DNA of 64,000 bases, taken from Thermodesulfobacterium thermophilum DSM 1276. GTDB lineage: Bacteria; Desulfobacterota; Thermodesulfobacteria; Thermodesulfobacteriales; Thermodesulfobacteriaceae. The stretch lies in contig NZ_ATXI01000006.1 in the NCBI RefSeq assembly GCF_000421605.1, positions 1 through 64,000 on the forward strand. The letters are read 5' to 3'. Under the pieces are notes generated by a model. That model saw only the letters and a list, made by a program, of their open reading frames with translations, did no database searches and was not told the DNA's origin. Positions 1 through 64,000 of the stretch are shown here, piece after piece (positions within the stretch are counted from its first letter, which is position 1; every line of letters starts with the position of its first letter). Both the position numbers and the translations under genes were made by a program.

Positions 1-239
1 TTTTTTAGGTTATTAAGCCGCTTTAACTCTGCTATAGAAAGGTTATATTTCTTGGCTATTTTTTCTAAGGTTTCGCCTTTTTTCACGATGTGGTAAACAT
101 ACTCTTTAGAGGCCTTAGGAGTAGAAGAAGACCTGGTAGCCCCCTTTACTTGAGAAAATCCTCCTACCAAAAAAAGAAAAAAAGACCAGAAAAAAATTAA
201 CGTAATCCAGTTTTTTGGAGTTAACCTGAACTTTTTCAT
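1..239 (-). CDS. LysM-domain exported protein, N-terminal part (runs off the window)
   Basis: The visible 79 residues begin MKKFRLTPKNW, continue with a hydrophobic signal or anchor segment (about residues 11-33), a short Ser/Thr-rich linker, and then a LysM motif (YHIVKKGETLEKIAKKYNLS, then the AELKRLN helix) that normally binds peptidoglycan. The start overlaps the mutS stop as ATGA (start codon 237-239, mutS stop 236-238), so it is probably translated by coupling and is the last visible gene of the proA-nadD-mutS run. The C-terminal part lies outside, so an attached peptidase or amidase domain cannot be excluded. Confidence 0.8.
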   Translation of the reverse strand, partial: MKKFRLTPKNWITLIFFWSFFLFLVGGFSQVKGATRSSSTPKASKEYVYHIVKKGETLEKIAKKYNLSIAELKRLNNLK

Positions 240-2803
240 TTTAACTCTTTTTTAATCTCCCACAAAAAGTTTAAGGCTTCGATCGGGGTTATCTCTTCTA
301 TGTTTAAATTTCTTATCTTTTGAAGCACAGGATGTTCTCGGTCAAAAATAGACAACTGAGTAACCCTCTTTGAAGCTATCTTTGTTTCACTTGGTTCCTT
401 AAGATTTTTTCTCTCTAATTTATAAAGTATTTCTTTAGCTCTGTCAACCACCTCTTGAGGAATTCCAGCCAACTTTGCCACCTCTATACCATGAGACTTG
501 TTAGCTGCCCCTGGTAAAACCTTATACATAAAAATAATATCATCTTGCCATTCCTTAACAGCTACATGATAGTTTTTGATTCCTGTATAGATTTTACCAA
601 GCTCGGTTAACTCAAAGTAATGGGTTGCAAGCAAGGTAAAAACCTTTTTTTCGTACAAATTTTCTGCTATAGCCCATGCAAGGGACATGCCATCATAGGT
701 GCTGGTTCCTCTTCCCACTTCATCAAGAAGCACCAGGCTTTTGCTGGTTGCGTTTTTCAGGATATAGGCACATTCACTCATCTCTACCATAAAGGTACTT
801 TTACCTCGAGCAAGTTCATCCCCAGCCCCTATCCTGGTAAAAACCTTATCAAAAACCCCAAGCCTTGCATACTTTGCAGGGACAAAGCTTCCCATCTGAG
901 CCATGATGACGATAAGGGCTGTTTGCCTAAGATAAGTAGACTTTCCTCCCATGTTAGGACCGGTAATCACCAAAAGAACAGCCTCATCCTTTTTTAATTC
1001 TACAGAGTTAGGGATAAACCTTTCTTTCCCCTGGATCTTTTCTATAACCGGATGTCTTCCTTCTTCTATGTAAAGCCCTTCTTCTTCGGTAATCTCAGGG
1101 CAAACATAGTCATTTTCTACTGCCACTTTGGCTAAAGAAACAAGCACATCAAGGGTAGCAAGCCCCAGACTGGTTCTTTTTAAATCCTCTTTATACTGAG
1201 CTACCTCTTCCCTCAACCCTAAAAACAACTCATACTCTAAATTTTTAATTTTTTCCTCGGCGGTGATGATCTTTTGTTCCAGCTCTTTTAGCTCTGGGGT
1301 TACAAACCTTTCTACGTTGGTTAAAGTCTGTTTTCTCTCAAAATAAGGGGGAACAAGCCTAACATTCCCTTTAGATACCTCAAAATAATAACCAAAAACC
1401 CGGTTATACCCTATCCTTAAGTTAGGAATCCCTGTTTTTTCTCTCTCTTTTCTTTCTATGGCTGAAAGGTAGTCTACGGCATGATCTTTTAGGTCCCTCA
1501 GTTCATCTAAGGTGGGGTCTATCCCTCTTTTTATGATCCCACCGTCTTTTAAAGTATAAGGAGGGTTTTCTACCAAAACCTCACAAAGTCTTTGATATAA
1601 CCCAGTAAACTCTCCTAACTGAGAGAGGATGTCTCTTAAAAGTCTTGGAAGTTGATCTATTTCAGAAAAGATCTCTTTTATCTCCGGAAGATACTTTAAA
1701 CTATCCCTTAAAAGAGCCATCTCTTTAGGATTGATTAGCCTTAGACTACATTTGGTAGAAAGCCTTTCTAAATCAGGTAATTTTTTCAGAACCTCTCTAA
1801 GGGCATCTCTTAAGTCTGGTTTTTCTACCAAAAAACTTACAGCTTCTTGTCTAAGTTTGATCTGATTAATGTCTCTCAACGGATAAATTATCCATTCTTT
1901 GAGAAGTCTTGCCCCCATCGGGGTGACCGTAGCATCTAACACCCAAAAGAGAGAATATTTTTCAGACCCATCCCAGAGGTTTTTTACCAGTTCTAAGTTT
2001 CTTTTGGTGGCTTCATCCAAAAATAAAAACTCCTCTGGATAGTAAAAAACCGGGGCTTCTATCTTATCTAAAAGATGGGGCTGATAGTTCTGTAGATAAA
2101 CTAAGATAGCGTTAGCTGCTTTTAGCCCTTCCTGGTAACGCTCGTAATAGGGAAGTTTAAGAAGGTCTTCTACCTGGGTTAAACCAAAAGCTCTTTTGTC
2201 TAAAAAACTTAGATGTACCTTAGGAAGACTACCTTTGATAAGAGAGATCCATTCAGACTCAGCAAACTCCTCTAAACAAAGGATTTCTCTTGGTTCACGT
2301 TTTAACAGTTCAGACAAAAAGGTTTCTCTGTTTACCTCGGTAAAGATAAACTCGCCGCAGGAAAGCTCTAAAAAGGCAAGTCCTGCTTTTTTATCTAAGT
2401 AGAGGCTTGCAAGATAGGTTTTACTTTTTTCTGGAAGTTCTAAGTCTACCATTAAACCAGGAGTATAGATCTTAACTACCTCTCTTTTGACAAGCCCTTT
2501 AGAGGTTGCAGGGTCTTCAACCTGTTCGCAGATAGCAACCTTAAAACCAAGGTCAACCAGCTTCTGGATGTAAAAAAGGGCTTTTTCTACAGGAACACCA
2601 CACATCGGGGCAGTAAGCCCCTTTCCTGCCTCTCTTTTGGTTAAAACCAACCCTAAGAGAGGGGCCACTGTCTCTGCATCTTCAAAAAACATCTCATAAA
2701 AATCCCCAAGCCTGAAAAAAAGTACCGCATCAGGATACTGATGCTTTACCTCAAAATACTGTTTAAACATCGGGGTTATCTCAGCCTTAACAGAACCTCT
2801 CAT
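236..2803 (-). CDS. mutS: DNA mismatch repair protein MutS
   Basis: About 855 residues, the usual length for MutS. The N-terminal mismatch-binding domain carries the DFYE motif at residues 34-37, whose Phe and Glu contact the mispaired base. The core/clamp region is followed by the C-terminal ATPase with Walker A GPNMGGKST (about residue 615), DEVGRGTST, and the HYFELTEL helix. The start is the ATG at 2803, preceded by AAGAGGTT; an in-frame TTG one codon upstream is less likely. It lies 10 bases after nadD, and that ribosome site overlaps the end of nadD. No mutL is in the window. Confidence 0.97.
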   Translation of the reverse strand: MRGSVKAEITPMFKQYFEVKHQYPDAVLFFRLGDFYEMFFEDAETVAPLLGLVLTKREAGKGLTAPMCGVPVEKALFYIQKLVDLGFKVAICEQVEDPATSKGLVKREVVKIYTPGLMVDLELPEKSKTYLASLYLDKKAGLAFLELSCGEFIFTEVNRETFLSELLKREPREILCLEEFAESEWISLIKGSLPKVHLSFLDKRAFGLTQVEDLLKLPYYERYQEGLKAANAILVYLQNYQPHLLDKIEAPVFYYPEEFLFLDEATKRNLELVKNLWDGSEKYSLFWVLDATVTPMGARLLKEWIIYPLRDINQIKLRQEAVSFLVEKPDLRDALREVLKKLPDLERLSTKCSLRLINPKEMALLRDSLKYLPEIKEIFSEIDQLPRLLRDILSQLGEFTGLYQRLCEVLVENPPYTLKDGGIIKRGIDPTLDELRDLKDHAVDYLSAIERKEREKTGIPNLRIGYNRVFGYYFEVSKGNVRLVPPYFERKQTLTNVERFVTPELKELEQKIITAEEKIKNLEYELFLGLREEVAQYKEDLKRTSLGLATLDVLVSLAKVAVENDYVCPEITEEEGLYIEEGRHPVIEKIQGKERFIPNSVELKKDEAVLLVITGPNMGGKSTYLRQTALIVIMAQMGSFVPAKYARLGVFDKVFTRIGAGDELARGKSTFMVEMSECAYILKNATSKSLVLLDEVGRGTSTYDGMSLAWAIAENLYEKKVFTLLATHYFELTELGKIYTGIKNYHVAVKEWQDDIIFMYKVLPGAANKSHGIEVAKLAGIPQEVVDRAKEILYKLERKNLKEPSETKIASKRVTQLSIFDREHPVLQKIRNLNIEEITPIEALNFLWEIKKELK

Positions 2804-2813
2804 CAAAAACCTC

Positions 2814-3446
2814 TTATCGATAAAGTTGATGCTCTAAAATATAGGTTAAAACCTCTTCAGGCACAAGGTACCTTACCGAACGACCATGTTTAACCAAAAA
2901 ACGAACCATCGAACTTGAGATGTCTAACGGAGTAACCTCTAAAAGAAATACCCTTTCTTTAGAAAAGTCATCTTCCCAGAGTTGATTTAACTTTTGTAAA
3001 AAAGCCTCTTTTAAAGCCTCAGACCCTTTTAAACCCCTTGAAACCACCACCAGGTTAGTGTATTGCAAAAATTCCTGGTAATTCCACCAGGTTTCAAACT
3101 GATAAAAACTGTCCCAGCCTATTATCAGAAAAAATTCTACCTCAGGGTAAGAGGCATTTAATCTCTTTAGGGTTTTTAAGGTATAAGAAGGTTTAACGTG
3201 TTTTTCTATGTCTAAGGCCTTAAAAAAAGGATTGTCTTTTATCGCTAAGCTTACCATTTTAAACCTGTGGTCAAACGAAGAAAGGGTCTCTACTTTTTTA
3301 TGAGGAGGATATCCTGCGGGGATAAACCATACTTCCTGTAAACCAAAGGCTTCTCTTACCTCTTCTGCAACCCTTAAATGGGCTAAATGAGGGGGGTCAA
3401 AGGTCCCCCCTAAAATACCGATTTTTTTAGGTTCTGATTTGACCAT
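2814..3446 (-). CDS. nadD: Nicotinate-nucleotide adenylyltransferase
   Basis: Transfers AMP from ATP to nicotinate mononucleotide in NAD synthesis, in the cytoplasm. The 210-residue protein shows the nucleotidyltransferase signature [11 protein letters not shown] near the N-terminus, the second motif PAGYPPHKK, and the C-terminal ISSSMVR motif typical of NadD. The ATG at 3446 gives [10 protein letters not shown]; a TTG two codons upstream (3452) is also open. The start lies inside the last codons of proA (20-base overlap), so the two genes are very probably co-translated. nadK, which acts later in NADP formation, is elsewhere in the window (51388-52191). Confidence 0.95.
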
Positions 3447-4695
3447 TACCAAAGGCTATAAACTTGGTGGTGGTTAGCTCTTCAAGCCCCATAGGACCAT
3501 AGGCATGAATCTTGGTCGTAGAAATACCTATCTCTGCACCTAAACCAAGCTCTCCTCCGTCGTTAAACCTGGTAGAGGCATTCACCAAAACCAGGCTTGC
3601 ATCCACCTCTTTGATAAACTTCATAGCCTTAGAATAGTTTTCTGTGACGATGGCTTCGGTATGATTACTTCCGTATTTAGAGATGTGTTCTATCGCCTCA
3701 TCTATATCTTTTACCACTTTTATAGCCAAGATAAGGTCAAGGTACTCGGCATACCAATCTTCTTCAGTGGCTGGTTTAGCCCAGGGAATAAGTTTTAAGG
3801 TTTCAGGGCAACCTCTCAGCTCCACCCCGTATTTTTTGTATTCTTCTGCAAGGTCTGGTAAAAATTTAGAGGCTATCTTTTCGTGGACTAACAAAGTTTC
3901 CATCGCGTTACATACCCCTGGTCTCTGGCACTTAGCGTTGATGGCAATCGTTTTAGCCATTTCAAGGTTGGCCTCCTCGTCTACATACACATGACAAACC
4001 CCTTTATAGTGTTTGATAACAGGCATTCTGGCTTTTTCGGTGACAAACCGGATAAGCCCTTCTCCACCTCTGGGTATGACTAAATCTATATATTCCTCAA
4101 GCTCTAACATATACTCCATGGCAGTTCTGTCAGGGGTTGGAATAACCTGCACCGCATCCTCAGGAAGGTTAAACTCTTTTAAAGTTTGTCTAAAAAGGTC
4201 AGCCAGTGCCAAGTTAGAGTTTAGAGCCTCCTTTCCTCCCCTTAAGATTACGGCATTACCACTTTTGAAACAAAGCCCAGCTGCATCTATGGTAACGTTT
4301 GGTCTGCTTTCATAGATGATAGCTATCACCCCTAAAGGAATGCGCATCCTTCCTACCATAAGGCCATTAGGTCTTTTCCACATCTTTACCACTTCACCTA
4401 CAGGGTCAGGAAGTTGGGCAACCTCTTCTAACCCCTTAGCCATGGCCTCTATTACCTTATCAGAAAGGGTTAACCTGTCTATAAAAGCCTTGGTATGCCC
4501 TTGCAAAAGGGCCTGGTTTACGTCTTTTTCGTTAACCTTTTTTAATTCTTCCCTGTTTTCTCTTATTTTCTGAGCTACTCGTTTTAGCACCTCGTTTTTC
4601 ACCCCAGAAGAAAGAGAGGTAAGAGCTTTAGAGGCGGACTTCGCCTTCTTAGCTATTTCTAACACTACCTCTTTCAAATCTTTTTGTCCTTCCAT
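3427..4695 (-). CDS. proA: Glutamate-5-semialdehyde dehydrogenase (gamma-glutamyl phosphate reductase)
   Basis: Reduces gamma-glutamyl phosphate to glutamate-5-semialdehyde with NADPH, the second step of proline synthesis. The aldehyde-dehydrogenase fold is clear: [20 protein letters not shown], the PRGGEGLI segment, and the catalytic cysteine in [12 protein letters not shown]. The start at 4695 ([10 protein letters not shown]) is preceded by a strong AAAGGAGG and gives 422 residues, the family length; the frame stays open 21 codons further upstream, but that extension is not conserved-looking. proB is not in the window. First gene of the proA-nadD-mutS-LysM run. Confidence 0.96.
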
Positions 4696-4778
4696 CTTAA
4701 AACCTCCTTTATCCTCTTTTTTTTTGACGATCTTTTGGTAGTATACATTAGATATCATTTTATATTAAAAGCGCAAAA

Positions 4779-6356
4779 ATGGGAGAGCTTGACAGACTAT
4801 TAAAACTTACTAAAAAACCCTTTCCCCCTCTTCCCTCCATAGTCAAAGAAACCCTTGAAACCTTTTTATTAAAAGAAGAAAGGGAATTCTTAAATTTCCT
4901 CGAGGAAAGACAAGAACTTAAAAAGTTTATCATAGAGACCACCAACCTTCCTCAGTTTAGGAAAGACAACCCTCCTGTCTCAGATTTAAGGAAGGCAATC
5001 CTGATCTTAGGAGAGGACCTGGTTAAACTTTTGGTACTTTCTTTTTTATCTCACAAACTGAAAAAAACTACCTTTAACGAATTTAGTTTTGACCTTTTTT
5101 GGGCAAGGGCAATAGCTAACCTTGGCTTATCTAACCTTTTAACCTCTCATATAGAAAACTACCCAACCCATCTACACGTAGCCTCTTTTTTGATGGACTA
5201 CGGAGTACTGGTTTTATATCAGGTCTATCCTGAAGGATACTTACAGGTCTTAAAACTTAAAAAATTAGGGAAAACTACCCTGGATGCCGAAAGAGAAGTT
5301 TTTGGGGTTGACCATGCAACCATAGGTGCAGAATACTTTGAAAACTATAATTTCCCAAGAAGGTTTGTGCTTGACCTCTATCATCATCACCGTATCACCG
5401 GCCTTCCCGAAGAAATTCCTCAGGATGTGCTTTATGACATAAAAATTTTAAACTTGATAGACTCAGGTATAGGGGCCTATTTTAGCACCAAAAAAGAACA
5501 TAAATACCAAAAGTTTCAAGAGGTTTGCCAAGAAGTTTTAAACCTTTCTCAAACAGAGGCGACGGTTTTACTTGATTCCCTTCCTGGATTTATCAACCAG
5601 TTTTATGAAATCTTAGGGTATGAGACCTACAAACTTATCCCCTATACTGAATGGATTAAAAAAAAGGAAAAAAAAATCAAAGAACAACTTCAGAAGATCG
5701 AAGAACAAGAGAAGGAAGAAAAGAAACTGCTTGAGATTTATAAACAAGAATTAGCCAGAGTTTTACGAGAAAAGGAACTTTTACTCAAACAACTTGAAAA
5801 GACAGAAGAAGCCTTAAAAAAACAAACCTTTTTTGACCCTATAACCAAACTTTATAATGAAGAATACTTTCTTTTACGACTTAAAGAAGAGTTTTTAAGG
5901 GCCAAAAGATATCGACGAATTTTTAGCGTCCTTTTCTTTGAAATAGAAAAAGGCGAAGAAATTGCAGAGACTCAAAGTCTAAAAGAAGAAGAAAAGTTTA
6001 TTAAATTAGTGGCTGAAAACTTAGCCAGCAGGTTAAGAAGGGTTGACGTGATAGCTAAACTTAAAAATCCATATCGTTTTGGGATTATCCTTCCTGAAAC
6101 CCCACTCTCCGGTGCGATGGTGGTAGCAAGAAAACTCTTACAAACTCTGGAAAACCTCTCTTATAAAGCCTTTAACCTTAAAAAATCTGCTTTCATCGTA
6201 GCCATCACCTACGATCCTAAGCAAATAAACCCTAAAACCGATCCTAATGTAGAACTTATTCTTAGGGCTTTAGAAAAAGGGCTTGAGATACTCAAAGAAA
6301 AACAACAAAGAAGAATCCTTTCGATGGTGATCGATAAAGAAATTGAAACAGCATAA
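4779..6356 (+). CDS. HDOD signalling protein with a degenerate GGDEF domain
   Basis: 525 residues in three parts. An HDOD domain (about 10-235) belongs to the HD-superfamily-derived signalling domains and usually has no enzymatic activity. A highly charged coiled coil follows (about 293-348). The C-terminal part (about 350-510) aligns with GGDEF cyclases: it begins FFDPITKLYNEEYF, like the usual DxLTxLxNRRxF, but the catalytic GGDEF is replaced by NPYRF (430-434) and the metal-binding DIDxFK by EIEKGEE. It is therefore unlikely to make c-di-GMP; a GTP- or partner-binding role is inferred. The 3' end overlaps tlyA by 14 bases. No strong ribosome site precedes the ATG. Confidence 0.85.
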   Translation: MGELDRLLKLTKKPFPPLPSIVKETLETFLLKEEREFLNFLEERQELKKFIIETTNLPQFRKDNPPVSDLRKAILILGEDLVKLLVLSFLSHKLKKTTFNEFSFDLFWARAIANLGLSNLLTSHIENYPTHLHVASFLMDYGVLVLYQVYPEGYLQVLKLKKLGKTTLDAEREVFGVDHATIGAEYFENYNFPRRFVLDLYHHHRITGLPEEIPQDVLYDIKILNLIDSGIGAYFSTKKEHKYQKFQEVCQEVLNLSQTEATVLLDSLPGFINQFYEILGYETYKLIPYTEWIKKKEKKIKEQLQKIEEQEKEEKKLLEIYKQELARVLREKELLLKQLEKTEEALKKQTFFDPITKLYNEEYFLLRLKEEFLRAKRYRRIFSVLFFEIEKGEEIAETQSLKEEEKFIKLVAENLASRLRRVDVIAKLKNPYRFGIILPETPLSGAMVVARKLLQTLENLSYKAFNLKKSAFIVAITYDPKQINPKTDPNVELILRALEKGLEILKEKQQRRILSMVIDKEIETA

Positions 6357-7095
6357 ACTCAGAGCAGACAAACTCTTGGTAGAAAAAGGGCTTGCTGAGA
6401 CCAGAGAAAAGGCTCAGGCCCTGATCATGGCAGGTAAAGTCTGGTGGTCAAAGGACGAAAAAAACTGGATCAGGGTAGAAAAACCAGGGCAAACCCTTTC
6501 ATGTGAAGTATTTTTAAGAGTTGACGAACCTATACCTTATGTTTCTCGAGGAGGGCTAAAGCTTGAAGGAGCCCTTGAAGCCTTTCAGATAGATGTCACA
6601 GGGTTTGTATGCTTAGACATAGGTGCCTCAACTGGTGGGTTTACCCACTGCCTTTTACTAAAAGGAGCTAAAAAAGTATATACTGTAGACGTAGGTAAAG
6701 GCCAACTCCATCCTCTTTTAAGAAACGACCCAAGGGTTATACCTAAGGAAGAAATAAACGCCAGATATCTTACCCCGGAGATGTTTCCTGAAAAAATGGA
6801 CCTGATTACCATAGACGTATCCTTTATTTCTCTAAAAAAAATCCTTCCGGTTACACCGCCCCTTCTTAAACCAGAAGGAAAGGTCTTAGCCCTGATTAAA
6901 CCTCAATTTGAGGTAGGGCCTAAACTTCTTAAAAAAGGGGTGGTTAAAGACCCCTGGGTCCATAAAAAAGTGGTAGATGAAATCTGGGACTTTTCTATCT
7001 CTTTAGGATTTTTACCTTTAGGAGTAGCTCAAAGCCCTATCCTTGGACCTAAAGGAAACAAAGAGTTTTTTATTTTACTTGGTCTGCATACCTAA
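6343..7095 (+). CDS. tlyA: TlyA-family rRNA 2'-O-methyltransferase
   Basis: 250 residues: an N-terminal S4 RNA-binding domain (LRADKLLVEKGLAETREKAQ, residues 5-24) followed by an FtsJ/RrmJ-type SAM methyltransferase domain with motif I DIGASTGGFTHCLL and the later ALIKPQFE motif. Family members 2'-O-methylate cytidines in 16S and 23S rRNA, although many are annotated as hemolysin A. The only start that keeps the S4 domain intact is the TTG at 6343, within the last codons of the HDOD gene, which suggests coupled translation. High confidence for the family; the exact target nucleotide is not readable from sequence. Confidence 0.9.
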   Translation: MKQHKLRADKLLVEKGLAETREKAQALIMAGKVWWSKDEKNWIRVEKPGQTLSCEVFLRVDEPIPYVSRGGLKLEGALEAFQIDVTGFVCLDIGASTGGFTHCLLLKGAKKVYTVDVGKGQLHPLLRNDPRVIPKEEINARYLTPEMFPEKMDLITIDVSFISLKKILPVTPPLLKPEGKVLALIKPQFEVGPKLLKKGVVKDPWVHKKVVDEIWDFSISLGFLPLGVAQSPILGPKGNKEFFILLGLHT

Positions 7096-7112
7096 AACCT
7101 GTTTTTCTACTG

Positions 7113-7141
7113 TTGCACATCTTGGCTAAAAAGTATATAAT
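7113..7141 (+). promoter_or_regulatory. Sigma70-type promoter of the efflux operon, close to the start codon
   Basis: TTGCAC, 17 bases, TATAAT. The -10 box ends nine bases before the ATG at 7151, so the transcript would begin about two or three bases before the start codon. Only a weak GAG is nearby. Confidence 0.65.
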
Positions 7142-7150
7142 GTTTGAGAT

Positions 7151-8098
7151 ATGAACCTCAGTTTTAAGACAAAGCTGCTATTTTTCGTTCTATTTTTAGG
7201 ATTATTCGCAGGTGGGATTTTCTGGTACGTTAACAGGCAAAAGACCCCTCCAGGGGTTCTTATCTTACACGGAAGGGTTGAAGGAAAAGAGATCAACCTT
7301 GGCACAAAAATTCAAGGAAGGGTGATAAAGCTTTACAAAAGAGAAAGCGACCCGGTAAAAAAAGGAGAGCTTCTTGCAGAGCTTCGCCCTGATGAATACT
7401 TTGCCCAGCTTCAAGCAGCTCAAAACGAGGTTCGTTCAGCAGAAGAAACCATCCTTATGGCAGAAAACTATCTTGTTAAATCCCAATCCCGAGTTGAACA
7501 AGCCAAAAGAGACCTTGAACGATATAAAAAACTATACCAGGAAGGTTTGGTTTCTAAAAGAGACCTTGAGGTTGCAGAACTGGAGTACAAAACAGCCCTG
7601 TCAGAACTTAAGGTAAATCAACGTTACATCAACCAGGCCAAGGCTAAGTATCTGTCAGCCCTACAAAAAGTTAAGGAAATAGAAGTTGCTTACAAGGAAA
7701 CCAAAATCTATGCCCCTTCAGACGGGGTTATCCTTTCAAGGGTAGCTGAAGAAGGAGAAGTCGTAAACCCAGGGCAAGTTATCTATACGATGGTAAACCT
7801 TCAAAACCTTTATATCAAGGTTTATATCCCTGAACCAGAGGTTGGGAAGGTAAAACTGGGCCAACCTGCAAGGGTGTATGTAGACGCCTATCCTAACCGC
7901 TATTTCAACGGAACTTTAACCAGGGTCTATGAAAAAGCCGAATTTACCCCTAAAAACGTAGAAACCAAGGAAGAAAGGGTAAAACTTGTTTTTGGAGCTG
8001 AGGTCTCGGTAGAAAACCCAGAAGGGCTTTTAAAACCTGGGATGCCGGCAGACGTGGTAATAAAAACAGACCCAAAGGCAGAATGGGTAAAACCTTAG
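7151..8098 (+). CDS. HlyD-family periplasmic adaptor (membrane fusion protein) of an ABC efflux system
   Basis: 315 residues with an N-terminal membrane anchor (about 8-27), a biotinyl-lipoyl half motif (GRVEGKEINLGTKIQGRV), a long alpha-helical hairpin (about 85-175), the second lipoyl half (IYAPSDGVILSRVAEEGEVV) and a beta-barrel region (VYIPEPEVGKVKLGQ). This is the layout of YbhG/YhiI-type adaptors that couple inner-membrane ABC exporters to an outer-membrane channel. It overlaps the next ATPase gene by 16 bases and belongs to a four-gene operon with two permeases. No TolC-like gene is nearby. Cargo is unknown; drug or toxic-compound export is inferred from the family. Confidence 0.9.
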   Translation: MNLSFKTKLLFFVLFLGLFAGGIFWYVNRQKTPPGVLILHGRVEGKEINLGTKIQGRVIKLYKRESDPVKKGELLAELRPDEYFAQLQAAQNEVRSAEETILMAENYLVKSQSRVEQAKRDLERYKKLYQEGLVSKRDLEVAELEYKTALSELKVNQRYINQAKAKYLSALQKVKEIEVAYKETKIYAPSDGVILSRVAEEGEVVNPGQVIYTMVNLQNLYIKVYIPEPEVGKVKLGQPARVYVDAYPNRYFNGTLTRVYEKAEFTPKNVETKEERVKLVFGAEVSVENPEGLLKPGMPADVVIKTDPKAEWVKP

Positions 8099-9783
8099 AC
8101 GAGCCTGTTCTTAAGGTTGAAAACCTCTCCAAGTTTTATAAGAAAGTTTTAGCCGTAGACAATGTTTCCTTTGAGGTAAAAAAAGGAGAAGTCTTTGGTC
8201 TGATAGGACCTGACGGAGCAGGAAAAACCACCATCGTCCAAATCCTTGCAGGAGTCTTAACTCCTTCCTCTGGTAAAGCCTACGTAAACGGTATAGACGT
8301 TACCAGAGACCCTGAAAAGGTAAAAAAATTTATCGGATATATGCCTCAGGGGCTTGGATTAAACCTTTATGACAACCTCACCATAGAAGAAAACATAAAT
8401 TTTTTCCGCAACCTAAGGGAAATCCCAGAAGAGGTATTTCAAAAAAACAAAGAAATCCTTTTAGAGATTACCAGGCTTAAACCTTTTTTATCAAGACCGG
8501 CTAAAGCCCTTTCAGGGGGTATGCGACAAAAACTTGCGTTAGTCTGCACTTTACTACACCTGCCAGACATCATCTACCTTGACGAACCTACAACAGGAGT
8601 TGACCCACTTTCAAGACAGGACTTCTGGAAAATTCTGCAAACGTTGGTTCAGGAAAGAAACATTACCGTTCTTTTAACCACCTCTTACATGGATGAGGCA
8701 GAACGGTGCCAACGAATAGCCCTAATCCATCAGGGTAAAATCTTACTTCAAGGTAAACCCGAAGAGTTTTCAGATTTAGAGCAAACTTTCGTCTCTGTGA
8801 TTTCAAAAGAACCTCCCAAGCCTTTACAAAAACCTTCTTTAAGCTTTACCTCAGAAGAGACCTTGCTTGTCTGTGATAAGGTGACCAAGGCTTTTGGAAA
8901 GTTTAAAGCGGTGGATAAGGTAAGCTTGGAGGTCAAAAAAGGTGAAATTTTAGGGCTTCTTGGTCCTAACGGTGCAGGGAAAACTACGTTAATCAAGATG
9001 ATGTGCGGACTTTTAGAACCTACCGAAGGGGATATCTTTATCGCAGAGTATAATGTAAAAAGAGAAAGAGCTAAGGTGTGGCAGCTAATAGGATACATGT
9101 CTCAAAAATTCTCCCTTTACAGAGACCTGACGGTGATGGAAAATGTCAATCTTTATGCCGGGCTCTACGGAATAAAAGGACAAAATTTTACCGAGCTTTT
9201 AAATAAGCTTGGGCTTTCTTCCTGGGAAGAAAGACTTGTTAAAGATGTCCCTTTTGGGATAAGACAAAGGGTTGCCCTTATGTGTGCCATCTTGCATAAC
9301 CCTGTGATCGTGTTTTTAGATGAACCAACCTCTGGAGTAGACCCTGTAGCAAGAAGATCCTTCTGGGAGATCATTTACTATCTTTCAAGAGAAAAAGGCA
9401 TAACTGTTATCGTTTCTACCCATTATATGGATGAAGCAGAAAATTGCGACAGGATCGGGCTTATGAACCGAGGAAGGCTTATTGCAGTTGGCACTCCCGA
9501 AGAACTAAAAATCACCTCTGAAACCCTCGCAGGTAAACTCCTTAAAATAAAAACCCCAAGGTTTAAAGAAGCCTATACCCTGTTAAAAGACAAATTTCCT
9601 AATCTTTATTTTTACGGAAACAAACTTTTTTTAAGAACCTTTACCCCTGAAAAAGACCAACCAAGAATTTCCGAGGTTTTAAAAGCAGGAGGTATTGAGG
9701 AATATTCAGTTGAAATAAGTCTCCCTCCTTTACAAGAGGCTTTTGTAGACTTTATCTTAAAAGACCTGAAGGAAAACCCATAG
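8083..9783 (+). CDS. ABC transporter ATP-binding protein with two fused nucleotide-binding domains (YbhF type)
   Basis: 566 residues holding two complete ABC ATPase modules. Module 1 has Walker A GPDGAGKTT (about residue 43), signature LSGGMRQ and Walker B IIYLDEPTTGVDP. Module 2 has Walker A GPNGAGKTT (about 295), a divergent signature (VPFGIRQR) and VFLDEPTSGVDP. The Asp in the first Walker A and the altered second signature are both seen in YbhF/RbbA-like proteins, so this is the normal family form rather than a recent fusion or frameshift. It sits between the adaptor and the two permeases. Confidence 0.93.
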   Translation: MGKTLDEPVLKVENLSKFYKKVLAVDNVSFEVKKGEVFGLIGPDGAGKTTIVQILAGVLTPSSGKAYVNGIDVTRDPEKVKKFIGYMPQGLGLNLYDNLTIEENINFFRNLREIPEEVFQKNKEILLEITRLKPFLSRPAKALSGGMRQKLALVCTLLHLPDIIYLDEPTTGVDPLSRQDFWKILQTLVQERNITVLLTTSYMDEAERCQRIALIHQGKILLQGKPEEFSDLEQTFVSVISKEPPKPLQKPSLSFTSEETLLVCDKVTKAFGKFKAVDKVSLEVKKGEILGLLGPNGAGKTTLIKMMCGLLEPTEGDIFIAEYNVKRERAKVWQLIGYMSQKFSLYRDLTVMENVNLYAGLYGIKGQNFTELLNKLGLSSWEERLVKDVPFGIRQRVALMCAILHNPVIVFLDEPTSGVDPVARRSFWEIIYYLSREKGITVIVSTHYMDEAENCDRIGLMNRGRLIAVGTPEELKITSETLAGKLLKIKTPRFKEAYTLLKDKFPNLYFYGNKLFLRTFTPEKDQPRISEVLKAGGIEEYSVEISLPPLQEAFVDFILKDLKENP

Positions 9784-9788
9784 AAGCG

Positions 9789-10898
9789 ATGTTAAAAAGA
9801 CTGATAGGAATAACCAAAAAGGAATTTACCGAGCTTATAAAAGACAAACTATACCTTACCTTTGTGTTTGTAGTCCCTGTGATAGTGATGTTTTTATTAG
9901 GATATGGGTTAAACCTGGATGTAAAAGGACTCCCTGTGGCCTTTCTTGATTATGATCGCAGTAAACTAAGCAGAGACTACATAGATAGTTTTGTGAACTC
10001 TGAGTACTTCAAGCTTTATACCCTGGCAGACAACTATCAAGAAGCTGAAGACCTGTTGAACTCTGCTAAGGTAAGAGCGGTAGTGATCATACCACCTGAT
10101 TTCTCACAAAAACTTTATAAAAAAGAAAAAAACGAGGTACAGGTGCTTATCGACGGCACCTATCCAAGTAGAGCAGAGGTAGTAAAAGGTTATATGAGTA
10201 CCATAAACACACTTTTTAACCAAAAACTCCTTGAAGACCGAAACTCCTTAAAATTTCCCATAGAGTTAGAAATAAGAGCCTGGTATAACCCTGCCCTTGA
10301 GAGCAAAAACTTTATCATGCCAGGGATGTTGGTAACCACCCTTTGTTTTTATCCGGTGCTCCTCAGTTGCTTGGTAGTAGTAAGAGAGAAAGAATTCGGA
10401 AGTATTTTTAACTATTACACCTCTCCTGCTAAAAGATGGGAAATCATATTTGGTAAAGCTATCCCCTATGTTTCCGTCTGTTTTCTTACCTACTTGATAC
10501 TTTTTGCCATTACGGTTTTTATCTTCCAAACCAAATTTATCGGAAATTTTATCGTCCTTTCCTTAGCAAGTATCCTCTATCTTTTTTGCACCGTTGGTCT
10601 TGGACTTTTTATCTCTACCATTACCAAAACCCAAATTACCGCTATGCTTCTTGCCTTTATCACCACCGTAATTCCTACCTATCTTTATTCAGGATTTCTT
10701 TATCCTGTGAGTAGTATGGAGTTTAGCGGAAAACTTGTTAGCAGGGTGATTCCTGCAACCTATTTTTTAGACATCGTAAGAGGAATCTATCTAAAGGGAC
10801 TGCCTTTTCATTATTTTATATCCAACATCCTGAGCCTTTTTTTGTATGCTTCTGTGGTCTATCTGGCTACCATCTTAAACTTTAAGAAAAAACTTTAG
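9789..10898 (+). CDS. ABC-2 type efflux permease (YbhS/YhhJ type)
   Basis: 369 residues. One N-terminal membrane segment (about 22-43) is followed by a large extracytoplasmic domain (about 44-170) and a C-terminal block of five membrane helices, the ABC-2 permease layout. The phrase REKEFGSIFNYYTSP is the cytoplasmic motif typical of the family. It starts five bases after the ATPase and pairs with the next permease, presumably as a heterodimer. Confidence 0.9.
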   Translation: MLKRLIGITKKEFTELIKDKLYLTFVFVVPVIVMFLLGYGLNLDVKGLPVAFLDYDRSKLSRDYIDSFVNSEYFKLYTLADNYQEAEDLLNSAKVRAVVIIPPDFSQKLYKKEKNEVQVLIDGTYPSRAEVVKGYMSTINTLFNQKLLEDRNSLKFPIELEIRAWYNPALESKNFIMPGMLVTTLCFYPVLLSCLVVVREKEFGSIFNYYTSPAKRWEIIFGKAIPYVSVCFLTYLILFAITVFIFQTKFIGNFIVLSLASILYLFCTVGLGLFISTITKTQITAMLLAFITTVIPTYLYSGFLYPVSSMEFSGKLVSRVIPATYFLDIVRGIYLKGLPFHYFISNILSLFLYASVVYLATILNFKKKL

Positions 10899-10908
10899 GA
10901 TAACCTTT

Positions 10909-12024
10909 ATGAGGCTTATAACGTTAATCAAAAAAGAATTTCTTCAGCTTTTCAGAGACAGGATTTTGTTAATCGTTTTAGTCTATGCCTTTACTGGGGT
11001 GGTTTATACAGGGGGTAAAGGGATAACGCTTGAGGTAAGAAACTTTGCAACCATCGTATTAGACCAAAGCAAAAGTCCTGAAAGTAGAGAATTCTTATCT
11101 AAGATAAGACCTCCCCATTTCAGGATAGTAGCGTATGTTAACTCTGACAAAGAGGTAGTAGAATGGCTGGATAAAGGTAAAGCCTCTATGGCTATAGTCA
11201 TACCTCCTGAGTTTGAGACTGATGTCAAGCAAAAAAAGGGAAAAATCCAGGTTATCATTGATGGCACCATGTCGATGACCTCTACCATGGCTATTTCTTA
11301 TGTATCAACCATAGCTCATGAATATTCTTTAGAGATCTTAGACTTTTCGGTTTATCAGAAAACCTTAAGGATACCTCAGGTAGAAGCAAAACTTCGCAGC
11401 TTTTTTAACCCTAACCATCTTAGTACCTGGTTTATGAGTCTCCTTGAACTTTTTAACATGACAACGATGGTTTCCCTTCTTATCAGTGCCTCAGCTTTGA
11501 TAAGAGAAAAAGAATATGGTACCATCGAACAACTTTTGATAACCCCTGTAAAAACCTGGGAGGTTTTTTTAGCCAAGATTATTCCTACGGTAGCTGTAAT
11601 CGGTGTTTTATCCTTGCTTAGTTTATTTATCATGGTAAAAGGCGTTTTTAAGGTCCCGATAAAAGGAAACATCGTTTTATTTTTTTCGGTCACCTGTCTT
11701 TATGTGTTTGCCATGTCTTCCCTTGGTATAGCCATTGCAACGCTGGTTAATAACCTCTCTCAAGCGATGATGGTAATTGTCGTGATTCTAGTTCCGATGC
11801 TGATGATTTCAGGAGCCTGGACTCCACCAGAGGCCATGCACCCTGCCATAAAAACTTTAAGTCTCCTTTCTCCGATGAGGTATTATTTAGAGTTTGGATA
11901 CGGGGTTTTGCTTAAAGGGGTGGTGATAGAGTATCTCTGGAAAGACATCTTAGGGATCTCAGCCGTAGGAGGGGTAATCTTTCTTTTATCAGGCTTAAGA
12001 TTTAGGAAAAGTTTTGCTAAATAA
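10909..12024 (+). CDS. ABC-2 type efflux permease (YbhR type)
   Basis: 371 residues with the same topology as its upstream neighbour: an N-terminal helix, a large extracytoplasmic domain and five C-terminal helices. It carries REKEYGTIEQLLITPV, a close match to the YbhR-type permease motif, and the LSPMRYYLEFGYGVLLKG segment near the C-terminus. It is the last gene of the adaptor-ATPase-permease-permease operon; the next gene, uspA, has its own promoter. Confidence 0.9.
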   Translation: MRLITLIKKEFLQLFRDRILLIVLVYAFTGVVYTGGKGITLEVRNFATIVLDQSKSPESREFLSKIRPPHFRIVAYVNSDKEVVEWLDKGKASMAIVIPPEFETDVKQKKGKIQVIIDGTMSMTSTMAISYVSTIAHEYSLEILDFSVYQKTLRIPQVEAKLRSFFNPNHLSTWFMSLLELFNMTTMVSLLISASALIREKEYGTIEQLLITPVKTWEVFLAKIIPTVAVIGVLSLLSLFIMVKGVFKVPIKGNIVLFFSVTCLYVFAMSSLGIAIATLVNNLSQAMMVIVVILVPMLMISGAWTPPEAMHPAIKTLSLLSPMRYYLEFGYGVLLKGVVIEYLWKDILGISAVGGVIFLLSGLRFRKSFAK

Positions 12025-12035
12025 AGTTTTTAAAT

Positions 12036-12064
12036 TTGATTAAAATAGTTTTTCGTGCTAAAAT
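12036..12064 (+). promoter_or_regulatory. Promoter of uspA
   Basis: TTGATT, 17 bases, TAAAAT, followed by a leader of about 26 bases and a strong AGAGGAGG ribosome site before the ATG at 12097. Confidence 0.5.
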
Positions 12065-12096
12065 AATAAAAATCCTATCCTAAAGAGGAGGTAATT

Positions 12097-12504
12097 ATGA
12101 AAATAGTGGTAGCTTACGACGGTTCAGCCGACGCTAAAGAAGGATTAAGGATGGCTCTTACTTTTCTAAAAGAGACCTTAGATGAAATTATTCTTTTAAA
12201 CGTGGTAAGAAAAAGAGAAGAAATGTCTAAGGAAGAAGAGGCTAAAGCCGTAGAAAAGGCTAAAGCCTTGTTAGAAGAGGTAGCTAAAGAGGTAAAAAAC
12301 GGCTATAAAGTGAGACAGGAAGTATTGGTTGATTTTTCCGTAGCTGAGGCTATCTTAAACTTTGTAGAACAAGAAGAACCTGACCTTTTGATAATGGGAG
12401 CAAGAGGGGTAAGACCTGACATCATCAGATATACCCTTGGTTCTACCGCTGCTAAGGTGGTTAACTTTGCTCCCTGTTCTATCTATATCGCTAAAAAAAA
12501 GTAA
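12097..12504 (+). CDS. Universal stress protein, UspA family
   Basis: 135-residue single Usp domain. It starts MKIVVAYDGSADAKEGLR and ends with the ATP-binding signature MGARGVRPDIIRYTLGS(T)A (the G-2X-G-9X-G-S/T pattern), so it is probably an ATP-binding UspA-like stress protein. It has its own promoter and a strong ribosome site, and is separated by only nine bases from the hemX-like gene, with which it may be co-transcribed. Confidence 0.93.
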   Translation: MKIVVAYDGSADAKEGLRMALTFLKETLDEIILLNVVRKREEMSKEEEAKAVEKAKALLEEVAKEVKNGYKVRQEVLVDFSVAEAILNFVEQEEPDLLIMGARGVRPDIIRYTLGSTAAKVVNFAPCSIYIAKKK

Positions 12505-12513
12505 TGCCGTTTA

Positions 12514-13341
12514 ATGGGTGACCTACTTTTTGACCTGTATTTTTTGGTTTACTTTATTTCCTGGATAGGTTTTTATTTTTATTTTAAAACCCTTAAGAAA
12601 GAGGCGTTAAAATACGCCCAAATCGTCTTGGGGTTAGGGTTTTTTTTACACACCGTATTTTGGGGGATAAAGGCTTACGAGATAGCGGTTTTAAAGATCT
12701 TAACCTTCAAAGAAGTTTTAAACTTCTTAGCCTGGGGCCTTGTTTTAGTTTATTTTGGCTTTTCTTTTTTAAGCCAGGTAAAACTTTACACCGTAGGTTT
12801 TTTTATCCTCCCCTGGGTGATAGGATGTCTTCTTTTAAGCCTTTTTTTCTCTTCTGGCAAGGTTTCTCCCTTTTCCCCTTATTTTTATAACCTTTGGTTT
12901 CCTATACATGGATTCTCAGGACTAATCTCTCATGCCTTTTTACTTTTTGGTCTTACCACTTCGATCATGTATATTTTGCAAGAACGAGAGATCAAAAAAA
13001 AATCTTTAGGTCTTTTTTACAAAAAACTTCCTCCTTTAGAGTATTTAGACCGGGCGAGTGAAATCTCCCTTTATCTTGGGTTTCTTTTTCTTTCTATCTC
13101 GATAATCACCGGGGCTGTATGGAGCAACTTTGTTTTTGGGGACTACTGGAGATGGTCTTCAAAGGAGGTTTTTTCTCTGGTGTTGTGGTTGCTTTATGCG
13201 GTGCTTATCCATCAAAGGGTAGTCATAGGCTGGAGAGGAAAAAGGTCTGCTAAGATGTTTATTTTAGGGTTCGGGATTTGGTTTTTAAGCTTCTTTGTGA
13301 TAAATTTGTTTACCAAGGGGTTTCACACCTATGGGTCTTGA
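12514..13341 (+). CDS. HemX/CcsA-like integral membrane protein
   Basis: 275 residues with about eight membrane helices and the cytochrome c assembly (CcsA/CcmC/HemX) fold. The WWD-like segment reads FGDYWRWSSKEVFS, in which the usual WDPKE is replaced by WSSKE, fitting the HemX subfamily rather than a haem ligase. Its stop lies within a few bases of the hemA start, the classical hemX-hemA linkage. The role is inferred: modulation of glutamyl-tRNA reductase level, or haem handling for cytochrome c. A true CcsB-like protein with intact WWD is at 61686. Confidence 0.8.
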   Translation: MGDLLFDLYFLVYFISWIGFYFYFKTLKKEALKYAQIVLGLGFFLHTVFWGIKAYEIAVLKILTFKEVLNFLAWGLVLVYFGFSFLSQVKLYTVGFFILPWVIGCLLLSLFFSSGKVSPFSPYFYNLWFPIHGFSGLISHAFLLFGLTTSIMYILQEREIKKKSLGLFYKKLPPLEYLDRASEISLYLGFLFLSISIITGAVWSNFVFGDYWRWSSKEVFSLVLWLLYAVLIHQRVVIGWRGKRSAKMFILGFGIWFLSFFVINLFTKGFHTYGS

Positions 13342-13348
13342 CCTTAAG

Positions 13349-14749
13349 ATGACCATCCTTCTGGTAGGACTAAACCATAAAACCGCACCGGTAGAAATAA
13401 GGGAAAAACTTTCTTTTAAAGATAGCTCAGTCTTTCCCCTTGAAAAGCTAAAAAACGAGGGATTAAGCTTTAAAGAAGCCTATTTTCTTTCTACCTGTAA
13501 CAGGGTTGAATTTTGTTTTGTGTTAGAAAACACACAAAAAGATCTGTTTTTATCTGAACTATTTTCTTTTTTTGAAAAAGAGGTAGGAGTCAAACAAGAG
13601 GAGATTAAAAAACACTTTTATCAGTTAGAAAACGACGAGGCAGTAAAGCATCTTTTTGAGGTAGCCTGTGGGCTTGATTCCCTTGTATTAGGAGAACCTC
13701 AAATTTTAGGACAGGTAAAAGAGGCGTATCAAAAAGCACTTTTCCATAAAACCTCAGGAATTGTGCTCAATCGTCTTTTGCACAGATGTTTTTTTGTTGC
13801 CAAAAGGGTTAGGACTGAAACTGGCATAGGAGGAGGAGCTGTCTCTATAAGCTATGCTGCCTGTGAGCTTGCTAAAAAAATCCTTGGGAGTCTCAAACAA
13901 AAGGTGGTTTTACTGGTAGGTGCAGGAGAGATGGCAGAACTTGCCTGTATGCATTTTATCTCAGCCGGGATAAAAAAGGTATTGATCGCCAACCGAACCA
14001 TTTCTAAGGCTGTTGAGCTTGCTGACCGGTTTAAAGGAGAAGCTTATAGTTTGGAAGAACTGCCTTATGTACTTACCAAGGCAGACGTGGTTATTTCCTC
14101 TACAGGTGCCCCCTCTTTTGTAATTACCAAAAGGATGGTTGCTTCTATCTTAAAACCAAGAAAATTTCGACCCCTTTTTATCATAGATATAGCTGTTCCA
14201 AGAGATGTGGAACCTGAGGTTAATCAGTTGGAAAACGTCTATGTTTACAACATAGACGACCTAAAAGAGGTAGTAGAGGAAAACTTTCAAGAACGTAAAA
14301 AAGAAGCCTTAAGGGCAAAAGTTATCATCGAAGAAGAGGTTTTCAAGTTTAAAAAATGGCTCAAGCAAATGGAGTTGCATCCTACTATCAAAACCCTCAG
14401 TGAAAAGATGGAACAACTAAGACAAAACGAACTAGCAAAAACCCTAAAAAAACTTAAAAACCTCTCTGAGGAAGAAAAACAACATTTAGAAGTTTTAACC
14501 CAGTCTCTGGTCCAAAAAATCATTTACTACCCTATCAAGTATATCAAAAAAGACCATCACGAAAAAGGAAGCAAGGCTATAGGCATAATAAGACAGATGT
14601 TTGAACTCGACAACTTAGAGAATGAAATTGAAACTCAGTTTAAGCAACCAGAAAACTTAGAAATTTTAGACCAAACCAAAGAAGAATTATCCAAAAAGGA
14701 AGAAAAACAACAGATAGACCCTTCTCGTAAAAAAGTATTGTTTCAATAA
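13349..14749 (+). CDS. hemA: Glutamyl-tRNA reductase
   Basis: Reduces Glu-tRNA(Glu) to glutamate-1-semialdehyde, the first step of C5-pathway tetrapyrrole synthesis. 466 residues from the ATG at 13349, giving MTILLVGLNHKTAPVEIREK, the conserved family start; an in-frame ATG six codons earlier (13331) overlaps the upstream gene. Visible are the catalytic cysteine in LSTCNRVEF, the GEPQILGQVKEAY motif, the NADPH-binding VGAGEMAELA and the C-terminal dimerisation helices. The C-terminus extends some 40 charged residues beyond the usual end. It converges with ssb, with only six bases between the stop codons. Confidence 0.96.
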   Translation: MTILLVGLNHKTAPVEIREKLSFKDSSVFPLEKLKNEGLSFKEAYFLSTCNRVEFCFVLENTQKDLFLSELFSFFEKEVGVKQEEIKKHFYQLENDEAVKHLFEVACGLDSLVLGEPQILGQVKEAYQKALFHKTSGIVLNRLLHRCFFVAKRVRTETGIGGGAVSISYAACELAKKILGSLKQKVVLLVGAGEMAELACMHFISAGIKKVLIANRTISKAVELADRFKGEAYSLEELPYVLTKADVVISSTGAPSFVITKRMVASILKPRKFRPLFIIDIAVPRDVEPEVNQLENVYVYNIDDLKEVVEENFQERKKEALRAKVIIEEEVFKFKKWLKQMELHPTIKTLSEKMEQLRQNELAKTLKKLKNLSEEEKQHLEVLTQSLVQKIIYYPIKYIKKDHHEKGSKAIGIIRQMFELDNLENEIETQFKQPENLEILDQTKEELSKKEEKQQIDPSRKKVLFQ

Positions 14750-14755
14750 ATAAGA

Positions 14756-15211
14756 CTAAAAGGGAATATCCTCTTCGTCGATCAAAGGTTCTTCTAAAGC
14801 ATCGAGTTCTAAATCGGTAGCTTTTTTAGAGACTTTGGGAGAGGTTTCAACAGGATAGGATTTAGTAGCATCATCAGGGCTTTGGGACTTTTTATCTAAA
14901 ATCTGCATGTTTTGAGCCACAATTTCTGTAACATATCTTTGCATACCCTGTTTATCTTCAAACTTGCGGGTTCTAAGTTTACCTTCTATGTAGACCTGAG
15001 ACCCTTTGCTTAGATATTCTCCGCAGATCTCTGCCAGCCGACCAAAAGCAACCACTCTGTGCCATTCAGTAAGGACCTCTTTTTCTCCGTTCCTTACGAT
15101 TACCTCGTTGGTAGCCAACCTAAAGCTGACCACAGGTTTACCATCAACCGTATACCTAATCTCAGGGTCAGCCCCTAACCTTCCTATTAAAATAACCTTA
15201 TTTATACTCAT
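14756..15211 (-). CDS. ssb: Single-stranded DNA-binding protein
   Basis: 151 residues: an OB-fold (about 1-108, starting MSINKVILIGRLGADPEIR), a disordered linker, and the acidic partner-binding tail EEPLIDEEDIPF. It forms tetramers on single-stranded DNA and recruits repair and replication proteins through that tail. No ribosome site is evident; the predicted -10 box ends six bases before the ATG, so the message may be leaderless. A LexA-type box is not visible. Confidence 0.96.
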   Translation of the reverse strand: MSINKVILIGRLGADPEIRYTVDGKPVVSFRLATNEVIVRNGEKEVLTEWHRVVAFGRLAEICGEYLSKGSQVYIEGKLRTRKFEDKQGMQRYVTEIVAQNMQILDKKSQSPDDATKSYPVETSPKVSKKATDLELDALEEPLIDEEDIPF

Positions 15212-15217
15212 AATTAA

Positions 15218-15245
15218 ATATTAACCCCCTTTTCTCATTTTGCAA
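15218..15245 (-). promoter_or_regulatory. Promoter of ssb, likely giving a leaderless transcript
   Basis: On the minus strand: TTGCAA, 16 bases, TAATAT, then six bases to the ATG. A G-run lies in the spacer, too far from the ATG to be a Shine-Dalgarno. Confidence 0.5.
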
Positions 15246-15297
15246 CCTTATATATAATTTTTAATTATGAAAAATCAACAAAGCCAAGGAGCAAACC

Positions 15298-16056
15298 ATG
15301 ACAAAAGGTCCGTTTTATAAAATTCATCCTATCGTGGTTGGGACCAAGGTTTTCGATAAAGGAATGATGACCTATCAACATGATTATGGAAGGGAATATG
15401 TTATCCCGATCTATTGTTGGTTGATCGAAGGTTCAGACAAAGTTATCCTTATAGATACAGGTCTTCTTGAGGTAATACAATCTGATTTTAGAGAACAGGC
15501 TATCGGTGGAAAGATCTATAAATTTGAAGAAGGGCTTGCTAAATGGGGACTTTCTCCTAAAGATATAGACATGGTCATTCATACCCATCTTCATAACGAT
15601 CATTGTGAAAACGATTTCAAATGTGTCAATGCAACCTTTTATGCCCATGAGTTAGAGTTTCAATCTGCCTACAATCCTCATCCTTTAGACTTTAGATACA
15701 TGGCTGAGTTTATAGAAGAGATAGACCAGGCAGGCCAGATGGTCCATATAAAAGAAGAGGTGTTTGAGGTAGCCCCTGGAATTACCATGGTGCACACCCC
15801 TGCTCATACCAAAGGTGGTATGAGTGTTATCATCAACACAGAAAAAGGGCTTGTAGGAATAACCGGATTTTGTGTGATTCAGGAAAATTTTGAACCTCCA
15901 AGTAAAATAAAAGCCATGGGAATGGAGGTTATCCCTCCTGGCACCAACATAGACCCTTATTTAGCCTATGATCAGATGGTAAAATTTAAAAATACGGTAG
16001 ATATTTTAATCCCGCTACATGAACCAAGGTTTTCCTCTTTAGAAACCATTCCTTAA
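15298..16056 (+). CDS. Metallo-beta-lactamase fold hydrolase, N-acyl-homoserine-lactonase-like
   Basis: 252 residues. The zinc-binding motif HTHLHNDHCEND (HxHxxDH type, about residues 97-108) and the later HTPAHTKGG histidine, with a final histidine in LIPLHEPRF, define a di-metal MBL hydrolase. The length and the preceding VILIDTGLLEV resemble AHL-lactonase family proteins, but substrate specificity cannot be read from sequence and thiolester or other lactone substrates are equally possible. An AAGGAG ribosome site precedes the ATG. The gene stands alone between ssb and the P-ATPase. Confidence 0.85.
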   Translation: MTKGPFYKIHPIVVGTKVFDKGMMTYQHDYGREYVIPIYCWLIEGSDKVILIDTGLLEVIQSDFREQAIGGKIYKFEEGLAKWGLSPKDIDMVIHTHLHNDHCENDFKCVNATFYAHELEFQSAYNPHPLDFRYMAEFIEEIDQAGQMVHIKEEVFEVAPGITMVHTPAHTKGGMSVIINTEKGLVGITGFCVIQENFEPPSKIKAMGMEVIPPGTNIDPYLAYDQMVKFKNTVDILIPLHEPRFSSLETIP

Positions 16057-16090
16057 AGGCTAAAGTAAAAATTTTAAATGTTTAAGCCTT
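16055..16090. terminator. Weak bidirectional inverted repeat between convergent genes
   Basis: AAGGCT at 16056-16061 pairs with AGCCTT at 16085-16090 and can extend by three A-T pairs past one bulge. It spans the gap between two convergent stop codons, as expected for a shared terminator, but the stem is short and AT-rich. Confidence 0.3.
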
Positions 16091-18676
16091 AAATTTGGTA
16101 CTGATCCCTTTATATCGCCTTTTTATAAGCTTTTCTATTTCTACAGCTATAAACACTATAGATGAGGCTCCAAAGGTAATGATTAACTCTCTTAAGGATA
16201 GGGGTTGGGTGTGGAAAAGTTTATTAAAAAGGGGACAGTAGATTATACCCAGTTGTAAAAAAACGCTAAAAACTATGGTATAAAAAAGCGGCTTATTAGA
16301 AAACAACCCTATCTTAAAAAGAGACTCCTTTTCAGACCTTATCGCAAGAGCATGTCCCAACTGGCTTAAGCACAAGACAGAAAACACCATGGTTTGCCAG
16401 TGTAAGTTGTATTTTATGGCTAACCCCTGAATAAAAAGACAAACTACTCCCATCAACCATCCCACCCAGACTATATGAATTCCAAGTCCATGGGCAAAAA
16501 GACTTTCTTTAGGATGTCTGGGAGGTCTTTGCATTACGTCTTTTTCCTCTCTTTCTCCTGATAAAGCAATCCCTGGAAGGCCATCTGTAATCAAATTTAT
16601 CCAAAGTATATGAACCGGTAAAAGAGGTAAAGGAAGCCCTAAAAAGGGAGCTAATCCTACCGTCCAGATTTCTCCGGAGTTGCTGGTCATGGTGTATTTT
16701 ACAAACTTTCTTATGTTATCATAGATTCTTCTTCCCTCTTTTACCGCTTGGGTAATGGTAGCAAAGTTATCATCAAGAAGTATCAAATCACTTGCCTCTT
16801 TAGCTACTTCTGTGCCACTTCCCATGGCAACCCCTATGTCTGCCTTTTTCAAAGCAGGAGCATCGTTTACTCCATCACCTGTCATGGCCACAAACTGCCC
16901 TTTGTCCTGCAATGCCTTTACAATCTTTAACTTTTGTTCAGGAGAAGTCCTTGCATAAACCTTTATCTTCTCTACCCTTTTTTCAAAATCTTCTAAAGAC
17001 ATCTCCTCTAATTCTTTCCCTGTAATCAGCGCACTATCTAAAGGATCATCTTTTTCAACGATGGTAAGTTCTTCAGCGATAGCCCAGGCAGTTACAGGAT
17101 GGTCTCCTGTGATCATCACCACCTTTATTCCTGCAGACTTACAGAGAGCTATAGCCTCCTTTACCTCTTTTCTCGGTGGGTCGATCATTCCACAAAACCC
17201 AAGAAAAATAAGCTTGCTTTCCAGAGTTTCGGTTTCAAAAAGCTCAGGGATTTCCTTATATGAAAAGGCTAACACTCTCATACCTTTTTTAGCAAACTCT
17301 AAAGCCTTGCCAGAGATCTCTTTTTTTATTTCTTCTGTAAGAGGAACTACCTTGTCCTCAAACAGAATAAAAGCTGACTTTTCAAGGATAGTTTCTAAAC
17401 TGCCTTTGGTGAAAACAAGATACCCGTTTTCTTTTTTATGAACCGTGGTCATAGCCTTTCTTTTTGGGTCAAAGGGAATTTCAAACACCCGAGGCAACTT
17501 TTTCTGAAGTTGGGCTTTTTCAAAATGATTCTCTTTCGCATATTCATAAAGGGCAATTTCTGTAGGGTCTCCGGTAGGCTTACCTTCCTCTGTAAGCCTG
17601 ATATCGTTATTTAAAGCCATACATAAAAAAAGATAGTTGGTCTGTTTTTCAAACGAAAAAACCTCTCTTACTGTCATTTTATTTTGGGTTAAAGTGCCGG
17701 TTTTATCTGTACAGATAAAGGTTACCGAACCTAAGGTTTCTACTGCAGGCAAATTTCTTACAAGAGCATTTAGAGCAACCATTTTTTTGGCACCAAGGGC
17801 AAGGGTGATGGTAACTACCGCTGGCAAGGCCTCAGGAACAGCAGCCACAGCTAAAGCAACCGAGGTAAGAATCATCCTTAAGGGTTCTTCACCTCTTAAA
17901 ACCCCAAGAATAAAAATAAGCAAACAAATAAAAAGGATGGCTACACCAAGTTTTTTTCCAAAATCAGCAAGCCTTTTCTGAAGCGGGGTCTTAGGGTCTT
18001 CCTGTTGAACCATCTTTGCAATTTTTCCAAGCTCAGTATTCATTCCCGTGGCAACCACCACTCCCTTTCCCCTTCCGCTGGTGACAAAAGTCCCTTTAAA
18101 AACCATGTTTTTCTGTTCAGATACAGGCAATTTTTCTCCTATAATTGGGTCAACCTGTTTTGAAACAGGGACAGATTCACCGGTAAGTAAAGATTCGTCA
18201 ACCCTAAGTTGATAGACCTCTAAAAGCCTTAAGTCTGCTGGGATAACCTCTCCTGCCTCGATTAAAACTATATCCCCTGGGACAAGTTCCTCGGCAGGGA
18301 TTTTTTTAATCTTTCCGTCTCTTATCACCACGGCATAAAGAGAAAGCATCTTTGAAAGGGCTTCCATTGCCTTTTCTGCTCTATAGGTCTGGATAAAGCC
18401 GATAAGACCGTTTATTAAAAGAATAACAATTATGGTAACCGTATCTATCAGCTCTCCTAAAAAACCAGAAATAAAGGCAGCTACCACAAGGATAAAAACA
18501 AGAAAATCTTTAAACTGACTCAAAAATAAATTTAAAGGAGATCTTTTCTTTTTCTTTTCCAAAACGTTTTTTCCATAAATCGCAAGCCTTTGGGTAGCTT
18601 CCCTTTCTGAAAGACCTGTTGGACCAGTGTTTAAAACTTCTAAAATCTCTTCTGCGGTTTTTTGATAAAACTCCAT
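16082..18676 (-). CDS. Calcium-type P-type ATPase (P2A, cation-transporting)
   Basis: 864 residues with the full P-type plan: N-terminal cation-ATPase segment, TGES dephosphorylation loop, phosphorylated Asp in CTDKTGTLTQNKMT (about residue 321), MITGDHP, and the hinge GDGVNDAPALKKADIGVAMG. Transmembrane helix 4 carries PEALP and helix 6 NLITDGLPGIAL, the pattern of SERCA/PMCA-like pumps, so Ca2+ export is the likely role, though Mn2+ or Na+ is possible. Ten membrane helices are expected. No ribosome site precedes the ATG; the -10 box lies seven bases upstream. Confidence 0.92.
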   Translation of the reverse strand: MEFYQKTAEEILEVLNTGPTGLSEREATQRLAIYGKNVLEKKKKRSPLNLFLSQFKDFLVFILVVAAFISGFLGELIDTVTIIVILLINGLIGFIQTYRAEKAMEALSKMLSLYAVVIRDGKIKKIPAEELVPGDIVLIEAGEVIPADLRLLEVYQLRVDESLLTGESVPVSKQVDPIIGEKLPVSEQKNMVFKGTFVTSGRGKGVVVATGMNTELGKIAKMVQQEDPKTPLQKRLADFGKKLGVAILFICLLIFILGVLRGEEPLRMILTSVALAVAAVPEALPAVVTITLALGAKKMVALNALVRNLPAVETLGSVTFICTDKTGTLTQNKMTVREVFSFEKQTNYLFLCMALNNDIRLTEEGKPTGDPTEIALYEYAKENHFEKAQLQKKLPRVFEIPFDPKRKAMTTVHKKENGYLVFTKGSLETILEKSAFILFEDKVVPLTEEIKKEISGKALEFAKKGMRVLAFSYKEIPELFETETLESKLIFLGFCGMIDPPRKEVKEAIALCKSAGIKVVMITGDHPVTAWAIAEELTIVEKDDPLDSALITGKELEEMSLEDFEKRVEKIKVYARTSPEQKLKIVKALQDKGQFVAMTGDGVNDAPALKKADIGVAMGSGTEVAKEASDLILLDDNFATITQAVKEGRRIYDNIRKFVKYTMTSNSGEIWTVGLAPFLGLPLPLLPVHILWINLITDGLPGIALSGEREEKDVMQRPPRHPKESLFAHGLGIHIVWVGWLMGVVCLFIQGLAIKYNLHWQTMVFSVLCLSQLGHALAIRSEKESLFKIGLFSNKPLFYTIVFSVFLQLGIIYCPLFNKLFHTQPLSLRELIITFGASSIVFIAVEIEKLIKRRYKGISTKFKA

Positions 18677-18683
18677 GAGAAAG

Positions 18684-18712
18684 ATTGTAAAATTAAAGTT
18701 TAAAAATTTGAA
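18684..18712 (-). promoter_or_regulatory. Promoter of the P-type ATPase, likely giving a leaderless transcript
   Basis: On the minus strand: TTCAAA, 17 bases, TACAAT, then seven bases to the ATG at 18676. No purine-rich ribosome site lies between. Confidence 0.45.
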
Positions 18713-18797
18713 GATTTTGAAGCTAAATTTTATACCTTTTTTAAAAAAAATTTTTATGGTATGATAAAAAAAAGCAAATAACTGGGGAGGGTATTTT

Positions 18798-19862
18798 ATG
18801 GATGTTTCAGAAAAGAAAAAAGCGGTAGAGGCTGCTATTTCTCAAATAGAGAAGATGTTTGGTAAAGGTTCTATCATGAAACTCGGAGAAGGGACTCAAA
18901 AAATAGAAGTTTCTGCAATTCCTACCGGGTCCCTCAGTCTTGATATTGCTACAGGTATAGGAGGCATCCCCAGAGGAAGGATAACAGAAATCTACGGGGC
19001 TGAGGCTTCAGGTAAAACTACCTTAGCCCTTCACATGGTAGCTGAGGCTCAAAAACAGGGGGGAGTAGCTGCTTTTATCGACGCTGAGCATGCCTTAGAC
19101 CTAAACTACGCCCAAAAGTTAGGGGTTAACATCGAAGACCTCCTTGTGTCTCAACCAGACACAGGAGAGCAAGCCTTAGAGATAGCAGAGGTATTAGCCA
19201 GAAGTGGGGCGGTAGATATCATAGTGATAGACTCAGTTGCAGCCCTTGTACCTAAGGCTGAGATAGAAGGCGAAATGGAGGACCAACAAGTGGGGCTGCA
19301 GGCTCGTCTTATGTCTAAAGCCATGCGAAAACTTACCTCTGCCATCTCTAAAAGTAATACCGCTGTAGTTTTTATTAACCAAACCAGAATGAAGATTGGG
19401 ACTTTCAGCTACGGAGGTCCACCAGAAACCACCCCCGGGGGTATGGCCCTTAAGTTTTTTGCTTCGTTAAGACTTGAGATAAAGAAAATCGCCTCCATAA
19501 AAGAAGGACAAGAACCATTAGGACACAGGGTAAGAGTAAAAGTGGTAAAAAACAAATTGGCCCCTCCTTTTAAAGAGGTGGAATTTGACATCTATTTTGG
19601 AGAAGGAATCTCTAAGGAGGCTGAGCTGGTTGACCTTGGGGTCGCGATGGAAGTAATCGAAAAAAGCGGTTCCTGGTTCTCTTATCAGGGAGAAAGACTT
19701 GGGCAAGGCAAAGAAAACGTAAGAAAATTACTAAAAGAAAACAAACAACTTGCCTTAGAGATAGAAAATAGAATACGAGAAACAGCAGGATTGCCTTTGA
19801 TTAAAACCCCCTCTGAAAAACCTGTCGAAAAGGCTCCAGAAAAATCTCAAAAGGGAAAATAA
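18798..19862 (+). CDS. recA: Recombinase RecA
   Basis: 354 residues, the standard size. Walker [10 protein letters not shown], the AEHALD catalytic region, [11 protein letters not shown] and the charged C-terminal tail are all present. It forms filaments on single-stranded DNA for strand exchange and LexA cleavage. A GGGGAGGG ribosome site precedes the ATG and a TATGAT box lies at 18760-18765. I find no GAAC-type or CTG-type LexA operator in the 120 bases upstream. First gene of a run with rfaE1, eno, pmbA and trpD. Confidence 0.98.
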
Positions 19863-19885
19863 AGATAAAGTTTATTATTTAAACC

Positions 19886-20890
19886 ATGAGAAAAGAAGAA
19901 ACCTTTAACAGAAAGTTTATAAAAACCTTAGAAGAAAGGCTTGAGAAAGTTAAGGTTATCGTGGTAGGAGACTTGATTTTGGACTGTTACTTTTTAGGTG
20001 AAGTAAACCGTATTTCTCCAGAAGCTCCAGTGCCTGTTTTTGACCTGAGTTCTACTTATTATACCTTAGGAGGTGCAGCTAACGTTGCTGCTAACTTAAG
20101 AGGACTTAAAGTTCAGGTAGAGCTGATGGGGGTAGTAGGAAAGGACGATAAGGGAGAAACCTTAAGAAAGTTGGCCGTAAAACAAGGGATAGGAATTCAA
20201 GGGATAGTTGAAGACCCTAAAAGACCTACTACTGTTAAAACGAGAATTATAGCTCAATCCCAGCACCTTTTAAGGGTAGATTTTGAAAAAAGAGAACCCT
20301 TAGACCAGGAAACCATGAAAGTTTTAAAAGCCACCTATCAGAAGGTTTTACCAGAGGCAGATGCGGTGATCCTCTCTGATTATGCCAAAGGAGTTTTAAA
20401 GGTAGAAGATTTTTGTAAAGACCTGATAGAGGAAGCCAGAAAGGCAGGTAAAGCGGTCTTGGTTGACCCAAAGAGTATCAGCTGGGAGAAATACCAAAAG
20501 GCCACAGCCATCACCCCTAACCTTAAGGAATTTAAAGAAACAGCCCTTAAAGAAAATCTTTCTATAAAAGACTTGGAACAATCTGGGAGGGCCTTAATAC
20601 AAAAGTTTGGGTTAGACTTTTTGGTGATCACCTTAGGTAAAGATGGGGTATTTCTGGTACAGCCAGAAAAGGGTGGGCTCCATCTTCCTGCCCAGGCTAA
20701 AGAAGTTTATGATGTGTCTGGGGCAGGAGATACGATGATTTCCTCTTTAACCGCTTTTTATGCCGCAGGAGTCCCGTTAGAAAAAGCCTTAGAACTGGCT
20801 AACATAACCGCAGGCATCGTAGTAGGTAAAGTAGGGACAAAACCTGTTTACTGGGAAGAAATTAAAGCTTTCTTGGACAAAAAACATTAG
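19886..20890 (+). CDS. rfaE1: D-glycero-beta-D-manno-heptose-7-phosphate kinase
   Basis: 334 residues of the PfkB ribokinase family, matching the kinase half of Hld[27 protein letters not shown] near the start spans the conserved [10 protein letters not shown] motif, and the C-terminal [12 protein letters not shown] holds the catalytic Asp. It phosphorylates heptose-7-phosphate at C1 for ADP-heptose synthesis, implying LPS inner core and an outer membrane. The adenylyltransferase half of HldE is absent, so it must be encoded separately outside the window. It starts 23 bases after recA, without a clear ribosome site. Confidence 0.92.
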
Positions 20891-20900
20891 GAGGGCCTTC

Positions 20901-22181
20901 ATGGGTAAAATAGCAACCATAAGAGCAAGAGAAATTCTTGATTCCAGAGGTAATCCTACCTTAGAGGTAGAAGTATGGTTAGACAGTGGTTTTTATGGAA
21001 GGGCTGCCGTTCCCTCTGGGGCTTCTACCGGAAAGTATGAAGCTCTTGAGCTTAGAGATGGAGAGAAAGAAAGATTTTTTGGGAAAGGTGTGCAAAAAGC
21101 GGTTTTCAACGTAAACGAAATCATCGCCCCTCAGTTAGAAGGATTAGACTCAGGAAGGCAAACAGAAATAGACAAACTGCTTTGTGAACTTGATGGAACA
21201 GAAAACAAATCTAACTTAGGGGCTAACGCTATCTTAGGGGTTTCTTTAGCCTGTGCCAGGGCTACTGCAGAGGAATTAGGAATGCCTCTTTTTACTTATA
21301 TCGGAGGGATAAGAGCCCGCACCTTACCTGTACCTTTTATGAACGTCATAAACGGAGGGGTTCATGCAGACAACCCGTTAGATTTTCAAGAGTTCATGAT
21401 AGCTCCTTGGGGGGCAAAATCCTTTGCCGAAGCTTTAAGGATGGGCGCTGAGGTTTACCATGCCTTAAAAAGTATCCTTAAACAGGAAGGTTTAAGCACC
21501 TCCATCGGAGATGAAGGAGGTTTTGCCCCTCAAATAAGACTTCCTGAAGAAGCTTTGGAGTATCTCATAAAAGCTATAGAAAAAGCCGGGTATACCCCAG
21601 GAGAAGATGTAGCCTTAGCGATGGATGTGGCTGCCTCTGAACTTTATCAGGACGGGGTTTACTTCCTAAAAGGTATCGACAAAAAACTATCTACAGAAGA
21701 AATGGTAGAATATTACGAAAGATTGGTAAAAAACTATCCTATCATATCGATAGAAGATCCTTTATCTGAAGAAGACCCTGAAGGATTTAAATTAATCACC
21801 CAAAAGATAGGGAATAAAGTTCAAATAGTGGGAGACGATATCTTTGTGACCAACCCTAAAAAGATAAAATTGGGTATAGAAAACAGGATGGCTAACGCGG
21901 TTCTTATAAAGCTTAATCAGATAGGAACCCTTACAGAAACCATAGAGGCAGTTGAACTTGCCTACAAACATAAATGGAATTGTATGATATCTCACAGGTC
22001 AGGAGAAACAGAAGATACCTTTATCGCAGACCTTGCGGTAGCTCTTAACACCGGTCTTATTAAGACTGGTGCTCCTGCCAGAGGAGAAAGAGTGGCAAAG
22101 TTTAACCAGCTTTTAAGGATCGAAGAATACTTAGGGGATGCTTCAATCTTTGCAGGAAAACAAATTTTATCTAATCTGTAA
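20901..22181 (+). CDS. eno: Enolase (phosphopyruvate hydratase)
   Basis: Interconverts 2-phosphoglycerate and phosphoenolpyruvate in glycolysis and gluconeogenesis. 426 residues, usual length. Conserved segments include [22 protein letters not shown], the catalytic-loop sequence [20 protein letters not shown], and the catalytic Lys in LIKLNQIGT, followed by SHRSGETED. It starts ten bases after rfaE1 with a strong AGGAGGG ribosome site. The stop is seven bases before the pmbA start. Confidence 0.98.
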
Positions 22182-22188
22182 GAAGACC

Positions 22189-23493
22189 ATGGATATAGAA
22201 GCCCTTATAAAATTTGTTGATAAGGATCCCGGTCTTGAATTCTGGATAGAAAAAGAAGAAGGTAGATCCTTAGAAAAAAAAGAGGGGAAAATTTTCTTAG
22301 CAGAGGAATACCACGACGAAAGCCTTACAGTTAGATATTTAAACCCAAACGGAAGAGCTGGGCTTTCTTATACCACCTCTTTAGATGAAACTAACGTTGA
22401 ACTTGCGGTAAATAAAGCCAAAGTCCTTTCAGACAAAGGAATGCCTGCTTCTTTTCCAGAAGAGGTTCCTTCTAAGGTATCTTCCCCTAAAGTTTCGATC
22501 CCAGATGAGGACTTTAAAGCCTTTTTAGCTGAGCTTGAAGAAGCGGCCTTAAACTTTGACCACATCAAAAAAGTTGAAAAAATCAAACTTTCTTGGGGGA
22601 AGCATAAAATTGCCCTTTTAAGAAAGGGGGTTTTACTGGTCTGGGAAGAGCCTTTTTATACCTTTTTAATTTCAGTGATAGCAGGGGATAGAGAAAAAGA
22701 AGCCTCTTCTTATGAATGGTATGAAGGAAGAAGGTTAGACAAGGAAGAATTAAAACAAAGGGTAAAAGAGGCCTGTGTTCGAGGTTCACTCTTAAGTCAA
22801 AGTCAAAAGGGAGTTAATCTTAAAATTCCGGTGCTTTTTCCCTCTTTTATGGCTGTAGACCTGTTAGAGATTTTGGAGTTCTCATTTTTAGGAGAAGAAG
22901 TTATAAAAGGAAGATCCTTTCTAAAAGACAAGTTAGGAGAGAAGTTCTTTTCTGAAAACCTTACCCTGATAGATGACGGGTTAACCGAAGGGCTTATCGA
23001 AAGCCGACCTTTTGACGACGAAGGTGCCCCACAAACCACAAAAACCCTTTTAGAAAAGGGAGTAATAAAAGGTTATCTTTTTGATACCTACTGGAATAAA
23101 CAGGCTGAAAATCTGGGATTGGGGCACTTTACCTCAGGAAATGCACGAAGGGATGATTTTAAAAGTAGTCCTAAAGTAAGTTCAACCAACCTTTACTTGA
23201 AAGAAGGACCTTATACTAAAGAAGAGCTACTTAGATTTTCTAATGAAGTTTTTGAGGTGTTAGAACTTTTAGGAAGTCACACGGCAGACCCTATCTCTGG
23301 TGAGTTTTCGGTAGGGGTTTCTGGGGTTTATTATAAAAACGGAGAGCCGGTAAAGGTTTTAAGTGAGATGGCTCTTTCAGGAAACATTTTTGAGATGTTT
23401 AAAAACATGGTGGCTGTGGGACAAGACCTTCGTTTTTATGGAAGTGTGGGTAGTCCAAGCCTTCTGATAGATAAGATGGATTTAGGAGGATAA
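22189..23493 (+). CDS. pmbA: PmbA/TldD-family protease subunit (PmbA type)
   Basis: 434 residues from the ATG at 22189 (MDIEALIKF); the frame is open further upstream, but that part lies inside eno. It resembles PmbA (TldE), the partner lacking the HExxxH metal motif of TldD; none is seen here. The conserved GRAGLSYTTSLDE-type N-terminal segment and C-terminal VGVSGVYYKNGE, and the SGNIFEMFKNM motif, support the family. TldD/PmbA complexes process unfolded peptides and some RiPPs or antitoxins. A tldD partner is not in the window. Confidence 0.88.
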   Translation: MDIEALIKFVDKDPGLEFWIEKEEGRSLEKKEGKIFLAEEYHDESLTVRYLNPNGRAGLSYTTSLDETNVELAVNKAKVLSDKGMPASFPEEVPSKVSSPKVSIPDEDFKAFLAELEEAALNFDHIKKVEKIKLSWGKHKIALLRKGVLLVWEEPFYTFLISVIAGDREKEASSYEWYEGRRLDKEELKQRVKEACVRGSLLSQSQKGVNLKIPVLFPSFMAVDLLEILEFSFLGEEVIKGRSFLKDKLGEKFFSENLTLIDDGLTEGLIESRPFDDEGAPQTTKTLLEKGVIKGYLFDTYWNKQAENLGLGHFTSGNARRDDFKSSPKVSSTNLYLKEGPYTKEELLRFSNEVFEVLELLGSHTADPISGEFSVGVSGVYYKNGEPVKVLSEMALSGNIFEMFKNMVAVGQDLRFYGSVGSPSLLIDKMDLGG

Positions 23494-23494
23494 A

Positions 23495-24532
23495 ATGACC
23501 CTTAAAGAAGGGATTATAAAACTTAAACAAAATCAACATCTTACACAAGAAGAGGCATATCATATTTTTAAATCGTTAGCTACAGAAGACTTGTCTCCTG
23601 AAGAGGTAGAACTTTTTTTAGAACTCTTAAGACAAAAAGGAGAAACCTGGCAAGAGATTACCGGAGCGGCTTTAGCTTATAGAGAAGTGATGACTAAACT
23701 TCCGTTTAATACTCCTAAAGGAGCTATTTTGGTAGACACCTGTGGGACAGGAGGAGATGCTAAAAATAGTTTTAACTTTTCTACGGCTGTAGCCATCGCC
23801 CTTTCCTCAGTAGAGGGAGTGTATGTAGCCAAGCATGGGAACCGCTCTGTTTCCAGTCAATCAGGAAGTGCTGACCTTCTTGAGGCCTCAGGGATTCCCC
23901 TTGACCTATCCCCTGAAGCCTCAGCCCAGGCTTTAACAGACCTGAAATTTACTTTTCTGTTTGCTCCCTTATACCATCCAGCCTTTAAAAAAGTCATCCC
24001 CATCCGCCAAAAACTTGGTAGAACCATCTTTAACCTTTTAGGACCGCTTTTGAACCCTGCCTCTCCTACCCATCAGCTTATGGGGGTTTACAGCTATGTG
24101 ATGACCGAAAAAATAGCTTATGTACTTGACGCTTTAAAGGTAAAACGAGCGCTTGTGGTCTTTGGAGAAGAAGGGTTTGACGAGGTTACCATCACTGGTT
24201 CAACTAAGATTTCAGAACTAAGAGACGAAAGGATTACCACCTACTTTTTAGACCCCGAAGACTTTGGTTTTGAAAGATGTGAAAACTTAGAAGAGCTACA
24301 GGTTAAAAGTCCACAACATAGCCTTGAAATATTAGAAAAACTTTTTAAAAATCAGCTTGAAGGTCCTGTAAAAGACATGTTTATTTTGAATTTAGGAGCA
24401 GCACTTTATCTTAGTGAAAAAGCAATAGACATAAGAGCCGGTGTAGAAAAAGCCAAAGAACTTGTAAGGTCTGGGCAAATCTGGGATAAGTGGCAGGAGA
24501 TAAAAAACTATTATAGAAATCTGAAGAACTAA
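23495..24532 (+). CDS. trpD: Anthranilate phosphoribosyltransferase
   Basis: 345 residues. Motifs of the family: DTCGTGGDAKNSFNFST (PRPP binding), AKHGNRSVSSQSGSADLLEA, FAPLYHPAF and the metal-binding FDE in EEGFDEVTITG. It transfers phosphoribose to anthranilate in tryptophan synthesis. One residue is missing in the usual LGxRTIFN segment (here LGRTIFN), a small oddity in a conserved loop. It follows pmbA closely with a GGAGG ribosome site and has no other trp genes beside it. The end converges with the tRNA cluster after nine bases, with no terminator seen. Confidence 0.92.
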   Translation: MTLKEGIIKLKQNQHLTQEEAYHIFKSLATEDLSPEEVELFLELLRQKGETWQEITGAALAYREVMTKLPFNTPKGAILVDTCGTGGDAKNSFNFSTAVAIALSSVEGVYVAKHGNRSVSSQSGSADLLEASGIPLDLSPEASAQALTDLKFTFLFAPLYHPAFKKVIPIRQKLGRTIFNLLGPLLNPASPTHQLMGVYSYVMTEKIAYVLDALKVKRALVVFGEEGFDEVTITGSTKISELRDERITTYFLDPEDFGFERCENLEELQVKSPQHSLEILEKLFKNQLEGPVKDMFILNLGAALYLSEKAIDIRAGVEKAKELVRSGQIWDKWQEIKNYYRNLKN

Positions 24533-24541
24533 AAAGTTAAA

Positions 24542-24614
24542 AGCCGGCGGAGGGACTTGAACCCTCAACCCTGGGATTACAAATCCCATGCTCTGCCGAT
24601 TGAGCTACGCCGGC
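24542..24614 (-). tRNA. tRNA-Thr (anticodon TGT)
   Basis: 73 bases with acceptor stem GCCGGCG/CGCCGGC, anticodon stem TGGGA/TCCCA around loop TTTGTAA (anticodon TGT), and T arm GAGGGTTCAAGTCCCTC. The discriminator is U and CCA is not encoded. Last of three tRNAs read from one promoter. Confidence 0.96.
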
Positions 24615-24649
24615 AGAGAATTTATGTTGACTTATTTCCTCCTCAAAAA

Positions 24650-24740
24650 CGGAGGAGGCGGGATTCGAACCCGCGGTACGGGTTTTAGCCCGTACACTCG
24701 CTTAGCAGGCGAGCGCCTTCGACCTCTCGGCCACTCCTCC
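24650..24740 (-). tRNA. tRNA-Ser (anticodon GCT)
   Basis: 91 bases, a class II tRNA with a long variable arm (TGTACGGGC/GCCCGTACC pairing), acceptor GGAGGAG/CTCCTCC, anticodon loop CTGCTAA (GCT) and the G discriminator expected for serine. CCA is not encoded. Middle tRNA of the cluster. Confidence 0.96.
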
Positions 24741-24755
24741 AAAAAAATTTAAAAG

Positions 24756-24827
24756 TTCCGGGGCGTGGATTCGAACCACGATTCTGGGAGCCAAAGTCCC
24801 ATGTCCTGCCAGTTAGACGACCCCGGA
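24756..24827 (-). tRNA. tRNA-Gln (anticodon TTG)
   Basis: 72 bases, acceptor TCCGGGG/CCCCGGA, anticodon stem TGGGA/TCCCA around CTTTGGC (TTG), T arm CGTGGTTCGAATCCACG, discriminator A. CCA is not encoded. First tRNA after the promoter. Confidence 0.96.
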
Positions 24828-24852
24828 ATTATTCCATATACCTTTTGTATAA

Positions 24853-24880
24853 AATATAACATATTTTCTGTTTTTGTAAA
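24853..24880 (-). promoter_or_regulatory. Promoter of the tRNA Gln-Ser-Thr cluster
   Basis: On the minus strand: TTTACA, 16 bases, TATATT, about 25 bases upstream of the tRNA-Gln 5' end. The -10 region is followed by an AT-rich leader. No other gene is in the 190-base gap up to 25016. Confidence 0.6.
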
Positions 24881-24952
24881 GTTAACCTGTTTTCTTGTTT
24901 ACTTTAAAAGAAAAATATTTAATTTATAATTTACATTTATTCAAAAAAAGTC

Positions 24953-24980
24953 TTGCAAAATTATTTTTATAATTTATTCT
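24953..24980 (+). promoter_or_regulatory. Promoter of the rubredoxin gene
   Basis: TTGCAA, 16 bases, TATTCT, followed by a leader of about 30 bases with ACAGGAGAA as the ribosome site before the ATG at 25017. Confidence 0.5.
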
Positions 24981-25016
24981 AAGTAGTAAAATCAAACCTA
25001 TACAGGAGAAAAAACT

Positions 25017-25214
25017 ATGAACAACTTTGAAGGATGTTGGGTATGTTCTACTTCAAATTGTGGTTATATCTACAACCCCTCTAAAGGGGACCGAAAGGGT
25101 AAAATCCCTCCAGGTACACCTTTTGAGAAACTGCCTGAAGACTGGAAATGCCCAATCTGTGGAGCAAGCAAAAAAGCTTTTAGACCGATGGAACAATTAG
25201 AAGAAAAACCTTAA
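25017..25214 (+). CDS. Rubredoxin with a Cys-X4-Cys first knuckle
   Basis: 65-residue one-electron iron carrier. The second knuckle is normal (CPICGA, Cys45 and Cys48), as are [11 protein letters not shown] and the aromatic core. The first knuckle reads C10-STSN-C15-GY, so two residues are inserted relative to the usual CxxCGY; an additional Cys is at position 7. Insertions of this kind are known in a second rubredoxin class of sulfate reducers. Likely partners are oxygen- or superoxide-scavenging enzymes, none of which is beside it. Confidence 0.92.
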
Positions 25215-25220
25215 AAAAAT

Positions 25221-25249
25221 TTGACAAGATTAAACTCTTATTTTATAAT
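25221..25249 (+). promoter_or_regulatory. Consensus sigma70 promoter of the CGGC-domain gene
   Basis: TTGACA, exactly 17 bases, TATAAT: a perfect consensus match, seven bases after the rubredoxin stop. It implies strong constitutive expression of the following gene unless it is repressed. Confidence 0.8.
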
Positions 25250-25275
25250 ATTTATAATGTTAATCAACAATATAC

Positions 25276-25300
25276 TTTAGCTTCTATGCTAAAGGAGGGG
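25276..25300 (+). promoter_or_regulatory. Leader hairpin overlapping the ribosome site of the CGGC gene
   Basis: CTTTAGC (25276-25282) pairs with GCTAAAG (25289-25295) around loop TTCTAT. The 3' arm runs straight into the AGGAGGGG ribosome site, so the stem could modulate its access. Confidence 0.4.
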
Positions 25301-25308
25301 AGCCAACT

Positions 25309-25686
25309 ATGAAAAACATCGTTTTAGTAAAATGTAAGATGATCTCTGAACAAAACTTGTGTCCAGGGGATGCCAAATGTTTTGTAGCTTTAAGTAGAAA
25401 AGAAGGAGAGTTCGCAAGATATCAAGAGGAGGGTGCTCAGATCGTAGGTATCGTAGACTGTGGAGGGTGTGAAGGAAACAAAAACAGGGTAATTTGCAGT
25501 TTACTTCTTTTAAAACTACAATTAAACGCCCTCAAGGAAAAGGTAGATGCTGTACATGTAGGCACCTGTATCATGAAGTTCTGCAAAAGAAAGGATGACC
25601 TAATTGCTGCCATCAAAGAAAAAGCCGGAGTAGAGGTGGTAGAAGGCACCCATCCTTATGCACCGCCAAGCATCTTTGGGGGTTAA
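25309..25686 (+). CDS. CGGC-domain protein (putative metal-binding)
   Basis: 125 residues, cysteine-rich: C9, C18 and C24 in the N-terminal part, the family-naming CGGC (in VDCGGCEG), and C in GTCIMKFCKRK. The CGGC family (Pfam style) is common in anaerobes; cysteine placement suggests metal or Fe-S binding, but no reaction is established. It is driven by a perfect-consensus promoter just after rubredoxin, hinting at a highly expressed redox protein. It converges with holB, with four bases between stops. Confidence 0.85.
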   Translation: MKNIVLVKCKMISEQNLCPGDAKCFVALSRKEGEFARYQEEGAQIVGIVDCGGCEGNKNRVICSLLLLKLQLNALKEKVDAVHVGTCIMKFCKRKDDLIAAIKEKAGVEVVEGTHPYAPPSIFGG

Positions 25687-25690
25687 ACCT

Positions 25691-26638
25691 TTAACCAAAC
25701 ATCTTTAAAAATAGCCTGTAGAACACCAGTTCTGGGTTAAGGTAGCGGTCTAAGGCTTGTAAGGTTTCTTGGATTAAGAAAAAGGCTGGATAGGGCTCTT
25801 TGGGATAAATCTCTTCTGGGAAAGCTTCTGGATAGGGATAGTCGATCAATCTTTTTAGATAGGACCTCCATATCCAAATAAGGACTAAATAAAACGCCAT
25901 CTCTAAATCTTGGTAGTTGAAGCTGGAAAACCTTTCTGCTACCCTAAACCTTAGGTATGGGCTGTTAGAAAACCCTGCCTTTACAAAGCTGTTAAGCTCT
26001 TCCAAAAAACCTTTTTCTGCGATGGTCAAGGCTCTTCCTAAGCTACCCTGAGAAATCTCTGCTAATGTTTGAGAAACCTGTCTTTCAAATCCATATTGTT
26101 CGGTTAAAACTCTATAAACTGTCGTTTTGGGTAAAGGATGAAACCTGACCACTTGTGACCTTGAAACCACCGTCGGTAAAAGCTGGGTAAAATTTTCTGT
26201 AAGAAGAATAAAGATCCCATAAGAAGGGGGTTCCTCTAAGGATTTTAAAAGAGCATTGGCTGCCTCAAGGTTCATCCTTTCGGCATTTTGAATTAAAACC
26301 ACCTTATACTTTGCCTCGATAGGACGGTATCTTAAAAAATTAATAATCTCCCTTATCTGGTCTATCTTTATCTCTTTTTTTTCCGGACTAATTTTCAAGA
26401 CATCAGGATGAGTTTCCTTGGATAACTTCTTACAGGCTATACAAACTCCGCAGGGAGAAAGGGGGTCTTTTTGACAAAAAAGATGAAAAACAAAGGCATA
26501 AGCTGTAGTTTCTTTTCCTACTCCCTTAGGACCTGTAAAAAGATAGGCATGTGACAAACGATCTGTAGATAGAGCCCTTTTCAGTAAGGTCACAGCAGGG
26601 TTTTGATTTAAAATTTGATCCAAAGTTATTACCTTCAT
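25691..26638 (-). CDS. holB: DNA polymerase III delta' subunit
   Basis: 315-residue clamp-loader subunit. AAA+ features: Walker A-like GPKGVGKET, the zinc-binding cysteines CQKDPLSPCGVCIACKK, Walker B-like VVLIQNAERM, and the SRSQVVRF sensor segment where ordinary loaders have SRC. The C-terminal collar domain follows. The start overlaps the murA stop by four bases (ATGA), so it is coupled to the upstream gene. It is the last gene of the long minus-strand run. Confidence 0.92.
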   Translation of the reverse strand: MKVITLDQILNQNPAVTLLKRALSTDRLSHAYLFTGPKGVGKETTAYAFVFHLFCQKDPLSPCGVCIACKKLSKETHPDVLKISPEKKEIKIDQIREIINFLRYRPIEAKYKVVLIQNAERMNLEAANALLKSLEEPPSYGIFILLTENFTQLLPTVVSRSQVVRFHPLPKTTVYRVLTEQYGFERQVSQTLAEISQGSLGRALTIAEKGFLEELNSFVKAGFSNSPYLRFRVAERFSSFNYQDLEMAFYLVLIWIWRSYLKRLIDYPYPEAFPEEIYPKEPYPAFFLIQETLQALDRYLNPELVFYRLFLKMFG

Positions 26639-27909
26639 AAGGTTTCAACTTCTATTTTTGCACCTAATCCTTTTAACTTTTCCACAAAATTTTCATACCC
26701 TCTCTCTATTAGCTCTATGTTATATACGGTGGTTGTGTTGTCGGCACAAAGGCCAGCTAAGACTAAAGCAGCCCCAGCTCTTAGGTCTGTAGCTTTTACC
26801 GGAGAGCCAAAAAGAGGGGTTATACCGTTAACGATCGCGGTCCTGTCCTCTAACTTGATGTTTGCTCCCATCCTGTTTAACTCGAAAACGTATAAAAACC
26901 GGTTTTCAAAAAGGTTTTCTACCACCAAAGACATGCCTTCAGCCTGGGTTAACAACACCGTAAAAACAGGCTGCAAGTCTGTCGGAAATCCAGGATAAGG
27001 GGCGGTAACTATTTTGGTAGCCTTTAAACTCTTCTCCCTTTTAACCAAGCAAGACCTTTTACCTATTTTTTCTACATAAACCCCTATTTCTCGAAGCTTA
27101 GAAACAGGAACCTCTAAGTAAGATAGATTTATGTTTTTTATCTCTAACTCGTTTTCTTCTAAAAGACCTCCTAAGACCAAAAATGTACCAGCCTCTATCC
27201 GGTCAGGGATAATTTCTATGTTTGCAGGTTTTAACTTTTTTTTACCCTTAACATAGATGGTATCCTCTCCTTCCCCTCTTATATGTGCTCCCATACTTTT
27301 TAAAACCTCAGCTAAAAATACTACCTCTGGCTCTTTTGCTGCGTTTTTGATAACCGTCTCTCCTTCTGCTACAGAAGCTGCCATAAGTAAATTTTCAGTA
27401 GCGGTTACTGATGGGAAATCAAGCACTATCTCGCATCCCGTTAGGTTTAAAGCCTTTACCCTCAGGTTTCCATGATACAAAGATATCTCTGCCCCTAATT
27501 TTTCCATCCCCTTCAAATGAAGGTCTATCGGCCTTTTACCGATAGCACACCCTCCTGGAAGAGGGACCTCAGCCTCTCCTTTAGCCCCCAAAAGGGCCCC
27601 CAAAAACAACACCGAAGCCCTTATTTGAGTAGCCAGTTCATAAGGAACTGAAGTTTTGTTTATACCTGAGGTATTTACTATAAGTGCGTCCTTTTCAAAA
27701 GACCAGGTAGCCCCTAAAAACTCTAAAATCTTTAGCATGCAAAAAACATCCCTTACCTTAGGAACCCTCTTTAACCGATACTCTCCTGGTGCAAGCAAAG
27801 TAGCAGCAATCGCAGGCAAGGCAGCATTTTTAGCTCCGCTAACCTCTACCCCCCCTTTCAAAGGGTATCCACCTTTTATCACATACCTTCTTTCGCTTAC
27901 TCTTTCCAT
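26635..27909 (-). CDS. murA: UDP-N-acetylglucosamine 1-carboxyvinyltransferase
   Basis: First committed step of peptidoglycan synthesis, adding enolpyruvate from PEP to UDP-GlcNAc. 424 residues with GGVEVSGAKNAALP at the N-terminus, the active-site cysteine in LPGGCAIGKRP (target of fosfomycin), and C-terminal LRAGAALVLAGL. The start overlaps the end of prmC by 13 bases. The presence of Cys rather than Asp at the catalytic position predicts fosfomycin sensitivity. Confidence 0.96.
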   Translation of the reverse strand: MERVSERRYVIKGGYPLKGGVEVSGAKNAALPAIAATLLAPGEYRLKRVPKVRDVFCMLKILEFLGATWSFEKDALIVNTSGINKTSVPYELATQIRASVLFLGALLGAKGEAEVPLPGGCAIGKRPIDLHLKGMEKLGAEISLYHGNLRVKALNLTGCEIVLDFPSVTATENLLMAASVAEGETVIKNAAKEPEVVFLAEVLKSMGAHIRGEGEDTIYVKGKKKLKPANIEIIPDRIEAGTFLVLGGLLEENELEIKNINLSYLEVPVSKLREIGVYVEKIGKRSCLVKREKSLKATKIVTAPYPGFPTDLQPVFTVLLTQAEGMSLVVENLFENRFLYVFELNRMGANIKLEDRTAIVNGITPLFGSPVKATDLRAGAALVLAGLCADNTTTVYNIELIERGYENFVEKLKGLGAKIEVETL

Positions 27910-28730
27910 AACACCACTACCCTCTCATATCCTCTTAAGTCACGATAAAACTTAGCTTCCCAGTTATGTTTTTTAGCCAACTCTCTAACTTTTTCTCCCT
28001 GATTATATCCTATTTCTAAAATTAAAAAACCTCCCCTTTTTAGGTAATAAGGAGCCTCTTGCATCAACCTTTCGTGAAACTCTGTTCCTTTTGGACCTGC
28101 AACCAAAGCCTCCTTAGGTTCAAAAACACGGACTTCCTCTTCCAGGTTTTCCCATTCTTCTAAACTGAGATAGGGCGGGTTAGAAAAAATCACGTCAAAA
28201 AATTCAAACTTTTTAAAAGGAGTTAAGCCATCTCCTCTTAACAAAAACAACCTTTCTTCTACCTGGTAGAACCGAGCGTTTTTATCAGTTAAGGCAAGAG
28301 CCTTGGGATTTATATCTACCCCTACACCTTTTAGCCCTGACTTTTCTAAAAGTAAGGTAATCACTATCACCCCTGACCCTACCCCTAACTCTAAAACCCA
28401 TCCTTGTTCTATATTTAAATCAAGAAAAGCCTCAACTAAAGTTTCAGTATCTTGCCGTGGAATCAGCACCCCCTCTTCTACCTTAAATTTTCTACCCCAA
28501 AAATAGGCCTCTTTAAGGATATAAGCTAAAGGCTTTCGTTTTAACCTCTCTTCGAGAATCTCCCAGAATTTTTCCTCTGAAATCTCCTCATCAAAATAAA
28601 GATACACTGAAAGAGGTTTTACCTTTAAAATATGAGAAAGGATTAACAGAACTTCCCAAGTAGCATACTCAGGGTCTTCAATCTGAGAAAGAAGTGTTCT
28701 TCCTTGACTAAAGGCCTGAGAAACCTTCAT
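27897..28730 (-). CDS. prmC: Release factor glutamine N5-methyltransferase
   Basis: 277 residues. An N-terminal helical domain is followed by a SAM-dependent domain with ELGVGSGVIVITL and the NPPY catalytic motif in FSNPPYLSLEEW. It methylates the GGQ glutamine of peptide-release factors 1 and 2. prfA, its usual partner, is not adjacent here. The start overlaps the previous stop as TAATG. Confidence 0.94.
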   Translation of the reverse strand: MKVSQAFSQGRTLLSQIEDPEYATWEVLLILSHILKVKPLSVYLYFDEEISEEKFWEILEERLKRKPLAYILKEAYFWGRKFKVEEGVLIPRQDTETLVEAFLDLNIEQGWVLELGVGSGVIVITLLLEKSGLKGVGVDINPKALALTDKNARFYQVEERLFLLRGDGLTPFKKFEFFDVIFSNPPYLSLEEWENLEEEVRVFEPKEALVAGPKGTEFHERLMQEAPYYLKRGGFLILEIGYNQGEKVRELAKKHNWEAKFYRDLRGYERVVVLWKE

Positions 28731-29371
28731 TAATTCTTTTTAAAAACAAGCTTATTTAGGATAACCTCCTGGGTACCTTCTTTTTCTTTTAGTTTTCTTA
28801 TGCTGGTTAACACCTCAAAATGTTCTTGAGCTTTATACAGAAAAGGTACTAACAGTCTTTTTCTATCGCCGCTATGAGCAAGAATTACCTCCCCTTGGTC
28901 TACCAGTAGATTTTTAAAAAGTTCTAAAAGAGGGTCAAAAAGGCTTTTTCGAAAAACTATCTCAGCCCCTAATATCACATCAAATTTTTCTTTAAGGTTT
29001 ACTGTTCTCCAGTCTAACACCTGAGTTCTTATAGAAAGGCCATTTTCTTTAGCAGAAAGTTCTAAAAATTTTAAAGGGAGTTCATCATAATCTGTGGCTA
29101 ACACCTCATGCCCGACACCTGCAGCTACCAGGCTAACCACCCCAAGCCCAGCCCCAAGCTCTAAAATTTTTTTAGAGGGACTTACCCCTGACACATAATC
29201 TGCCAACACTAAGCTTGCTTCCCATACCTTAAACCAGAGAGGAAACTTTTCTACCTCTAAAAATGGGTCACCCTTAAAAATTTCTTCAAGTTTGGCTGGT
29301 CTTATTATTTTAAACGTCTTGTCTCTAACCGTGATTTTCTCAGTTTCTAAGGTAAGAGTATCAATTTGCAT
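28730..29371 (-). CDS. METTL21/ETFB-KMT-like class I methyltransferase
   Basis: 213 residues with a classic SAM-binding core: ILELGAGLGVVSLVAAG (motif I), LATDYDELPLKFL (motif II), and DVILGAEIVF, where other family members have the DxxY-type acceptor motif. It resembles the family-16 protein-lysine methyltransferases; the substrate is unknown. It starts with a strong AAGGAG ribosome site, and its stop overlaps the prmC start by one base, so it may methylate a translation or electron-transfer protein. That is speculative. Confidence 0.75.
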   Translation of the reverse strand: MQIDTLTLETEKITVRDKTFKIIRPAKLEEIFKGDPFLEVEKFPLWFKVWEASLVLADYVSGVSPSKKILELGAGLGVVSLVAAGVGHEVLATDYDELPLKFLELSAKENGLSIRTQVLDWRTVNLKEKFDVILGAEIVFRKSLFDPLLELFKNLLVDQGEVILAHSGDRKRLLVPFLYKAQEHFEVLTSIRKLKEKEGTQEVILNKLVFKKN

Positions 29372-29398
29372 GGTTGATCTCCTTTATCCAAAATAATA

Positions 29399-30355
29399 TT
29401 AGAGATAACGCTTTTTTCTAAAAAAAAGAAATAACAGAAACATGATAAAAAGAGTTATTAAATTCACAAACAGAAAGGCATAAGAGGTACCTTTAAAAGG
29501 TGGAAGCTCTTGGAAAGGAAGGGGTATATTCATTCCATACATGCTGTAGATGGTAGTAGGGATAGAAATGATGATAGCCATGCTGGCTAAAAACTTCATG
29601 ATAAGGTTAAGGTTGTTGTTGATGATAGAAGTATAAGCATCCATCGTGCCTGAAACGATGTTTAAAAAGACTTTGGTCATCTCTATAGCTTGTCTGTTTT
29701 CTATTTGAAGGTCTTCTAAAACCTCTTGGTCTTCTTCAGTTAACCTTAGATACCTTCCGCTCTGTATCTTAGTAAGCACTGTGTCGTTTCCTTGTAAAGA
29801 GGTGTTAAAGTAAGTTAAGGTTTTTTCTATGCTAAGCATCTTGATGATTTCCTCGTTTTCTATAGCCTTAAAAATCTCCTCTTCATATTCTTCAAGGGTC
29901 CTGTCTATGATCCTCAAAAGTTTAATATAAAGAGAGGTAGCACTTAGCATAAAATTAAGCAAAAAATTAACAGGATTTCTAAGGTCAAACGTCTTACTTT
30001 TATTGGCAAAGGTGATAAAGTCTTCAAAAATAGGATGGTCTTTAAGACAAACCGTAATGATATAATCGTCTGTCAGTATTATCCCTATAGGGATGGTTTC
30101 ATATCTTACGAAGATCCCTTTAGAAATAATGTCAGGTATCCGTAAAATGATAAGAACCTGTTGTTCCTCTTTTTCAATCCTTGGTCTTTCTTCTTCATCA
30201 AGAGGATATCTAAGAAACTCCGGGAAAATATGACATTTTTTCTCTAAGTAAGCTATCTCCTCCTCTAAGGGATTAAAAAGACAGATCCAGGTATGAGGGC
30301 TAATAGACTCAGCCGGTAATAAAATACCGTTTTCTGACTTATAAACTCTAAACAT
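29399..30355 (-). CDS. corA: CorA-family magnesium transporter
   Basis: 318 residues. A large cytoplasmic N-terminal domain and a long stalk helix lead to two C-terminal membrane helices, with the YGMN selectivity signature right after the first (SMYGMNIPLPF). The short basic tail RKKRYL is typical. It forms a homopentameric Mg2+ (possibly Co2+/Ni2+) channel. GGGAGAA precedes the ATG. No magnesium-sensing leader is visible in the 21 bases between it and pilC. Confidence 0.93.
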   Translation of the reverse strand: MFRVYKSENGILLPAESISPHTWICLFNPLEEEIAYLEKKCHIFPEFLRYPLDEEERPRIEKEEQQVLIILRIPDIISKGIFVRYETIPIGIILTDDYIITVCLKDHPIFEDFITFANKSKTFDLRNPVNFLLNFMLSATSLYIKLLRIIDRTLEEYEEEIFKAIENEEIIKMLSIEKTLTYFNTSLQGNDTVLTKIQSGRYLRLTEEDQEVLEDLQIENRQAIEMTKVFLNIVSGTMDAYTSIINNNLNLIMKFLASMAIIISIPTTIYSMYGMNIPLPFQELPPFKGTSYAFLFVNLITLFIMFLLFLFFRKKRYL

Positions 30356-30376
30356 AGTTCTCCCTTGATAAAACTA

Positions 30377-31588
30377 CTACCGCATTCCACCGATAACTTC
30401 ACCAAGCTTAAAGATAGGTAGATAAAGAGCTACCAGAATACCACCTACTATCACACCTAAGATTACGATCAAAATAGGCTCTATCAAGGTAGAAAGGGTG
30501 TTTACCATCCTATCTACTTCTTCTTCAAAAAATCCTGCCACTTTATTAAGCATTTCTTCGAGTTTGCCGGACATTTCTCCTACCCTTACCATTTCTACCA
30601 TGAAGAAAGGAAAAACCCCGGTTGCCATCATCGGGTCTGCGATAGACTGACCTGCAGAAACGTTAATCCTTACCTCTTCCATAGCCTTTTCTATAATTTT
30701 ATTACCTGAAGTTTCACCAGCTATCGTAAGAGCAGGAAGCAGCTGAACCCCTCCCCCCACCAGGTTAGCTAAAGTTCTTGCAGTTCTCGCAACTGACGCT
30801 TTCAAAAACAACTCCCCTAATAACGGTAACTTTAACAAAAACTTATCGGTAACATATCTTCCTTGCTCGGATCTCCTGTAAACTTTTATACCTAAGCTTA
30901 AACCTACCCCTAAAAGGATTAAAAAAATCAGTATCTTCCCGAAGTTTTTGCTGATGTTAATAACTAGCTGAGTAGGCCATGGTAAAGCTTGGCCTGCACT
31001 TTCATATATCTCTGCAAACTTAGGGATGACAAAAAGCATGATAACAGAGATCACTATAATGGTCACTGCAACAACCACAGAGGGATAAATCATCGCATGT
31101 TTAACCTTGCTTTTTATCCCTACTATCTTCTCTATATAATCAGCCAGACGATTTAAAATCATGTCTAAGTTACCGCTTGATTCTCCAGACCTTATCATCT
31201 GAATGTAAAGATTGTCAAAAATCTTAGGGTAGTGAGCCATCGCCTCACTCAAAGCAGCTCCTGTTTCTACTTTATACTTGATATCTCTTATAACCTCTTT
31301 AAAATACTTATTTCTTTGTTGTTCAGCCAAGATTTCAAGACATTTTACTATAGGAAGTCCTGCCTCTAAGACAACTGCAAACTGTCTGGTAAAGCTTGCT
31401 AATTCCTTATCAGAAACTGATTTAAGTTTAAAAAATCTAAAGGAAGTTTGTCTTTTTTCGGTGATTTTTATCGGAGTAAGGTTGAGACGTCTTAGGTAAA
31501 CCTCTACCAGTTGAGGATTGGCAGCTTCTAAAACCCCCTTTCTTATCTCTCCGGTAACCGACCTTCCCTCCCATTCATATAAAGGCAT
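30377..31588 (-). CDS. pilC: Type II secretion/type IV pilus inner-membrane platform protein (PilC/GspF)
   Basis: 403 residues with two GspF domains (about 65-190 and 270-393) and three membrane helices. It starts MPLYEWEGRSVTGEIRKG, the normal family start, and has the conserved LASFTRQFAVVLEAGLP. It forms the platform through which the pilus or pseudopilus ATPase acts. No pilB, pilT or pilin gene is adjacent, so the rest of the machine lies elsewhere. An AGAGAGG ribosome site is present. Confidence 0.92.
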   Translation of the reverse strand: MPLYEWEGRSVTGEIRKGVLEAANPQLVEVYLRRLNLTPIKITEKRQTSFRFFKLKSVSDKELASFTRQFAVVLEAGLPIVKCLEILAEQQRNKYFKEVIRDIKYKVETGAALSEAMAHYPKIFDNLYIQMIRSGESSGNLDMILNRLADYIEKIVGIKSKVKHAMIYPSVVVAVTIIVISVIMLFVIPKFAEIYESAGQALPWPTQLVINISKNFGKILIFLILLGVGLSLGIKVYRRSEQGRYVTDKFLLKLPLLGELFLKASVARTARTLANLVGGGVQLLPALTIAGETSGNKIIEKAMEEVRINVSAGQSIADPMMATGVFPFFMVEMVRVGEMSGKLEEMLNKVAGFFEEEVDRMVNTLSTLIEPILIVILGVIVGGILVALYLPIFKLGEVIGGMR

Positions 31589-31616
31589 CGTTTGCCTCTC
31601 TTAATGCATTAAAAAC

Positions 31617-33101
<1,485 letters not shown>

Positions 33102-33121
33102 TTAGGAGATAAAAATTTTTA

Positions 33122-34318
33122 CTAATTATACCTCTCTATTAAAGAAAGTAAAGCGCCCTCTAAAATTCCATATACACTTAAGATAAGAAAATCCTTCTTA
33201 AAATATTCTAACACAGACCAGCAAATAAGAGCCCCTGGAAGGGCGATGTCTTCCCTTCCTTTTTCCATCCCTTTTATCTTGGAAATCCTCTCAAGGTCAC
33301 AATTAGCTAATTTTTTAACTATTATTTCTATGCGATCTTTAGAAATTTTATGACCGTTTAACGGATAAGGAGAATAGGTCTTTAGCTTTAAATCCAGAGC
33401 TCCTAAAAGACTCGCAGTCCCTCCGGTAAAAATTACGTAATCTACCTCTTCCTTAGGTAAATCAACCAATTTATCCGAAAGATATTCCATGATAGACTTA
33501 AAAACCTTAGAATTTACCGGATACCTTAGTTGAAAAAGGTCCTTTAACCAAACCGCCCCTATGTCTAAACTTTTAATCCATTTAGGCGTTCCTTTTTCAC
33601 TTAAAACAAACTCAGTAGAACCTCCCCCTATGTCTACCACCAAGAATTTCTTGTCAACCAACCCTTGAGATTGTAATCCATACAGCACCCCTTTTAAAGA
33701 AAGTAAAACCTCTTCCTCTGGAGATATCACCTCTATGTCTATACCTATTTTTTTAGCTTCTGCTAAAAACTCCTGAGCATTCTTAGCTTTTCTAAAAATT
33801 GCCGTACCTACAGCCCTATAATCTTTTACCTCATAGGTTTCCATCAACTCTTTAAAATTTCTCAGGGTCTCAATCCCCTTTTTGAAAGCTTCTTCTGTAA
33901 TTTCCTGGTTAACCAAACCTTCTCCAAGCCTTACGTTTTCTCGGTTTCTTATCAAGAAATATGTCTGATCTTGTATTTTCTTTCCTAAACAAATCCTAAA
34001 GGTTTGAGTTCCCAGGTCTAAAGCCGCAAAAAACGGAAGGTTTAACCTTTCTTTAAACTCTTTTCCCAGTTTAAAAATTACCCTCAGTTTATTTTTAACA
34101 TAATAGCTTTGTTGGTTTTTAGGATTTTTAAAAATAAGTCCCTTATTTTTTTTAAGTTCAAAAACTCCAAAATCCCTAAACTCTATCCGGTTACCCTTTT
34201 TTAGCTCTTCTTTTAAAGTTTCAAAAAAAAGCTCAACTATTACTTTTAAGTCTTCTTTTTCCAATTCTAAATCTGCAAGTTTTAAGTTTAAACTTTCTAT
34301 CAGATCACTTCGGTTCAT
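33122..34318 (-). CDS. Fusion of an IHF/HU-type DNA-binding domain to a Ppx/GppA phosphatase
   Basis: 398 residues from the ATG at 34318 (MNRSDLIESL, after AAGGGTGG); a GTG three codons earlier is also open. Residues 1-93 form a complete HU/IHF domain, with the usual RIEFRDFGVFELKK, the intercalating Asn-Pro (65-66, NPKNQQ) and the ending FKLGKEFKERLN. After a three-residue linker the Ppx/GppA fold begins: AALDLGTQTFRI (about 99-110), GTAIFRKAKN, EEEVLLSLKG and VVDIGGGSTEF (227-237). Ppx/GppA enzymes hydrolyse polyphosphate or pppGpp. The gene follows rpsA-sppA, where a separate ihfB normally sits. Which phosphatase substrate is used, and whether DNA is bound, are open. Confidence 0.88.
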   Translation of the reverse strand: MNRSDLIESLNLKLADLELEKEDLKVIVELFFETLKEELKKGNRIEFRDFGVFELKKNKGLIFKNPKNQQSYYVKNKLRVIFKLGKEFKERLNLPFFAALDLGTQTFRICLGKKIQDQTYFLIRNRENVRLGEGLVNQEITEEAFKKGIETLRNFKELMETYEVKDYRAVGTAIFRKAKNAQEFLAEAKKIGIDIEVISPEEEVLLSLKGVLYGLQSQGLVDKKFLVVDIGGGSTEFVLSEKGTPKWIKSLDIGAVWLKDLFQLRYPVNSKVFKSIMEYLSDKLVDLPKEEVDYVIFTGGTASLLGALDLKLKTYSPYPLNGHKISKDRIEIIVKKLANCDLERISKIKGMEKGREDIALPGALICWSVLEYFKKDFLILSVYGILEGALLSLIERYN

Positions 34319-34329
34319 AGTCTCCACCC

Positions 34330-35193
34330 TTAATAAGGAAAAAACCAGGGTTTAAAATAAAAAGACTCTGCTAATCCAGAGGCTTTCTCCTCTAACAACT
34401 TCCAAAAACTAACCTTTTTCTCAGGAAGATAAATCAGTTTGGCTTCTTTTATTCGGGCAAGCCTTTTTACTTCTTCTACAGCATCCCAAAAACTACCAAG
34501 TTTATCTATCAAACCCAACTTTAAAGCCTCTTCTCCGGTAAAAATCCTTCCGTCAGCTAACTCTCTAACCTTGGCCTCAGAAAGTTTTCGTTCTTTGGCT
34601 ATAGCTTTTATAAACTGCTCGTGAATAACCTTTATTTTTTCCTGGAGATAAACCTTTTCCTTAGGGCTTAATGGCCTGTAAAAAGACCCGGTATCTTTAT
34701 ATTCTCCACTTTTTATCACCTCTGCCTCAACCCCAAGCTTTTTTAACAGTTTTTCCAGGTTAGGCACCTGAAGCACCACCCCAATACTTCCTGTAAGGGT
34801 CCCAGGAAGGGCAAAAGTTTGGTTGCCTCCAAGAGACACATAAAAACCACCAGAAGCTGCGATGTTGCCCATAGAAACTACCACAGGCTTTATGGTCCTA
34901 AGTTTTTTCAGCTCTTCAAAGATCTCTTGAGAAGCTCCTACAGAACCACCTGGGGAGTCTATACGAACCACCACCCCTCTTATACTTTCCTTCTCTTTTA
35001 AAAACCTTATAGCCCTAAGAAGTTCCTCTGGATCTGCAATGACCCCTTTTATTTCTAAAACCCCTATCTGGGGTTTCCCAAAATCTATATCCTTAAGCTT
35101 TATCAAAAAAGAAAGAATAAAACTCAAAACAAACAAAAATACTACCAATCCACCCACAAAAGCCAGTCCATAAACCAACCAAGGACGTTTCAT
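34330..35193 (-). CDS. sppA: Signal peptide peptidase SppA, short form
   Basis: 287 residues with an N-terminal membrane anchor (about 8-30) and one ClpP-like domain. The nucleophile Ser is in GNIAASGGFYVS and the general-base Lys in SGEYKDTGSF. It is the short, single-domain form that assembles as an octamer and degrades cleaved signal peptides. The ATG at 35193 follows AAGGGG; a TTG precedes it by one codon. It lies 10 bases after rpsA, the conserved rpsA-sppA order. Confidence 0.93.
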   Translation of the reverse strand: MKRPWLVYGLAFVGGLVVFLFVLSFILSFLIKLKDIDFGKPQIGVLEIKGVIADPEELLRAIRFLKEKESIRGVVVRIDSPGGSVGASQEIFEELKKLRTIKPVVVSMGNIAASGGFYVSLGGNQTFALPGTLTGSIGVVLQVPNLEKLLKKLGVEAEVIKSGEYKDTGSFYRPLSPKEKVYLQEKIKVIHEQFIKAIAKERKLSEAKVRELADGRIFTGEEALKLGLIDKLGSFWDAVEEVKRLARIKEAKLIYLPEKKVSFWKLLEEKASGLAESFYFKPWFFPY

Positions 35194-35203
35194 CAAAATC
35201 CCC

Positions 35204-36895
35204 TTAAGCTCTCTTTAATTTTTGAGCCAATAAATCCCCTAACCTTACCCCTATTCCTTCTCTTTGAAAGGATTCTTTGTAGGCCTCTAACTCTTGGTTT
35301 TCAAGCTCCTCTAAATACTTCAAACAAGAAAGATGAAGTTTTCTGTTTTCAGGGTCTAACACCACTATTTTACCTTTTAACCGGTCTCCTGGTTTATATT
35401 TTTCAGCTATCTTTTCTGACTTAGGAAGGTGCCTTCCTTTAAATTCTTCAGAAAGTTCTTTAAAAGGAATTAAACCTTCTATCCCCTGGAAAACTTCAAC
35501 AATAACCCCTGTTGAAACCATCCGTTTTATCACCCCTTCTACCACATCTCCTATCTTATGAGAAGCCACAAAGTTTTCCCAAGGGTCTGGGGTTAGATGT
35601 TTAACACTTAAACTAAGCTTTCTTTTTTCAGGATTTATCTCAAGAACCTTGGCCATGACTTCTTGTCCAGGACTAAACTTCTCTTTTAAATTTTCTATCC
35701 TTTCCCAAGAAAGGTTGGACACATGGATAAAACCTTCAACCCCCTCTCTTACCTCAACTAGCAACCCATGATTCAATACCTGTTTTATTTTCCCTTTTAC
35801 TACAGCACCTACCTCTACCTCTTTTACGAACTTTTCCCAAGGACTTGGTTCAAGACGCCTTAAACTAAGCACCATTTTCCTTTCAGAAGGTCTTATTTCA
35901 AGAATTACAGCCTCTACCAAATCCCCTAAACCCAAAAGCTCCTTAGGTTTTAAGTTTTTATTCCATCCTATCTCACTTCTTGGGACCAACCCTTCTACTC
36001 CAGGTTCTATCTCTAAAAAAGCCCCGAAATCAAAAATTCCTACTACCTTCCCCTTAACCTGCTGACCTTCTTGATAACGATTGGCTACCCCTTCCCAAGG
36101 GTCAGTCTCTAAGGCTTTTAAACTAACCTTAAGTCGTTCCTTAGAAGGATCAAAGGAAAGTACCTTAACCTTTATTTTATCTCCTATCTTTAAGAAAGTC
36201 TCTGGGTCTGTTATCCTAAACCAAGAAAGTTCTTTGTCAGGAAGAAAACCCTTTAACACCCCATCAAAATCTATCAAGAAACCTCCTTCCACCCTTTTAA
36301 AAACCTCTCCTTCTAATACACCTTCTTTTATCTTATCTAAAACCTCTTTTTTCTTTAGTTCATATTCTCTTTCAAGCAAAGCCCTTCTTGAAACCACCAG
36401 GTTCTCTTTGTCAAATTTAACCACCAAAGCCTCAAACTCCTTTCCGATAAGAGCCTCAGGAGAATCAAGTCTTTCTCTAAAATAGGCCTGGGAAAAGGGA
36501 AGAAACCCTGGAACAAAGCCCTCAACCTTAACCGTGTATCCTCCTTTTATCAAAGAGACTATTTTTATCTGCACAGGAAGTCCTTTTTCAAAACTATCTT
36601 TTATCTTTTCCTTAACCTTCTTTTCTCTGATTTTTTGATAGGAAAGCAAGTATCCACCTAAGGGAGCTCTTCCTATCACCAAGAATTCTCCTTCCTCTCC
36701 TTCACTAAACTGAAATCCCCCTTTTTCGTCTTTTATCTCATCAACAGGCAAAAGGGCCTCCCCTTTTAACCCCACATCCACAAAGACATACTCTTTGCCT
36801 ATCTTCACCACCCTTCCTTTAACTACCTCTCCAACAGCAATCTCTTGAAACGACTTACTTAAATACTCTTCGAACTCCTTTCCCCAATCTGTCAT
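35204..36895 (-). CDS. rpsA: 30S ribosomal protein S1
   Basis: 563 residues made of six S1 OB-fold repeats (recurring VGAVVKGKI...GFIHVSNLSW-like units; DPWE-type spacers separate the later repeats). It helps messenger RNA onto the 30S subunit. A GAGG lies just upstream of the ATG. Together with sppA and the HU-Ppx gene it forms the head of the long minus-strand run; the 65-base gap to the next gene up probably holds its promoter, though no strong boxes stand out. Confidence 0.95.
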   Translation of the reverse strand: MTDWGKEFEEYLSKSFQEIAVGEVVKGRVVKIGKEYVFVDVGLKGEALLPVDEIKDEKGGFQFSEGEEGEFLVIGRAPLGGYLLSYQKIREKKVKEKIKDSFEKGLPVQIKIVSLIKGGYTVKVEGFVPGFLPFSQAYFRERLDSPEALIGKEFEALVVKFDKENLVVSRRALLEREYELKKKEVLDKIKEGVLEGEVFKRVEGGFLIDFDGVLKGFLPDKELSWFRITDPETFLKIGDKIKVKVLSFDPSKERLKVSLKALETDPWEGVANRYQEGQQVKGKVVGIFDFGAFLEIEPGVEGLVPRSEIGWNKNLKPKELLGLGDLVEAVILEIRPSERKMVLSLRRLEPSPWEKFVKEVEVGAVVKGKIKQVLNHGLLVEVREGVEGFIHVSNLSWERIENLKEKFSPGQEVMAKVLEINPEKRKLSLSVKHLTPDPWENFVASHKIGDVVEGVIKRMVSTGVIVEVFQGIEGLIPFKELSEEFKGRHLPKSEKIAEKYKPGDRLKGKIVVLDPENRKLHLSCLKYLEELENQELEAYKESFQREGIGVRLGDLLAQKLKRA

Positions 36896-36960
36896 ACCAA
36901 CCTCGCAAGCTACGATTGTTTTATTTCAAGTATACATAGAGTTATAAAGTTTATCAAGCT

Positions 36961-38541
36961 TTATAAGACTATTTTATTTTTACCAGACCTTTTTGCCTGA
37001 TACAACCTTTCGTCTACTTTTTTGAGAAGAGTAGAAAGGGTCATACCTTCTTGATATTCTACCACCCCACCGCTTATGGTAACTTTTTCTACTTCCTCAA
37101 AAGGGTAGGCTGCTATACTCTGTCTGATTCTTTCAGCTATAACCAAGGCTTCTTCTTTAGTAGTATTAGGGCAAAGGATTACAAACTCCTCTCCTCCCCA
37201 TCGAGCTGGCACATCAGTTTGCCTGATGTTTTCTTTTATCAAACGGGAAACCTCTTTTAGTACATAATCTCCCCTATCATGCCCATAAGTATCGTTAATC
37301 ACCTTAAAATTATCGATATCAAAAAGAATCAAAGAAAAAGGAGTCTTATAACGATTATAACGGTTGATCTCCTTCTTAAGTTCCTCTATAAACTTAAACC
37401 GGTTAAAAAGTTGGGTCAAAAAATCCCTTTCGGCAAGCACCTTAAGACGCTCAGTCAATTTTTCTAACTCAACTTTTCTCTTAAAAAGCTCGGTTGAAGC
37501 AAGTTTTTCTATCTCTTTAGCAATGGCACCTATCTCATTTTTAGGATAGTTTCTAAACTCCTCGGGAATTTCAATCCCCTGAGAAATACTTAAAAGATTT
37601 TCTTTAAGAAGGTTAATCGGTGAGGTAATGTGCTTAGTCAGCCAATAACTTACAAACCACCCCAAACCAAAAGCAATAGCACCTATTATCATCACAGACA
37701 TCCCTATGATAACCAAAACAGGCATTAAAAGTTCAGCTTTGTCTACCACCGTTATAAACACCCAATTTGAATTTTCCAACCTTTTATAATAGGCTATCTT
37801 GGTTAAACCATCTTGAACAAACTCTACCTTCCCTTCAGGATTAGACAGAAACTCTCTTAAAGGTAGATTTTCCATCTTTTTACCTAAAAGTTTCTCATCT
37901 GGATGGATAAGAACCGTTCCATCCTTTTTAATCACAAAGCTATAGGCTGTCTCATAAATCCCTATTTTTTCTCTAAAAACCTTTAATAAATTTTCTAAAG
38001 AGGTATCTATGGCTACAACCCCTACAATCTTGTGGTTTTCATCAACCAGAGCCTTACCTAAGGCTACCAACCATTCTTTAGTCCCAAACTCTTGATATAC
38101 CACTCCCTCGCTAATCTTAGAAGAATACCTTACAGCCTCTTTATACCAAGGCCTCTCAGTTGACTTGTATCCCTCAGGTGTATCATAGTTATATATCAAA
38201 AGAGAATCATCTTCATACCCAGCATAGATATATTTAATGGTAGGGTCTATTTGATTAAAAGTATAAAAATGTTTTAATACCTCAATTTTATCTTTTTCAG
38301 AAAGTTTATAAGCCTTAATCACCTTAGGATCTTTACTCAGGTATTCTATCATCACGATAAACTTAGAAAAAAAACCCTCTATGTAATTGGCTAACACATG
38401 TGTTCTTTGCTGAAGAAAAATATCTCCCTTAGAAAATTCGTACTTATAAAATACAGGACTGCTAAGGAGAACAAAAGTTAACATAATAAAAAAACTCACT
38501 CCCAAACTAAAATAAAAAATTTGCCTCTGTAAACCTTTCAT
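36961..38541 (-). CDS. Membrane diguanylate cyclase with Cache sensor domain
   Basis: 526 residues. Transmembrane helix about 8-28, a periplasmic Cache (dCACHE-like) domain to about 270 containing RPWYKEAVR and TVLIHPDEKLLGK, a second helix (about 272-297), a HAMP-like linker, and a GGDEF domain with an intact catalytic motif GGEEF (449-453) and an inhibitory I-site RQTD (440-443). It should make c-di-GMP from GTP in response to a small extracellular ligand and be product-inhibited. Contrast the degenerate GGDEF at 4779-6356. Confidence 0.92.
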   Translation of the reverse strand: MKGLQRQIFYFSLGVSFFIMLTFVLLSSPVFYKYEFSKGDIFLQQRTHVLANYIEGFFSKFIVMIEYLSKDPKVIKAYKLSEKDKIEVLKHFYTFNQIDPTIKYIYAGYEDDSLLIYNYDTPEGYKSTERPWYKEAVRYSSKISEGVVYQEFGTKEWLVALGKALVDENHKIVGVVAIDTSLENLLKVFREKIGIYETAYSFVIKKDGTVLIHPDEKLLGKKMENLPLREFLSNPEGKVEFVQDGLTKIAYYKRLENSNWVFITVVDKAELLMPVLVIIGMSVMIIGAIAFGLGWFVSYWLTKHITSPINLLKENLLSISQGIEIPEEFRNYPKNEIGAIAKEIEKLASTELFKRKVELEKLTERLKVLAERDFLTQLFNRFKFIEELKKEINRYNRYKTPFSLILFDIDNFKVINDTYGHDRGDYVLKEVSRLIKENIRQTDVPARWGGEEFVILCPNTTKEEALVIAERIRQSIAAYPFEEVEKVTISGGVVEYQEGMTLSTLLKKVDERLYQAKRSGKNKIVL

Positions 38542-38649
38542 AAAATCCTCTATTTATAATTTTATTTATTATCGGATTTTTGTGAAGTAATATTAAACAA
38601 GAACTGAGTAGCTTTTGAAATAACACTTAATTCAAACAAAAATCCTCAA

Positions 38650-39669
38650 CTAATTACAACCTTTTTCGATAAGACAGGCCTCTCCTTTACCCTCTTTATC
38701 TCCCACTTTGGGAGGTAAGAAAGGTAAAGAAGAAGGTTTTTGAGGAGATGTGGCGTTTTCTGTAGAGGATTTTTCTGTAGAAACCTTTTCTGTAGAGACT
38801 ACTTTTTCCTTTTTAACAGGCTCTTTTTTATCTTGAGGTTTTTCTGTAGAGGCATTAACGGTGAAATCTTTTTCCTTCAAGTTTTTAGAAAATTCTCTCC
38901 CCTGAGAGGGCTCCAACATCGGATAATTTTCTTTTAGCCAGTTGAGAATGGTATTTTTACCTACTAAAACCAAAAGAGAATTATCTTCTCTATAAAGAAG
39001 GGCAGGGACTTCTCGAATTCCTGCTATCCTCATCAAGGCATAAACCTTAGATACCTCATAAAATCTTACAGGAATTTTATTATTTATAACATACTCCTCG
39101 ACCACCTTACAGTTAGGACAATTTTGTTGATAGACCACCACAGGATAATCTAAAGATATAGGCTTAAGGCTTATGTTAACCAAAAAAACTGCTGTAGAAA
39201 GGGCTAAAAACCCTGAAAAACCTAAGAAACCCCAGCTAAAGGCCTTCTGAGAAAATACGTCTAACACAAAGGCTAAAAAAATGGTCAAGGCTACCACCAA
39301 ACAAAACTGACAATATTCCTGAAGAAAAAAGGCCTGAAACCCGATAAAATATCCCTCAACCAACAAACAGAGACCTAAGATAAAAAGTCTTAACCTTTTC
39401 AGGACATAAGATTTTATCTTTAAATCAAGAAGGGTTAACCCTAACACCACAGCAAACACCAAAACCCCTAAGTAGTTGAGGATCCCTAATCTATCGAAAA
39501 GATGTATCATTAAACAGGCGTCCGTTTTACATAAAGAACTGTTTTTAAATTGCAGATAAACTTCATATACATTGAGAACAAAACCAAAAAGAACCACAAC
39601 CAGCAAAAGATATTGGCTAAAAGAAGTAAGTTGATAATAACCTTTTCTTTCTCCTATAATCAACCTCAC
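38650..39669 (-). CDS. VKOR-thioredoxin-like disulfide-forming membrane protein with a charged repeat tail
   Basis: 339 residues from a GTG start (39669), preceded by GGAGGGG inside the end of thiC. The membrane part resembles vitamin K epoxide reductase: loop cysteines C47 and C52, and the active CxxC C120-QF-C123 in the fourth helix. It is followed by a thioredoxin-like domain with CPNC (184-187). Such fusions make disulfides in exported proteins, replacing DsbA/DsbB. The last 80 residues are a Lys/Glu/Ser/Thr-rich tail with STEK repeats, ending in two more cysteines, probably disordered. Confidence 0.85.
   Translation of the reverse strand: MRLIIGERKGYYQLTSFSQYLLLVVVLFGFVLNVYEVYLQFKNSSLCKTDACLMIHLFDRLGILNYLGVLVFAVVLGLTLLDLKIKSYVLKRLRLFILGLCLLVEGYFIGFQAFFLQEYCQFCLVVALTIFLAFVLDVFSQKAFSWGFLGFSGFLALSTAVFLVNISLKPISLDYPVVVYQQNCPNCKVVEEYVINNKIPVRFYEVSKVYALMRIAGIREVPALLYREDNSLLVLVGKNTILNWLKENYPMLEPSQGREFSKNLKEKDFTVNASTEKPQDKKEPVKKEKVVSTEKVSTEKSSTENATSPQKPSSLPFLPPKVGDKEGKGEACLIEKGCN
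38756..38849. repeat. Direct repeats coding the STEK tail
   Basis: TTTTCTGTAG occurs at 38756, 38771 and 38786 with exact 15-base spacing, and again at 38840. On the minus strand each encodes part of an STEK/STEN pentapeptide unit of the VKOR-like protein. Confidence 0.8.
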
Positions 39670-39671
39670 TT

Positions 39672-40982
39672 TTAGCCTTCCCCTCCTTTGATTTTAAGTA
39701 GGTTGAAGGCATGTTCAAAGACCTTTATAGCACAGTAGGGGCCACACATCGTACAAGCCTGACTTTTAGAAACCCCTCCTTCGAGCCTATACCGCCTTGC
39801 CTTTTCCTGGTCTATAGAAAGGGAAATCTGTTTTTCCCAGTCAAGCTCAGCCCTGGCTTTAGCCATAGCCAAATCCCATTCCCATGCACCTTTTATTCCC
39901 TTAGCCAGGTCTGCTACATGAGCAGCGATTTTTGAGGCTATCAAACCTTCTTTTACATCCTCTAACGTAGGAAGCCTTAGATGTTCTGCAGGGGTAAGAT
40001 AACAAAGAAAATCTGCCCCATAATAAGCAGCCAGTGCCCCTCCTATAGCCCCTACCAGATGGTCATAACCAGGGGCTACGTCTGTGGGAAGAGGGCCAAG
40101 CACATAAAAAGGAGCACCATGACAAAGCCTTTTTTGTAGTTTTATGTTGGTCTCTATCTGGTCTAAAGGCACATGTCCAGGGCCTTCTATCATTACCTGA
40201 ACACCCTTTTCCCAAGCCCTTAAAGTTAACTCCCCTAAAATCATCAACTCATGGATTTGAGCTCCATCTGTAGCGTCTGCGATACAACCAGGTCTTAGTC
40301 CATCCCCTAAAGACAGAGTAATATCATACTCAAAGGCTATTTCAAGAAGTTTATCAAAATGCTCATAAAAGGGATTCTCCTTTTGGTTATAGATCATCCA
40401 TTCTACTAAAAAAGAACCTCCTCTGGATACCACCCCAAGCACCCTGGGTTTAATTTTTAACCTTTCTATACCCGCCTTGGTAAGACCACAGTGGATGGTC
40501 ATAAAATCTACACCATCTTCTGCCTGTTTTTCTATCACCTTAAACATCTCATCAACCGTCATGTCAACGATCGACTTATGATGCTTTTCTACCGCCTCTA
40601 TCGCCGCCTGATAAATAGGGACTGTACCTAAAGGAACAGGAGAGTGAGCTCTTATAACCTTTCTTATCTCGTCTAAATCTCCTCCTGTAGAAAGGTCCAT
40701 CACAGTATCTGCACCATACTTTAAAGCTATCTCAAGTTTTTTTAACTCTTCTTCTACATAAGGCCTATCCTTAGAAGTACCGATGTTTACGTTTACCTTA
40801 GTTCTAAGTCCCTTACCAATAGCACAGGGTCTTTCTATCTTAGACTTTTTGTTTTTACAAACAACTATCTCACCCCTAAGAATACCTTCTTTGAGAAATT
40901 TTTCGCTAACCCCTTCCACCTGTGCACAAATTTTAACCTCTTCTGTAATCACACCTTTACTAATCAGGGTTTTGATCGTCAT
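39672..40982 (-). CDS. thiC: Phosphomethylpyrimidine synthase
   Basis: 436 residues. Radical SAM enzyme converting AIR to HMP phosphate in thiamine synthesis. The Fe-S cluster cysteines are near the C-terminus in ACTMCGPYCAIKVF (CxxCxxxxC), preceded by the conserved substrate-binding stretches MIEGPGHVPLDQIE and GPLPTDVAPGYDH. It belongs to the shorter ThiC type lacking the N-terminal extension of E. coli. GGGAGG precedes the ATG. No TPP riboswitch is visible in the roughly 90 bases before it. Confidence 0.96.
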   Translation of the reverse strand: MTIKTLISKGVITEEVKICAQVEGVSEKFLKEGILRGEIVVCKNKKSKIERPCAIGKGLRTKVNVNIGTSKDRPYVEEELKKLEIALKYGADTVMDLSTGGDLDEIRKVIRAHSPVPLGTVPIYQAAIEAVEKHHKSIVDMTVDEMFKVIEKQAEDGVDFMTIHCGLTKAGIERLKIKPRVLGVVSRGGSFLVEWMIYNQKENPFYEHFDKLLEIAFEYDITLSLGDGLRPGCIADATDGAQIHELMILGELTLRAWEKGVQVMIEGPGHVPLDQIETNIKLQKRLCHGAPFYVLGPLPTDVAPGYDHLVGAIGGALAAYYGADFLCYLTPAEHLRLPTLEDVKEGLIASKIAAHVADLAKGIKGAWEWDLAMAKARAELDWEKQISLSIDQEKARRYRLEGGVSKSQACTMCGPYCAIKVFEHAFNLLKIKGGEG

Positions 40983-41074
40983 ATCTTTAAAAGACCTCCC
41001 TGTTTTTTACAGAAATTTTAACATAAAATTTCTTTTGATGACAAAAGAAAAGAAAATTTTCACAAATCCAGAAA

Positions 41075-41638
41075 CTATTCATAGATTTCTAAAACGATCT
41101 TATCTTTTCCATGAGTCTCAAGAAGATATACAGATACATATTCGTTATACTGGATGTTTTTTATGGTAAGGGCTTTGTAAGTTGGCTCTATAGGGAAATC
41201 TCTACCACCACGGTCTACCAAAACAGCAAGTTCTATTTTCTTTGGTCTACCTATGTCTATTAAAGCATCCATCGCCGCTCTGATGGTTCTTCCAGTATAG
41301 ATCACATCATCTACCAGGATAACGATCTTATCTTCAATTGAAAAAGGGATCTCTGTCTTTTTTACCTCAGGATAGTTGGTAATCCTGGTCCAATCGTCTC
41401 GGTAAAGGGTTATATCTAAATAACCTACAGGAAGTTCTATGTTGGTCTTTTCTAAGATAATATTTTTCAACCTGTTTGCTAAAGGGGCTCCCCCTGTCTG
41501 AATACCGATAAGAACTACTTTTTCTAATAAGGGTTGTTTTTTTATGATTTGGTCAGCAAGCTTTTCGACAAGTTTTTGAATTTTCTTAGGCCCTGCTATT
41601 ACTTTTTTAATTTTTTGAGATAAAATGGCAGTATTCAT
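41075..41638 (-). CDS. pyrR: PyrR: pyrimidine attenuation regulator / uracil phosphoribosyltransferase
   Basis: 187 residues of the PRTase type I fold: the PRPP loop VILVDDVIYTGRTIRAAMD, and the PyrR-typical GGAPLANRL and LDITLYRDDW. In many bacteria PyrR binds pyr mRNA leaders and attenuates the operon; here no pyr genes are adjacent, so regulatory targets must be elsewhere. The start has no ribosome site, but a promoter ending seven bases upstream. It is transcribed divergently from the YbgC-like gene. Confidence 0.93.
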   Translation of the reverse strand: MNTAILSQKIKKVIAGPKKIQKLVEKLADQIIKKQPLLEKVVLIGIQTGGAPLANRLKNIILEKTNIELPVGYLDITLYRDDWTRITNYPEVKKTEIPFSIEDKIVILVDDVIYTGRTIRAAMDALIDIGRPKKIELAVLVDRGGRDFPIEPTYKALTIKNIQYNEYVSVYLLETHGKDKIVLEIYE

Positions 41639-41645
41639 AAAATTT

Positions 41646-41673
41646 AAAATAACTCTTATTATCTATTTTGCAA
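41646..41673 (-). promoter_or_regulatory. Promoter of pyrR, likely leaderless
   Basis: On the minus strand: TTGCAA, 16 bases, TATTTT, then seven bases to the ATG at 41638. No ribosome site lies in the interval. Confidence 0.5.
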
Positions 41674-41683
41674 GAGGTAAGAG

Positions 41684-42085
41684 ATGGTAAGCGAAATAAC
41701 CTATAGGGTAATCTATGGGGACACAGACAGTGGAAAGGTTATGTATTATGGCAACTATCTAAGGGTGATGGAAATAGCAAGAACAGAGTTTATCAGAAAT
41801 AACGCAGGTATTAGTTATAAAGAGATAGAAGAAAAATACAAACTTTTACTTCCTGTAGTAGAAGTATATGTTAGGTATAAACATCCTGCTTTTTATGACG
41901 ACCTTTTGGTTATAAAAACTCAGATCAAAGAACTAAAACTGCATAAAATTACCTTCGAATACACCATTAAGAAGGAACACCTATTAGTAGCTGAAGGTTA
42001 TACAGTTCATGTTCCCATCAACCATCAAGGTAAGCTTATAAAATTTCCAGAAGAGCTTTTCAACCTGCTTAAAAATTTAGTATAA
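41684..42085 (+). CDS. YbgC-type acyl-CoA thioesterase
   Basis: 133-residue hotdog-fold protein. The signature YGDTDSGKVMYYGNYLRVMEIART holds the catalytic Asp and the following Tyr, as in YbgC/4-hydroxybenzoyl-CoA thioesterases. YbgC in E. coli acts on short-chain or acyl-ACP/CoA substrates and is linked to tol-pal; no tol gene is here. An AAGAGGTAAG ribosome site precedes the ATG. It is followed by ychF after 29 bases. Confidence 0.9.
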   Translation: MVSEITYRVIYGDTDSGKVMYYGNYLRVMEIARTEFIRNNAGISYKEIEEKYKLLLPVVEVYVRYKHPAFYDDLLVIKTQIKELKLHKITFEYTIKKEHLLVAEGYTVHVPINHQGKLIKFPEELFNLLKNLV

Positions 42086-42114
42086 AAAACTGTAAAGAGG
42101 GGGCAAGGTTTCAG

Positions 42115-43224
42115 ATGAAGATGAACATAGGTATAGTGGGATTGCCTAACGTAGGGAAGTCTACCATTTTTAATGCCTTGGCTCAAACAGCAAAAGCTGA
42201 GGTTGCTAACTATCCTTTTTGCACCATAGACCCTAACGTGGGGATAGTTAATGTGCCTGACCCAAGGCTATATGAGATAGCTCGGTTAGAAAAAAGCAAA
42301 AAAATCACCCCTGCTACCATAGAGTTTGTAGACATAGCAGGGCTGGTAAAAGGAGCCTCAAAAGGGGAAGGACTTGGCAACCAGTTTTTATCTCATATAA
42401 GACAGGTCTCGGCTATAGCTCATGTAGTCAGATGTTTTGAAGACCTTGACATCGTACATGTAGAGGGTTCTATAGACCCTGTAAGAGACGCAGAAATCAT
42501 AGAGTTAGAGCTTATTCTTGCAGACTTGCAAACCATAGAAAGACGGTTAGAAAAAACTGCGAAGCTTGCTAAAAATGATCCAAAAGCTAAGGCTGAGCTT
42601 GAAACCTTAGAAAAGGCTAAAACCCTCTTAGAAAACTTTAAAACTATAAGGCCTAACCTAAACCTTTTTTCTCCGGAAGAAAAAATCTTTTTAGAAAAGG
42701 CACTCTGTCTTTTAACGGTTAAACCTTTGATGTACATCGCTAACGTCTCAGAAGAATTTCTCCCAGAAGGAGAAGGAAACAGTTATGTAGCTAAGCTAAG
42801 AGAAAAGGCCCAAAAAGAAGGAACTCCTTTGATAGTCATCTGTGGGAAGATAGAACAAGAGCTCGTCGAACTTTCTGAAGAAGAAAAAAAAGAATTTTTA
42901 GAGGCCTTAGGTCTAAACGAACCAGGGCTTCACAAACTAATAAGAGCAGGCTATAAACTTTTAAACCTTATCACCTTTTTTACCGCAGGACCTAAGGAAG
43001 CCAGAGCCTGGACCATAGCCAAGGGGACTAAAGCTAAAGAAGCTGCCGGAGAAATTCACTCTGACATAGAAAGAGGTTTTATCGCGGCTGAAGTCATTAA
43101 CTATACAAAATACATAGAAATAGGTTCCTTCCAGAAAGCCAAAGAGTTAGGAGCTGTTAGATTAGAAGGAAAGGACTATGTTATAGAAGATGGAGACATC
43201 GTATACTTTCGCTTTAATGTTTAA
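42115..43224 (+). CDS. ychF: Redox-regulated ATPase YchF (Obg family)
   Basis: 369 residues. P-loop GLPNVGKSTIFNAL, switch II segment VDIAGLVKGASKGEGLGNQFL, a helical insertion (about 128-200), and the C-terminal TGS domain (FFTAGPKEARAWT, then DIVYFRFNV). YchF prefers ATP over GTP and binds ribosomes; it is a stress-related ribosome or peroxide-sensitivity factor. The ATG at 42115 gives MKMNIGIVGLPN; an internal ATG is two codons further. Confidence 0.97.
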   Translation: MKMNIGIVGLPNVGKSTIFNALAQTAKAEVANYPFCTIDPNVGIVNVPDPRLYEIARLEKSKKITPATIEFVDIAGLVKGASKGEGLGNQFLSHIRQVSAIAHVVRCFEDLDIVHVEGSIDPVRDAEIIELELILADLQTIERRLEKTAKLAKNDPKAKAELETLEKAKTLLENFKTIRPNLNLFSPEEKIFLEKALCLLTVKPLMYIANVSEEFLPEGEGNSYVAKLREKAQKEGTPLIVICGKIEQELVELSEEEKKEFLEALGLNEPGLHKLIRAGYKLLNLITFFTAGPKEARAWTIAKGTKAKEAAGEIHSDIERGFIAAEVINYTKYIEIGSFQKAKELGAVRLEGKDYVIEDGDIVYFRFNV

Positions 43225-43265
43225 TTTTAATATTTATCGTATTTTTAACTTGATTTTTTATTGTC

Positions 43266-43295
43266 TTGTGATTATTTTGTAAAAAAATGTAATTA
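43266..43295 (+). promoter_or_regulatory. Possible promoter of the glycogen cluster
   Basis: TTGTGA, 18 bases, TAATTA, then seven bases to the ATG at 43303. The box match is weaker than the other leaderless candidates, but no ribosome site is present either. Confidence 0.3.
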
Positions 43296-43302
43296 TCATG
43301 TG

Positions 43303-45246
43303 ATGTTAACAGAACTTTTTGAAAGGTTTACTCCTTATGAATGGATAGTTTCTAATCAAAAAGGGGGGTATGCGTTAGGTTCTGCCTTTTTAGTTAATCT
43401 GAGAAAGTATCATGGACTTCTGATCGCAGGTTATGAAAAAGGAAAAAGAATTCATCTGGTTAGTTCAGCTGAAGAACAGGTCTTTTTCCCTTCTGGACTA
43501 AGTTATTTTCTCGATACTAACTTTTACCGAGATACCATTTTTCCAGAGGGATTCAGGCTAATAAAAGCCTTTTTCTTTAGACCTTTCCCTCAATTTTATT
43601 TTTTCTGTCCAGAAAGTAAGGACTTTTTCTTGAAAAAAGAAATCAAAATGCATCCTCTTAAAAACCTGGTAGTTATCTCTTATGAAAACATAAGCTCCTA
43701 TCCTTTTCGAATAGTAATAAGACCTAAGTTTAGTTTTAGAGACCATCACAGGGTTACCAACAAAACCGAATGGGAAAAGGAATTTGTAGAGGTAGACGAT
43801 AACCCAGGTATGGTGGTAAAAGAGCCCTTCTCTCTTTTTGTCTATCTTTCTAACGGTAGTTTAACCAGAGAAGACCTTTTCTATTATCAAGTGTTTTATC
43901 CTATAGAAGAAATCAGAGGTTATGAGGCTACTGAAGACCTTTATGCCCCTTTTAAGATAGAAGCAGAACTAAAAACTAAAGAAAGTTTTAAAATCGTGTT
44001 TTCTGATGAACCTATAAAGGATTTTGAAATGATTTTGACAGAGGTTGAAAGAAGATACCAAGGACTACCTGTCCTCATCCCTAACAAAAAAGAGTCTTTT
44101 TCGCGAAAGGAATACCTAAGGATTTTAAAAAAAATGGTGGAAGATTTTCTGCTTGAAGAGGACATAATCGCCGGATTTCCTTGGTTTTATTGCTGGGGAA
44201 GAGACACCTTCATAGGTCTTCCTGCGGTTTTTTATTTAAAAGGAGGTAAAGAGAAGGCTTTAAAGATTTTTAAAAAATATGCCAAAAGGATGGTTAACGG
44301 GCTTATCCCTAACGTGGTAGGAGATGAACAGGAAACCAACTATAATTCAGTTGATGCCTCTCTGTGGTTTGGGTTAAGGATTTTTCAGTTTTTAGAAACC
44401 TTTCCTGAGGTTTTAAAATCCTCTGAAGGAGAAACGTTGCTTTTAGCCGTAAAAGAAGTGATTAAAAACTTCTGCACCAACCCAGATCTCCCGTTTTTAC
44501 TGGACCATAAGGATGGATTTATCGAAATCTTACCTCAAACCAACAAAGCCTTAACCTGGATGGATGTGGTGTTAGACGGAGTACCTGTAACCCCTCGGTA
44601 TGGGAAACCCATAGAAATACAGGGTTTATGGTATAACCTTTTAAAGTTTGCAGAAAAATACTTAGAAAAGTCTTTTTTAGAAAAATTTAGGGTCTCAGAA
44701 CTGATCAGTTTACAGGAAAAAAACTTTATCAGATTTTTTGATGGTAAGGTCTGGGCAGACAGGTTGTTTAACGATGAACCTGTTTTTGAAATCAGGCCTA
44801 ACTATATTATCGCCCTTTCGTTGCCTTTTGACATCACAGACAAGCCATCTCTTCTTAAAGGAGTTGAACTGGCTAAACAAGAATTAGTGACTCCTTTTGG
44901 GTTAAGGAGTCTCTTACCCAAAGATCCTTCGTTTAGGAGAAAATACTTTGGAACTCAAAGGATGAGGGACCTTGCCTACCATAATGGGACAGTCTGGGTG
45001 TGGCTCATCTATCCTTATGCTGAAGTGTTAAAAAAGGCTTATAAAGAAGACAAAGAAGGGCTTAAAAGGGAGCTTGAAGGATTGGTGAGAGTTTTTAGAG
45101 AAGGAATATGTAGAGGTAAAATGGGAAGTATTCCTGAGTTGTATGATGGCGAAAATCCTAAATATCCTAAGGGTGCCCATGCTCAATTTTGGTCTGTAGC
45201 AGCTGTTTTTTTGGTAGAACAGATGATAGAGGGGCTTAAAGTTTAG
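43303..45246 (+). CDS. Glycogen debranching enzyme (amylo-alpha-1,6-glucosidase type)
   Basis: 647 residues from the ATG at 43303. An N-terminal all-beta domain (about 1-270, FTPYEWIVSNQKGGYALGS start) is followed by an (alpha/alpha)6 barrel with IAGFPWFYCWGRDTFIGLP and NSVDASLWF, the catalytic acidic residues being expected in GRD and the NSVDASLW region. This matches bacterial/archaeal GDE proteins that hydrolyse alpha-1,6 branches. First gene of a glucan cluster with a glycosyltransferase, a GH57 enzyme and a phosphorylase, all in the same orientation with very small gaps. Confidence 0.9.
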   Translation: MLTELFERFTPYEWIVSNQKGGYALGSAFLVNLRKYHGLLIAGYEKGKRIHLVSSAEEQVFFPSGLSYFLDTNFYRDTIFPEGFRLIKAFFFRPFPQFYFFCPESKDFFLKKEIKMHPLKNLVVISYENISSYPFRIVIRPKFSFRDHHRVTNKTEWEKEFVEVDDNPGMVVKEPFSLFVYLSNGSLTREDLFYYQVFYPIEEIRGYEATEDLYAPFKIEAELKTKESFKIVFSDEPIKDFEMILTEVERRYQGLPVLIPNKKESFSRKEYLRILKKMVEDFLLEEDIIAGFPWFYCWGRDTFIGLPAVFYLKGGKEKALKIFKKYAKRMVNGLIPNVVGDEQETNYNSVDASLWFGLRIFQFLETFPEVLKSSEGETLLLAVKEVIKNFCTNPDLPFLLDHKDGFIEILPQTNKALTWMDVVLDGVPVTPRYGKPIEIQGLWYNLLKFAEKYLEKSFLEKFRVSELISLQEKNFIRFFDGKVWADRLFNDEPVFEIRPNYIIALSLPFDITDKPSLLKGVELAKQELVTPFGLRSLLPKDPSFRRKYFGTQRMRDLAYHNGTVWVWLIYPYAEVLKKAYKEDKEGLKRELEGLVRVFREGICRGKMGSIPELYDGENPKYPKGAHAQFWSVAAVFLVEQMIEGLKV

Positions 45247-45277
45247 CTTTAAAAAACTTTAAGAAGGAGCCTGAACA

Positions 45278-46579
45278 ATGAAAGTTTTGATGTTAACCTG
45301 GGAATATCCTCCGTTTATAGTAGGTGGGCTTGGGATGGCCTGTTACGGGCTTTTTAAAGCTTTAGCTGAAAAGGGAGTAAAAATCTACATGATTCTCCCT
45401 ACCAAAGAAAAAGTGTTTTTTGAGATCTCTTCTGGCTGGGAGGCAGACTTTCCGGTAGCTAAGAGCCATTACCAAAAACAACTAAAGCCTTTGCCTTTGA
45501 AGTTTTATCAAATAGGTTATTTAGCCCCCGAAGGGGCTTACTTAGACACCTTAAGACTGTTTTCTTATCAACCTGAAAACACCATAAACTTTTTAGAAGA
45601 AAAAAAGCCGTTAACTCCGATTTTTGAGGAAGTTTTAAAAAGGATAGAAAATCTACTTAATAAGAAGAATCACACGTTATCCCGGGTTCAAAGATATCTG
45701 CAAAACGTGTTAGAGGTTGCCAAACATTTAGAGGTTGACTTAATCCATGCTCATGATTGGATGACCTACCCTGCAGGACTCTTTCTTAAACACCTTCTCC
45801 AAAAACCTCTGGTTGCTCATGTGCATGCTACGGAGTTTGACAGAGCGATCGGATACGGACATCCGGTAGTCCATGAGATAGAATACTTAGGGTTAAATTT
45901 GGCAGACCGAGTAATCGCGGTTTCTAACTACACAGCTCAGGTGATAAAAGAACATTACAAAGTACCTGAAGAAAAGATTCGGGTGTTATACAATGCTTTT
46001 ACCGTTTATACCAAAGAACCCAAAAAGACAAAAAAATTTAAAAGTCCGGTGATTTTGTTTTTAGGAAGATTAACCCCTCAGAAGGGTCCCAAGATTTTTT
46101 TAGAAATAGCCAAAAAAATCCTTAGGCAATATCCTAAGAAAGTAAGGTTTTTGATCGCTGGTGCAGGAGAAATGGAAAGAGAACTTATGTTTGAAGCTGC
46201 AAGCGAAGGTTTTGGCACCCAAGTTTTGTTTACCGGTTTCCTTACCAGACAAGAGGTAGAAGAAGCCTTAAGTTTAGCAGACATAGTGGTTATGCCCTCG
46301 GTTTCTGAGCCCTTTGGGATCGTAGCCTTAGAAGCCATGTATTTTGGCTGTGCCCTTATCATCTCCAAACAATCAGGGGCTTCAGAAATCTTAGAAAACG
46401 CTTATAAGGTCGATTTTTGGGATGTTGACAAAATCGTAAACATCATCGTAGACCTCTTAAAACATCCAGAAAAACTAAAAAACCTTCAACAAAAAACTAA
46501 AGAAGAAGTCAAAACGATTACCTGGGATATAAGAGCCGAAGAACTGATAAAAATCTATGACGAACTTTTGATAAACTAA
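45278..46579 (+). CDS. GT4/GT5-like glycosyltransferase, probable glycogen synthase
   Basis: 433 residues, a GT-B fold. It starts MKVLMLTWEYPPFIVGGLGMA, with a glycine-rich loop like glycogen synthase but without the Lys of the bacterial GT5 KTGGL motif. The C-terminal half has VILFLGRLTPQKGP and the EX7E retaining motif SEPFGIVALEAMY. It is shorter than GlgA (about 480). Its position between debranching enzyme and phosphorylase makes glucan chain elongation likely; donor sugar (ADP- or UDP-glucose) cannot be told. Confidence 0.8.
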   Translation: MKVLMLTWEYPPFIVGGLGMACYGLFKALAEKGVKIYMILPTKEKVFFEISSGWEADFPVAKSHYQKQLKPLPLKFYQIGYLAPEGAYLDTLRLFSYQPENTINFLEEKKPLTPIFEEVLKRIENLLNKKNHTLSRVQRYLQNVLEVAKHLEVDLIHAHDWMTYPAGLFLKHLLQKPLVAHVHATEFDRAIGYGHPVVHEIEYLGLNLADRVIAVSNYTAQVIKEHYKVPEEKIRVLYNAFTVYTKEPKKTKKFKSPVILFLGRLTPQKGPKIFLEIAKKILRQYPKKVRFLIAGAGEMERELMFEAASEGFGTQVLFTGFLTRQEVEEALSLADIVVMPSVSEPFGIVALEAMYFGCALIISKQSGASEILENAYKVDFWDVDKIVNIIVDLLKHPEKLKNLQQKTKEEVKTITWDIRAEELIKIYDELLIN

Positions 46580-46581
46580 GT

Positions 46582-47784
46582 ATGCTTTATATTATATTTT
46601 ACTTTCAGGTGCATCAGCCCTTTAGGGTCAAAAATTTTAATGTTTTAAAAACAAAATCAACAGTCGAGTATTTTGACGATAGCCTTAACGCAGCCATATT
46701 TAACAAGGTAGCAGAAAAGTGTTATCTTCCTGCCAACGCCCTTTTTAAAGAACTGATAGAAAGGTCTGACGGAAGATTTAAGGTCTCTTATAGTCTGACA
46801 GGCACGTTTATAGAACAAGCTAAAAAATTCCGTCCTGAGGTTTTACATTCCTTTTTAGACCTGGTAAAAACCGGGGCGGTAGAGCTTCTTAACGAAACTT
46901 ACTATCATTCTCTTAGCAGCATCTTTGATTTAGACGAATTTATAGAGGAGATAGAAGAACACGCGGAGATCATCAAAAAAGAATTTGGGATGCTACCTAC
47001 TACCTTTCGTAATACCGAGTTAATCTATTTTGACAAAATTTCAGACTTACTTTTTGCTACCATGCCTCAGATAAAAACCATCCTTATAGAAGGGGCTGAC
47101 AAGATTTTAAAAGGAGAATCTCCTCTTTATCCCAGGGTCTCTGCCAATCATGCCCATCTTTTGCTACTAAAACATTATAAACTTTCAGACGACATTGCCT
47201 TTAGGTTTAGTGATAAAAGTTGGGATGAATATCCCCTTACCCCTAAAAAGTATTTGTCCTGGATAAAAGACTTGATGCTAATAGAAAAAACAGGAAAGAA
47301 TCTCTATTTAAACCTTTTTATGGATTATGAAACCTTTGGAGAACATCAATGGGCTGAAACAGGAATTTTTGATTTTATAAAAGAGTTTGTACTTTTAGCT
47401 TTAAAGGAAAAAAATTTACAGTTTCTATGGCCTTCTGAGGTAAAAGATACCTTAAACTATACTCCTACCCCTATCTCTGTTCCTAACCCAACTTCCTGGG
47501 CAGACACCGAAAGAGACCTTTCTGCCTGGCTTTCTAACCCTCTTCAATGGAATGCCATAAAAACTTGCTATGAGCTAATCAAAAAAGCCAAAGACCAGAA
47601 ACGGTATGATCTCCTCTCTATTCTTAAAAAACTTTCTACCTCAGACCATTTTTACTATATGTGCATCAAATATTTTCAAGACGGAGATGTGCATAAATAT
47701 TTTTCTCCCTACTCTTCTCCAGAAGAAATTTATCGGTATTATATGAATATATTAGCAGAAATAGAAACCCAGTTGGAGGGATAA
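46582..47784 (+). CDS. GH57 family alpha-amylase or glucanotransferase
   Basis: 400 residues with GH57 motifs: HQP near the N-terminus (FQVHQPFRV), LLNETYYHSLSS, the catalytic nucleophile region FRNTELIY, and the acid/base region FMDYETFGEHQ. GH57 enzymes are frequent in thermophiles and archaea. This short form resembles archaeal alpha-amylases of the MJ1611 kind rather than the longer GH57 branching enzymes. It starts two bases after the glycosyltransferase stop. Confidence 0.85.
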   Translation: MLYIIFYFQVHQPFRVKNFNVLKTKSTVEYFDDSLNAAIFNKVAEKCYLPANALFKELIERSDGRFKVSYSLTGTFIEQAKKFRPEVLHSFLDLVKTGAVELLNETYYHSLSSIFDLDEFIEEIEEHAEIIKKEFGMLPTTFRNTELIYFDKISDLLFATMPQIKTILIEGADKILKGESPLYPRVSANHAHLLLLKHYKLSDDIAFRFSDKSWDEYPLTPKKYLSWIKDLMLIEKTGKNLYLNLFMDYETFGEHQWAETGIFDFIKEFVLLALKEKNLQFLWPSEVKDTLNYTPTPISVPNPTSWADTERDLSAWLSNPLQWNAIKTCYELIKKAKDQKRYDLLSILKKLSTSDHFYYMCIKYFQDGDVHKYFSPYSSPEEIYRYYMNILAEIETQLEG

Positions 47785-47786
47785 AA

Positions 47787-50351
47787 ATGCCTTTCAAAAA
47801 ATTTTTTGTTTATCCTTCTATACCGAAGGAACTTGAGAAACTTTCAAAAATTTCTAAAAATCTCTGGTTTTCCTGGAACTATGATGTTCTTTCTTTTTTT
47901 TATAAAATAGACCGAGACCTTTTTAGACAAGTTGAACATAATCCCTTTAAACTTATCTACTACCTTCCTAACATAAGGTTAAAAGCGTTGGCCCAAGACC
48001 AGACCTTTCTTATGGATTTAGAGGACCTCTGGGAAGCATTTCAAGAACATAAAGAATATGTACATCCAGAAGTCAAAAAACATCGTATAGATCCAGAAGA
48101 CAAAATAGTTTATTTCTGTACCGAGTTTGGGCTTCATCCTACTTTGCCTTTTTATGCAGGAGGATTAGGGGTTTTAGCCGGGGATTTTTTGATGGCTGCT
48201 TCAGACTTAGGACTTCCGATGATAGGGGTAGGTCTTGCATATCAACATGGCTATCTAAAACAAACCATAGACCCTAACCAAAAAACACAAACAGAAAATC
48301 CAGAAATTTTAGACCTGTTTTTAAACTTTTTAGAGGAGGTAAAAAACCCAGATGGAACCCCTATGATGTTATCGATAAGCCTTATGGGGGTAGAGGCTAA
48401 GCTTAGGGTATTTAAGTTAGAAGTAGGTAAAGTAGTTGGTTATTTTTTGGATACCACCCATCCTGAGAATCCTGAAGAAATAAAAGAAATACTTAGATAT
48501 CTCTACCCAGGGGAAATAGAAAAAAGGATCCAACAAGAGATTATCCTTGGTATCGGAGGATATAAATTACTGAAAGCATTAAACCTTAACCCCAAGATAT
48601 ATCATCTTAATGAAGGTCATTCTGCGTTTGTCCTTTTAGCAAGATTAAAAGATTTATTGTCTCAAGGATTTTCCTTAGATGAAGCCATCATGCTTATCAA
48701 AGAGACTACTGTTTTTACTACTCATACACCTGTTATTGCAGGTAATGAGCATTTTCCTAAAGAGTTGGTTAAAAAATATCTTTGGGAAGAGTTAGAAGAG
48801 TTGGTTGAACTAGCCAAAAATGAAAATATTATTCTGGAATTCTATAAACAAGGCACCCTAAAGGAAAATCCTGAAATTTTCTGGTTACCTGCTTTAGCCA
48901 TCAACTATTCCTCTAACGTAAACGCTGTTTCTAAACTTCATCAAAAAACCACCAAAAAGATGTGGCATCCCCTTTTTCCCGAACTACCAGAGGAAGAAGT
49001 TCCCATAGAGTATGTAACCAACGGTGTTCACTGGAGATGGTTAAGCGAACCTTTCTATCAACTTTTTAAAAAGTATCTTGGAGCCAATTTTATCTATATG
49101 TCTCCTGAAGATTCAACCTGGGAGGAAATATTAAAAATCCCAGACGAAGAAATATGGGAAGCCCACAAAAAAAACAAGTACAGACTTTTAAACCTTATCA
49201 AAACCCAGTTAAAAGAGGAATCTTTTAAGCTAAACCTCTCAGAAGAAAAACCAAACTATCAACCTCCTAAAGCCCAAGACCTTATCATAGGTTGTGCTCG
49301 AAGGATGACTGGTTATAAGAGAAACTCTCTCATCCTATATCATAAAGACCAGATACTAAACCTTTTAAAAGAAAAAGACATTGTGCTGGTGTTTGCAGGT
49401 AAAGCCCATCCTAAGGATGTAGAAGGTAAAAACATAATCCGTGAGATTTTAGAGTTTAGAGAGACTTATAAGCTTTATCATAAGATCATCTTTTTAGAAA
49501 ACTATAACCTTCATTTAGCCAGATATCTTATTTGGGGGTCAGATGTTTGGTTAAATACCCCTTTAAGGCCTATGGAGGCTTGCGGGACTTCAGGGATGAA
49601 GGCTGCCATGAACGGGGTTTTAAACTTAAGCGTTCTTGACGGATGGTGGCCAGAAGGATACAACAGGCTTAACGGTTGGGCTATAATCCCTAAGGAAGGA
49701 TTGCCACTTTATAACCACTACGAAGCTAATCAAATATATACTCTTTTAGAAAAAGAAATCTATCCTCTCTTTACTGAAAGAGACGAAGACGGGATCTCAA
49801 GAGATTGGGTAAAGATGATGAAACAAAGCATGTACATAACTTGTAAACAGTTTTCTACCAACCGTATGCTCCTTGAATACATAGATAAATTTTATTCACC
49901 CATCCTAGAAAGACTAAAACATCTTTCTCAAAAAGATTTCTCCCTTCTTAAGGCTTTAGCAGAAGAAAAAAGAATTTTGACTGAAAATTGGGAAAACATA
50001 AAATTTATAGAGGTAAAAGAAAATTTAGAAAAAACCTTCCTACAGGATGGCCAAGAAGTAAGTGTATCTGCCAAAGTCTTTTTAGGTAGCCTAAACCCTG
50101 AGTTAATAGAAGTACAGTTGGTACTCATAGAGGAAATAGCTTGTGTATGCAACTTAGGGGAAGAAGAAGAGAAAGAAAGGTATGTAAGATGCTTTCCCCT
50201 TAAGCTGATAGAGTTTAAAGAAGGGGTTGGGGTCTATCAAAAATCTTTTCCTCTTTATGGACCTGGACTTAAAGCTTATAACTTTAGGGTAGTTCCTAAA
50301 AACTTTTATCTTAGAAAATATTATCCCAACTTGATTAAGTGGACTTTTTAA
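47787..50351 (+). CDS. glgP: Alpha-glucan (glycogen) phosphorylase
   Basis: 854 residues. An N-terminal DUF3417 region starts the chain, followed by the GT35 core. The pyridoxal-phosphate lysine is in ACGTSGMKAAMNGVLN. It releases glucose-1-phosphate from alpha-1,4-glucan ends. This is the TIGR02094-like bacterial/archaeal type rather than E. coli GlgP. The start is two bases after the GH57 gene, so all four glucan genes probably share one transcript. Confidence 0.95.
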   Translation: MPFKKFFVYPSIPKELEKLSKISKNLWFSWNYDVLSFFYKIDRDLFRQVEHNPFKLIYYLPNIRLKALAQDQTFLMDLEDLWEAFQEHKEYVHPEVKKHRIDPEDKIVYFCTEFGLHPTLPFYAGGLGVLAGDFLMAASDLGLPMIGVGLAYQHGYLKQTIDPNQKTQTENPEILDLFLNFLEEVKNPDGTPMMLSISLMGVEAKLRVFKLEVGKVVGYFLDTTHPENPEEIKEILRYLYPGEIEKRIQQEIILGIGGYKLLKALNLNPKIYHLNEGHSAFVLLARLKDLLSQGFSLDEAIMLIKETTVFTTHTPVIAGNEHFPKELVKKYLWEELEELVELAKNENIILEFYKQGTLKENPEIFWLPALAINYSSNVNAVSKLHQKTTKKMWHPLFPELPEEEVPIEYVTNGVHWRWLSEPFYQLFKKYLGANFIYMSPEDSTWEEILKIPDEEIWEAHKKNKYRLLNLIKTQLKEESFKLNLSEEKPNYQPPKAQDLIIGCARRMTGYKRNSLILYHKDQILNLLKEKDIVLVFAGKAHPKDVEGKNIIREILEFRETYKLYHKIIFLENYNLHLARYLIWGSDVWLNTPLRPMEACGTSGMKAAMNGVLNLSVLDGWWPEGYNRLNGWAIIPKEGLPLYNHYEANQIYTLLEKEIYPLFTERDEDGISRDWVKMMKQSMYITCKQFSTNRMLLEYIDKFYSPILERLKHLSQKDFSLLKALAEEKRILTENWENIKFIEVKENLEKTFLQDGQEVSVSAKVFLGSLNPELIEVQLVLIEEIACVCNLGEEEEKERYVRCFPLKLIEFKEGVGVYQKSFPLYGPGLKAYNFRVVPKNFYLRKYYPNLIKWTF

Positions 50352-50398
50352 TTTTTATGATTATAATTTTATTTTAAATAGCCTTTTAGGGAGGGGTT

Positions 50399-51010
50399 AT
50401 GGAAACCCTATTGTATCTTTTGATTCTTTTCGTAGGCGTTTTAGTAGGTATAGCTATTTATATCTTTTTTAAGGTTAATCAAACTTTAGACCGTGTAAAC
50501 CTAAGGTTAGAAGAACTATCTCCTGTTTTAAAAAATCTTAAAGAAACCACCGAAAAAACCTCAGAGACCTTAGACACAGCTAAACAAACTATCTCTAACC
50601 TAAACGAACTTATAACCGGGCTTAAAATCATTCCCAACATCCTTAAGGAATTAGGAGAAAGTATTAAAGATTTCGAGACCTTTTTGAAAAACCAGACAGA
50701 GATTGTTACAGATGAAGTAAAAGAAATTTCCAATAAGTTAAAAATTAACTTAGAAATTGCAAAAAACAACTTAGACAACATAAAAGAGGTGACCTCTCAG
50801 GCAAAAGAGGTGACAGAAAAGGTTAGCCATAGTTTAAGCCCTATGTTTAACTCTCTTGCTGAGTTTAGTCAAACCTCTAAACTCGTTTTAGACCAGATAA
50901 ACCACCAGATTAAAAAGGTCTATGTAGAGGGGAGTTCTCTAATTTATGGAGCTAAAGAGCTAATACAACAGATAAAAAAGATAATTCCTCTTCCTAATTT
51001 AAAAAAATAA
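50399..51010 (+). CDS. DUF948-like membrane-anchored coiled-coil protein
   Basis: 203 residues: an N-terminal membrane helix (about 4-24) followed by an almost continuous amphipathic helix rich in Lys, Glu, Thr and Asn, with repeated heptad-like SETLDTAKQTISNLNEL-type segments. No catalytic motif is seen. Such proteins commonly sit beside YtxH genes, as here. The function is unknown; envelope or stress related by association. GGGAGGGG precedes the ATG. Confidence 0.75.
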   Translation: METLLYLLILFVGVLVGIAIYIFFKVNQTLDRVNLRLEELSPVLKNLKETTEKTSETLDTAKQTISNLNELITGLKIIPNILKELGESIKDFETFLKNQTEIVTDEVKEISNKLKINLEIAKNNLDNIKEVTSQAKEVTEKVSHSLSPMFNSLAEFSQTSKLVLDQINHQIKKVYVEGSSLIYGAKELIQQIKKIIPLPNLKK

Positions 51011-51057
51011 ACCCTTTAGGGTTAATATTTAAAAATTTTACAAAAAGGAGGTGGATT

Positions 51058-51378
51058 ATGGAAGGGAAAAAAACTACGGTTTTATTAGCTTTTCTTGGTG
51101 GGGTGGTAGTAGGGGGGATTGCAGCCCTTCTTTTGGCACCAGCCAGTGGTTCTGAGGTTAGGAAAAAGATAAAGGAAGAGATGGACGAAGCCTTAGATAA
51201 AGTTAAAACTGAAGCTGAAGCTTTAAAATCCAAGGCAGAGGAAATCACTTCCAAAGGAAAAGAAATCATCGAAAGTAAAAAAGAAGAGCTTAAAGAAGCC
51301 GTAGAAAAAAGCAAAGAAACCTTAAAAGAAAAGAAAGAAGAATTAGCCTCTAAACTCTTAAAAAAAGAAGAGGTTTAA
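51058..51378 (+). CDS. YtxH-domain protein
   Basis: 106 residues. A hydrophobic glycine-rich helix (about 7-27, FLGGVVVGGIAALLLAPASG) matches YtxH, and the LLAPxSGxExRKKI motif is characteristic. The remainder is a charged coiled coil with repeating KEELKEAVEKS units. It belongs to the membrane stress proteins that accompany DUF948 proteins. A strong AGGAGGTGG site precedes the ATG. Its end converges with nadK across ten bases. Confidence 0.85.
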   Translation: MEGKKTTVLLAFLGGVVVGGIAALLLAPASGSEVRKKIKEEMDEALDKVKTEAEALKSKAEEITSKGKEIIESKKEELKEAVEKSKETLKEKKEELASKLLKKEEV

Positions 51379-51387
51379 AAGACTTTT

Positions 51388-52191
51388 TTACCAATTAAAC
51401 TTAGACTTTAAAATTTTTAGATAATTTTTCTCTGGTAAGGTAAGAATTCTAAGAGGTTTTGGGGCTTTTTTAAAACGAAGAGGTTGATCTTCCTGCACTA
51501 CTAAGTTAATCTGTCCGTCGATGAGAAGATGAACTTCTTCGTTCTCCCCTTTCCCTTTTTTGTTTAAGATTACCACGGTTTCAAAGTTATCTGGAATAAC
51601 AAAGGGACGTAGGTTTATTTTAAAAGCACAGATCGGTGTGCAGACAAAAACCTGTGCCTCTGGATGGATAACCGGGCCTCCGGCTGAAAGGTTATAAGCA
51701 GTAGATCCGGTTGGGGTAGAGATGATCAACCCATCACCAGGGATGGTAGTAAGATGATAGCCCTCAACCTGCAGGCTCAAATATATCACCTTACCCAAAG
51801 GACCTTTCATGATAGCCCCTTCGTTTAGAGCAACAAAGGTCTCATTCTGATAGGTAATCTCAAGAAGCGTTCTTTTTTGAATTTTAGCCTCTCCTTCTTT
51901 GATTAGCCTTAAAAGATATGGTAATTCTTCTAAAGAAACCTCGGTTAAAAAACCAAAATTTCCCAGATTAACCCCTATCAAAGGAAGGTCGTAAGTATAG
52001 GCAAAGGGCACAGCCCTTAGGAAGGTGCCATCACCTCCTAACACCAGGATAGCATCAAAGGTTAGGACCTCTTCTTTAGAAAGTTCTGAGATTCTTTCTA
52101 AAGGAAGCAGAAAAAACTCTTTTGAGTTAATCTTCTCAAAGATTTGCGGAAGTTTTTGCGGGTCTTTTAGTAGATAAAAGAATTTGGACAT
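51388..52191 (-). CDS. nadK: NAD kinase
   Basis: 267 residues. Phosphorylates NAD to NADP. The GGDGT motif is in ILVLGGDGTFLRA, NLGNFGFLTEV follows, and the Asp/Thr-containing GDGLIISTPTGSTAYNLSAGGPVIHP is intact. The ATG has no ribosome site; the predicted -10 box ends six bases upstream. Upstream lies a tract of AACCTT repeats and palindromes overlapping the promoter, so regulation by a DNA-binding repressor is plausible. Runs opposite to tRNA-Pro and speD. Confidence 0.95.
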   Translation of the reverse strand: MSKFFYLLKDPQKLPQIFEKINSKEFFLLPLERISELSKEEVLTFDAILVLGGDGTFLRAVPFAYTYDLPLIGVNLGNFGFLTEVSLEELPYLLRLIKEGEAKIQKRTLLEITYQNETFVALNEGAIMKGPLGKVIYLSLQVEGYHLTTIPGDGLIISTPTGSTAYNLSAGGPVIHPEAQVFVCTPICAFKINLRPFVIPDNFETVVILNKKGKGENEEVHLLIDGQINLVVQEDQPLRFKKAPKPLRILTLPEKNYLKILKSKFNW

Positions 52192-52197
52192 GATATA

Positions 52198-52226
52198 ATT
52201 TTATTCTTAAACCTTGAGAAAAGCAA
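52198..52226 (-). promoter_or_regulatory. Promoter of nadK, likely leaderless
   Basis: On the minus strand: TTGCTT, 17 bases, TAAAAT, then six bases to the ATG. An AACCTTGA repeat lies in the spacer and another just beyond the -35 box. Confidence 0.5.
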
Positions 52227-52264
52227 TAACCTTGATTAAGGTTTATAAACCTCAAAAAACCTTA
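52210..52264. repeat. AACCTT repeat tract and overlapping palindromes upstream of nadK
   Basis: AACCTTGA occurs at 52210-52217 and 52228-52235; AACCTCA at 52248 and AACCTTA at 52258 continue the pattern. Two palindromes overlap: AACCTT-GATT-AAGGTT (52228-52243) and the perfect AGGTTTATAAACCT (52239-52252). Confidence 0.65.
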
Positions 52265-52310
52265 AAAAAACCCTTAGAAACCCAATCAAACAAAAATTTT
52301 CCTTAACCTC

Positions 52311-52338
52311 TTGACATTTTTTAAAGATTTTTTATTAT
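52311..52338 (+). promoter_or_regulatory. Promoter of tRNA-Pro, possibly also of speD
   Basis: TTGACA, 16 bases, TATTAT, about 40 bases before the tRNA-Pro 5' end. No further promoter is obvious between the tRNA and speD. Confidence 0.6.
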
Positions 52339-52377
52339 AGTGTTTAAACTTAAATAGGTTATTCTTGTCTTTTTAAT

Positions 52378-52451
52378 CGGGACGTAGCGCAGCTTGGAAG
52401 CGCACCCGCTTGGGGTGTGGGGGGTCGGCGGTTCAAATCCGCCCGTCCCGA
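52378..52451 (+). tRNA. tRNA-Pro (anticodon GGG)
   Basis: 74 bases: acceptor CGGGACG/CGTCCCG, anticodon stem CCCGC/GTGGG with loop TTGGGGT (anticodon GGG), T arm GGCGG/CCGCC, discriminator A, no encoded CCA. A run of eight T residues follows directly. Confidence 0.95.
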
Positions 52452-52484
52452 TTTTTTTTATTGGGATACTGAAAAACTAAAAAA

Positions 52485-52580
52485 CCGGGCACCTTGCCTG
52501 GGAGGAGGTGAAATATGAGTGCAGTACAAACCGTTTGTCAGGTTGAAAGGTTGAATAGCTGCCCTACCCAGCAAGGTGCA
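52485..52580 (+). promoter_or_regulatory. Competing RNA stems at the speD ribosome site
   Basis: Stem 1: CCGGGCA (52485-52491) pairs with TGCCTGG (52495-52501) just before the GGAGGAGGTG ribosome site. Stem 2: GCACCTTGC (52489-52497) plus TGGG (52499-52502) pairs with CCCA-GCAAGGTGC (52567-52579) inside the speD reading frame. The two share bases and exclude each other. Confidence 0.4.
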
Positions 52581-52964
52581 CTCAAACGATGTGTTTGGTC
52601 CTATCATATCATCGCTGAGTTTTGGGGCTCCCCTTTTGAACTTTTGGCTGAAGCTCCGGTGGTAGAACAAGCTCTAAAAGAAGCCATAGCTACCAACGGT
52701 GCGTTAAAAGAAATTTCTGCGGTAAGTTACCAGTTCCAGCCTTTTGGGGTTTCTGCTCAGGTTAATTTAGGTTGTTCTCATATCTATATCCACACCTGGC
52801 CAGAAAGAGGATATTCTGCCTTAGACATCTTAGCAGAAAATAAAGAAGAAGCCCACAGGATATTGTCTAAGCTTCAGCGTAATCTTCGTCCTCAAAACGT
52901 CTATATCGCTGAGTTTGCAAGAGGACTTTCTCAGGATACTTTATCAGAGGGAGGAGAAACTTGA
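52515..52964 (+). CDS. speD: SpeD-family (AdoMet decarboxylase-like) pyruvoyl enzyme with altered active site
   Basis: 149 residues with an N-terminal extension of about 25. The fold is evident: YHIIAEFWGS, FQPFGVSAQV and CSHIYIHTWPERGYSALDI. The serine that would become the pyruvoyl group is S88 and the catalytic His is H93. However, the residue before the serine is Cys87 instead of Glu, and the proton-donor cysteine expected 20 residues after the serine is Glu108. It is therefore uncertain that this protein decarboxylates AdoMet; ornithine or arginine decarboxylation is an alternative proposed for divergent SpeD proteins. speE overlaps it as TTGA. Confidence 0.8.
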   Translation: MSAVQTVCQVERLNSCPTQQGALKRCVWSYHIIAEFWGSPFELLAEAPVVEQALKEAIATNGALKEISAVSYQFQPFGVSAQVNLGCSHIYIHTWPERGYSALDILAENKEEAHRILSKLQRNLRPQNVYIAEFARGLSQDTLSEGGET

Positions 52965-53782
52965 CTGGAAGTTTTTGGTGGAGAGAGAAAATCTTTAAAG
53001 ACTTCGGACATTCCTACAAAGTTGAATTAGTCTTTGAAGAAAAAGGGTTACAAGAAATACAAATCTTTAAAAATCCCTCTTGGGGCTATCTTTTTGTTTT
53101 AGATGGAATCGTTCAATTTACAGAAAAAGACGAATTTATATACCATGAGACCATAACCTATCTTCCTATAAGCCTCCTCCCCACCCCCCCTGAAGAGGTT
53201 ATAATAGTTGGAGGGGGGGACGGAGGAGTTCTAAGAGAACTTCAAAAAATCCCTACCCTTAAAAAGATCATTCAGTTTGAAATAGATACCCTGGTGTTTG
53301 ACTTATGCCAAAAATACTTTTTTAAAATTTCTGGAGATTATGCCGACCCAAGGGTCAACTTAGTGATCAAAGACGGCTATTTAGGGCTAAAAGAGAGTCC
53401 TTCAGAAGGATTTGATTTGGTAATCGTTGATTGTACTGACCCTGTTGGACCTGCTAAAACTTTATATACTGTTGAGTTTTATCAAGAGGCTTCAAGGGTA
53501 CTTAAACCTCACGGGTTTTTTATCCAGCAAGCTAGTCTACCGATTTATTTCCCTCACATCATAAAAGAAGCCTATCCCAAAATTTCTCAAGTTTTTCCCT
53601 ATGTAAAGATAGTGCGTTGCTATGTTCCTTGCTACGGAGAAGAGATTGCCTTTTTCTTGGCTACAAAAGAGCCAAAAGACTGGTTTAACCCTAAACAACT
53701 AATTTCTGGTAAATACTATCATCCTGGGTTGAATCCCTATTATTTTTCTTTACCTCAGACTTGGTTAGAACTTCTAAAATAA
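52961..53782 (+). CDS. speE: Spermidine synthase-like aminopropyltransferase
   Basis: 273 residues from a TTG start overlapping the speD stop (TTGA), after GAGGGAGGAGA. Motifs: IVGGGDGGVLRELQ (binding decarboxylated AdoMet), the acidic EID, DPRVNLVIKDGY, and the catalytic Asp in DCTDPVGPAKTLY. It transfers aminopropyl groups to putrescine, or to agmatine in some thermophiles; the acceptor cannot be told. Partner supply of decarboxylated AdoMet is in question because the adjacent SpeD is atypical. Confidence 0.93.
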   Translation: MTGSFWWREKIFKDFGHSYKVELVFEEKGLQEIQIFKNPSWGYLFVLDGIVQFTEKDEFIYHETITYLPISLLPTPPEEVIIVGGGDGGVLRELQKIPTLKKIIQFEIDTLVFDLCQKYFFKISGDYADPRVNLVIKDGYLGLKESPSEGFDLVIVDCTDPVGPAKTLYTVEFYQEASRVLKPHGFFIQQASLPIYFPHIIKEAYPKISQVFPYVKIVRCYVPCYGEEIAFFLATKEPKDWFNPKQLISGKYYHPGLNPYYFSLPQTWLELLK

Positions 53783-53793
53783 AGGGCCCTTTA
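53780..53793. repeat. Perfect 14-base palindrome at the speE-rsmD junction
   Basis: TAAAGGGCCCTTTA spans the speE stop codon (53780-53782) and the purine-rich ribosome site of rsmD. It can fold as a 5-base-pair stem with loop GGCC. Confidence 0.6.
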
Positions 53794-53795
53794 GT

Positions 53796-54380
53796 TTGAA
53801 AATCACCGGAGGCTATTTAAAAGGGCAAAAGCTTTTTCTTCCTCCACCTAAGGACTTAAGCATTCGCCCTTTAAGAAGTAGGATCAGGAAGTCTCTTTTT
53901 GACCTTTTAGGACAAGACCTTTCTGGGTCTAAAGTGTTAGACCTGTTTTCAGGGACAGGAGCTCTTGGAATAGAAGCCCTTTCAAGAGGGGCGGATCTGG
54001 TTTTTTTTGTAGACTTTAGCGACTTAAGCCTTTCTCTGATCCGTAAAAACTTAGAAAAACTTAAACTTACAGAAAAGGCCTTGGTTTTAAAACTTAAACT
54101 ACCAGAAGGTCTATCTAAGCTTAGCCAAGCCTATCTTAACATTAAATTTGACTTAGTCTTTATTACCCCACCTTATAAAACGGGGCTGAGCCTTAAAACC
54201 CTTAAGGCCTTACCTACAGAAATTTTAGACCAAGAAGCCATAATAATGGTAGAAGAAGCTACAGGAATACCCCTACCAGAAAAAACCGACCAATTTGTCT
54301 TGATCAAAGTCAAAACCTACGGAGAAACCACTCTGTATTTTTATCAGCCTGTTATTCCAAACACAGAGGAGGACTCTTAG
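53796..54380 (+). CDS. rsmD: 16S rRNA (guanine966-N2)-methyltransferase RsmD-like
   Basis: 194 residues from a TTG start (53796): the family start MKITGGYLKGQKL, RPLRSRIRKSLFD, motif I DLFSGTGALGIEALSRGA and FDLVFITPPYKTGL. The usual catalytic DPPY/F is TPPY here, a change at a catalytic position. The family methylates G966 of 16S rRNA. Its 3' end overlaps the convergent lipoprotein gene by 29 bases. The canonical partner coaD is not adjacent. Confidence 0.85.
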   Translation: MKITGGYLKGQKLFLPPPKDLSIRPLRSRIRKSLFDLLGQDLSGSKVLDLFSGTGALGIEALSRGADLVFFVDFSDLSLSLIRKNLEKLKLTEKALVLKLKLPEGLSKLSQAYLNIKFDLVFITPPYKTGLSLKTLKALPTEILDQEAIIMVEEATGIPLPEKTDQFVLIKVKTYGETTLYFYQPVIPNTEEDS

Positions 54381-55071
54381 GGCCTGGAATCTGAGTGCCT
54401 CGAAAATTCAAAAAACTCCTTATTCGGTAGCAGGTCTTCCTAACGTCTGATAGTTTTTCAAAAAACTCTTCTTTTCTCACATAAAAGCTCTCAACCTTAG
54501 AGCCAGAAGTTTTTTCTACCTCATAAGAGAGAGGATAATCTATAGAAAGGCCTTCTATGTCTTTTTCTGGCTTTTTCCAGGTTAAAAGCACCACGTTTTC
54601 TGGTAAAACCTGAAAAGAAATGTTCTCAGGGAAAAGAGGAGGGTTATGCCAGTATAAATATCCAGGAAAATCAAACCAATCGGTCTTAACTAAAAAATCT
54701 TTTTTTATTTTAATCCTGTATTTATATCTATGACGATGTTTAACCTGATAGTCATGATACACGTATAAATTCCCTGCAGAATGAAGTTTAGGGGAAAGTT
54801 TGATTTCATAAATTTTAGGTTTAGCCTTAGGAGAATCTAAAGATATCTCTTCTTTTTCTATGATAAGAGAACTAATTTTTACCAACGGATAACCTCCCTT
54901 GGTTTCTGTAGGGAGATAAACTATCAGGTCAAAACCTGCTTCTGTAGGTTTTACCTCAAAAGAAAACTCTTTAGGAATACTTTTAGAGGGAGGTAGAGGA
55001 GGATTTTTTTTCCCGCAACCAGCTAAAAAAAATACCAAAAAGATAAAAACCATCCAGAAATACTTTTTCAT
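54352..55071 (-). CDS. Putative lipoprotein with beta-rich (fibronectin III-like) domains
   Basis: 239 residues from the ATG at 55071 (MKKYFWMVF), chosen for the AAAGGAG ribosome site; the frame is open 30 codons further, into fumarase. A type II signal peptide ends with the lipobox LAGC (residues about 17-20), followed by GKKNPPLPPSKS, then beta-rich sequence with two likely FN3-like segments (about 30-125 and 140-225). Function unknown. It overlaps rsmD convergently. Confidence 0.75.
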   Translation of the reverse strand: MKKYFWMVFIFLVFFLAGCGKKNPPLPPSKSIPKEFSFEVKPTEAGFDLIVYLPTETKGGYPLVKISSLIIEKEEISLDSPKAKPKIYEIKLSPKLHSAGNLYVYHDYQVKHRHRYKYRIKIKKDFLVKTDWFDFPGYLYWHNPPLFPENISFQVLPENVVLLTWKKPEKDIEGLSIDYPLSYEVEKTSGSKVESFYVRKEEFFEKLSDVRKTCYRIRSFLNFRGTQIPGPKSPPLCLE

Positions 55072-55082
55072 GTTTACTCCTT

Positions 55083-55922
55083 TTATAAAAACTTTATTTT
55101 TGCTATACGATAGGCATGACATTGAAGGTTTACAGCTACCGGAAGACTGGCAATATGACAAGGATAAGTCTCTATATGAACGGCTAAGGCGGTAGTTTTA
55201 CCTTTTAAACCCAAAGGGCCAATCATAAGAGAATTTATCTCAGATAAGAGCTCCTTTTCAAAATTAGCTATCTCTTCTTCAGGATGAGAAGCTCCAAGGG
55301 GTCTAAAAAGTGCCTTTTTGGCTAAAATGGCTGCCTTTTCAAAGGTACCTCCTATACCTACCCCTACGGTTACAGGAGGGCAAGGATTAGGACCGGCTTT
55401 TTTTACAGTTTCTACTACAAATCTTTTTATTCCCTCTATACCTGCTGAAGGAGGTAACATAGCAAGGGCACTCATGTTTTCGCTGCCACATCCCTTAGGA
55501 AGGAGATCTATTTCCAGAACCTTACCTGGGACTATTTCATAATGGATTACCGCCGGGGTATTGGTTCCGGTGTTTTTTCTGGTAAGCACTTCACATACCG
55601 AAGCCCTAAGCAATCCTTCTTTGTATGCTAAAAAAAGACCTTCGTTGATAGCCTTTTCTAAATTTTTTATATACACCTCCTCTCCGATTTTAACCCAAAC
55701 AACCGGAATACCTGTGTCTTGGCAGATAGGAAGATTCTCTTTTTTAGCGATTTCTGCGTTTTCTATCAACACCTCTAACACCGCTTTAGCCAAAGGTTCG
55801 GTCTCTTCGTCTAAGGCTTTGGTTAAAGCCTCTAAAACCTCTGAGGGGAGGCTTTTGCAAGCTCTTATGTAGGCCTCTTTTACCTGATTGACTATCTCTT
55901 GGTAGCTAATCTCTTCACTCAT
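55083..55922 (-). CDS. Class I fumarate hydratase alpha subunit (Fe-S hydro-lyase alpha-type)
   Basis: 279 residues of the tartrate dehydratase/fumarase alpha catalytic domain. Cluster cysteines are C in LPICQDTGIPV, GCGSENMSA and NPCPPVTVGVGIGG, the family pattern for a [4Fe-4S] dehydratase. It would interconvert fumarate and malate, oxygen-sensitively, in two-subunit form. The beta (C-terminal) subunit gene is not adjacent or elsewhere in the window. The start overlaps the nagZ stop by eight bases. Confidence 0.88.
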   Translation of the reverse strand: MSEEISYQEIVNQVKEAYIRACKSLPSEVLEALTKALDEETEPLAKAVLEVLIENAEIAKKENLPICQDTGIPVVWVKIGEEVYIKNLEKAINEGLFLAYKEGLLRASVCEVLTRKNTGTNTPAVIHYEIVPGKVLEIDLLPKGCGSENMSALAMLPPSAGIEGIKRFVVETVKKAGPNPCPPVTVGVGIGGTFEKAAILAKKALFRPLGASHPEEEIANFEKELLSEINSLMIGPLGLKGKTTALAVHIETYPCHIASLPVAVNLQCHAYRIAKIKFL

Positions 55923-56862
55923 AAATCCACCCCTTAACCCTATCTAACACATAAAGACTTTCAGAAATCCTTTCTCGTAGAGTTGGGCTTTTTTCTATCT
56001 CGGTTTTAATCTCAAACAGATAGTAAGATAGCTCTTTAAAATCTCCACAAAATATAAGAAGGTTGTGTCCACTTGCCAAACTTAAGATAATCCTTTCAGA
56101 AAGTTCCCACTTTCCTAAGGCTCCCATGTTTAAATCATCGGTGATGATACAGCCTTTAAACCCAAGGTTATCCCTTAACAGCTTTATTGTTTTTAAAGAA
56201 AAGGTAGCTGGTAAAACGTCTAAGCTTTTTACTATCAGGTGGGTAGTCATAAAAAAAGGAACTCCCTTTTCAGCAAAAAACCGGAAAACTTCAAGGGAAA
56301 AAGAATTAGTCTTCTCTTTTTCAGGGAGATCTTTATGAGGGTCTATGGTAACCTCATCTAACCCTGGAAAATGTTTAACACAGCAGAAACACCCCTGTTT
56401 TTTATGTTCTGAGATGAAAATCTCTCCTAAAAATTTAACCAGCTTAGGGTCGTTTCCCAAAGTACGAGACCTTAAAAACTCTGGGGCCTCCTCTTCTGCT
56501 AAATCTACTACAGGAGCAAGGTTAAGGTTAAGCCCTTTTTCAACCACTGCTTTCGCAAGACTTTGAGCCCAATTTTTTACCAACGATAGATTTTTATTTT
56601 TTTGATAGTTTAGACTGATCTCCAGAGGAGAAGGGAATTCTCCAGGTATACGATAAACCTTTCCCCCTTCTTGGTCTACAGCTAAAAAGTTAAAACCATC
56701 TACCGAAGTTTTTAATCTATTTAAATACTCTGAAAAATCTTCCTGAAAATGTTCTTTAAAAAAAATAAAATTGATAAACTGTAGGTCTCGATAAAGTTCC
56801 TTTTCTTCGGCAGAAAGGCTACCTGGTTTTACTAAAAAAACCTGACCTATGGTTTTAAACAT
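55915..56862 (-). CDS. nagZ: GH3 beta-N-acetylhexosaminidase (NagZ-like)
   Basis: 315 residues, single GH3 TIM-barrel domain. KHFPGLDEVTIDPHKDLP contains the Asp-His catalytic dyad seen in NagZ (the usual FPGHG has L instead of H here), and the nucleophile Asp is in IITDDLNMGAL. NagZ removes GlcNAc from anhydromuropeptides in cell-wall recycling, in the cytoplasm. No signal peptide is present, consistent with that. It follows nifS by nine bases. Confidence 0.88.
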   Translation of the reverse strand: MFKTIGQVFLVKPGSLSAEEKELYRDLQFINFIFFKEHFQEDFSEYLNRLKTSVDGFNFLAVDQEGGKVYRIPGEFPSPLEISLNYQKNKNLSLVKNWAQSLAKAVVEKGLNLNLAPVVDLAEEEAPEFLRSRTLGNDPKLVKFLGEIFISEHKKQGCFCCVKHFPGLDEVTIDPHKDLPEKEKTNSFSLEVFRFFAEKGVPFFMTTHLIVKSLDVLPATFSLKTIKLLRDNLGFKGCIITDDLNMGALGKWELSERIILSLASGHNLLIFCGDFKELSYYLFEIKTEIEKSPTLRERISESLYVLDRVKGWIYE

Positions 56863-56871
56863 GGCGATTTT

Positions 56872-57990
56872 TTAACCTAAATAATCCTGAACAATTTTTA
56901 TAACCCTTTCTATGTCTTCGAGGTTAGTATATCTACCTAAGGAAAACCGGATGGTGCCTTGAGCTATTTCTTCAGGCACTTTTAAAGCAATCAAAGTATT
57001 TGAACCTTTTCGGTCATGGCAGGCAGACCCGGTAGAAGCACACACCTCTGGGAGGTCTTCCAAGATTTTACTCCCTATTTTACCTACGAAAGAAACAGTT
57101 AAGGTATTGGGAAGAGTTTTCTCAGGAATCCCGTAGCGGTAAATTTTTGGATAAACCTCTTTAAGACCCTCATAAAGGGTTTCTCTTAAGTAGATAAGTC
57201 TTTCTGCCTCAAAACTTACGTCTTTTTTAGCTATCTCTGCTGCTTTTGCAAGAGCAGCTATAAGTCCTACCGGTTCTGTCCCAGGTCTTATCCCTTTTTC
57301 TTGTCCTCCCCCTAAAAAGAGAGGGGATAGAAAAACTCCCTTTTTTATAAACAACCCTCCTATTCCCTTAGGTGCATACATCTTGTGACCTGCAAAGGAT
57401 AGAAGATCACACCCTATTTTTTTAACATCTACCGGTATCTTACCTACAGCTTGACAGGCATCGGTATGAAATATTATTTCCCTTTCTTGACAAATCTTAG
57501 CAATTTCTTCAACCGGTTGGATGGTACCTATTTCATTGTTGGCTAACATCACAGAAACTAAAAAGGTATTTTTCTTAATTCTTTTTTGAACTTCTTCAGG
57601 GTCTACATAACCTTGGGGATTCACAGGCAAAAAATCTACCTCAAATCCCATTTCTAACAGCCTTACTGCTGGATTTAACACCGAAGGATGCTCAAAGGAA
57701 CTCACCAAAATATGACCCTTTCCTTTTGCAAGGGCTACTCCTAACAAAGCGAGATGGTTAGACTCTGTGCCTCCTGAGGTAAAAATTATTTCTTCAGAGG
57801 AGACATTTAAGAGGCTTGCTACCTCTTCTCTAAATTTTTCAAGGGCTAACTTAACCCTTTTACCTAATACATGAGCAGAACTTGGGTTAGCGAACTCTTC
57901 TGAAGAATAGATGTTAAACGCATCTAAAACTTCTGGCAAAACTGGAGTAGTAGCGTTATAATCTAAATATATCTCTTTTGAGTATTGCAT
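56872..57990 (-). CDS. Cysteine desulfurase (NifS/IscS family)
   Basis: 372 residues. PLP-binding Lys is in FAGHKMYAPKGIG, preceded by HTDACQAVG; the catalytic persulfide Cys is in ASTGSACHDRKGS. It supplies sulfur for Fe-S clusters and tRNA thiolation. The loop around the catalytic Cys resembles NifS/IscS of group I. The ATG has no ribosome site; a promoter with a -10 box seven bases upstream suggests a leaderless message. No iscU is adjacent. Confidence 0.92.
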   Translation of the reverse strand: MQYSKEIYLDYNATTPVLPEVLDAFNIYSSEEFANPSSAHVLGKRVKLALEKFREEVASLLNVSSEEIIFTSGGTESNHLALLGVALAKGKGHILVSSFEHPSVLNPAVRLLEMGFEVDFLPVNPQGYVDPEEVQKRIKKNTFLVSVMLANNEIGTIQPVEEIAKICQEREIIFHTDACQAVGKIPVDVKKIGCDLLSFAGHKMYAPKGIGGLFIKKGVFLSPLFLGGGQEKGIRPGTEPVGLIAALAKAAEIAKKDVSFEAERLIYLRETLYEGLKEVYPKIYRYGIPEKTLPNTLTVSFVGKIGSKILEDLPEVCASTGSACHDRKGSNTLIALKVPEEIAQGTIRFSLGRYTNLEDIERVIKIVQDYLG

Positions 57991-57997
57991 AAAATTT

Positions 57998-58025
57998 AGT
58001 TTAAACTATTTTATAAGGATTACAA
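57998..58025 (-). promoter_or_regulatory. Promoter of the cysteine desulfurase operon, likely leaderless
   Basis: On the minus strand: TTGTAA, 16 bases, TAAACT, then seven bases to the ATG at 57990. This is the same geometry as for ssb, pyrR and nadK. Confidence 0.5.
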
Positions 58026-58100
58026 CCAAAACAAACCTACCCTTGTTCCGTGTGTTTTTAGTAAATAGCAGTTTAAGAGAAAAATTTTAAGAGGTGAAAA

Positions 58101-61100
58101 ATGCTTTATTTTTTGGAAAATGGGTGCCCTAACTGTAAAGGGATAGTCTCAGATGAAAGACTTGGTAAAGGAATTCCTTGTGAAAACTGTCTTCCCGAAG
58201 GAAAAATACCTTCAAATCCCTCGATCTTAAAGATTTGTGAAATTTTAGAGAAAGAAAAAACTTTAAAACAGTTAAAGATCTTTGGAGAAGTAGAAAAACA
58301 AGTTTCTAATTTTAGTAAGTTGTTTAAAGAAATCATCGGGGCTAAACCTTCTTCTTTACAGATAAACTGGGCTAAGAGGTTATTTTTAGGGGAATCTTTT
58401 GCTATCATCGCCCCTACAGGAACTGGAAAATCAACCTTTGGTCTTATTAGTGCTCTTCTTACCCCCAAAAAAGCCCTTATTATCGTACCTACCAAAATGC
58501 TGGTCAATCAGATAGAAACCAAGCTAAACGACTTTATAGATAGAACCTCCTCCCTCGCTTTAAAGAAAAAAAGAATTCTAGCCTATACCGGGCAAAAAAA
58601 AGAAAAAGAAATCTTAGAAAAACAGAATTTTGATGTGTTTATCTGTACTTCCGCCTTTATGCATAAAAACTTTGAAATCCTTAAATCTTTAGACTTTTCT
58701 CTTATCTTCGTCGATGACGTAGATTCTTTTTTAAAAAGCAGTAAAAACGTAGACAACTTGTTTTTATTACTGGGGTTCTCTGAAGAAGAGATAAAGCTGG
58801 CTTTAAAGAGAGATAAAACCGAGGAAGACTATTCTGAGCTTTTAAAAATCAAAAAAAACCATCGAAGTACTCAAAAACAGCTCATCATCTCCTCTGCTAC
58901 ATTAAAACCAAGAACCAACCGAGTCCTTCTTTTTCAAAACTTGCTTGGGTTTGAAATAACACGTTTTGTCTCCACCCTAAGAAAGGTAATCGACACCTAT
59001 CTTGACGTCGGAGAACCAAGAGATATACAAAGACTTTCTGAAGAAGCGGTAAAATTGATAAAAGCCTTAGGTAAAGGAGGGCTTGTTTTTGTAGAAGAAT
59101 CTTATGGAAGGACTTACGTAGAGAAGTTTACAGAACAGCTCAGAGAAAACGGTGTAAAAGCGATTTCTTACTTGGAGGTCAGTGAAGAAGACCTTTTAAA
59201 TAAGTTAAAACAAGGAGAGGTAGAGGTTGCAGTAGGGTTATGTCATCTTGGCAACCCTCTGGTCAGAGGATTGGATTTGCCTGAGATTTTGAGATACGCA
59301 ATCTTTTTAGGGGTACCTAAGCACGTTTTCCCCCTTACTAAAAACGAAGAAAGTTTTTCCCTCTCTTTCGCCCCCCAATTTTTGTACAGTTTGCTTTTAT
59401 CTCTTATGCCTCTTTTTAAAGACGACGAACGGATAACCGCCTTATCACATGTAAACTACCTTAGAAGATTTTTAACCTTAAGAGAAGAAGACCTCCCTAA
59501 GTATGAAGGGTTGTATAAAAAGGTATTATCGATCAAGGAATTTATAGAAGAACGGCTCAAAAACCCCGAGTTTATAGAAAAACTTAAAACAAACGAAGAA
59601 GTCTTTTTAGAACGGGATGAAAACGGAAATTATCATCTTATCGTAGGAAACGCTTCTTCTTACCTCCAGGCTTCAGGAAGGGTTTCAAGGCTTACTACTA
59701 AGGGTCTTATGCCAGGTCTTTCAGTTATCTTGGTAGACAGCTTTAAAGCTTTAAACAGCCTTAAAAAAAGGCTAAAGTTCTATTTAGGTGATGAGGTGGA
59801 GTTAAATGAGGTGACCTTTGAAAAAATAATCGAGCTTGATACCCGCATAAAACAAGAAAGAGAAAAAATTTCAGCTGAAAAGATAGATTTTAAGAACTAC
59901 CTTCTTATCGTAGAATCCCCTCATAAAGCCAAAACCATAGCTAGCTTCTTTGGAAAACCCTCGGTTAGAAGGTACACCAACCTATGGGTTTATGAAATAC
60001 CTATGGAAAACACCCTACTTTCTGTATGTGCTTCTTTAGGACATCTTTATAACCTTTCCAGAAAAAAGGGCATATTTGGGGTTTTAAAGGATAACGGAAA
60101 TTTTTATCCTGTGTTTAACACCATAAAATTAGACAGAGAAAAAGGAGAACAATATGTGGATGAAGAGGAGATAAAGGATAAAGAAAACATCTTTGACAAA
60201 GCTGATATCATAGATGGACTTAGAATCCTTAGTTTTTGTGCAGATCAAACCTTTATTGCCTCAGACCCTGACTCAGAGGGAGAAAAGATTGCCTATGACC
60301 TTTACATTAACCTGAAACCCTTTCAAAAAAACATAAAAAGACTTGAGTTTCACGAGGTTACGTCAAGGGCCCTCAAAAAAGCCTTTGAAAATCCTCAAGA
60401 AATAAACCTTCCTCGGGTTAAAGCCCAGTTAGCCAGAAGGGTGGCAGATCGTTGGGTAGGGTTTTCTCTTTCTCAGGAATTATGGAAAGTTTTCCACAAA
60501 AACTATCTCTCAGCAGGTAGGGTGCAAACCCCGGTTTTAGGATGGGTAATAGAAAGAGAAAAACTAAGTAAGCAACACAAATATCGAATAAACTTTACGA
60601 TAAATGAATATCCCCTTTTTATCGAGGTAGAAGAAAAAGAAATTGCAGAGAAATTAGAACAACACCTACCTCAGGCTAAAATTACCTTAGAAGGCCAAAA
60701 AGAAGATGAACTTTCTCCACCTCCTCCTTATACCACAGACACCATACTGGAAGAAGCCTATAATTTCTTCAGGTTTTCTACCTCCTATACCATGTCTCTT
60801 TTGCAAGAACTCTTTGAACTCGGTTTAATCACCTATCATCGAACAGATTCAACTCGAATTTCAGACGTAGGACGGTTTCAGGTAGCTAAACCTTATATCT
60901 CAGAACATTTTGGAGAAGAGTTATTCTATCCGAGAGAATGGTTTAGTGAAGGAGCCCATGAAGGTATAAGGCCTACCCGTCCCTGGGATGTAGAAGAGCT
61001 AAAACTAAGGGTAGCTCACGGGTTGATTTCTTTTAAAAAATATAGGGATAGTTTCAGACTTTACGATCTTATTTTTAGAAGATTTATAGCAAGTCAGATG

Positions 61101-61601
61101 AGAAAAACCAAGGTCTTAAAAAAGAACCTTAAGGTAGTTCTTTCCTCTTTAACCTGGGAAGAAGAGGTGATAGTAGCCATACTATCAAACGGTTATGATT
61201 TAGTTTGGACCAAGCCCCATCTCTTTCCTGTTTCCTCTTCTTTTACCATAGACAACATTAAGTTACAAAAAATACCTAAAGCTTTTCTTTTTAATCAGGG
61301 ATCTCTGATACAGGAGATGAAAAAAAGAGGTTTAGGTAGACCATCTACTTATGCAGAAATCGTTTCTACCCTTCTTAATAAATATTATGTTTATGAACTG
61401 AAAAACGGAGGACTTGTTCCTACAGCCTTAGGAAAACAGGTATACGAATATCTAAGGTCAAGGTTTGAAAACTATGTATCTGAAGAGTTTACCAGAAAAC
61501 TTGAAGCCTTTATGGACGAGGTAGAAGAAGGTAAAAAAGATTGGGTAGAAATTTGTTATACCCTTTTGCCTCTTCTAAAAGAATTGAACATCATCTTGTA
61601 A
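58101..61601 (+). CDS. rgy: Reverse gyrase
   Basis: 1166 residues: the hallmark enzyme of hyperthermophiles, fusing a helicase-like half to a type IA topoisomerase. N-terminal zinc knuckle C9/C12/C27/C30, Walker A APTGTGKST (about 105-112), VDDVD (204-208) replacing DEAD, the TOPRIM start LLIVESPHKAKTI (about 602), SDPDSEGE (about 722), and the active-site Tyr in TYHRTDST (about 911). No second CxxC zinc finger occurs in the topoisomerase half. It introduces positive supercoils. AAGAGGTG precedes the ATG. It stands alone, next to ccsB. Confidence 0.96.
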   Translation: MLYFLENGCPNCKGIVSDERLGKGIPCENCLPEGKIPSNPSILKICEILEKEKTLKQLKIFGEVEKQVSNFSKLFKEIIGAKPSSLQINWAKRLFLGESFAIIAPTGTGKSTFGLISALLTPKKALIIVPTKMLVNQIETKLNDFIDRTSSLALKKKRILAYTGQKKEKEILEKQNFDVFICTSAFMHKNFEILKSLDFSLIFVDDVDSFLKSSKNVDNLFLLLGFSEEEIKLALKRDKTEEDYSELLKIKKNHRSTQKQLIISSATLKPRTNRVLLFQNLLGFEITRFVSTLRKVIDTYLDVGEPRDIQRLSEEAVKLIKALGKGGLVFVEESYGRTYVEKFTEQLRENGVKAISYLEVSEEDLLNKLKQGEVEVAVGLCHLGNPLVRGLDLPEILRYAIFLGVPKHVFPLTKNEESFSLSFAPQFLYSLLLSLMPLFKDDERITALSHVNYLRRFLTLREEDLPKYEGLYKKVLSIKEFIEERLKNPEFIEKLKTNEEVFLERDENGNYHLIVGNASSYLQASGRVSRLTTKGLMPGLSVILVDSFKALNSLKKRLKFYLGDEVELNEVTFEKIIELDTRIKQEREKISAEKIDFKNYLLIVESPHKAKTIASFFGKPSVRRYTNLWVYEIPMENTLLSVCASLGHLYNLSRKKGIFGVLKDNGNFYPVFNTIKLDREKGEQYVDEEEIKDKENIFDKADIIDGLRILSFCADQTFIASDPDSEGEKIAYDLYINLKPFQKNIKRLEFHEVTSRALKKAFENPQEINLPRVKAQLARRVADRWVGFSLSQELWKVFHKNYLSAGRVQTPVLGWVIEREKLSKQHKYRINFTINEYPLFIEVEEKEIAEKLEQHLPQAKITLEGQKEDELSPPPPYTTDTILEEAYNFFRFSTSYTMSLLQELFELGLITYHRTDSTRISDVGRFQVAKPYISEHFGEELFYPREWFSEGAHEGIRPTRPWDVEELKLRVAHGLISFKKYRDSFRLYDLIFRRFIASQMRKTKVLKKNLKVVLSSLTWEEEVIVAILSNGYDLVWTKPHLFPVSSSFTIDNIKLQKIPKAFLFNQGSLIQEMKKRGLGRPSTYAEIVSTLLNKYYVYELKNGGLVPTALGKQVYEYLRSRFENYVSEEFTRKLEAFMDEVEEGKKDWVEICYTLLPLLKELNIIL

Positions 61602-61685
61602 AATTTAAAAATGTTATTAGGTTGTTGTTTTTTTTGTTTTTTTAAGTATACTTTTTTTAAACTATAGCTTTCCGGGAGGAGCTTG

Positions 61686-62591
61686 ATGAGATTTAAAAAT
61701 GTTATTTTTGGTTTTTTGTTAGCCATAATCTTGTATATAGCTATTTTCCGAACTTTACTTCCAGAAAACAGTTTAGTTTTTAGTTTAGCCACTTTTGTCT
61801 ATTTTGTTGCGGCTTTAATTTATTTTATACATTGGGTTTTTAAGTGGGATTGGGGAGGATTTGTAGGTTCTACCATTGGTTGGGCTGGGTTGTTTTTAAA
61901 CCTCGCGGCTTTTTTTATTAGATGGTATCAAACCCATCAAGCTGGCTTTGGCTACGTTCCTCTTTCCAACCTTTATGAATCTTTGGTCTTTTTTGGACTA
62001 TGTATTGCATTAATTTATCTTGTTATGGAGTTTAAATTTCCTTCTAAAGCCTTAGGAAGCATTACCTTTACTTTGACTGCTTTTATCATGGCCTATGCCT
62101 CTCTTAAAGCTCCTGCTGAAATCAAGCCACTTCTCCCAGCCCTAAAAAGTAATTGGTTGATAGCCCATGTAGTTACCTGTTTTTTGGGATATGGGGCTTT
62201 TGCCGTTACCTTTGGTCTAAGCCTGTTTTATCTCATCGGAGCTAATAAAACTCTCTCAGCCTCTTTGCAAGTTTCTTTAGAACATTTTATATATAGACTG
62301 ATGCTTTTTGGTTTCTTTTGGCTTTCCTTAGGTATTATCACCGGATCTGTTTGGGCGGAGCAAGCTTGGGGAAGCTACTGGAGCTGGGACCCTAAGGAAA
62401 CCTGGTCTTTTATCACCTGGCTTATCTATGGCGGAGCCATCCATCTTCGTTTAATAAAAGGTTCTAAAGATTGGGGTGGAAAAAAACTTGCCTGGCTGAA
62501 CATCATTGGGTTTGCCTCTGTACTTTTTACTTATTTTGGAGTAAACTTTTTATTATCAGGATTACATAGCTATGCAACTCCAGGCTCATAA
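61686..62591 (+). CDS. ccsB: Cytochrome c biogenesis protein CcsB/CcsA-type
   Basis: 301 residues from the ATG at 61686 (MRFKNVIFG) after GGAGGAG; a TTG is one codon earlier. About eight membrane helices surround the tryptophan-rich WWD motif SYWSWDPKETWSF, with histidines in LSGLHSY that would ligate haem. The system II (Ccs/Res) apparatus attaches haem to apocytochromes c at the outer face of the membrane. The ResB-like partner is not next to it. The CBS gene follows after 18 bases. Confidence 0.88.
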   Translation: MRFKNVIFGFLLAIILYIAIFRTLLPENSLVFSLATFVYFVAALIYFIHWVFKWDWGGFVGSTIGWAGLFLNLAAFFIRWYQTHQAGFGYVPLSNLYESLVFFGLCIALIYLVMEFKFPSKALGSITFTLTAFIMAYASLKAPAEIKPLLPALKSNWLIAHVVTCFLGYGAFAVTFGLSLFYLIGANKTLSASLQVSLEHFIYRLMLFGFFWLSLGIITGSVWAEQAWGSYWSWDPKETWSFITWLIYGGAIHLRLIKGSKDWGGKKLAWLNIIGFASVLFTYFGVNFLLSGLHSYATPGS

Positions 62592-62609
62592 AACTGGAGG
62601 GGATTTAAG

Positions 62610-63323
62610 ATGTTAGTAAAAAAATGGATGACTGAACATGTGATTACTTTAGAAGAAGAGGAACCTATAACCAGGGCTATTCAACTTTTAAAGGAACACC
62701 AAATACGAAGGATTCCCATAACCAGAGGAGGAAAACTGGTAGGAATTGTTACCCAAACAGACATAAAAGAAGCCACCCCACCTCAATTTGCAGGGGTTGA
62801 CCTAAAGGAACTATATGACCTTTTTTTAAGCCTAAAAGTAAAAGACATCATGACCCCAGACCCTATCACCGTATCTCCAGAAGATACCATAGAAAAAGCT
62901 TCTGTCCTTATGCTTGAAAACAAAATCTCTGGACTTCCGGTAGTTAATGAAAATAATTATGTTATAGGGATTATCACTCAAACAGACATTTTTAAACTTT
63001 TTGTTCAACTAACTGGGGCTTATTTCAGTCCTTATCATGTAGCCCTTTATGTAAGCTCACCCTGTCAACTTCCTGAGATTTTAGAAATTTTTAAGAATTT
63101 ACAAATAAATATTTATACCATTTTTTGCTGGAGAGACGAACTTTGTATAGATGATACCTGTAAAAAAAGAGTTTTTATTCGTTTCCAAGCGGTTGAAGAG
63201 GCTAAAATAAAGGAAGCTTTAGAAAAACTTGGGGCTAAGTTTGAAATAGCTGAGTTTAAAAAGGATGATATAAAAGATATACCCAAAAAACTGAAAGAAG
63301 AAAAAGAACTATTGATTTTCTAA
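62610..63323 (+). CDS. CBS-domain pair protein
   Basis: 237 residues. Two CBS motifs in tandem (about 1-62 and 72-135), each with the GIVTQTDI/GIITQTDIF end motif, form a Bateman module that usually binds adenosine nucleotides. A C-terminal region (about 145-220) looks like an ACT-type beta-alpha-beta unit and carries cysteines in DELCIDDTCKKR. Regulator of unknown target; co-directional with ccsB. The 3' end overlaps the convergent penicillin-binding protein gene by 15 bases. Confidence 0.85.
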   Translation: MLVKKWMTEHVITLEEEEPITRAIQLLKEHQIRRIPITRGGKLVGIVTQTDIKEATPPQFAGVDLKELYDLFLSLKVKDIMTPDPITVSPEDTIEKASVLMLENKISGLPVVNENNYVIGIITQTDIFKLFVQLTGAYFSPYHVALYVSSPCQLPEILEIFKNLQINIYTIFCWRDELCIDDTCKKRVFIRFQAVEEAKIKEALEKLGAKFEIAEFKKDDIKDIPKKLKEEKELLIF

Positions 63324-64000
63324 ATTTTCTAAATTTTCTTGATTTTCTAAATTTTCTTGATTCTGGGGCTCTATATATACAAAGAACCCTTGAGGTTTAT
63401 GACTGGTTCCTTTCATTACGCTTAACCAAACAGGACAAGCAACCCTTCCTCCTGTTTCCCCTCTTTCTAACGTCTTACCTGAATCATAACCAACCCAAAC
63501 ACCACAAGTATAGGTAGGTGTAAACCCCACAAACCAAGCATCTCTATATTCCTGGGTAGTACCGGTTTTTCCAGCTACCGGCACACCCAATCCCCTGGCA
63601 CAAGTTCCTGTTCCATAAAGAACTACTGCCTGTAGGAAATCATTCATTATAGAAGCAGTGTAAGGAGAAATTACCGGTTTAGTTACCACATCAGTCTTGT
63701 AAATAGGGGTTTTAGCAAACAAACTATCTCTCACTTCTTCTATAAACTTAGGTTTTACCATACGACCTAAGTTAGGGAAAATGGTAAAGCTCCTTGTGAG
63801 CTCTATCGGAGTTAATTCATAAGAACCAAGGGCTATACTATAATTAAAATCTTTAGGGATGTTAAGTTCTAACTTCTGGACCATATCATAAATCTTTTCT
63901 CTTCCTAACATCAAAGCAAGCCTTACTGCTACTACGTTTCTTGACTTGGCTAAGGCATCCCTTAAGCTTATAGGACCTAAATACTGCCCATCATAATTTC
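63309..64000 (-). CDS. Class A penicillin-binding protein (PBP1A type), C-terminal part
   Basis: Open from the right edge; 229 residues visible. Transpeptidase motifs SRN (in AKSRNVVAVRL) and KTGT (in AGKTGTTQEYRDAW) are intact; the SxxK and the glycosyltransferase domain lie outside the window. This class crosslinks and polymerises peptidoglycan. After the catalytic domain the last 17 residues are a repeated Asn/Gln/Glu/Leu tail. The stop falls inside the CBS gene, so the two convergent genes overlap by 15 bases. Confidence 0.9.
   Translation of the reverse strand, partial: NYDGQYLGPISLRDALAKSRNVVAVRLALMLGREKIYDMVQKLELNIPKDFNYSIALGSYELTPIELTRSFTIFPNLGRMVKPKFIEEVRDSLFAKTPIYKTDVVTKPVISPYTASIMNDFLQAVVLYGTGTCARGLGVPVAGKTGTTQEYRDAWFVGFTPTYTCGVWVGYDSGKTLERGETGGRVACPVWLSVMKGTSHKPQGFFVYIEPQNQENLENQENLENLENQ
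63312..63362. repeat. Short AT-rich direct repeats coding the LENQ tail
   Basis: Repeats of TTTTCTAAA and TTTTCTTGA (9-base units, in mixed order) encode on the minus strand the tail NQENLENQENLENLENQ. Slippage-prone, so the tail length may vary between strains. Confidence 0.7.

Follow-up and report, generated by a model that had tools for sequence, protein, structure and literature searches.

Does the reading frame discussed here, which begins as a nucleoid DNA-binding protein and ends as a phosphohydrolase, represent a true protein and, if so, how did its two parts come together and what might they do in one chain? The frame is single and unbroken and lies on the minus strand (34318-33122) of the window, a stretch of 64,000 nucleotides from Thermodesulfobacterium thermophilum DSM 1276, whose genome comprises 1.79 Mb in 46 contigs. 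Its product of 398 amino acids begins with an IHF/HU domain (residues 1-93), which a joint of three residues connects to a Ppx/GppA domain (residues 97-398). An earlier note on this DNA had proposed precisely such an architecture, with Asn65-Pro66 in the first domain and a short joint, and both the frame and the Pfam matches confirm it: Bac_DNA_binding (PF00216) covers residues 1-93 (E 7.8e-19) over profile positions 1-90 of 90, that is, a complete DNABII domain, and Ppx-GppA (PF02541) covers residues 120-395 (E 1.3e-52). An AlphaFold2 model of the whole fusion, built from an alignment of 29 sequences from the class, has a mean pLDDT of 92.4 and a pTM of 0.84. The features of the locus are collected in Table 1.

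Table 1. Features of the fusion gene and its surroundings; positions are those of the window
Feature	Position	Strand	Basis or remark
ihfB-ppx/gppA fusion gene, complete	33122..34318	-	398 aa plus stop
Shine-Dalgarno-like GGTGGAG ahead of ATG 34318	34322..34328	-	sequence
IHF-beta/HU (DNABII) domain, residues 1-93	34040..34318	-	Pfam PF00216; NCBIfam IhfB; AF2 model
Glu46-x-Arg48, aligned with E44 and R46 of E. coli IHF-beta	34175..34183	-	both invariant in 29/29; alignment to IHF-beta
Asn65-Pro66 codons, arm-tip pair	34121..34126	-	invariant in 29/29
Three-residue joint, residues 94-96, from last HU helix to first Ppx strand	34031..34039	-	AF2 secondary structure (helix 86-93, strand 97-102)
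Ppx/GppA domain, two-domain (Aquifex-type), residues 97-398	33125..34030	-	PF02541; TIGR03706; structural matches
Asp101 of DLGTQTFR loop (Mg site; D7 of DrPPX)	34016..34018	-	invariant; role from PMC11234463
Glu203, catalytic Glu (E114 of DrPPX)	33710..33712	-	invariant; role from PMC11234463
Asp229-x-Gly-Gly-Gly-Ser-Thr-Glu236 phosphate loop (D136/E143 of DrPPX)	33611..33634	-	D229, G231, G232, S234 and E236 invariant; PMC11234463
sppA, immediately upstream, 11 bp from fusion	34330..35193	-	adjoins fusion in 27/27 annotated class loci
rpsA, upstream of sppA	35204..36895	-	locus annotation
guaB (IMP dehydrogenase), 35 bp downstream of fusion	31617..33086	-	locus annotation

The gene stands in a tight same-strand row in which rpsA and sppA come before the fusion and guaB, a gspF-type and a corA-type gene come after it, neighbours being about 10 to 35 bases apart. 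The most likely translation start is the ATG at 34318, which is preceded by GGTGGAG; the GTG at 34327, chosen in the list of open reading frames, falls inside this Shine-Dalgarno-like sequence. In this species, residues 84-111 of the fusion include no in-frame ATG, GTG or TTG, so that the Ppx part is left without an obvious start of its own. A separate internal start for this part was likewise rejected, since at the joint no start codon is conserved.

The earlier note had named two findings that would speak against the fusion: a frameshift or assembly join near the joint, and relatives with two separate genes that would leave this strain as a lone exception. A search of the class Thermodesulfobacteria yielded matches in 39 of 41 genomes, and the fusion was full length in 36 of the 41, distributed among three families and nine of ten genera. 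A scan of genome contigs with the protein from the window, which picks up close relatives only and has no bearing on other phyla, matched Thermodesulfobacterium hveragerdense DSM 12571 alone, whose copy is 96 per cent identical. Among the incomplete copies, that of G014 ends at a contig edge, that of G023 has a broken frame in a draft assembly and that of G037 is partial. Genomes G017 and G008, with completeness of 93 and 64 per cent, produced no match to the fusion and none to sppA either; because this gene, the neighbour of the fusion elsewhere, is missing there too, we did not accept a true absence, and the locus is probably unassembled in both. That an assembly or sequencing artefact joined two genes has a vanishingly small probability: the only points in its favour are the rarity of the architecture and the broken frame in the G023 draft, but the same joint occurs in 36 genomes, including the single-contig G006, G009, G010, G015, G024, G030 and G036, and the relatives, at 40-96 per cent identity, are under purifying selection. 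Since many independent genomes have full-length relatives without any indel across the joint, a frameshift or assembly join at this point is excluded, and the full-length fusions found across the class rule out a lone exception in one strain.

Two draft genomes contained paired fusion copies. Those of G002 (C16 and C12) clearly differ, being 58 and 51 per cent identical to the protein from the window, and those of G007 (C82 and C86) are identical; in both cases a mixed or redundant assembly is the likely source.

We sampled architectures over this phylum, in 395 genomes, 17 of them from the class and 378 from other classes. All 17 contained the fusion, and the joined form was not found in the other 378, where the best matches listed begin at model position 76 or later and therefore comprise only the Ppx part. 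It is unlikely that a joined form was missed among the unlisted weaker matches, because it would score higher and rank at the top. Matches to the fusion in plasmid records carry annotations of ordinary Ppx/GppA, and the longest one spans residues 49-392 with 27 per cent identity. In another lineage of the phylum, a Ppx/GppA domain (G315:C55:27887-28795) lies inside an open frame of 1435 amino acids, perhaps a different fusion.

What kind of DNABII protein forms the first part? Its position, tree, family model and fold identify it as IHF-beta. IhfB is the best NCBIfam DNABII model for the fused domain, with 59.6 bits versus 43.5 for IhfA, a score that falls far short of the IhfB equivalog cut-off of 115 bits; the fused domains of two other families of the class reach 79.5 and 82.5 bits with the same model. 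In a tree of HU domains (only 91 columns), the fused domains group with sppA-linked IhfB and away from the paralogous HU and IhfA proteins of the class, with support of 84/79 for the split containing the fused and sppA-linked proteins and of 89/57 for the fused group. Predicted alone, the domain has a pLDDT of 90, and in a structure search its top match was the IHF-beta chain of the IHF-DNA complexes 2ht0/1ihf (Z 11.1, 2.8 Å over 93 residues), with HU chains within one Z unit of it. On sequence grounds, then, the fused part is an IhfB orthologue by descent, and not a canonical IhfB because its score is under the curated cut-off.

Nine residues of this part (E46, R48, F63, N65, P66, R79, F82, G85 and R91) are invariant in the 29 sequences from the class. 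In IHF the arm-tip proline intercalates into DNA, and E44 and R46 of E. coli IHF-beta, the equivalents of E46 and R48, read the IHF site. According to its title, PDB entry 1ouz combines an E44A substitution with a variant site. Compared with E. coli IHF-beta (IhfB, PDB 1ihf/2ht0 chain B), the fusion shares the full domain with its arm-tip Asn-Pro and both site-reading equivalents, the gene position after rpsA, the fold and the place in the tree with sppA-linked IhfB. Unlike it, the fusion continues at its C-terminus into a Ppx/GppA domain, has FxNP instead of GRNP at the arm tip and scores below the NCBIfam IhfB cut-off.

A profile search for DNABII genes revealed three in this genome, namely the fusion, one gene for HU and one of the IhfA type, which in a close relative is a stand-alone gene located behind pheT. 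The earlier note had suggested checking whether a stand-alone ihfB still exists, and none was found in the genome with this search. These results bear on the idea that the HU part might be purely a dimerisation or docking module that does not bend DNA and that takes the place of the dimerisation domains present at the C-terminus of long Ppx/GppA proteins. DNABII domains are dimeric, the HU part has diverged from IhfB and the class is devoid of the extended C-terminal half seen in Ppx of the E. coli type, all of which would suit such a module; yet N65-P66, E46 and R48, needless for a pure dimeriser, are invariant, the fusion holds the only IHF-beta found and IhfA is retained. We consider this idea very improbable. 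There is good ground to suppose that the IHF part dimerises, probably with IhfA, and binds DNA.

The stand-alone IhfA presents a peculiarity of its own. In this genus and in a neighbouring one (L002, L171, L173, L175 and L177) its arm tip reads GRNLK, with leucine in place of proline, and the IhfA of other families of the class (L161, L164 and L168) keeps the proline; DNA bending may be uneven when one arm of IHF is altered. Several genomes of the class contain four or five DNABII genes, some of them strongly diverged at the arm tip (L002/L171; HU paralogues L162, L169 and L178).

The earlier note had also claimed a complete Ppx/GppA fold for the second part. Complete it is, with the refinements that it belongs to the two-domain Aquifex-type form, not to the four-domain form of E. 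coli, and that the gene is on the minus strand. The best NCBIfam model is TIGR03706 (exo_poly_only; 4.2e-62, 210 bits against a cut-off of 307), and the cut-off of the GppA equivalog PRK11031, a model built for the four-domain form, is not reached (99 versus 624 bits). A structure search with the Ppx part retrieved solved Ppx/GppA enzymes at Z 30-41, among them 3cer (40.9), 3mdq (38.3), 6pc3 (36.2) and 1t6d (34.8). Residues D101, R176, E203, D229 and E236 are invariant and correspond to D7, R86, E114, D136 and E143 of DrPPX, for which roles in binding Mg, polyphosphate or the water used in catalysis have been shown (PMC11234463). Together with the invariant residues of the IHF part, this indicates that the fusion is kept across the class with the key residues of both domains, and hence both active sites, retained, a conservation that the earlier note had regarded as favourable to its proposal.

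Like the Aquifex aeolicus Ppx/GppA (PDB 1t6c, 1t6d and 2j4r), to which it is 29-30 per cent identical, the fused enzyme is a two-domain hydrolase that keeps the catalytic Glu, the Asp and the phosphate loop; unlike it, it sits behind an IHF-beta domain, has DLGTQT/S in place of DxGSNS and has LEG in place of the REG motif. With the four-domain PPX and GppA of E. coli (PDB 1u6z and 6pbz) it shares domains I-II and the active site, and it differs from them in having an N-terminal IHF-beta domain and neither the C-terminal HD-like domain nor the fourth domain. The DLGTQT/S loop is found in the class where relatives have DxGSNS or DxGTNT, and a separate Ppx from an outgroup, L078, also has the Gln; this Gln for the usual Asn in the phosphate loop (DLGTQTFR) could alter activity. 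We rejected LEG as a hallmark of the fusion because it is also carried by separate Ppx proteins of the phylum, being common to most of those inspected.

Besides the fusion, no complete Ppx/GppA is present in the genome or, judging from the list of matches, in the class, barring the duplicate fusion copies in G002 and G007. A second, partial match in this genome, in the stretch L005:502-3462 (on G000 contig 11, of about 5.8 kb), is to a TPR protein of 639 amino acids. It probably has a signal peptide, and besides its TPR repeats it contains half a Ppx domain that is degenerate and has a DIGSGN loop. Its gene is followed by an ORF with a weak match to an AAA/helicase N-terminal domain, and no full relative of the protein was seen in the rest of the class.

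Which substrate would such an enzyme cleave? None of the 41 genomes of the class contained ppk1, with the same search being positive in 7 of 14 control genomes, and none contained a ppk2 above the cut-off, there being four weak matches below it. A Rel-type synthetase is present in one copy in 39 of the 41. Because ppk1 and an above-threshold ppk2 are missing and Rel is nearly universal, the genomic context favours pppGpp or another nucleotide over polyphosphate as the substrate. The absence of ppk is no proof of this, because in Mycobacterium tuberculosis pppGpp is not hydrolysed by the short two-domain Ppx/GppA proteins, one of which is a short-chain polyphosphatase (PMC3411833). Likewise, the reported efficiency of H. 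pylori Ppx/GppA is about 27-fold lower with pppGpp than with polyphosphate (PMC7552824).

The fusion might accordingly be imagined as an exopolyphosphatase tethered to the nucleoid that degrades polyphosphate near DNA. TIGR03706 is the best family model of its C-terminal part and, as just seen, two-domain relatives can have this activity; nevertheless, the TIGR03706 score is under the cut-off and the class has no known polyphosphate synthase, neither ppk1 nor an above-threshold ppk2, so we hold this to be unlikely. The earlier note had suggested that the fusion could tie alarmone or polyphosphate levels to DNA binding. Of these two halves, that of polyphosphate is weakened by the ppk searches, and that of the alarmone is strengthened by the single Rel in 39 of 41 genomes and by the fusion being the only complete Ppx/GppA. 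Our results also raise a puzzle, namely the role of a Ppx/GppA enzyme in a class without a known polyphosphate kinase.

Gene order is informative about the origin of the fusion. The 27 profile-annotated loci of the class show a constant order of sppA, fusion and guaB, with rpsA upstream except in L046, where no rpsA match was obtained. In the outgroups L121 and L122 we found rpsA-sppA-ihfB-ppx as separate genes, the stop codon of ihfB being 20 bases from the ATG of ppx in L121 and the gap being longer in L122. Two more outgroups, L119 and L120, have rpsA-sppA-ihfB, an extra reading, and then ppx-guaB; the roughly 650 bases between ihfB and ppx contain no long forward frame in these two and resemble an opposite-strand gene. 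Further outgroups show rpsA-sppA-ihfB without ppx, and sppA-ppx occurs in L123, L124 and L157. The neighbours in L119, L120, L121 and L122 thus share with the fusion the operon and orthologous genes for sppA-linked IhfB and Ppx, but there a stop codon and a separate start divide ihfB from ppx.

The tree built from Ppx domains fits a single origin of the fusion, with the group L071-L075 as the nearest; the fused group has support of 73/73, and the placement of one long outgroup row is unsure. The simplest reading would be one merger of operon neighbours in the ancestor of the class, because outgroups keep rpsA-sppA-ihfB-ppx separate, in one case with a gap of only 20 bp. The pre-fusion arrangement persists in living relatives, and the loci of the class and the unfused outgroups bear out the earlier proposal that the fusion occupies the ihfB position and arose inside the rpsA-sppA-ihfB operon. 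In all, gene order and sequence comparisons indicate that the fusion is the ihfB of the class merged with its downstream neighbour, a two-domain ppx/gppA, and that it is old and class-wide.

Both parts have evolved at like rates. Among the 29 species, pairwise identity averages 50.1 per cent in the HU part and 49.4 per cent in the Ppx part, and dN/dS values in three close pairs are 0.08-0.12 and 0.09-0.27, respectively; because both parts are under purifying selection, both are in use. No indels were found between residues 19 and 114 in the 29 sequences. A joint of fixed length suggests that the relative position of the parts is constrained, rather than the joint being a free tether.

These data are pertinent to the alternative that a stop codon was lost between operon neighbours and that the chain simply carries two independent functions, each part doing its old job with no useful coupling or location. 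Read-through would be a simple route, given outgroup genes that are adjacent but separate with gaps down to 20 bp, both parts keep their residues while changing at similar rates, and a reversal would be hard once the stop was lost without an internal start. Nevertheless, the length of the joint is constant over residues 19-114 in 29 sequences with a mean identity of about 50 per cent, and in no inspected lineage have the parts become separated again. We regard such independence as possible, though on the doubtful side.

Our best model, to which we give an even chance, is an IHF heterodimer whose beta subunit brings a GppA-like hydrolase to the nucleoid. In this model, the IHF-beta part would pair with the separate, pheT-linked IhfA and bend DNA as IHF does, and each heterodimer would carry one hydrolase domain on its outside. 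The hydrolase would remove the 5' gamma phosphate of the pppGpp made by the single Rel or, alternatively, act on another nucleotide or on short polyphosphate; action on pppGpp is a step for which there is less ground than for the dimerisation and DNA binding of the IHF part. IHF would then set the site and the amount of the hydrolase, resulting in alarmone turnover on the chromosome, or else binding of DNA or alarmone at one part would alter the other part. The fixed joint fits a constrained arrangement and is no proof of coupling. The benefit might lie in location, in amount or in mutual regulation, or the fusion might be kept merely because it is hard to undo. More tentatively, and with less confidence than in the heterodimer itself, we propose that IHF heterodimers could carry pppGpp turnover on the chromosome throughout the class, with DNA binding and hydrolysis regulating each other.

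Both halves of the protein belong to known families, and the earlier note knew of no described protein with this architecture. Indeed, we found no published description of the fusion in the literature searched, with most subscription journals lying outside it, and as far as this literature goes both the architecture and its class-wide fixation are undescribed. As a rule, IHF forms one global system and the metabolism of alarmones or polyphosphate another, and a class-wide fusion hints at a direct link between them, because it contains the sole IHF-beta that was found together with the sole complete Ppx/GppA. The fusion offers a defined protein in which to test a link between IHF and alarmones and, if the proposal is true, the stringent response and chromosome architecture would be united in one molecule across a bacterial class.
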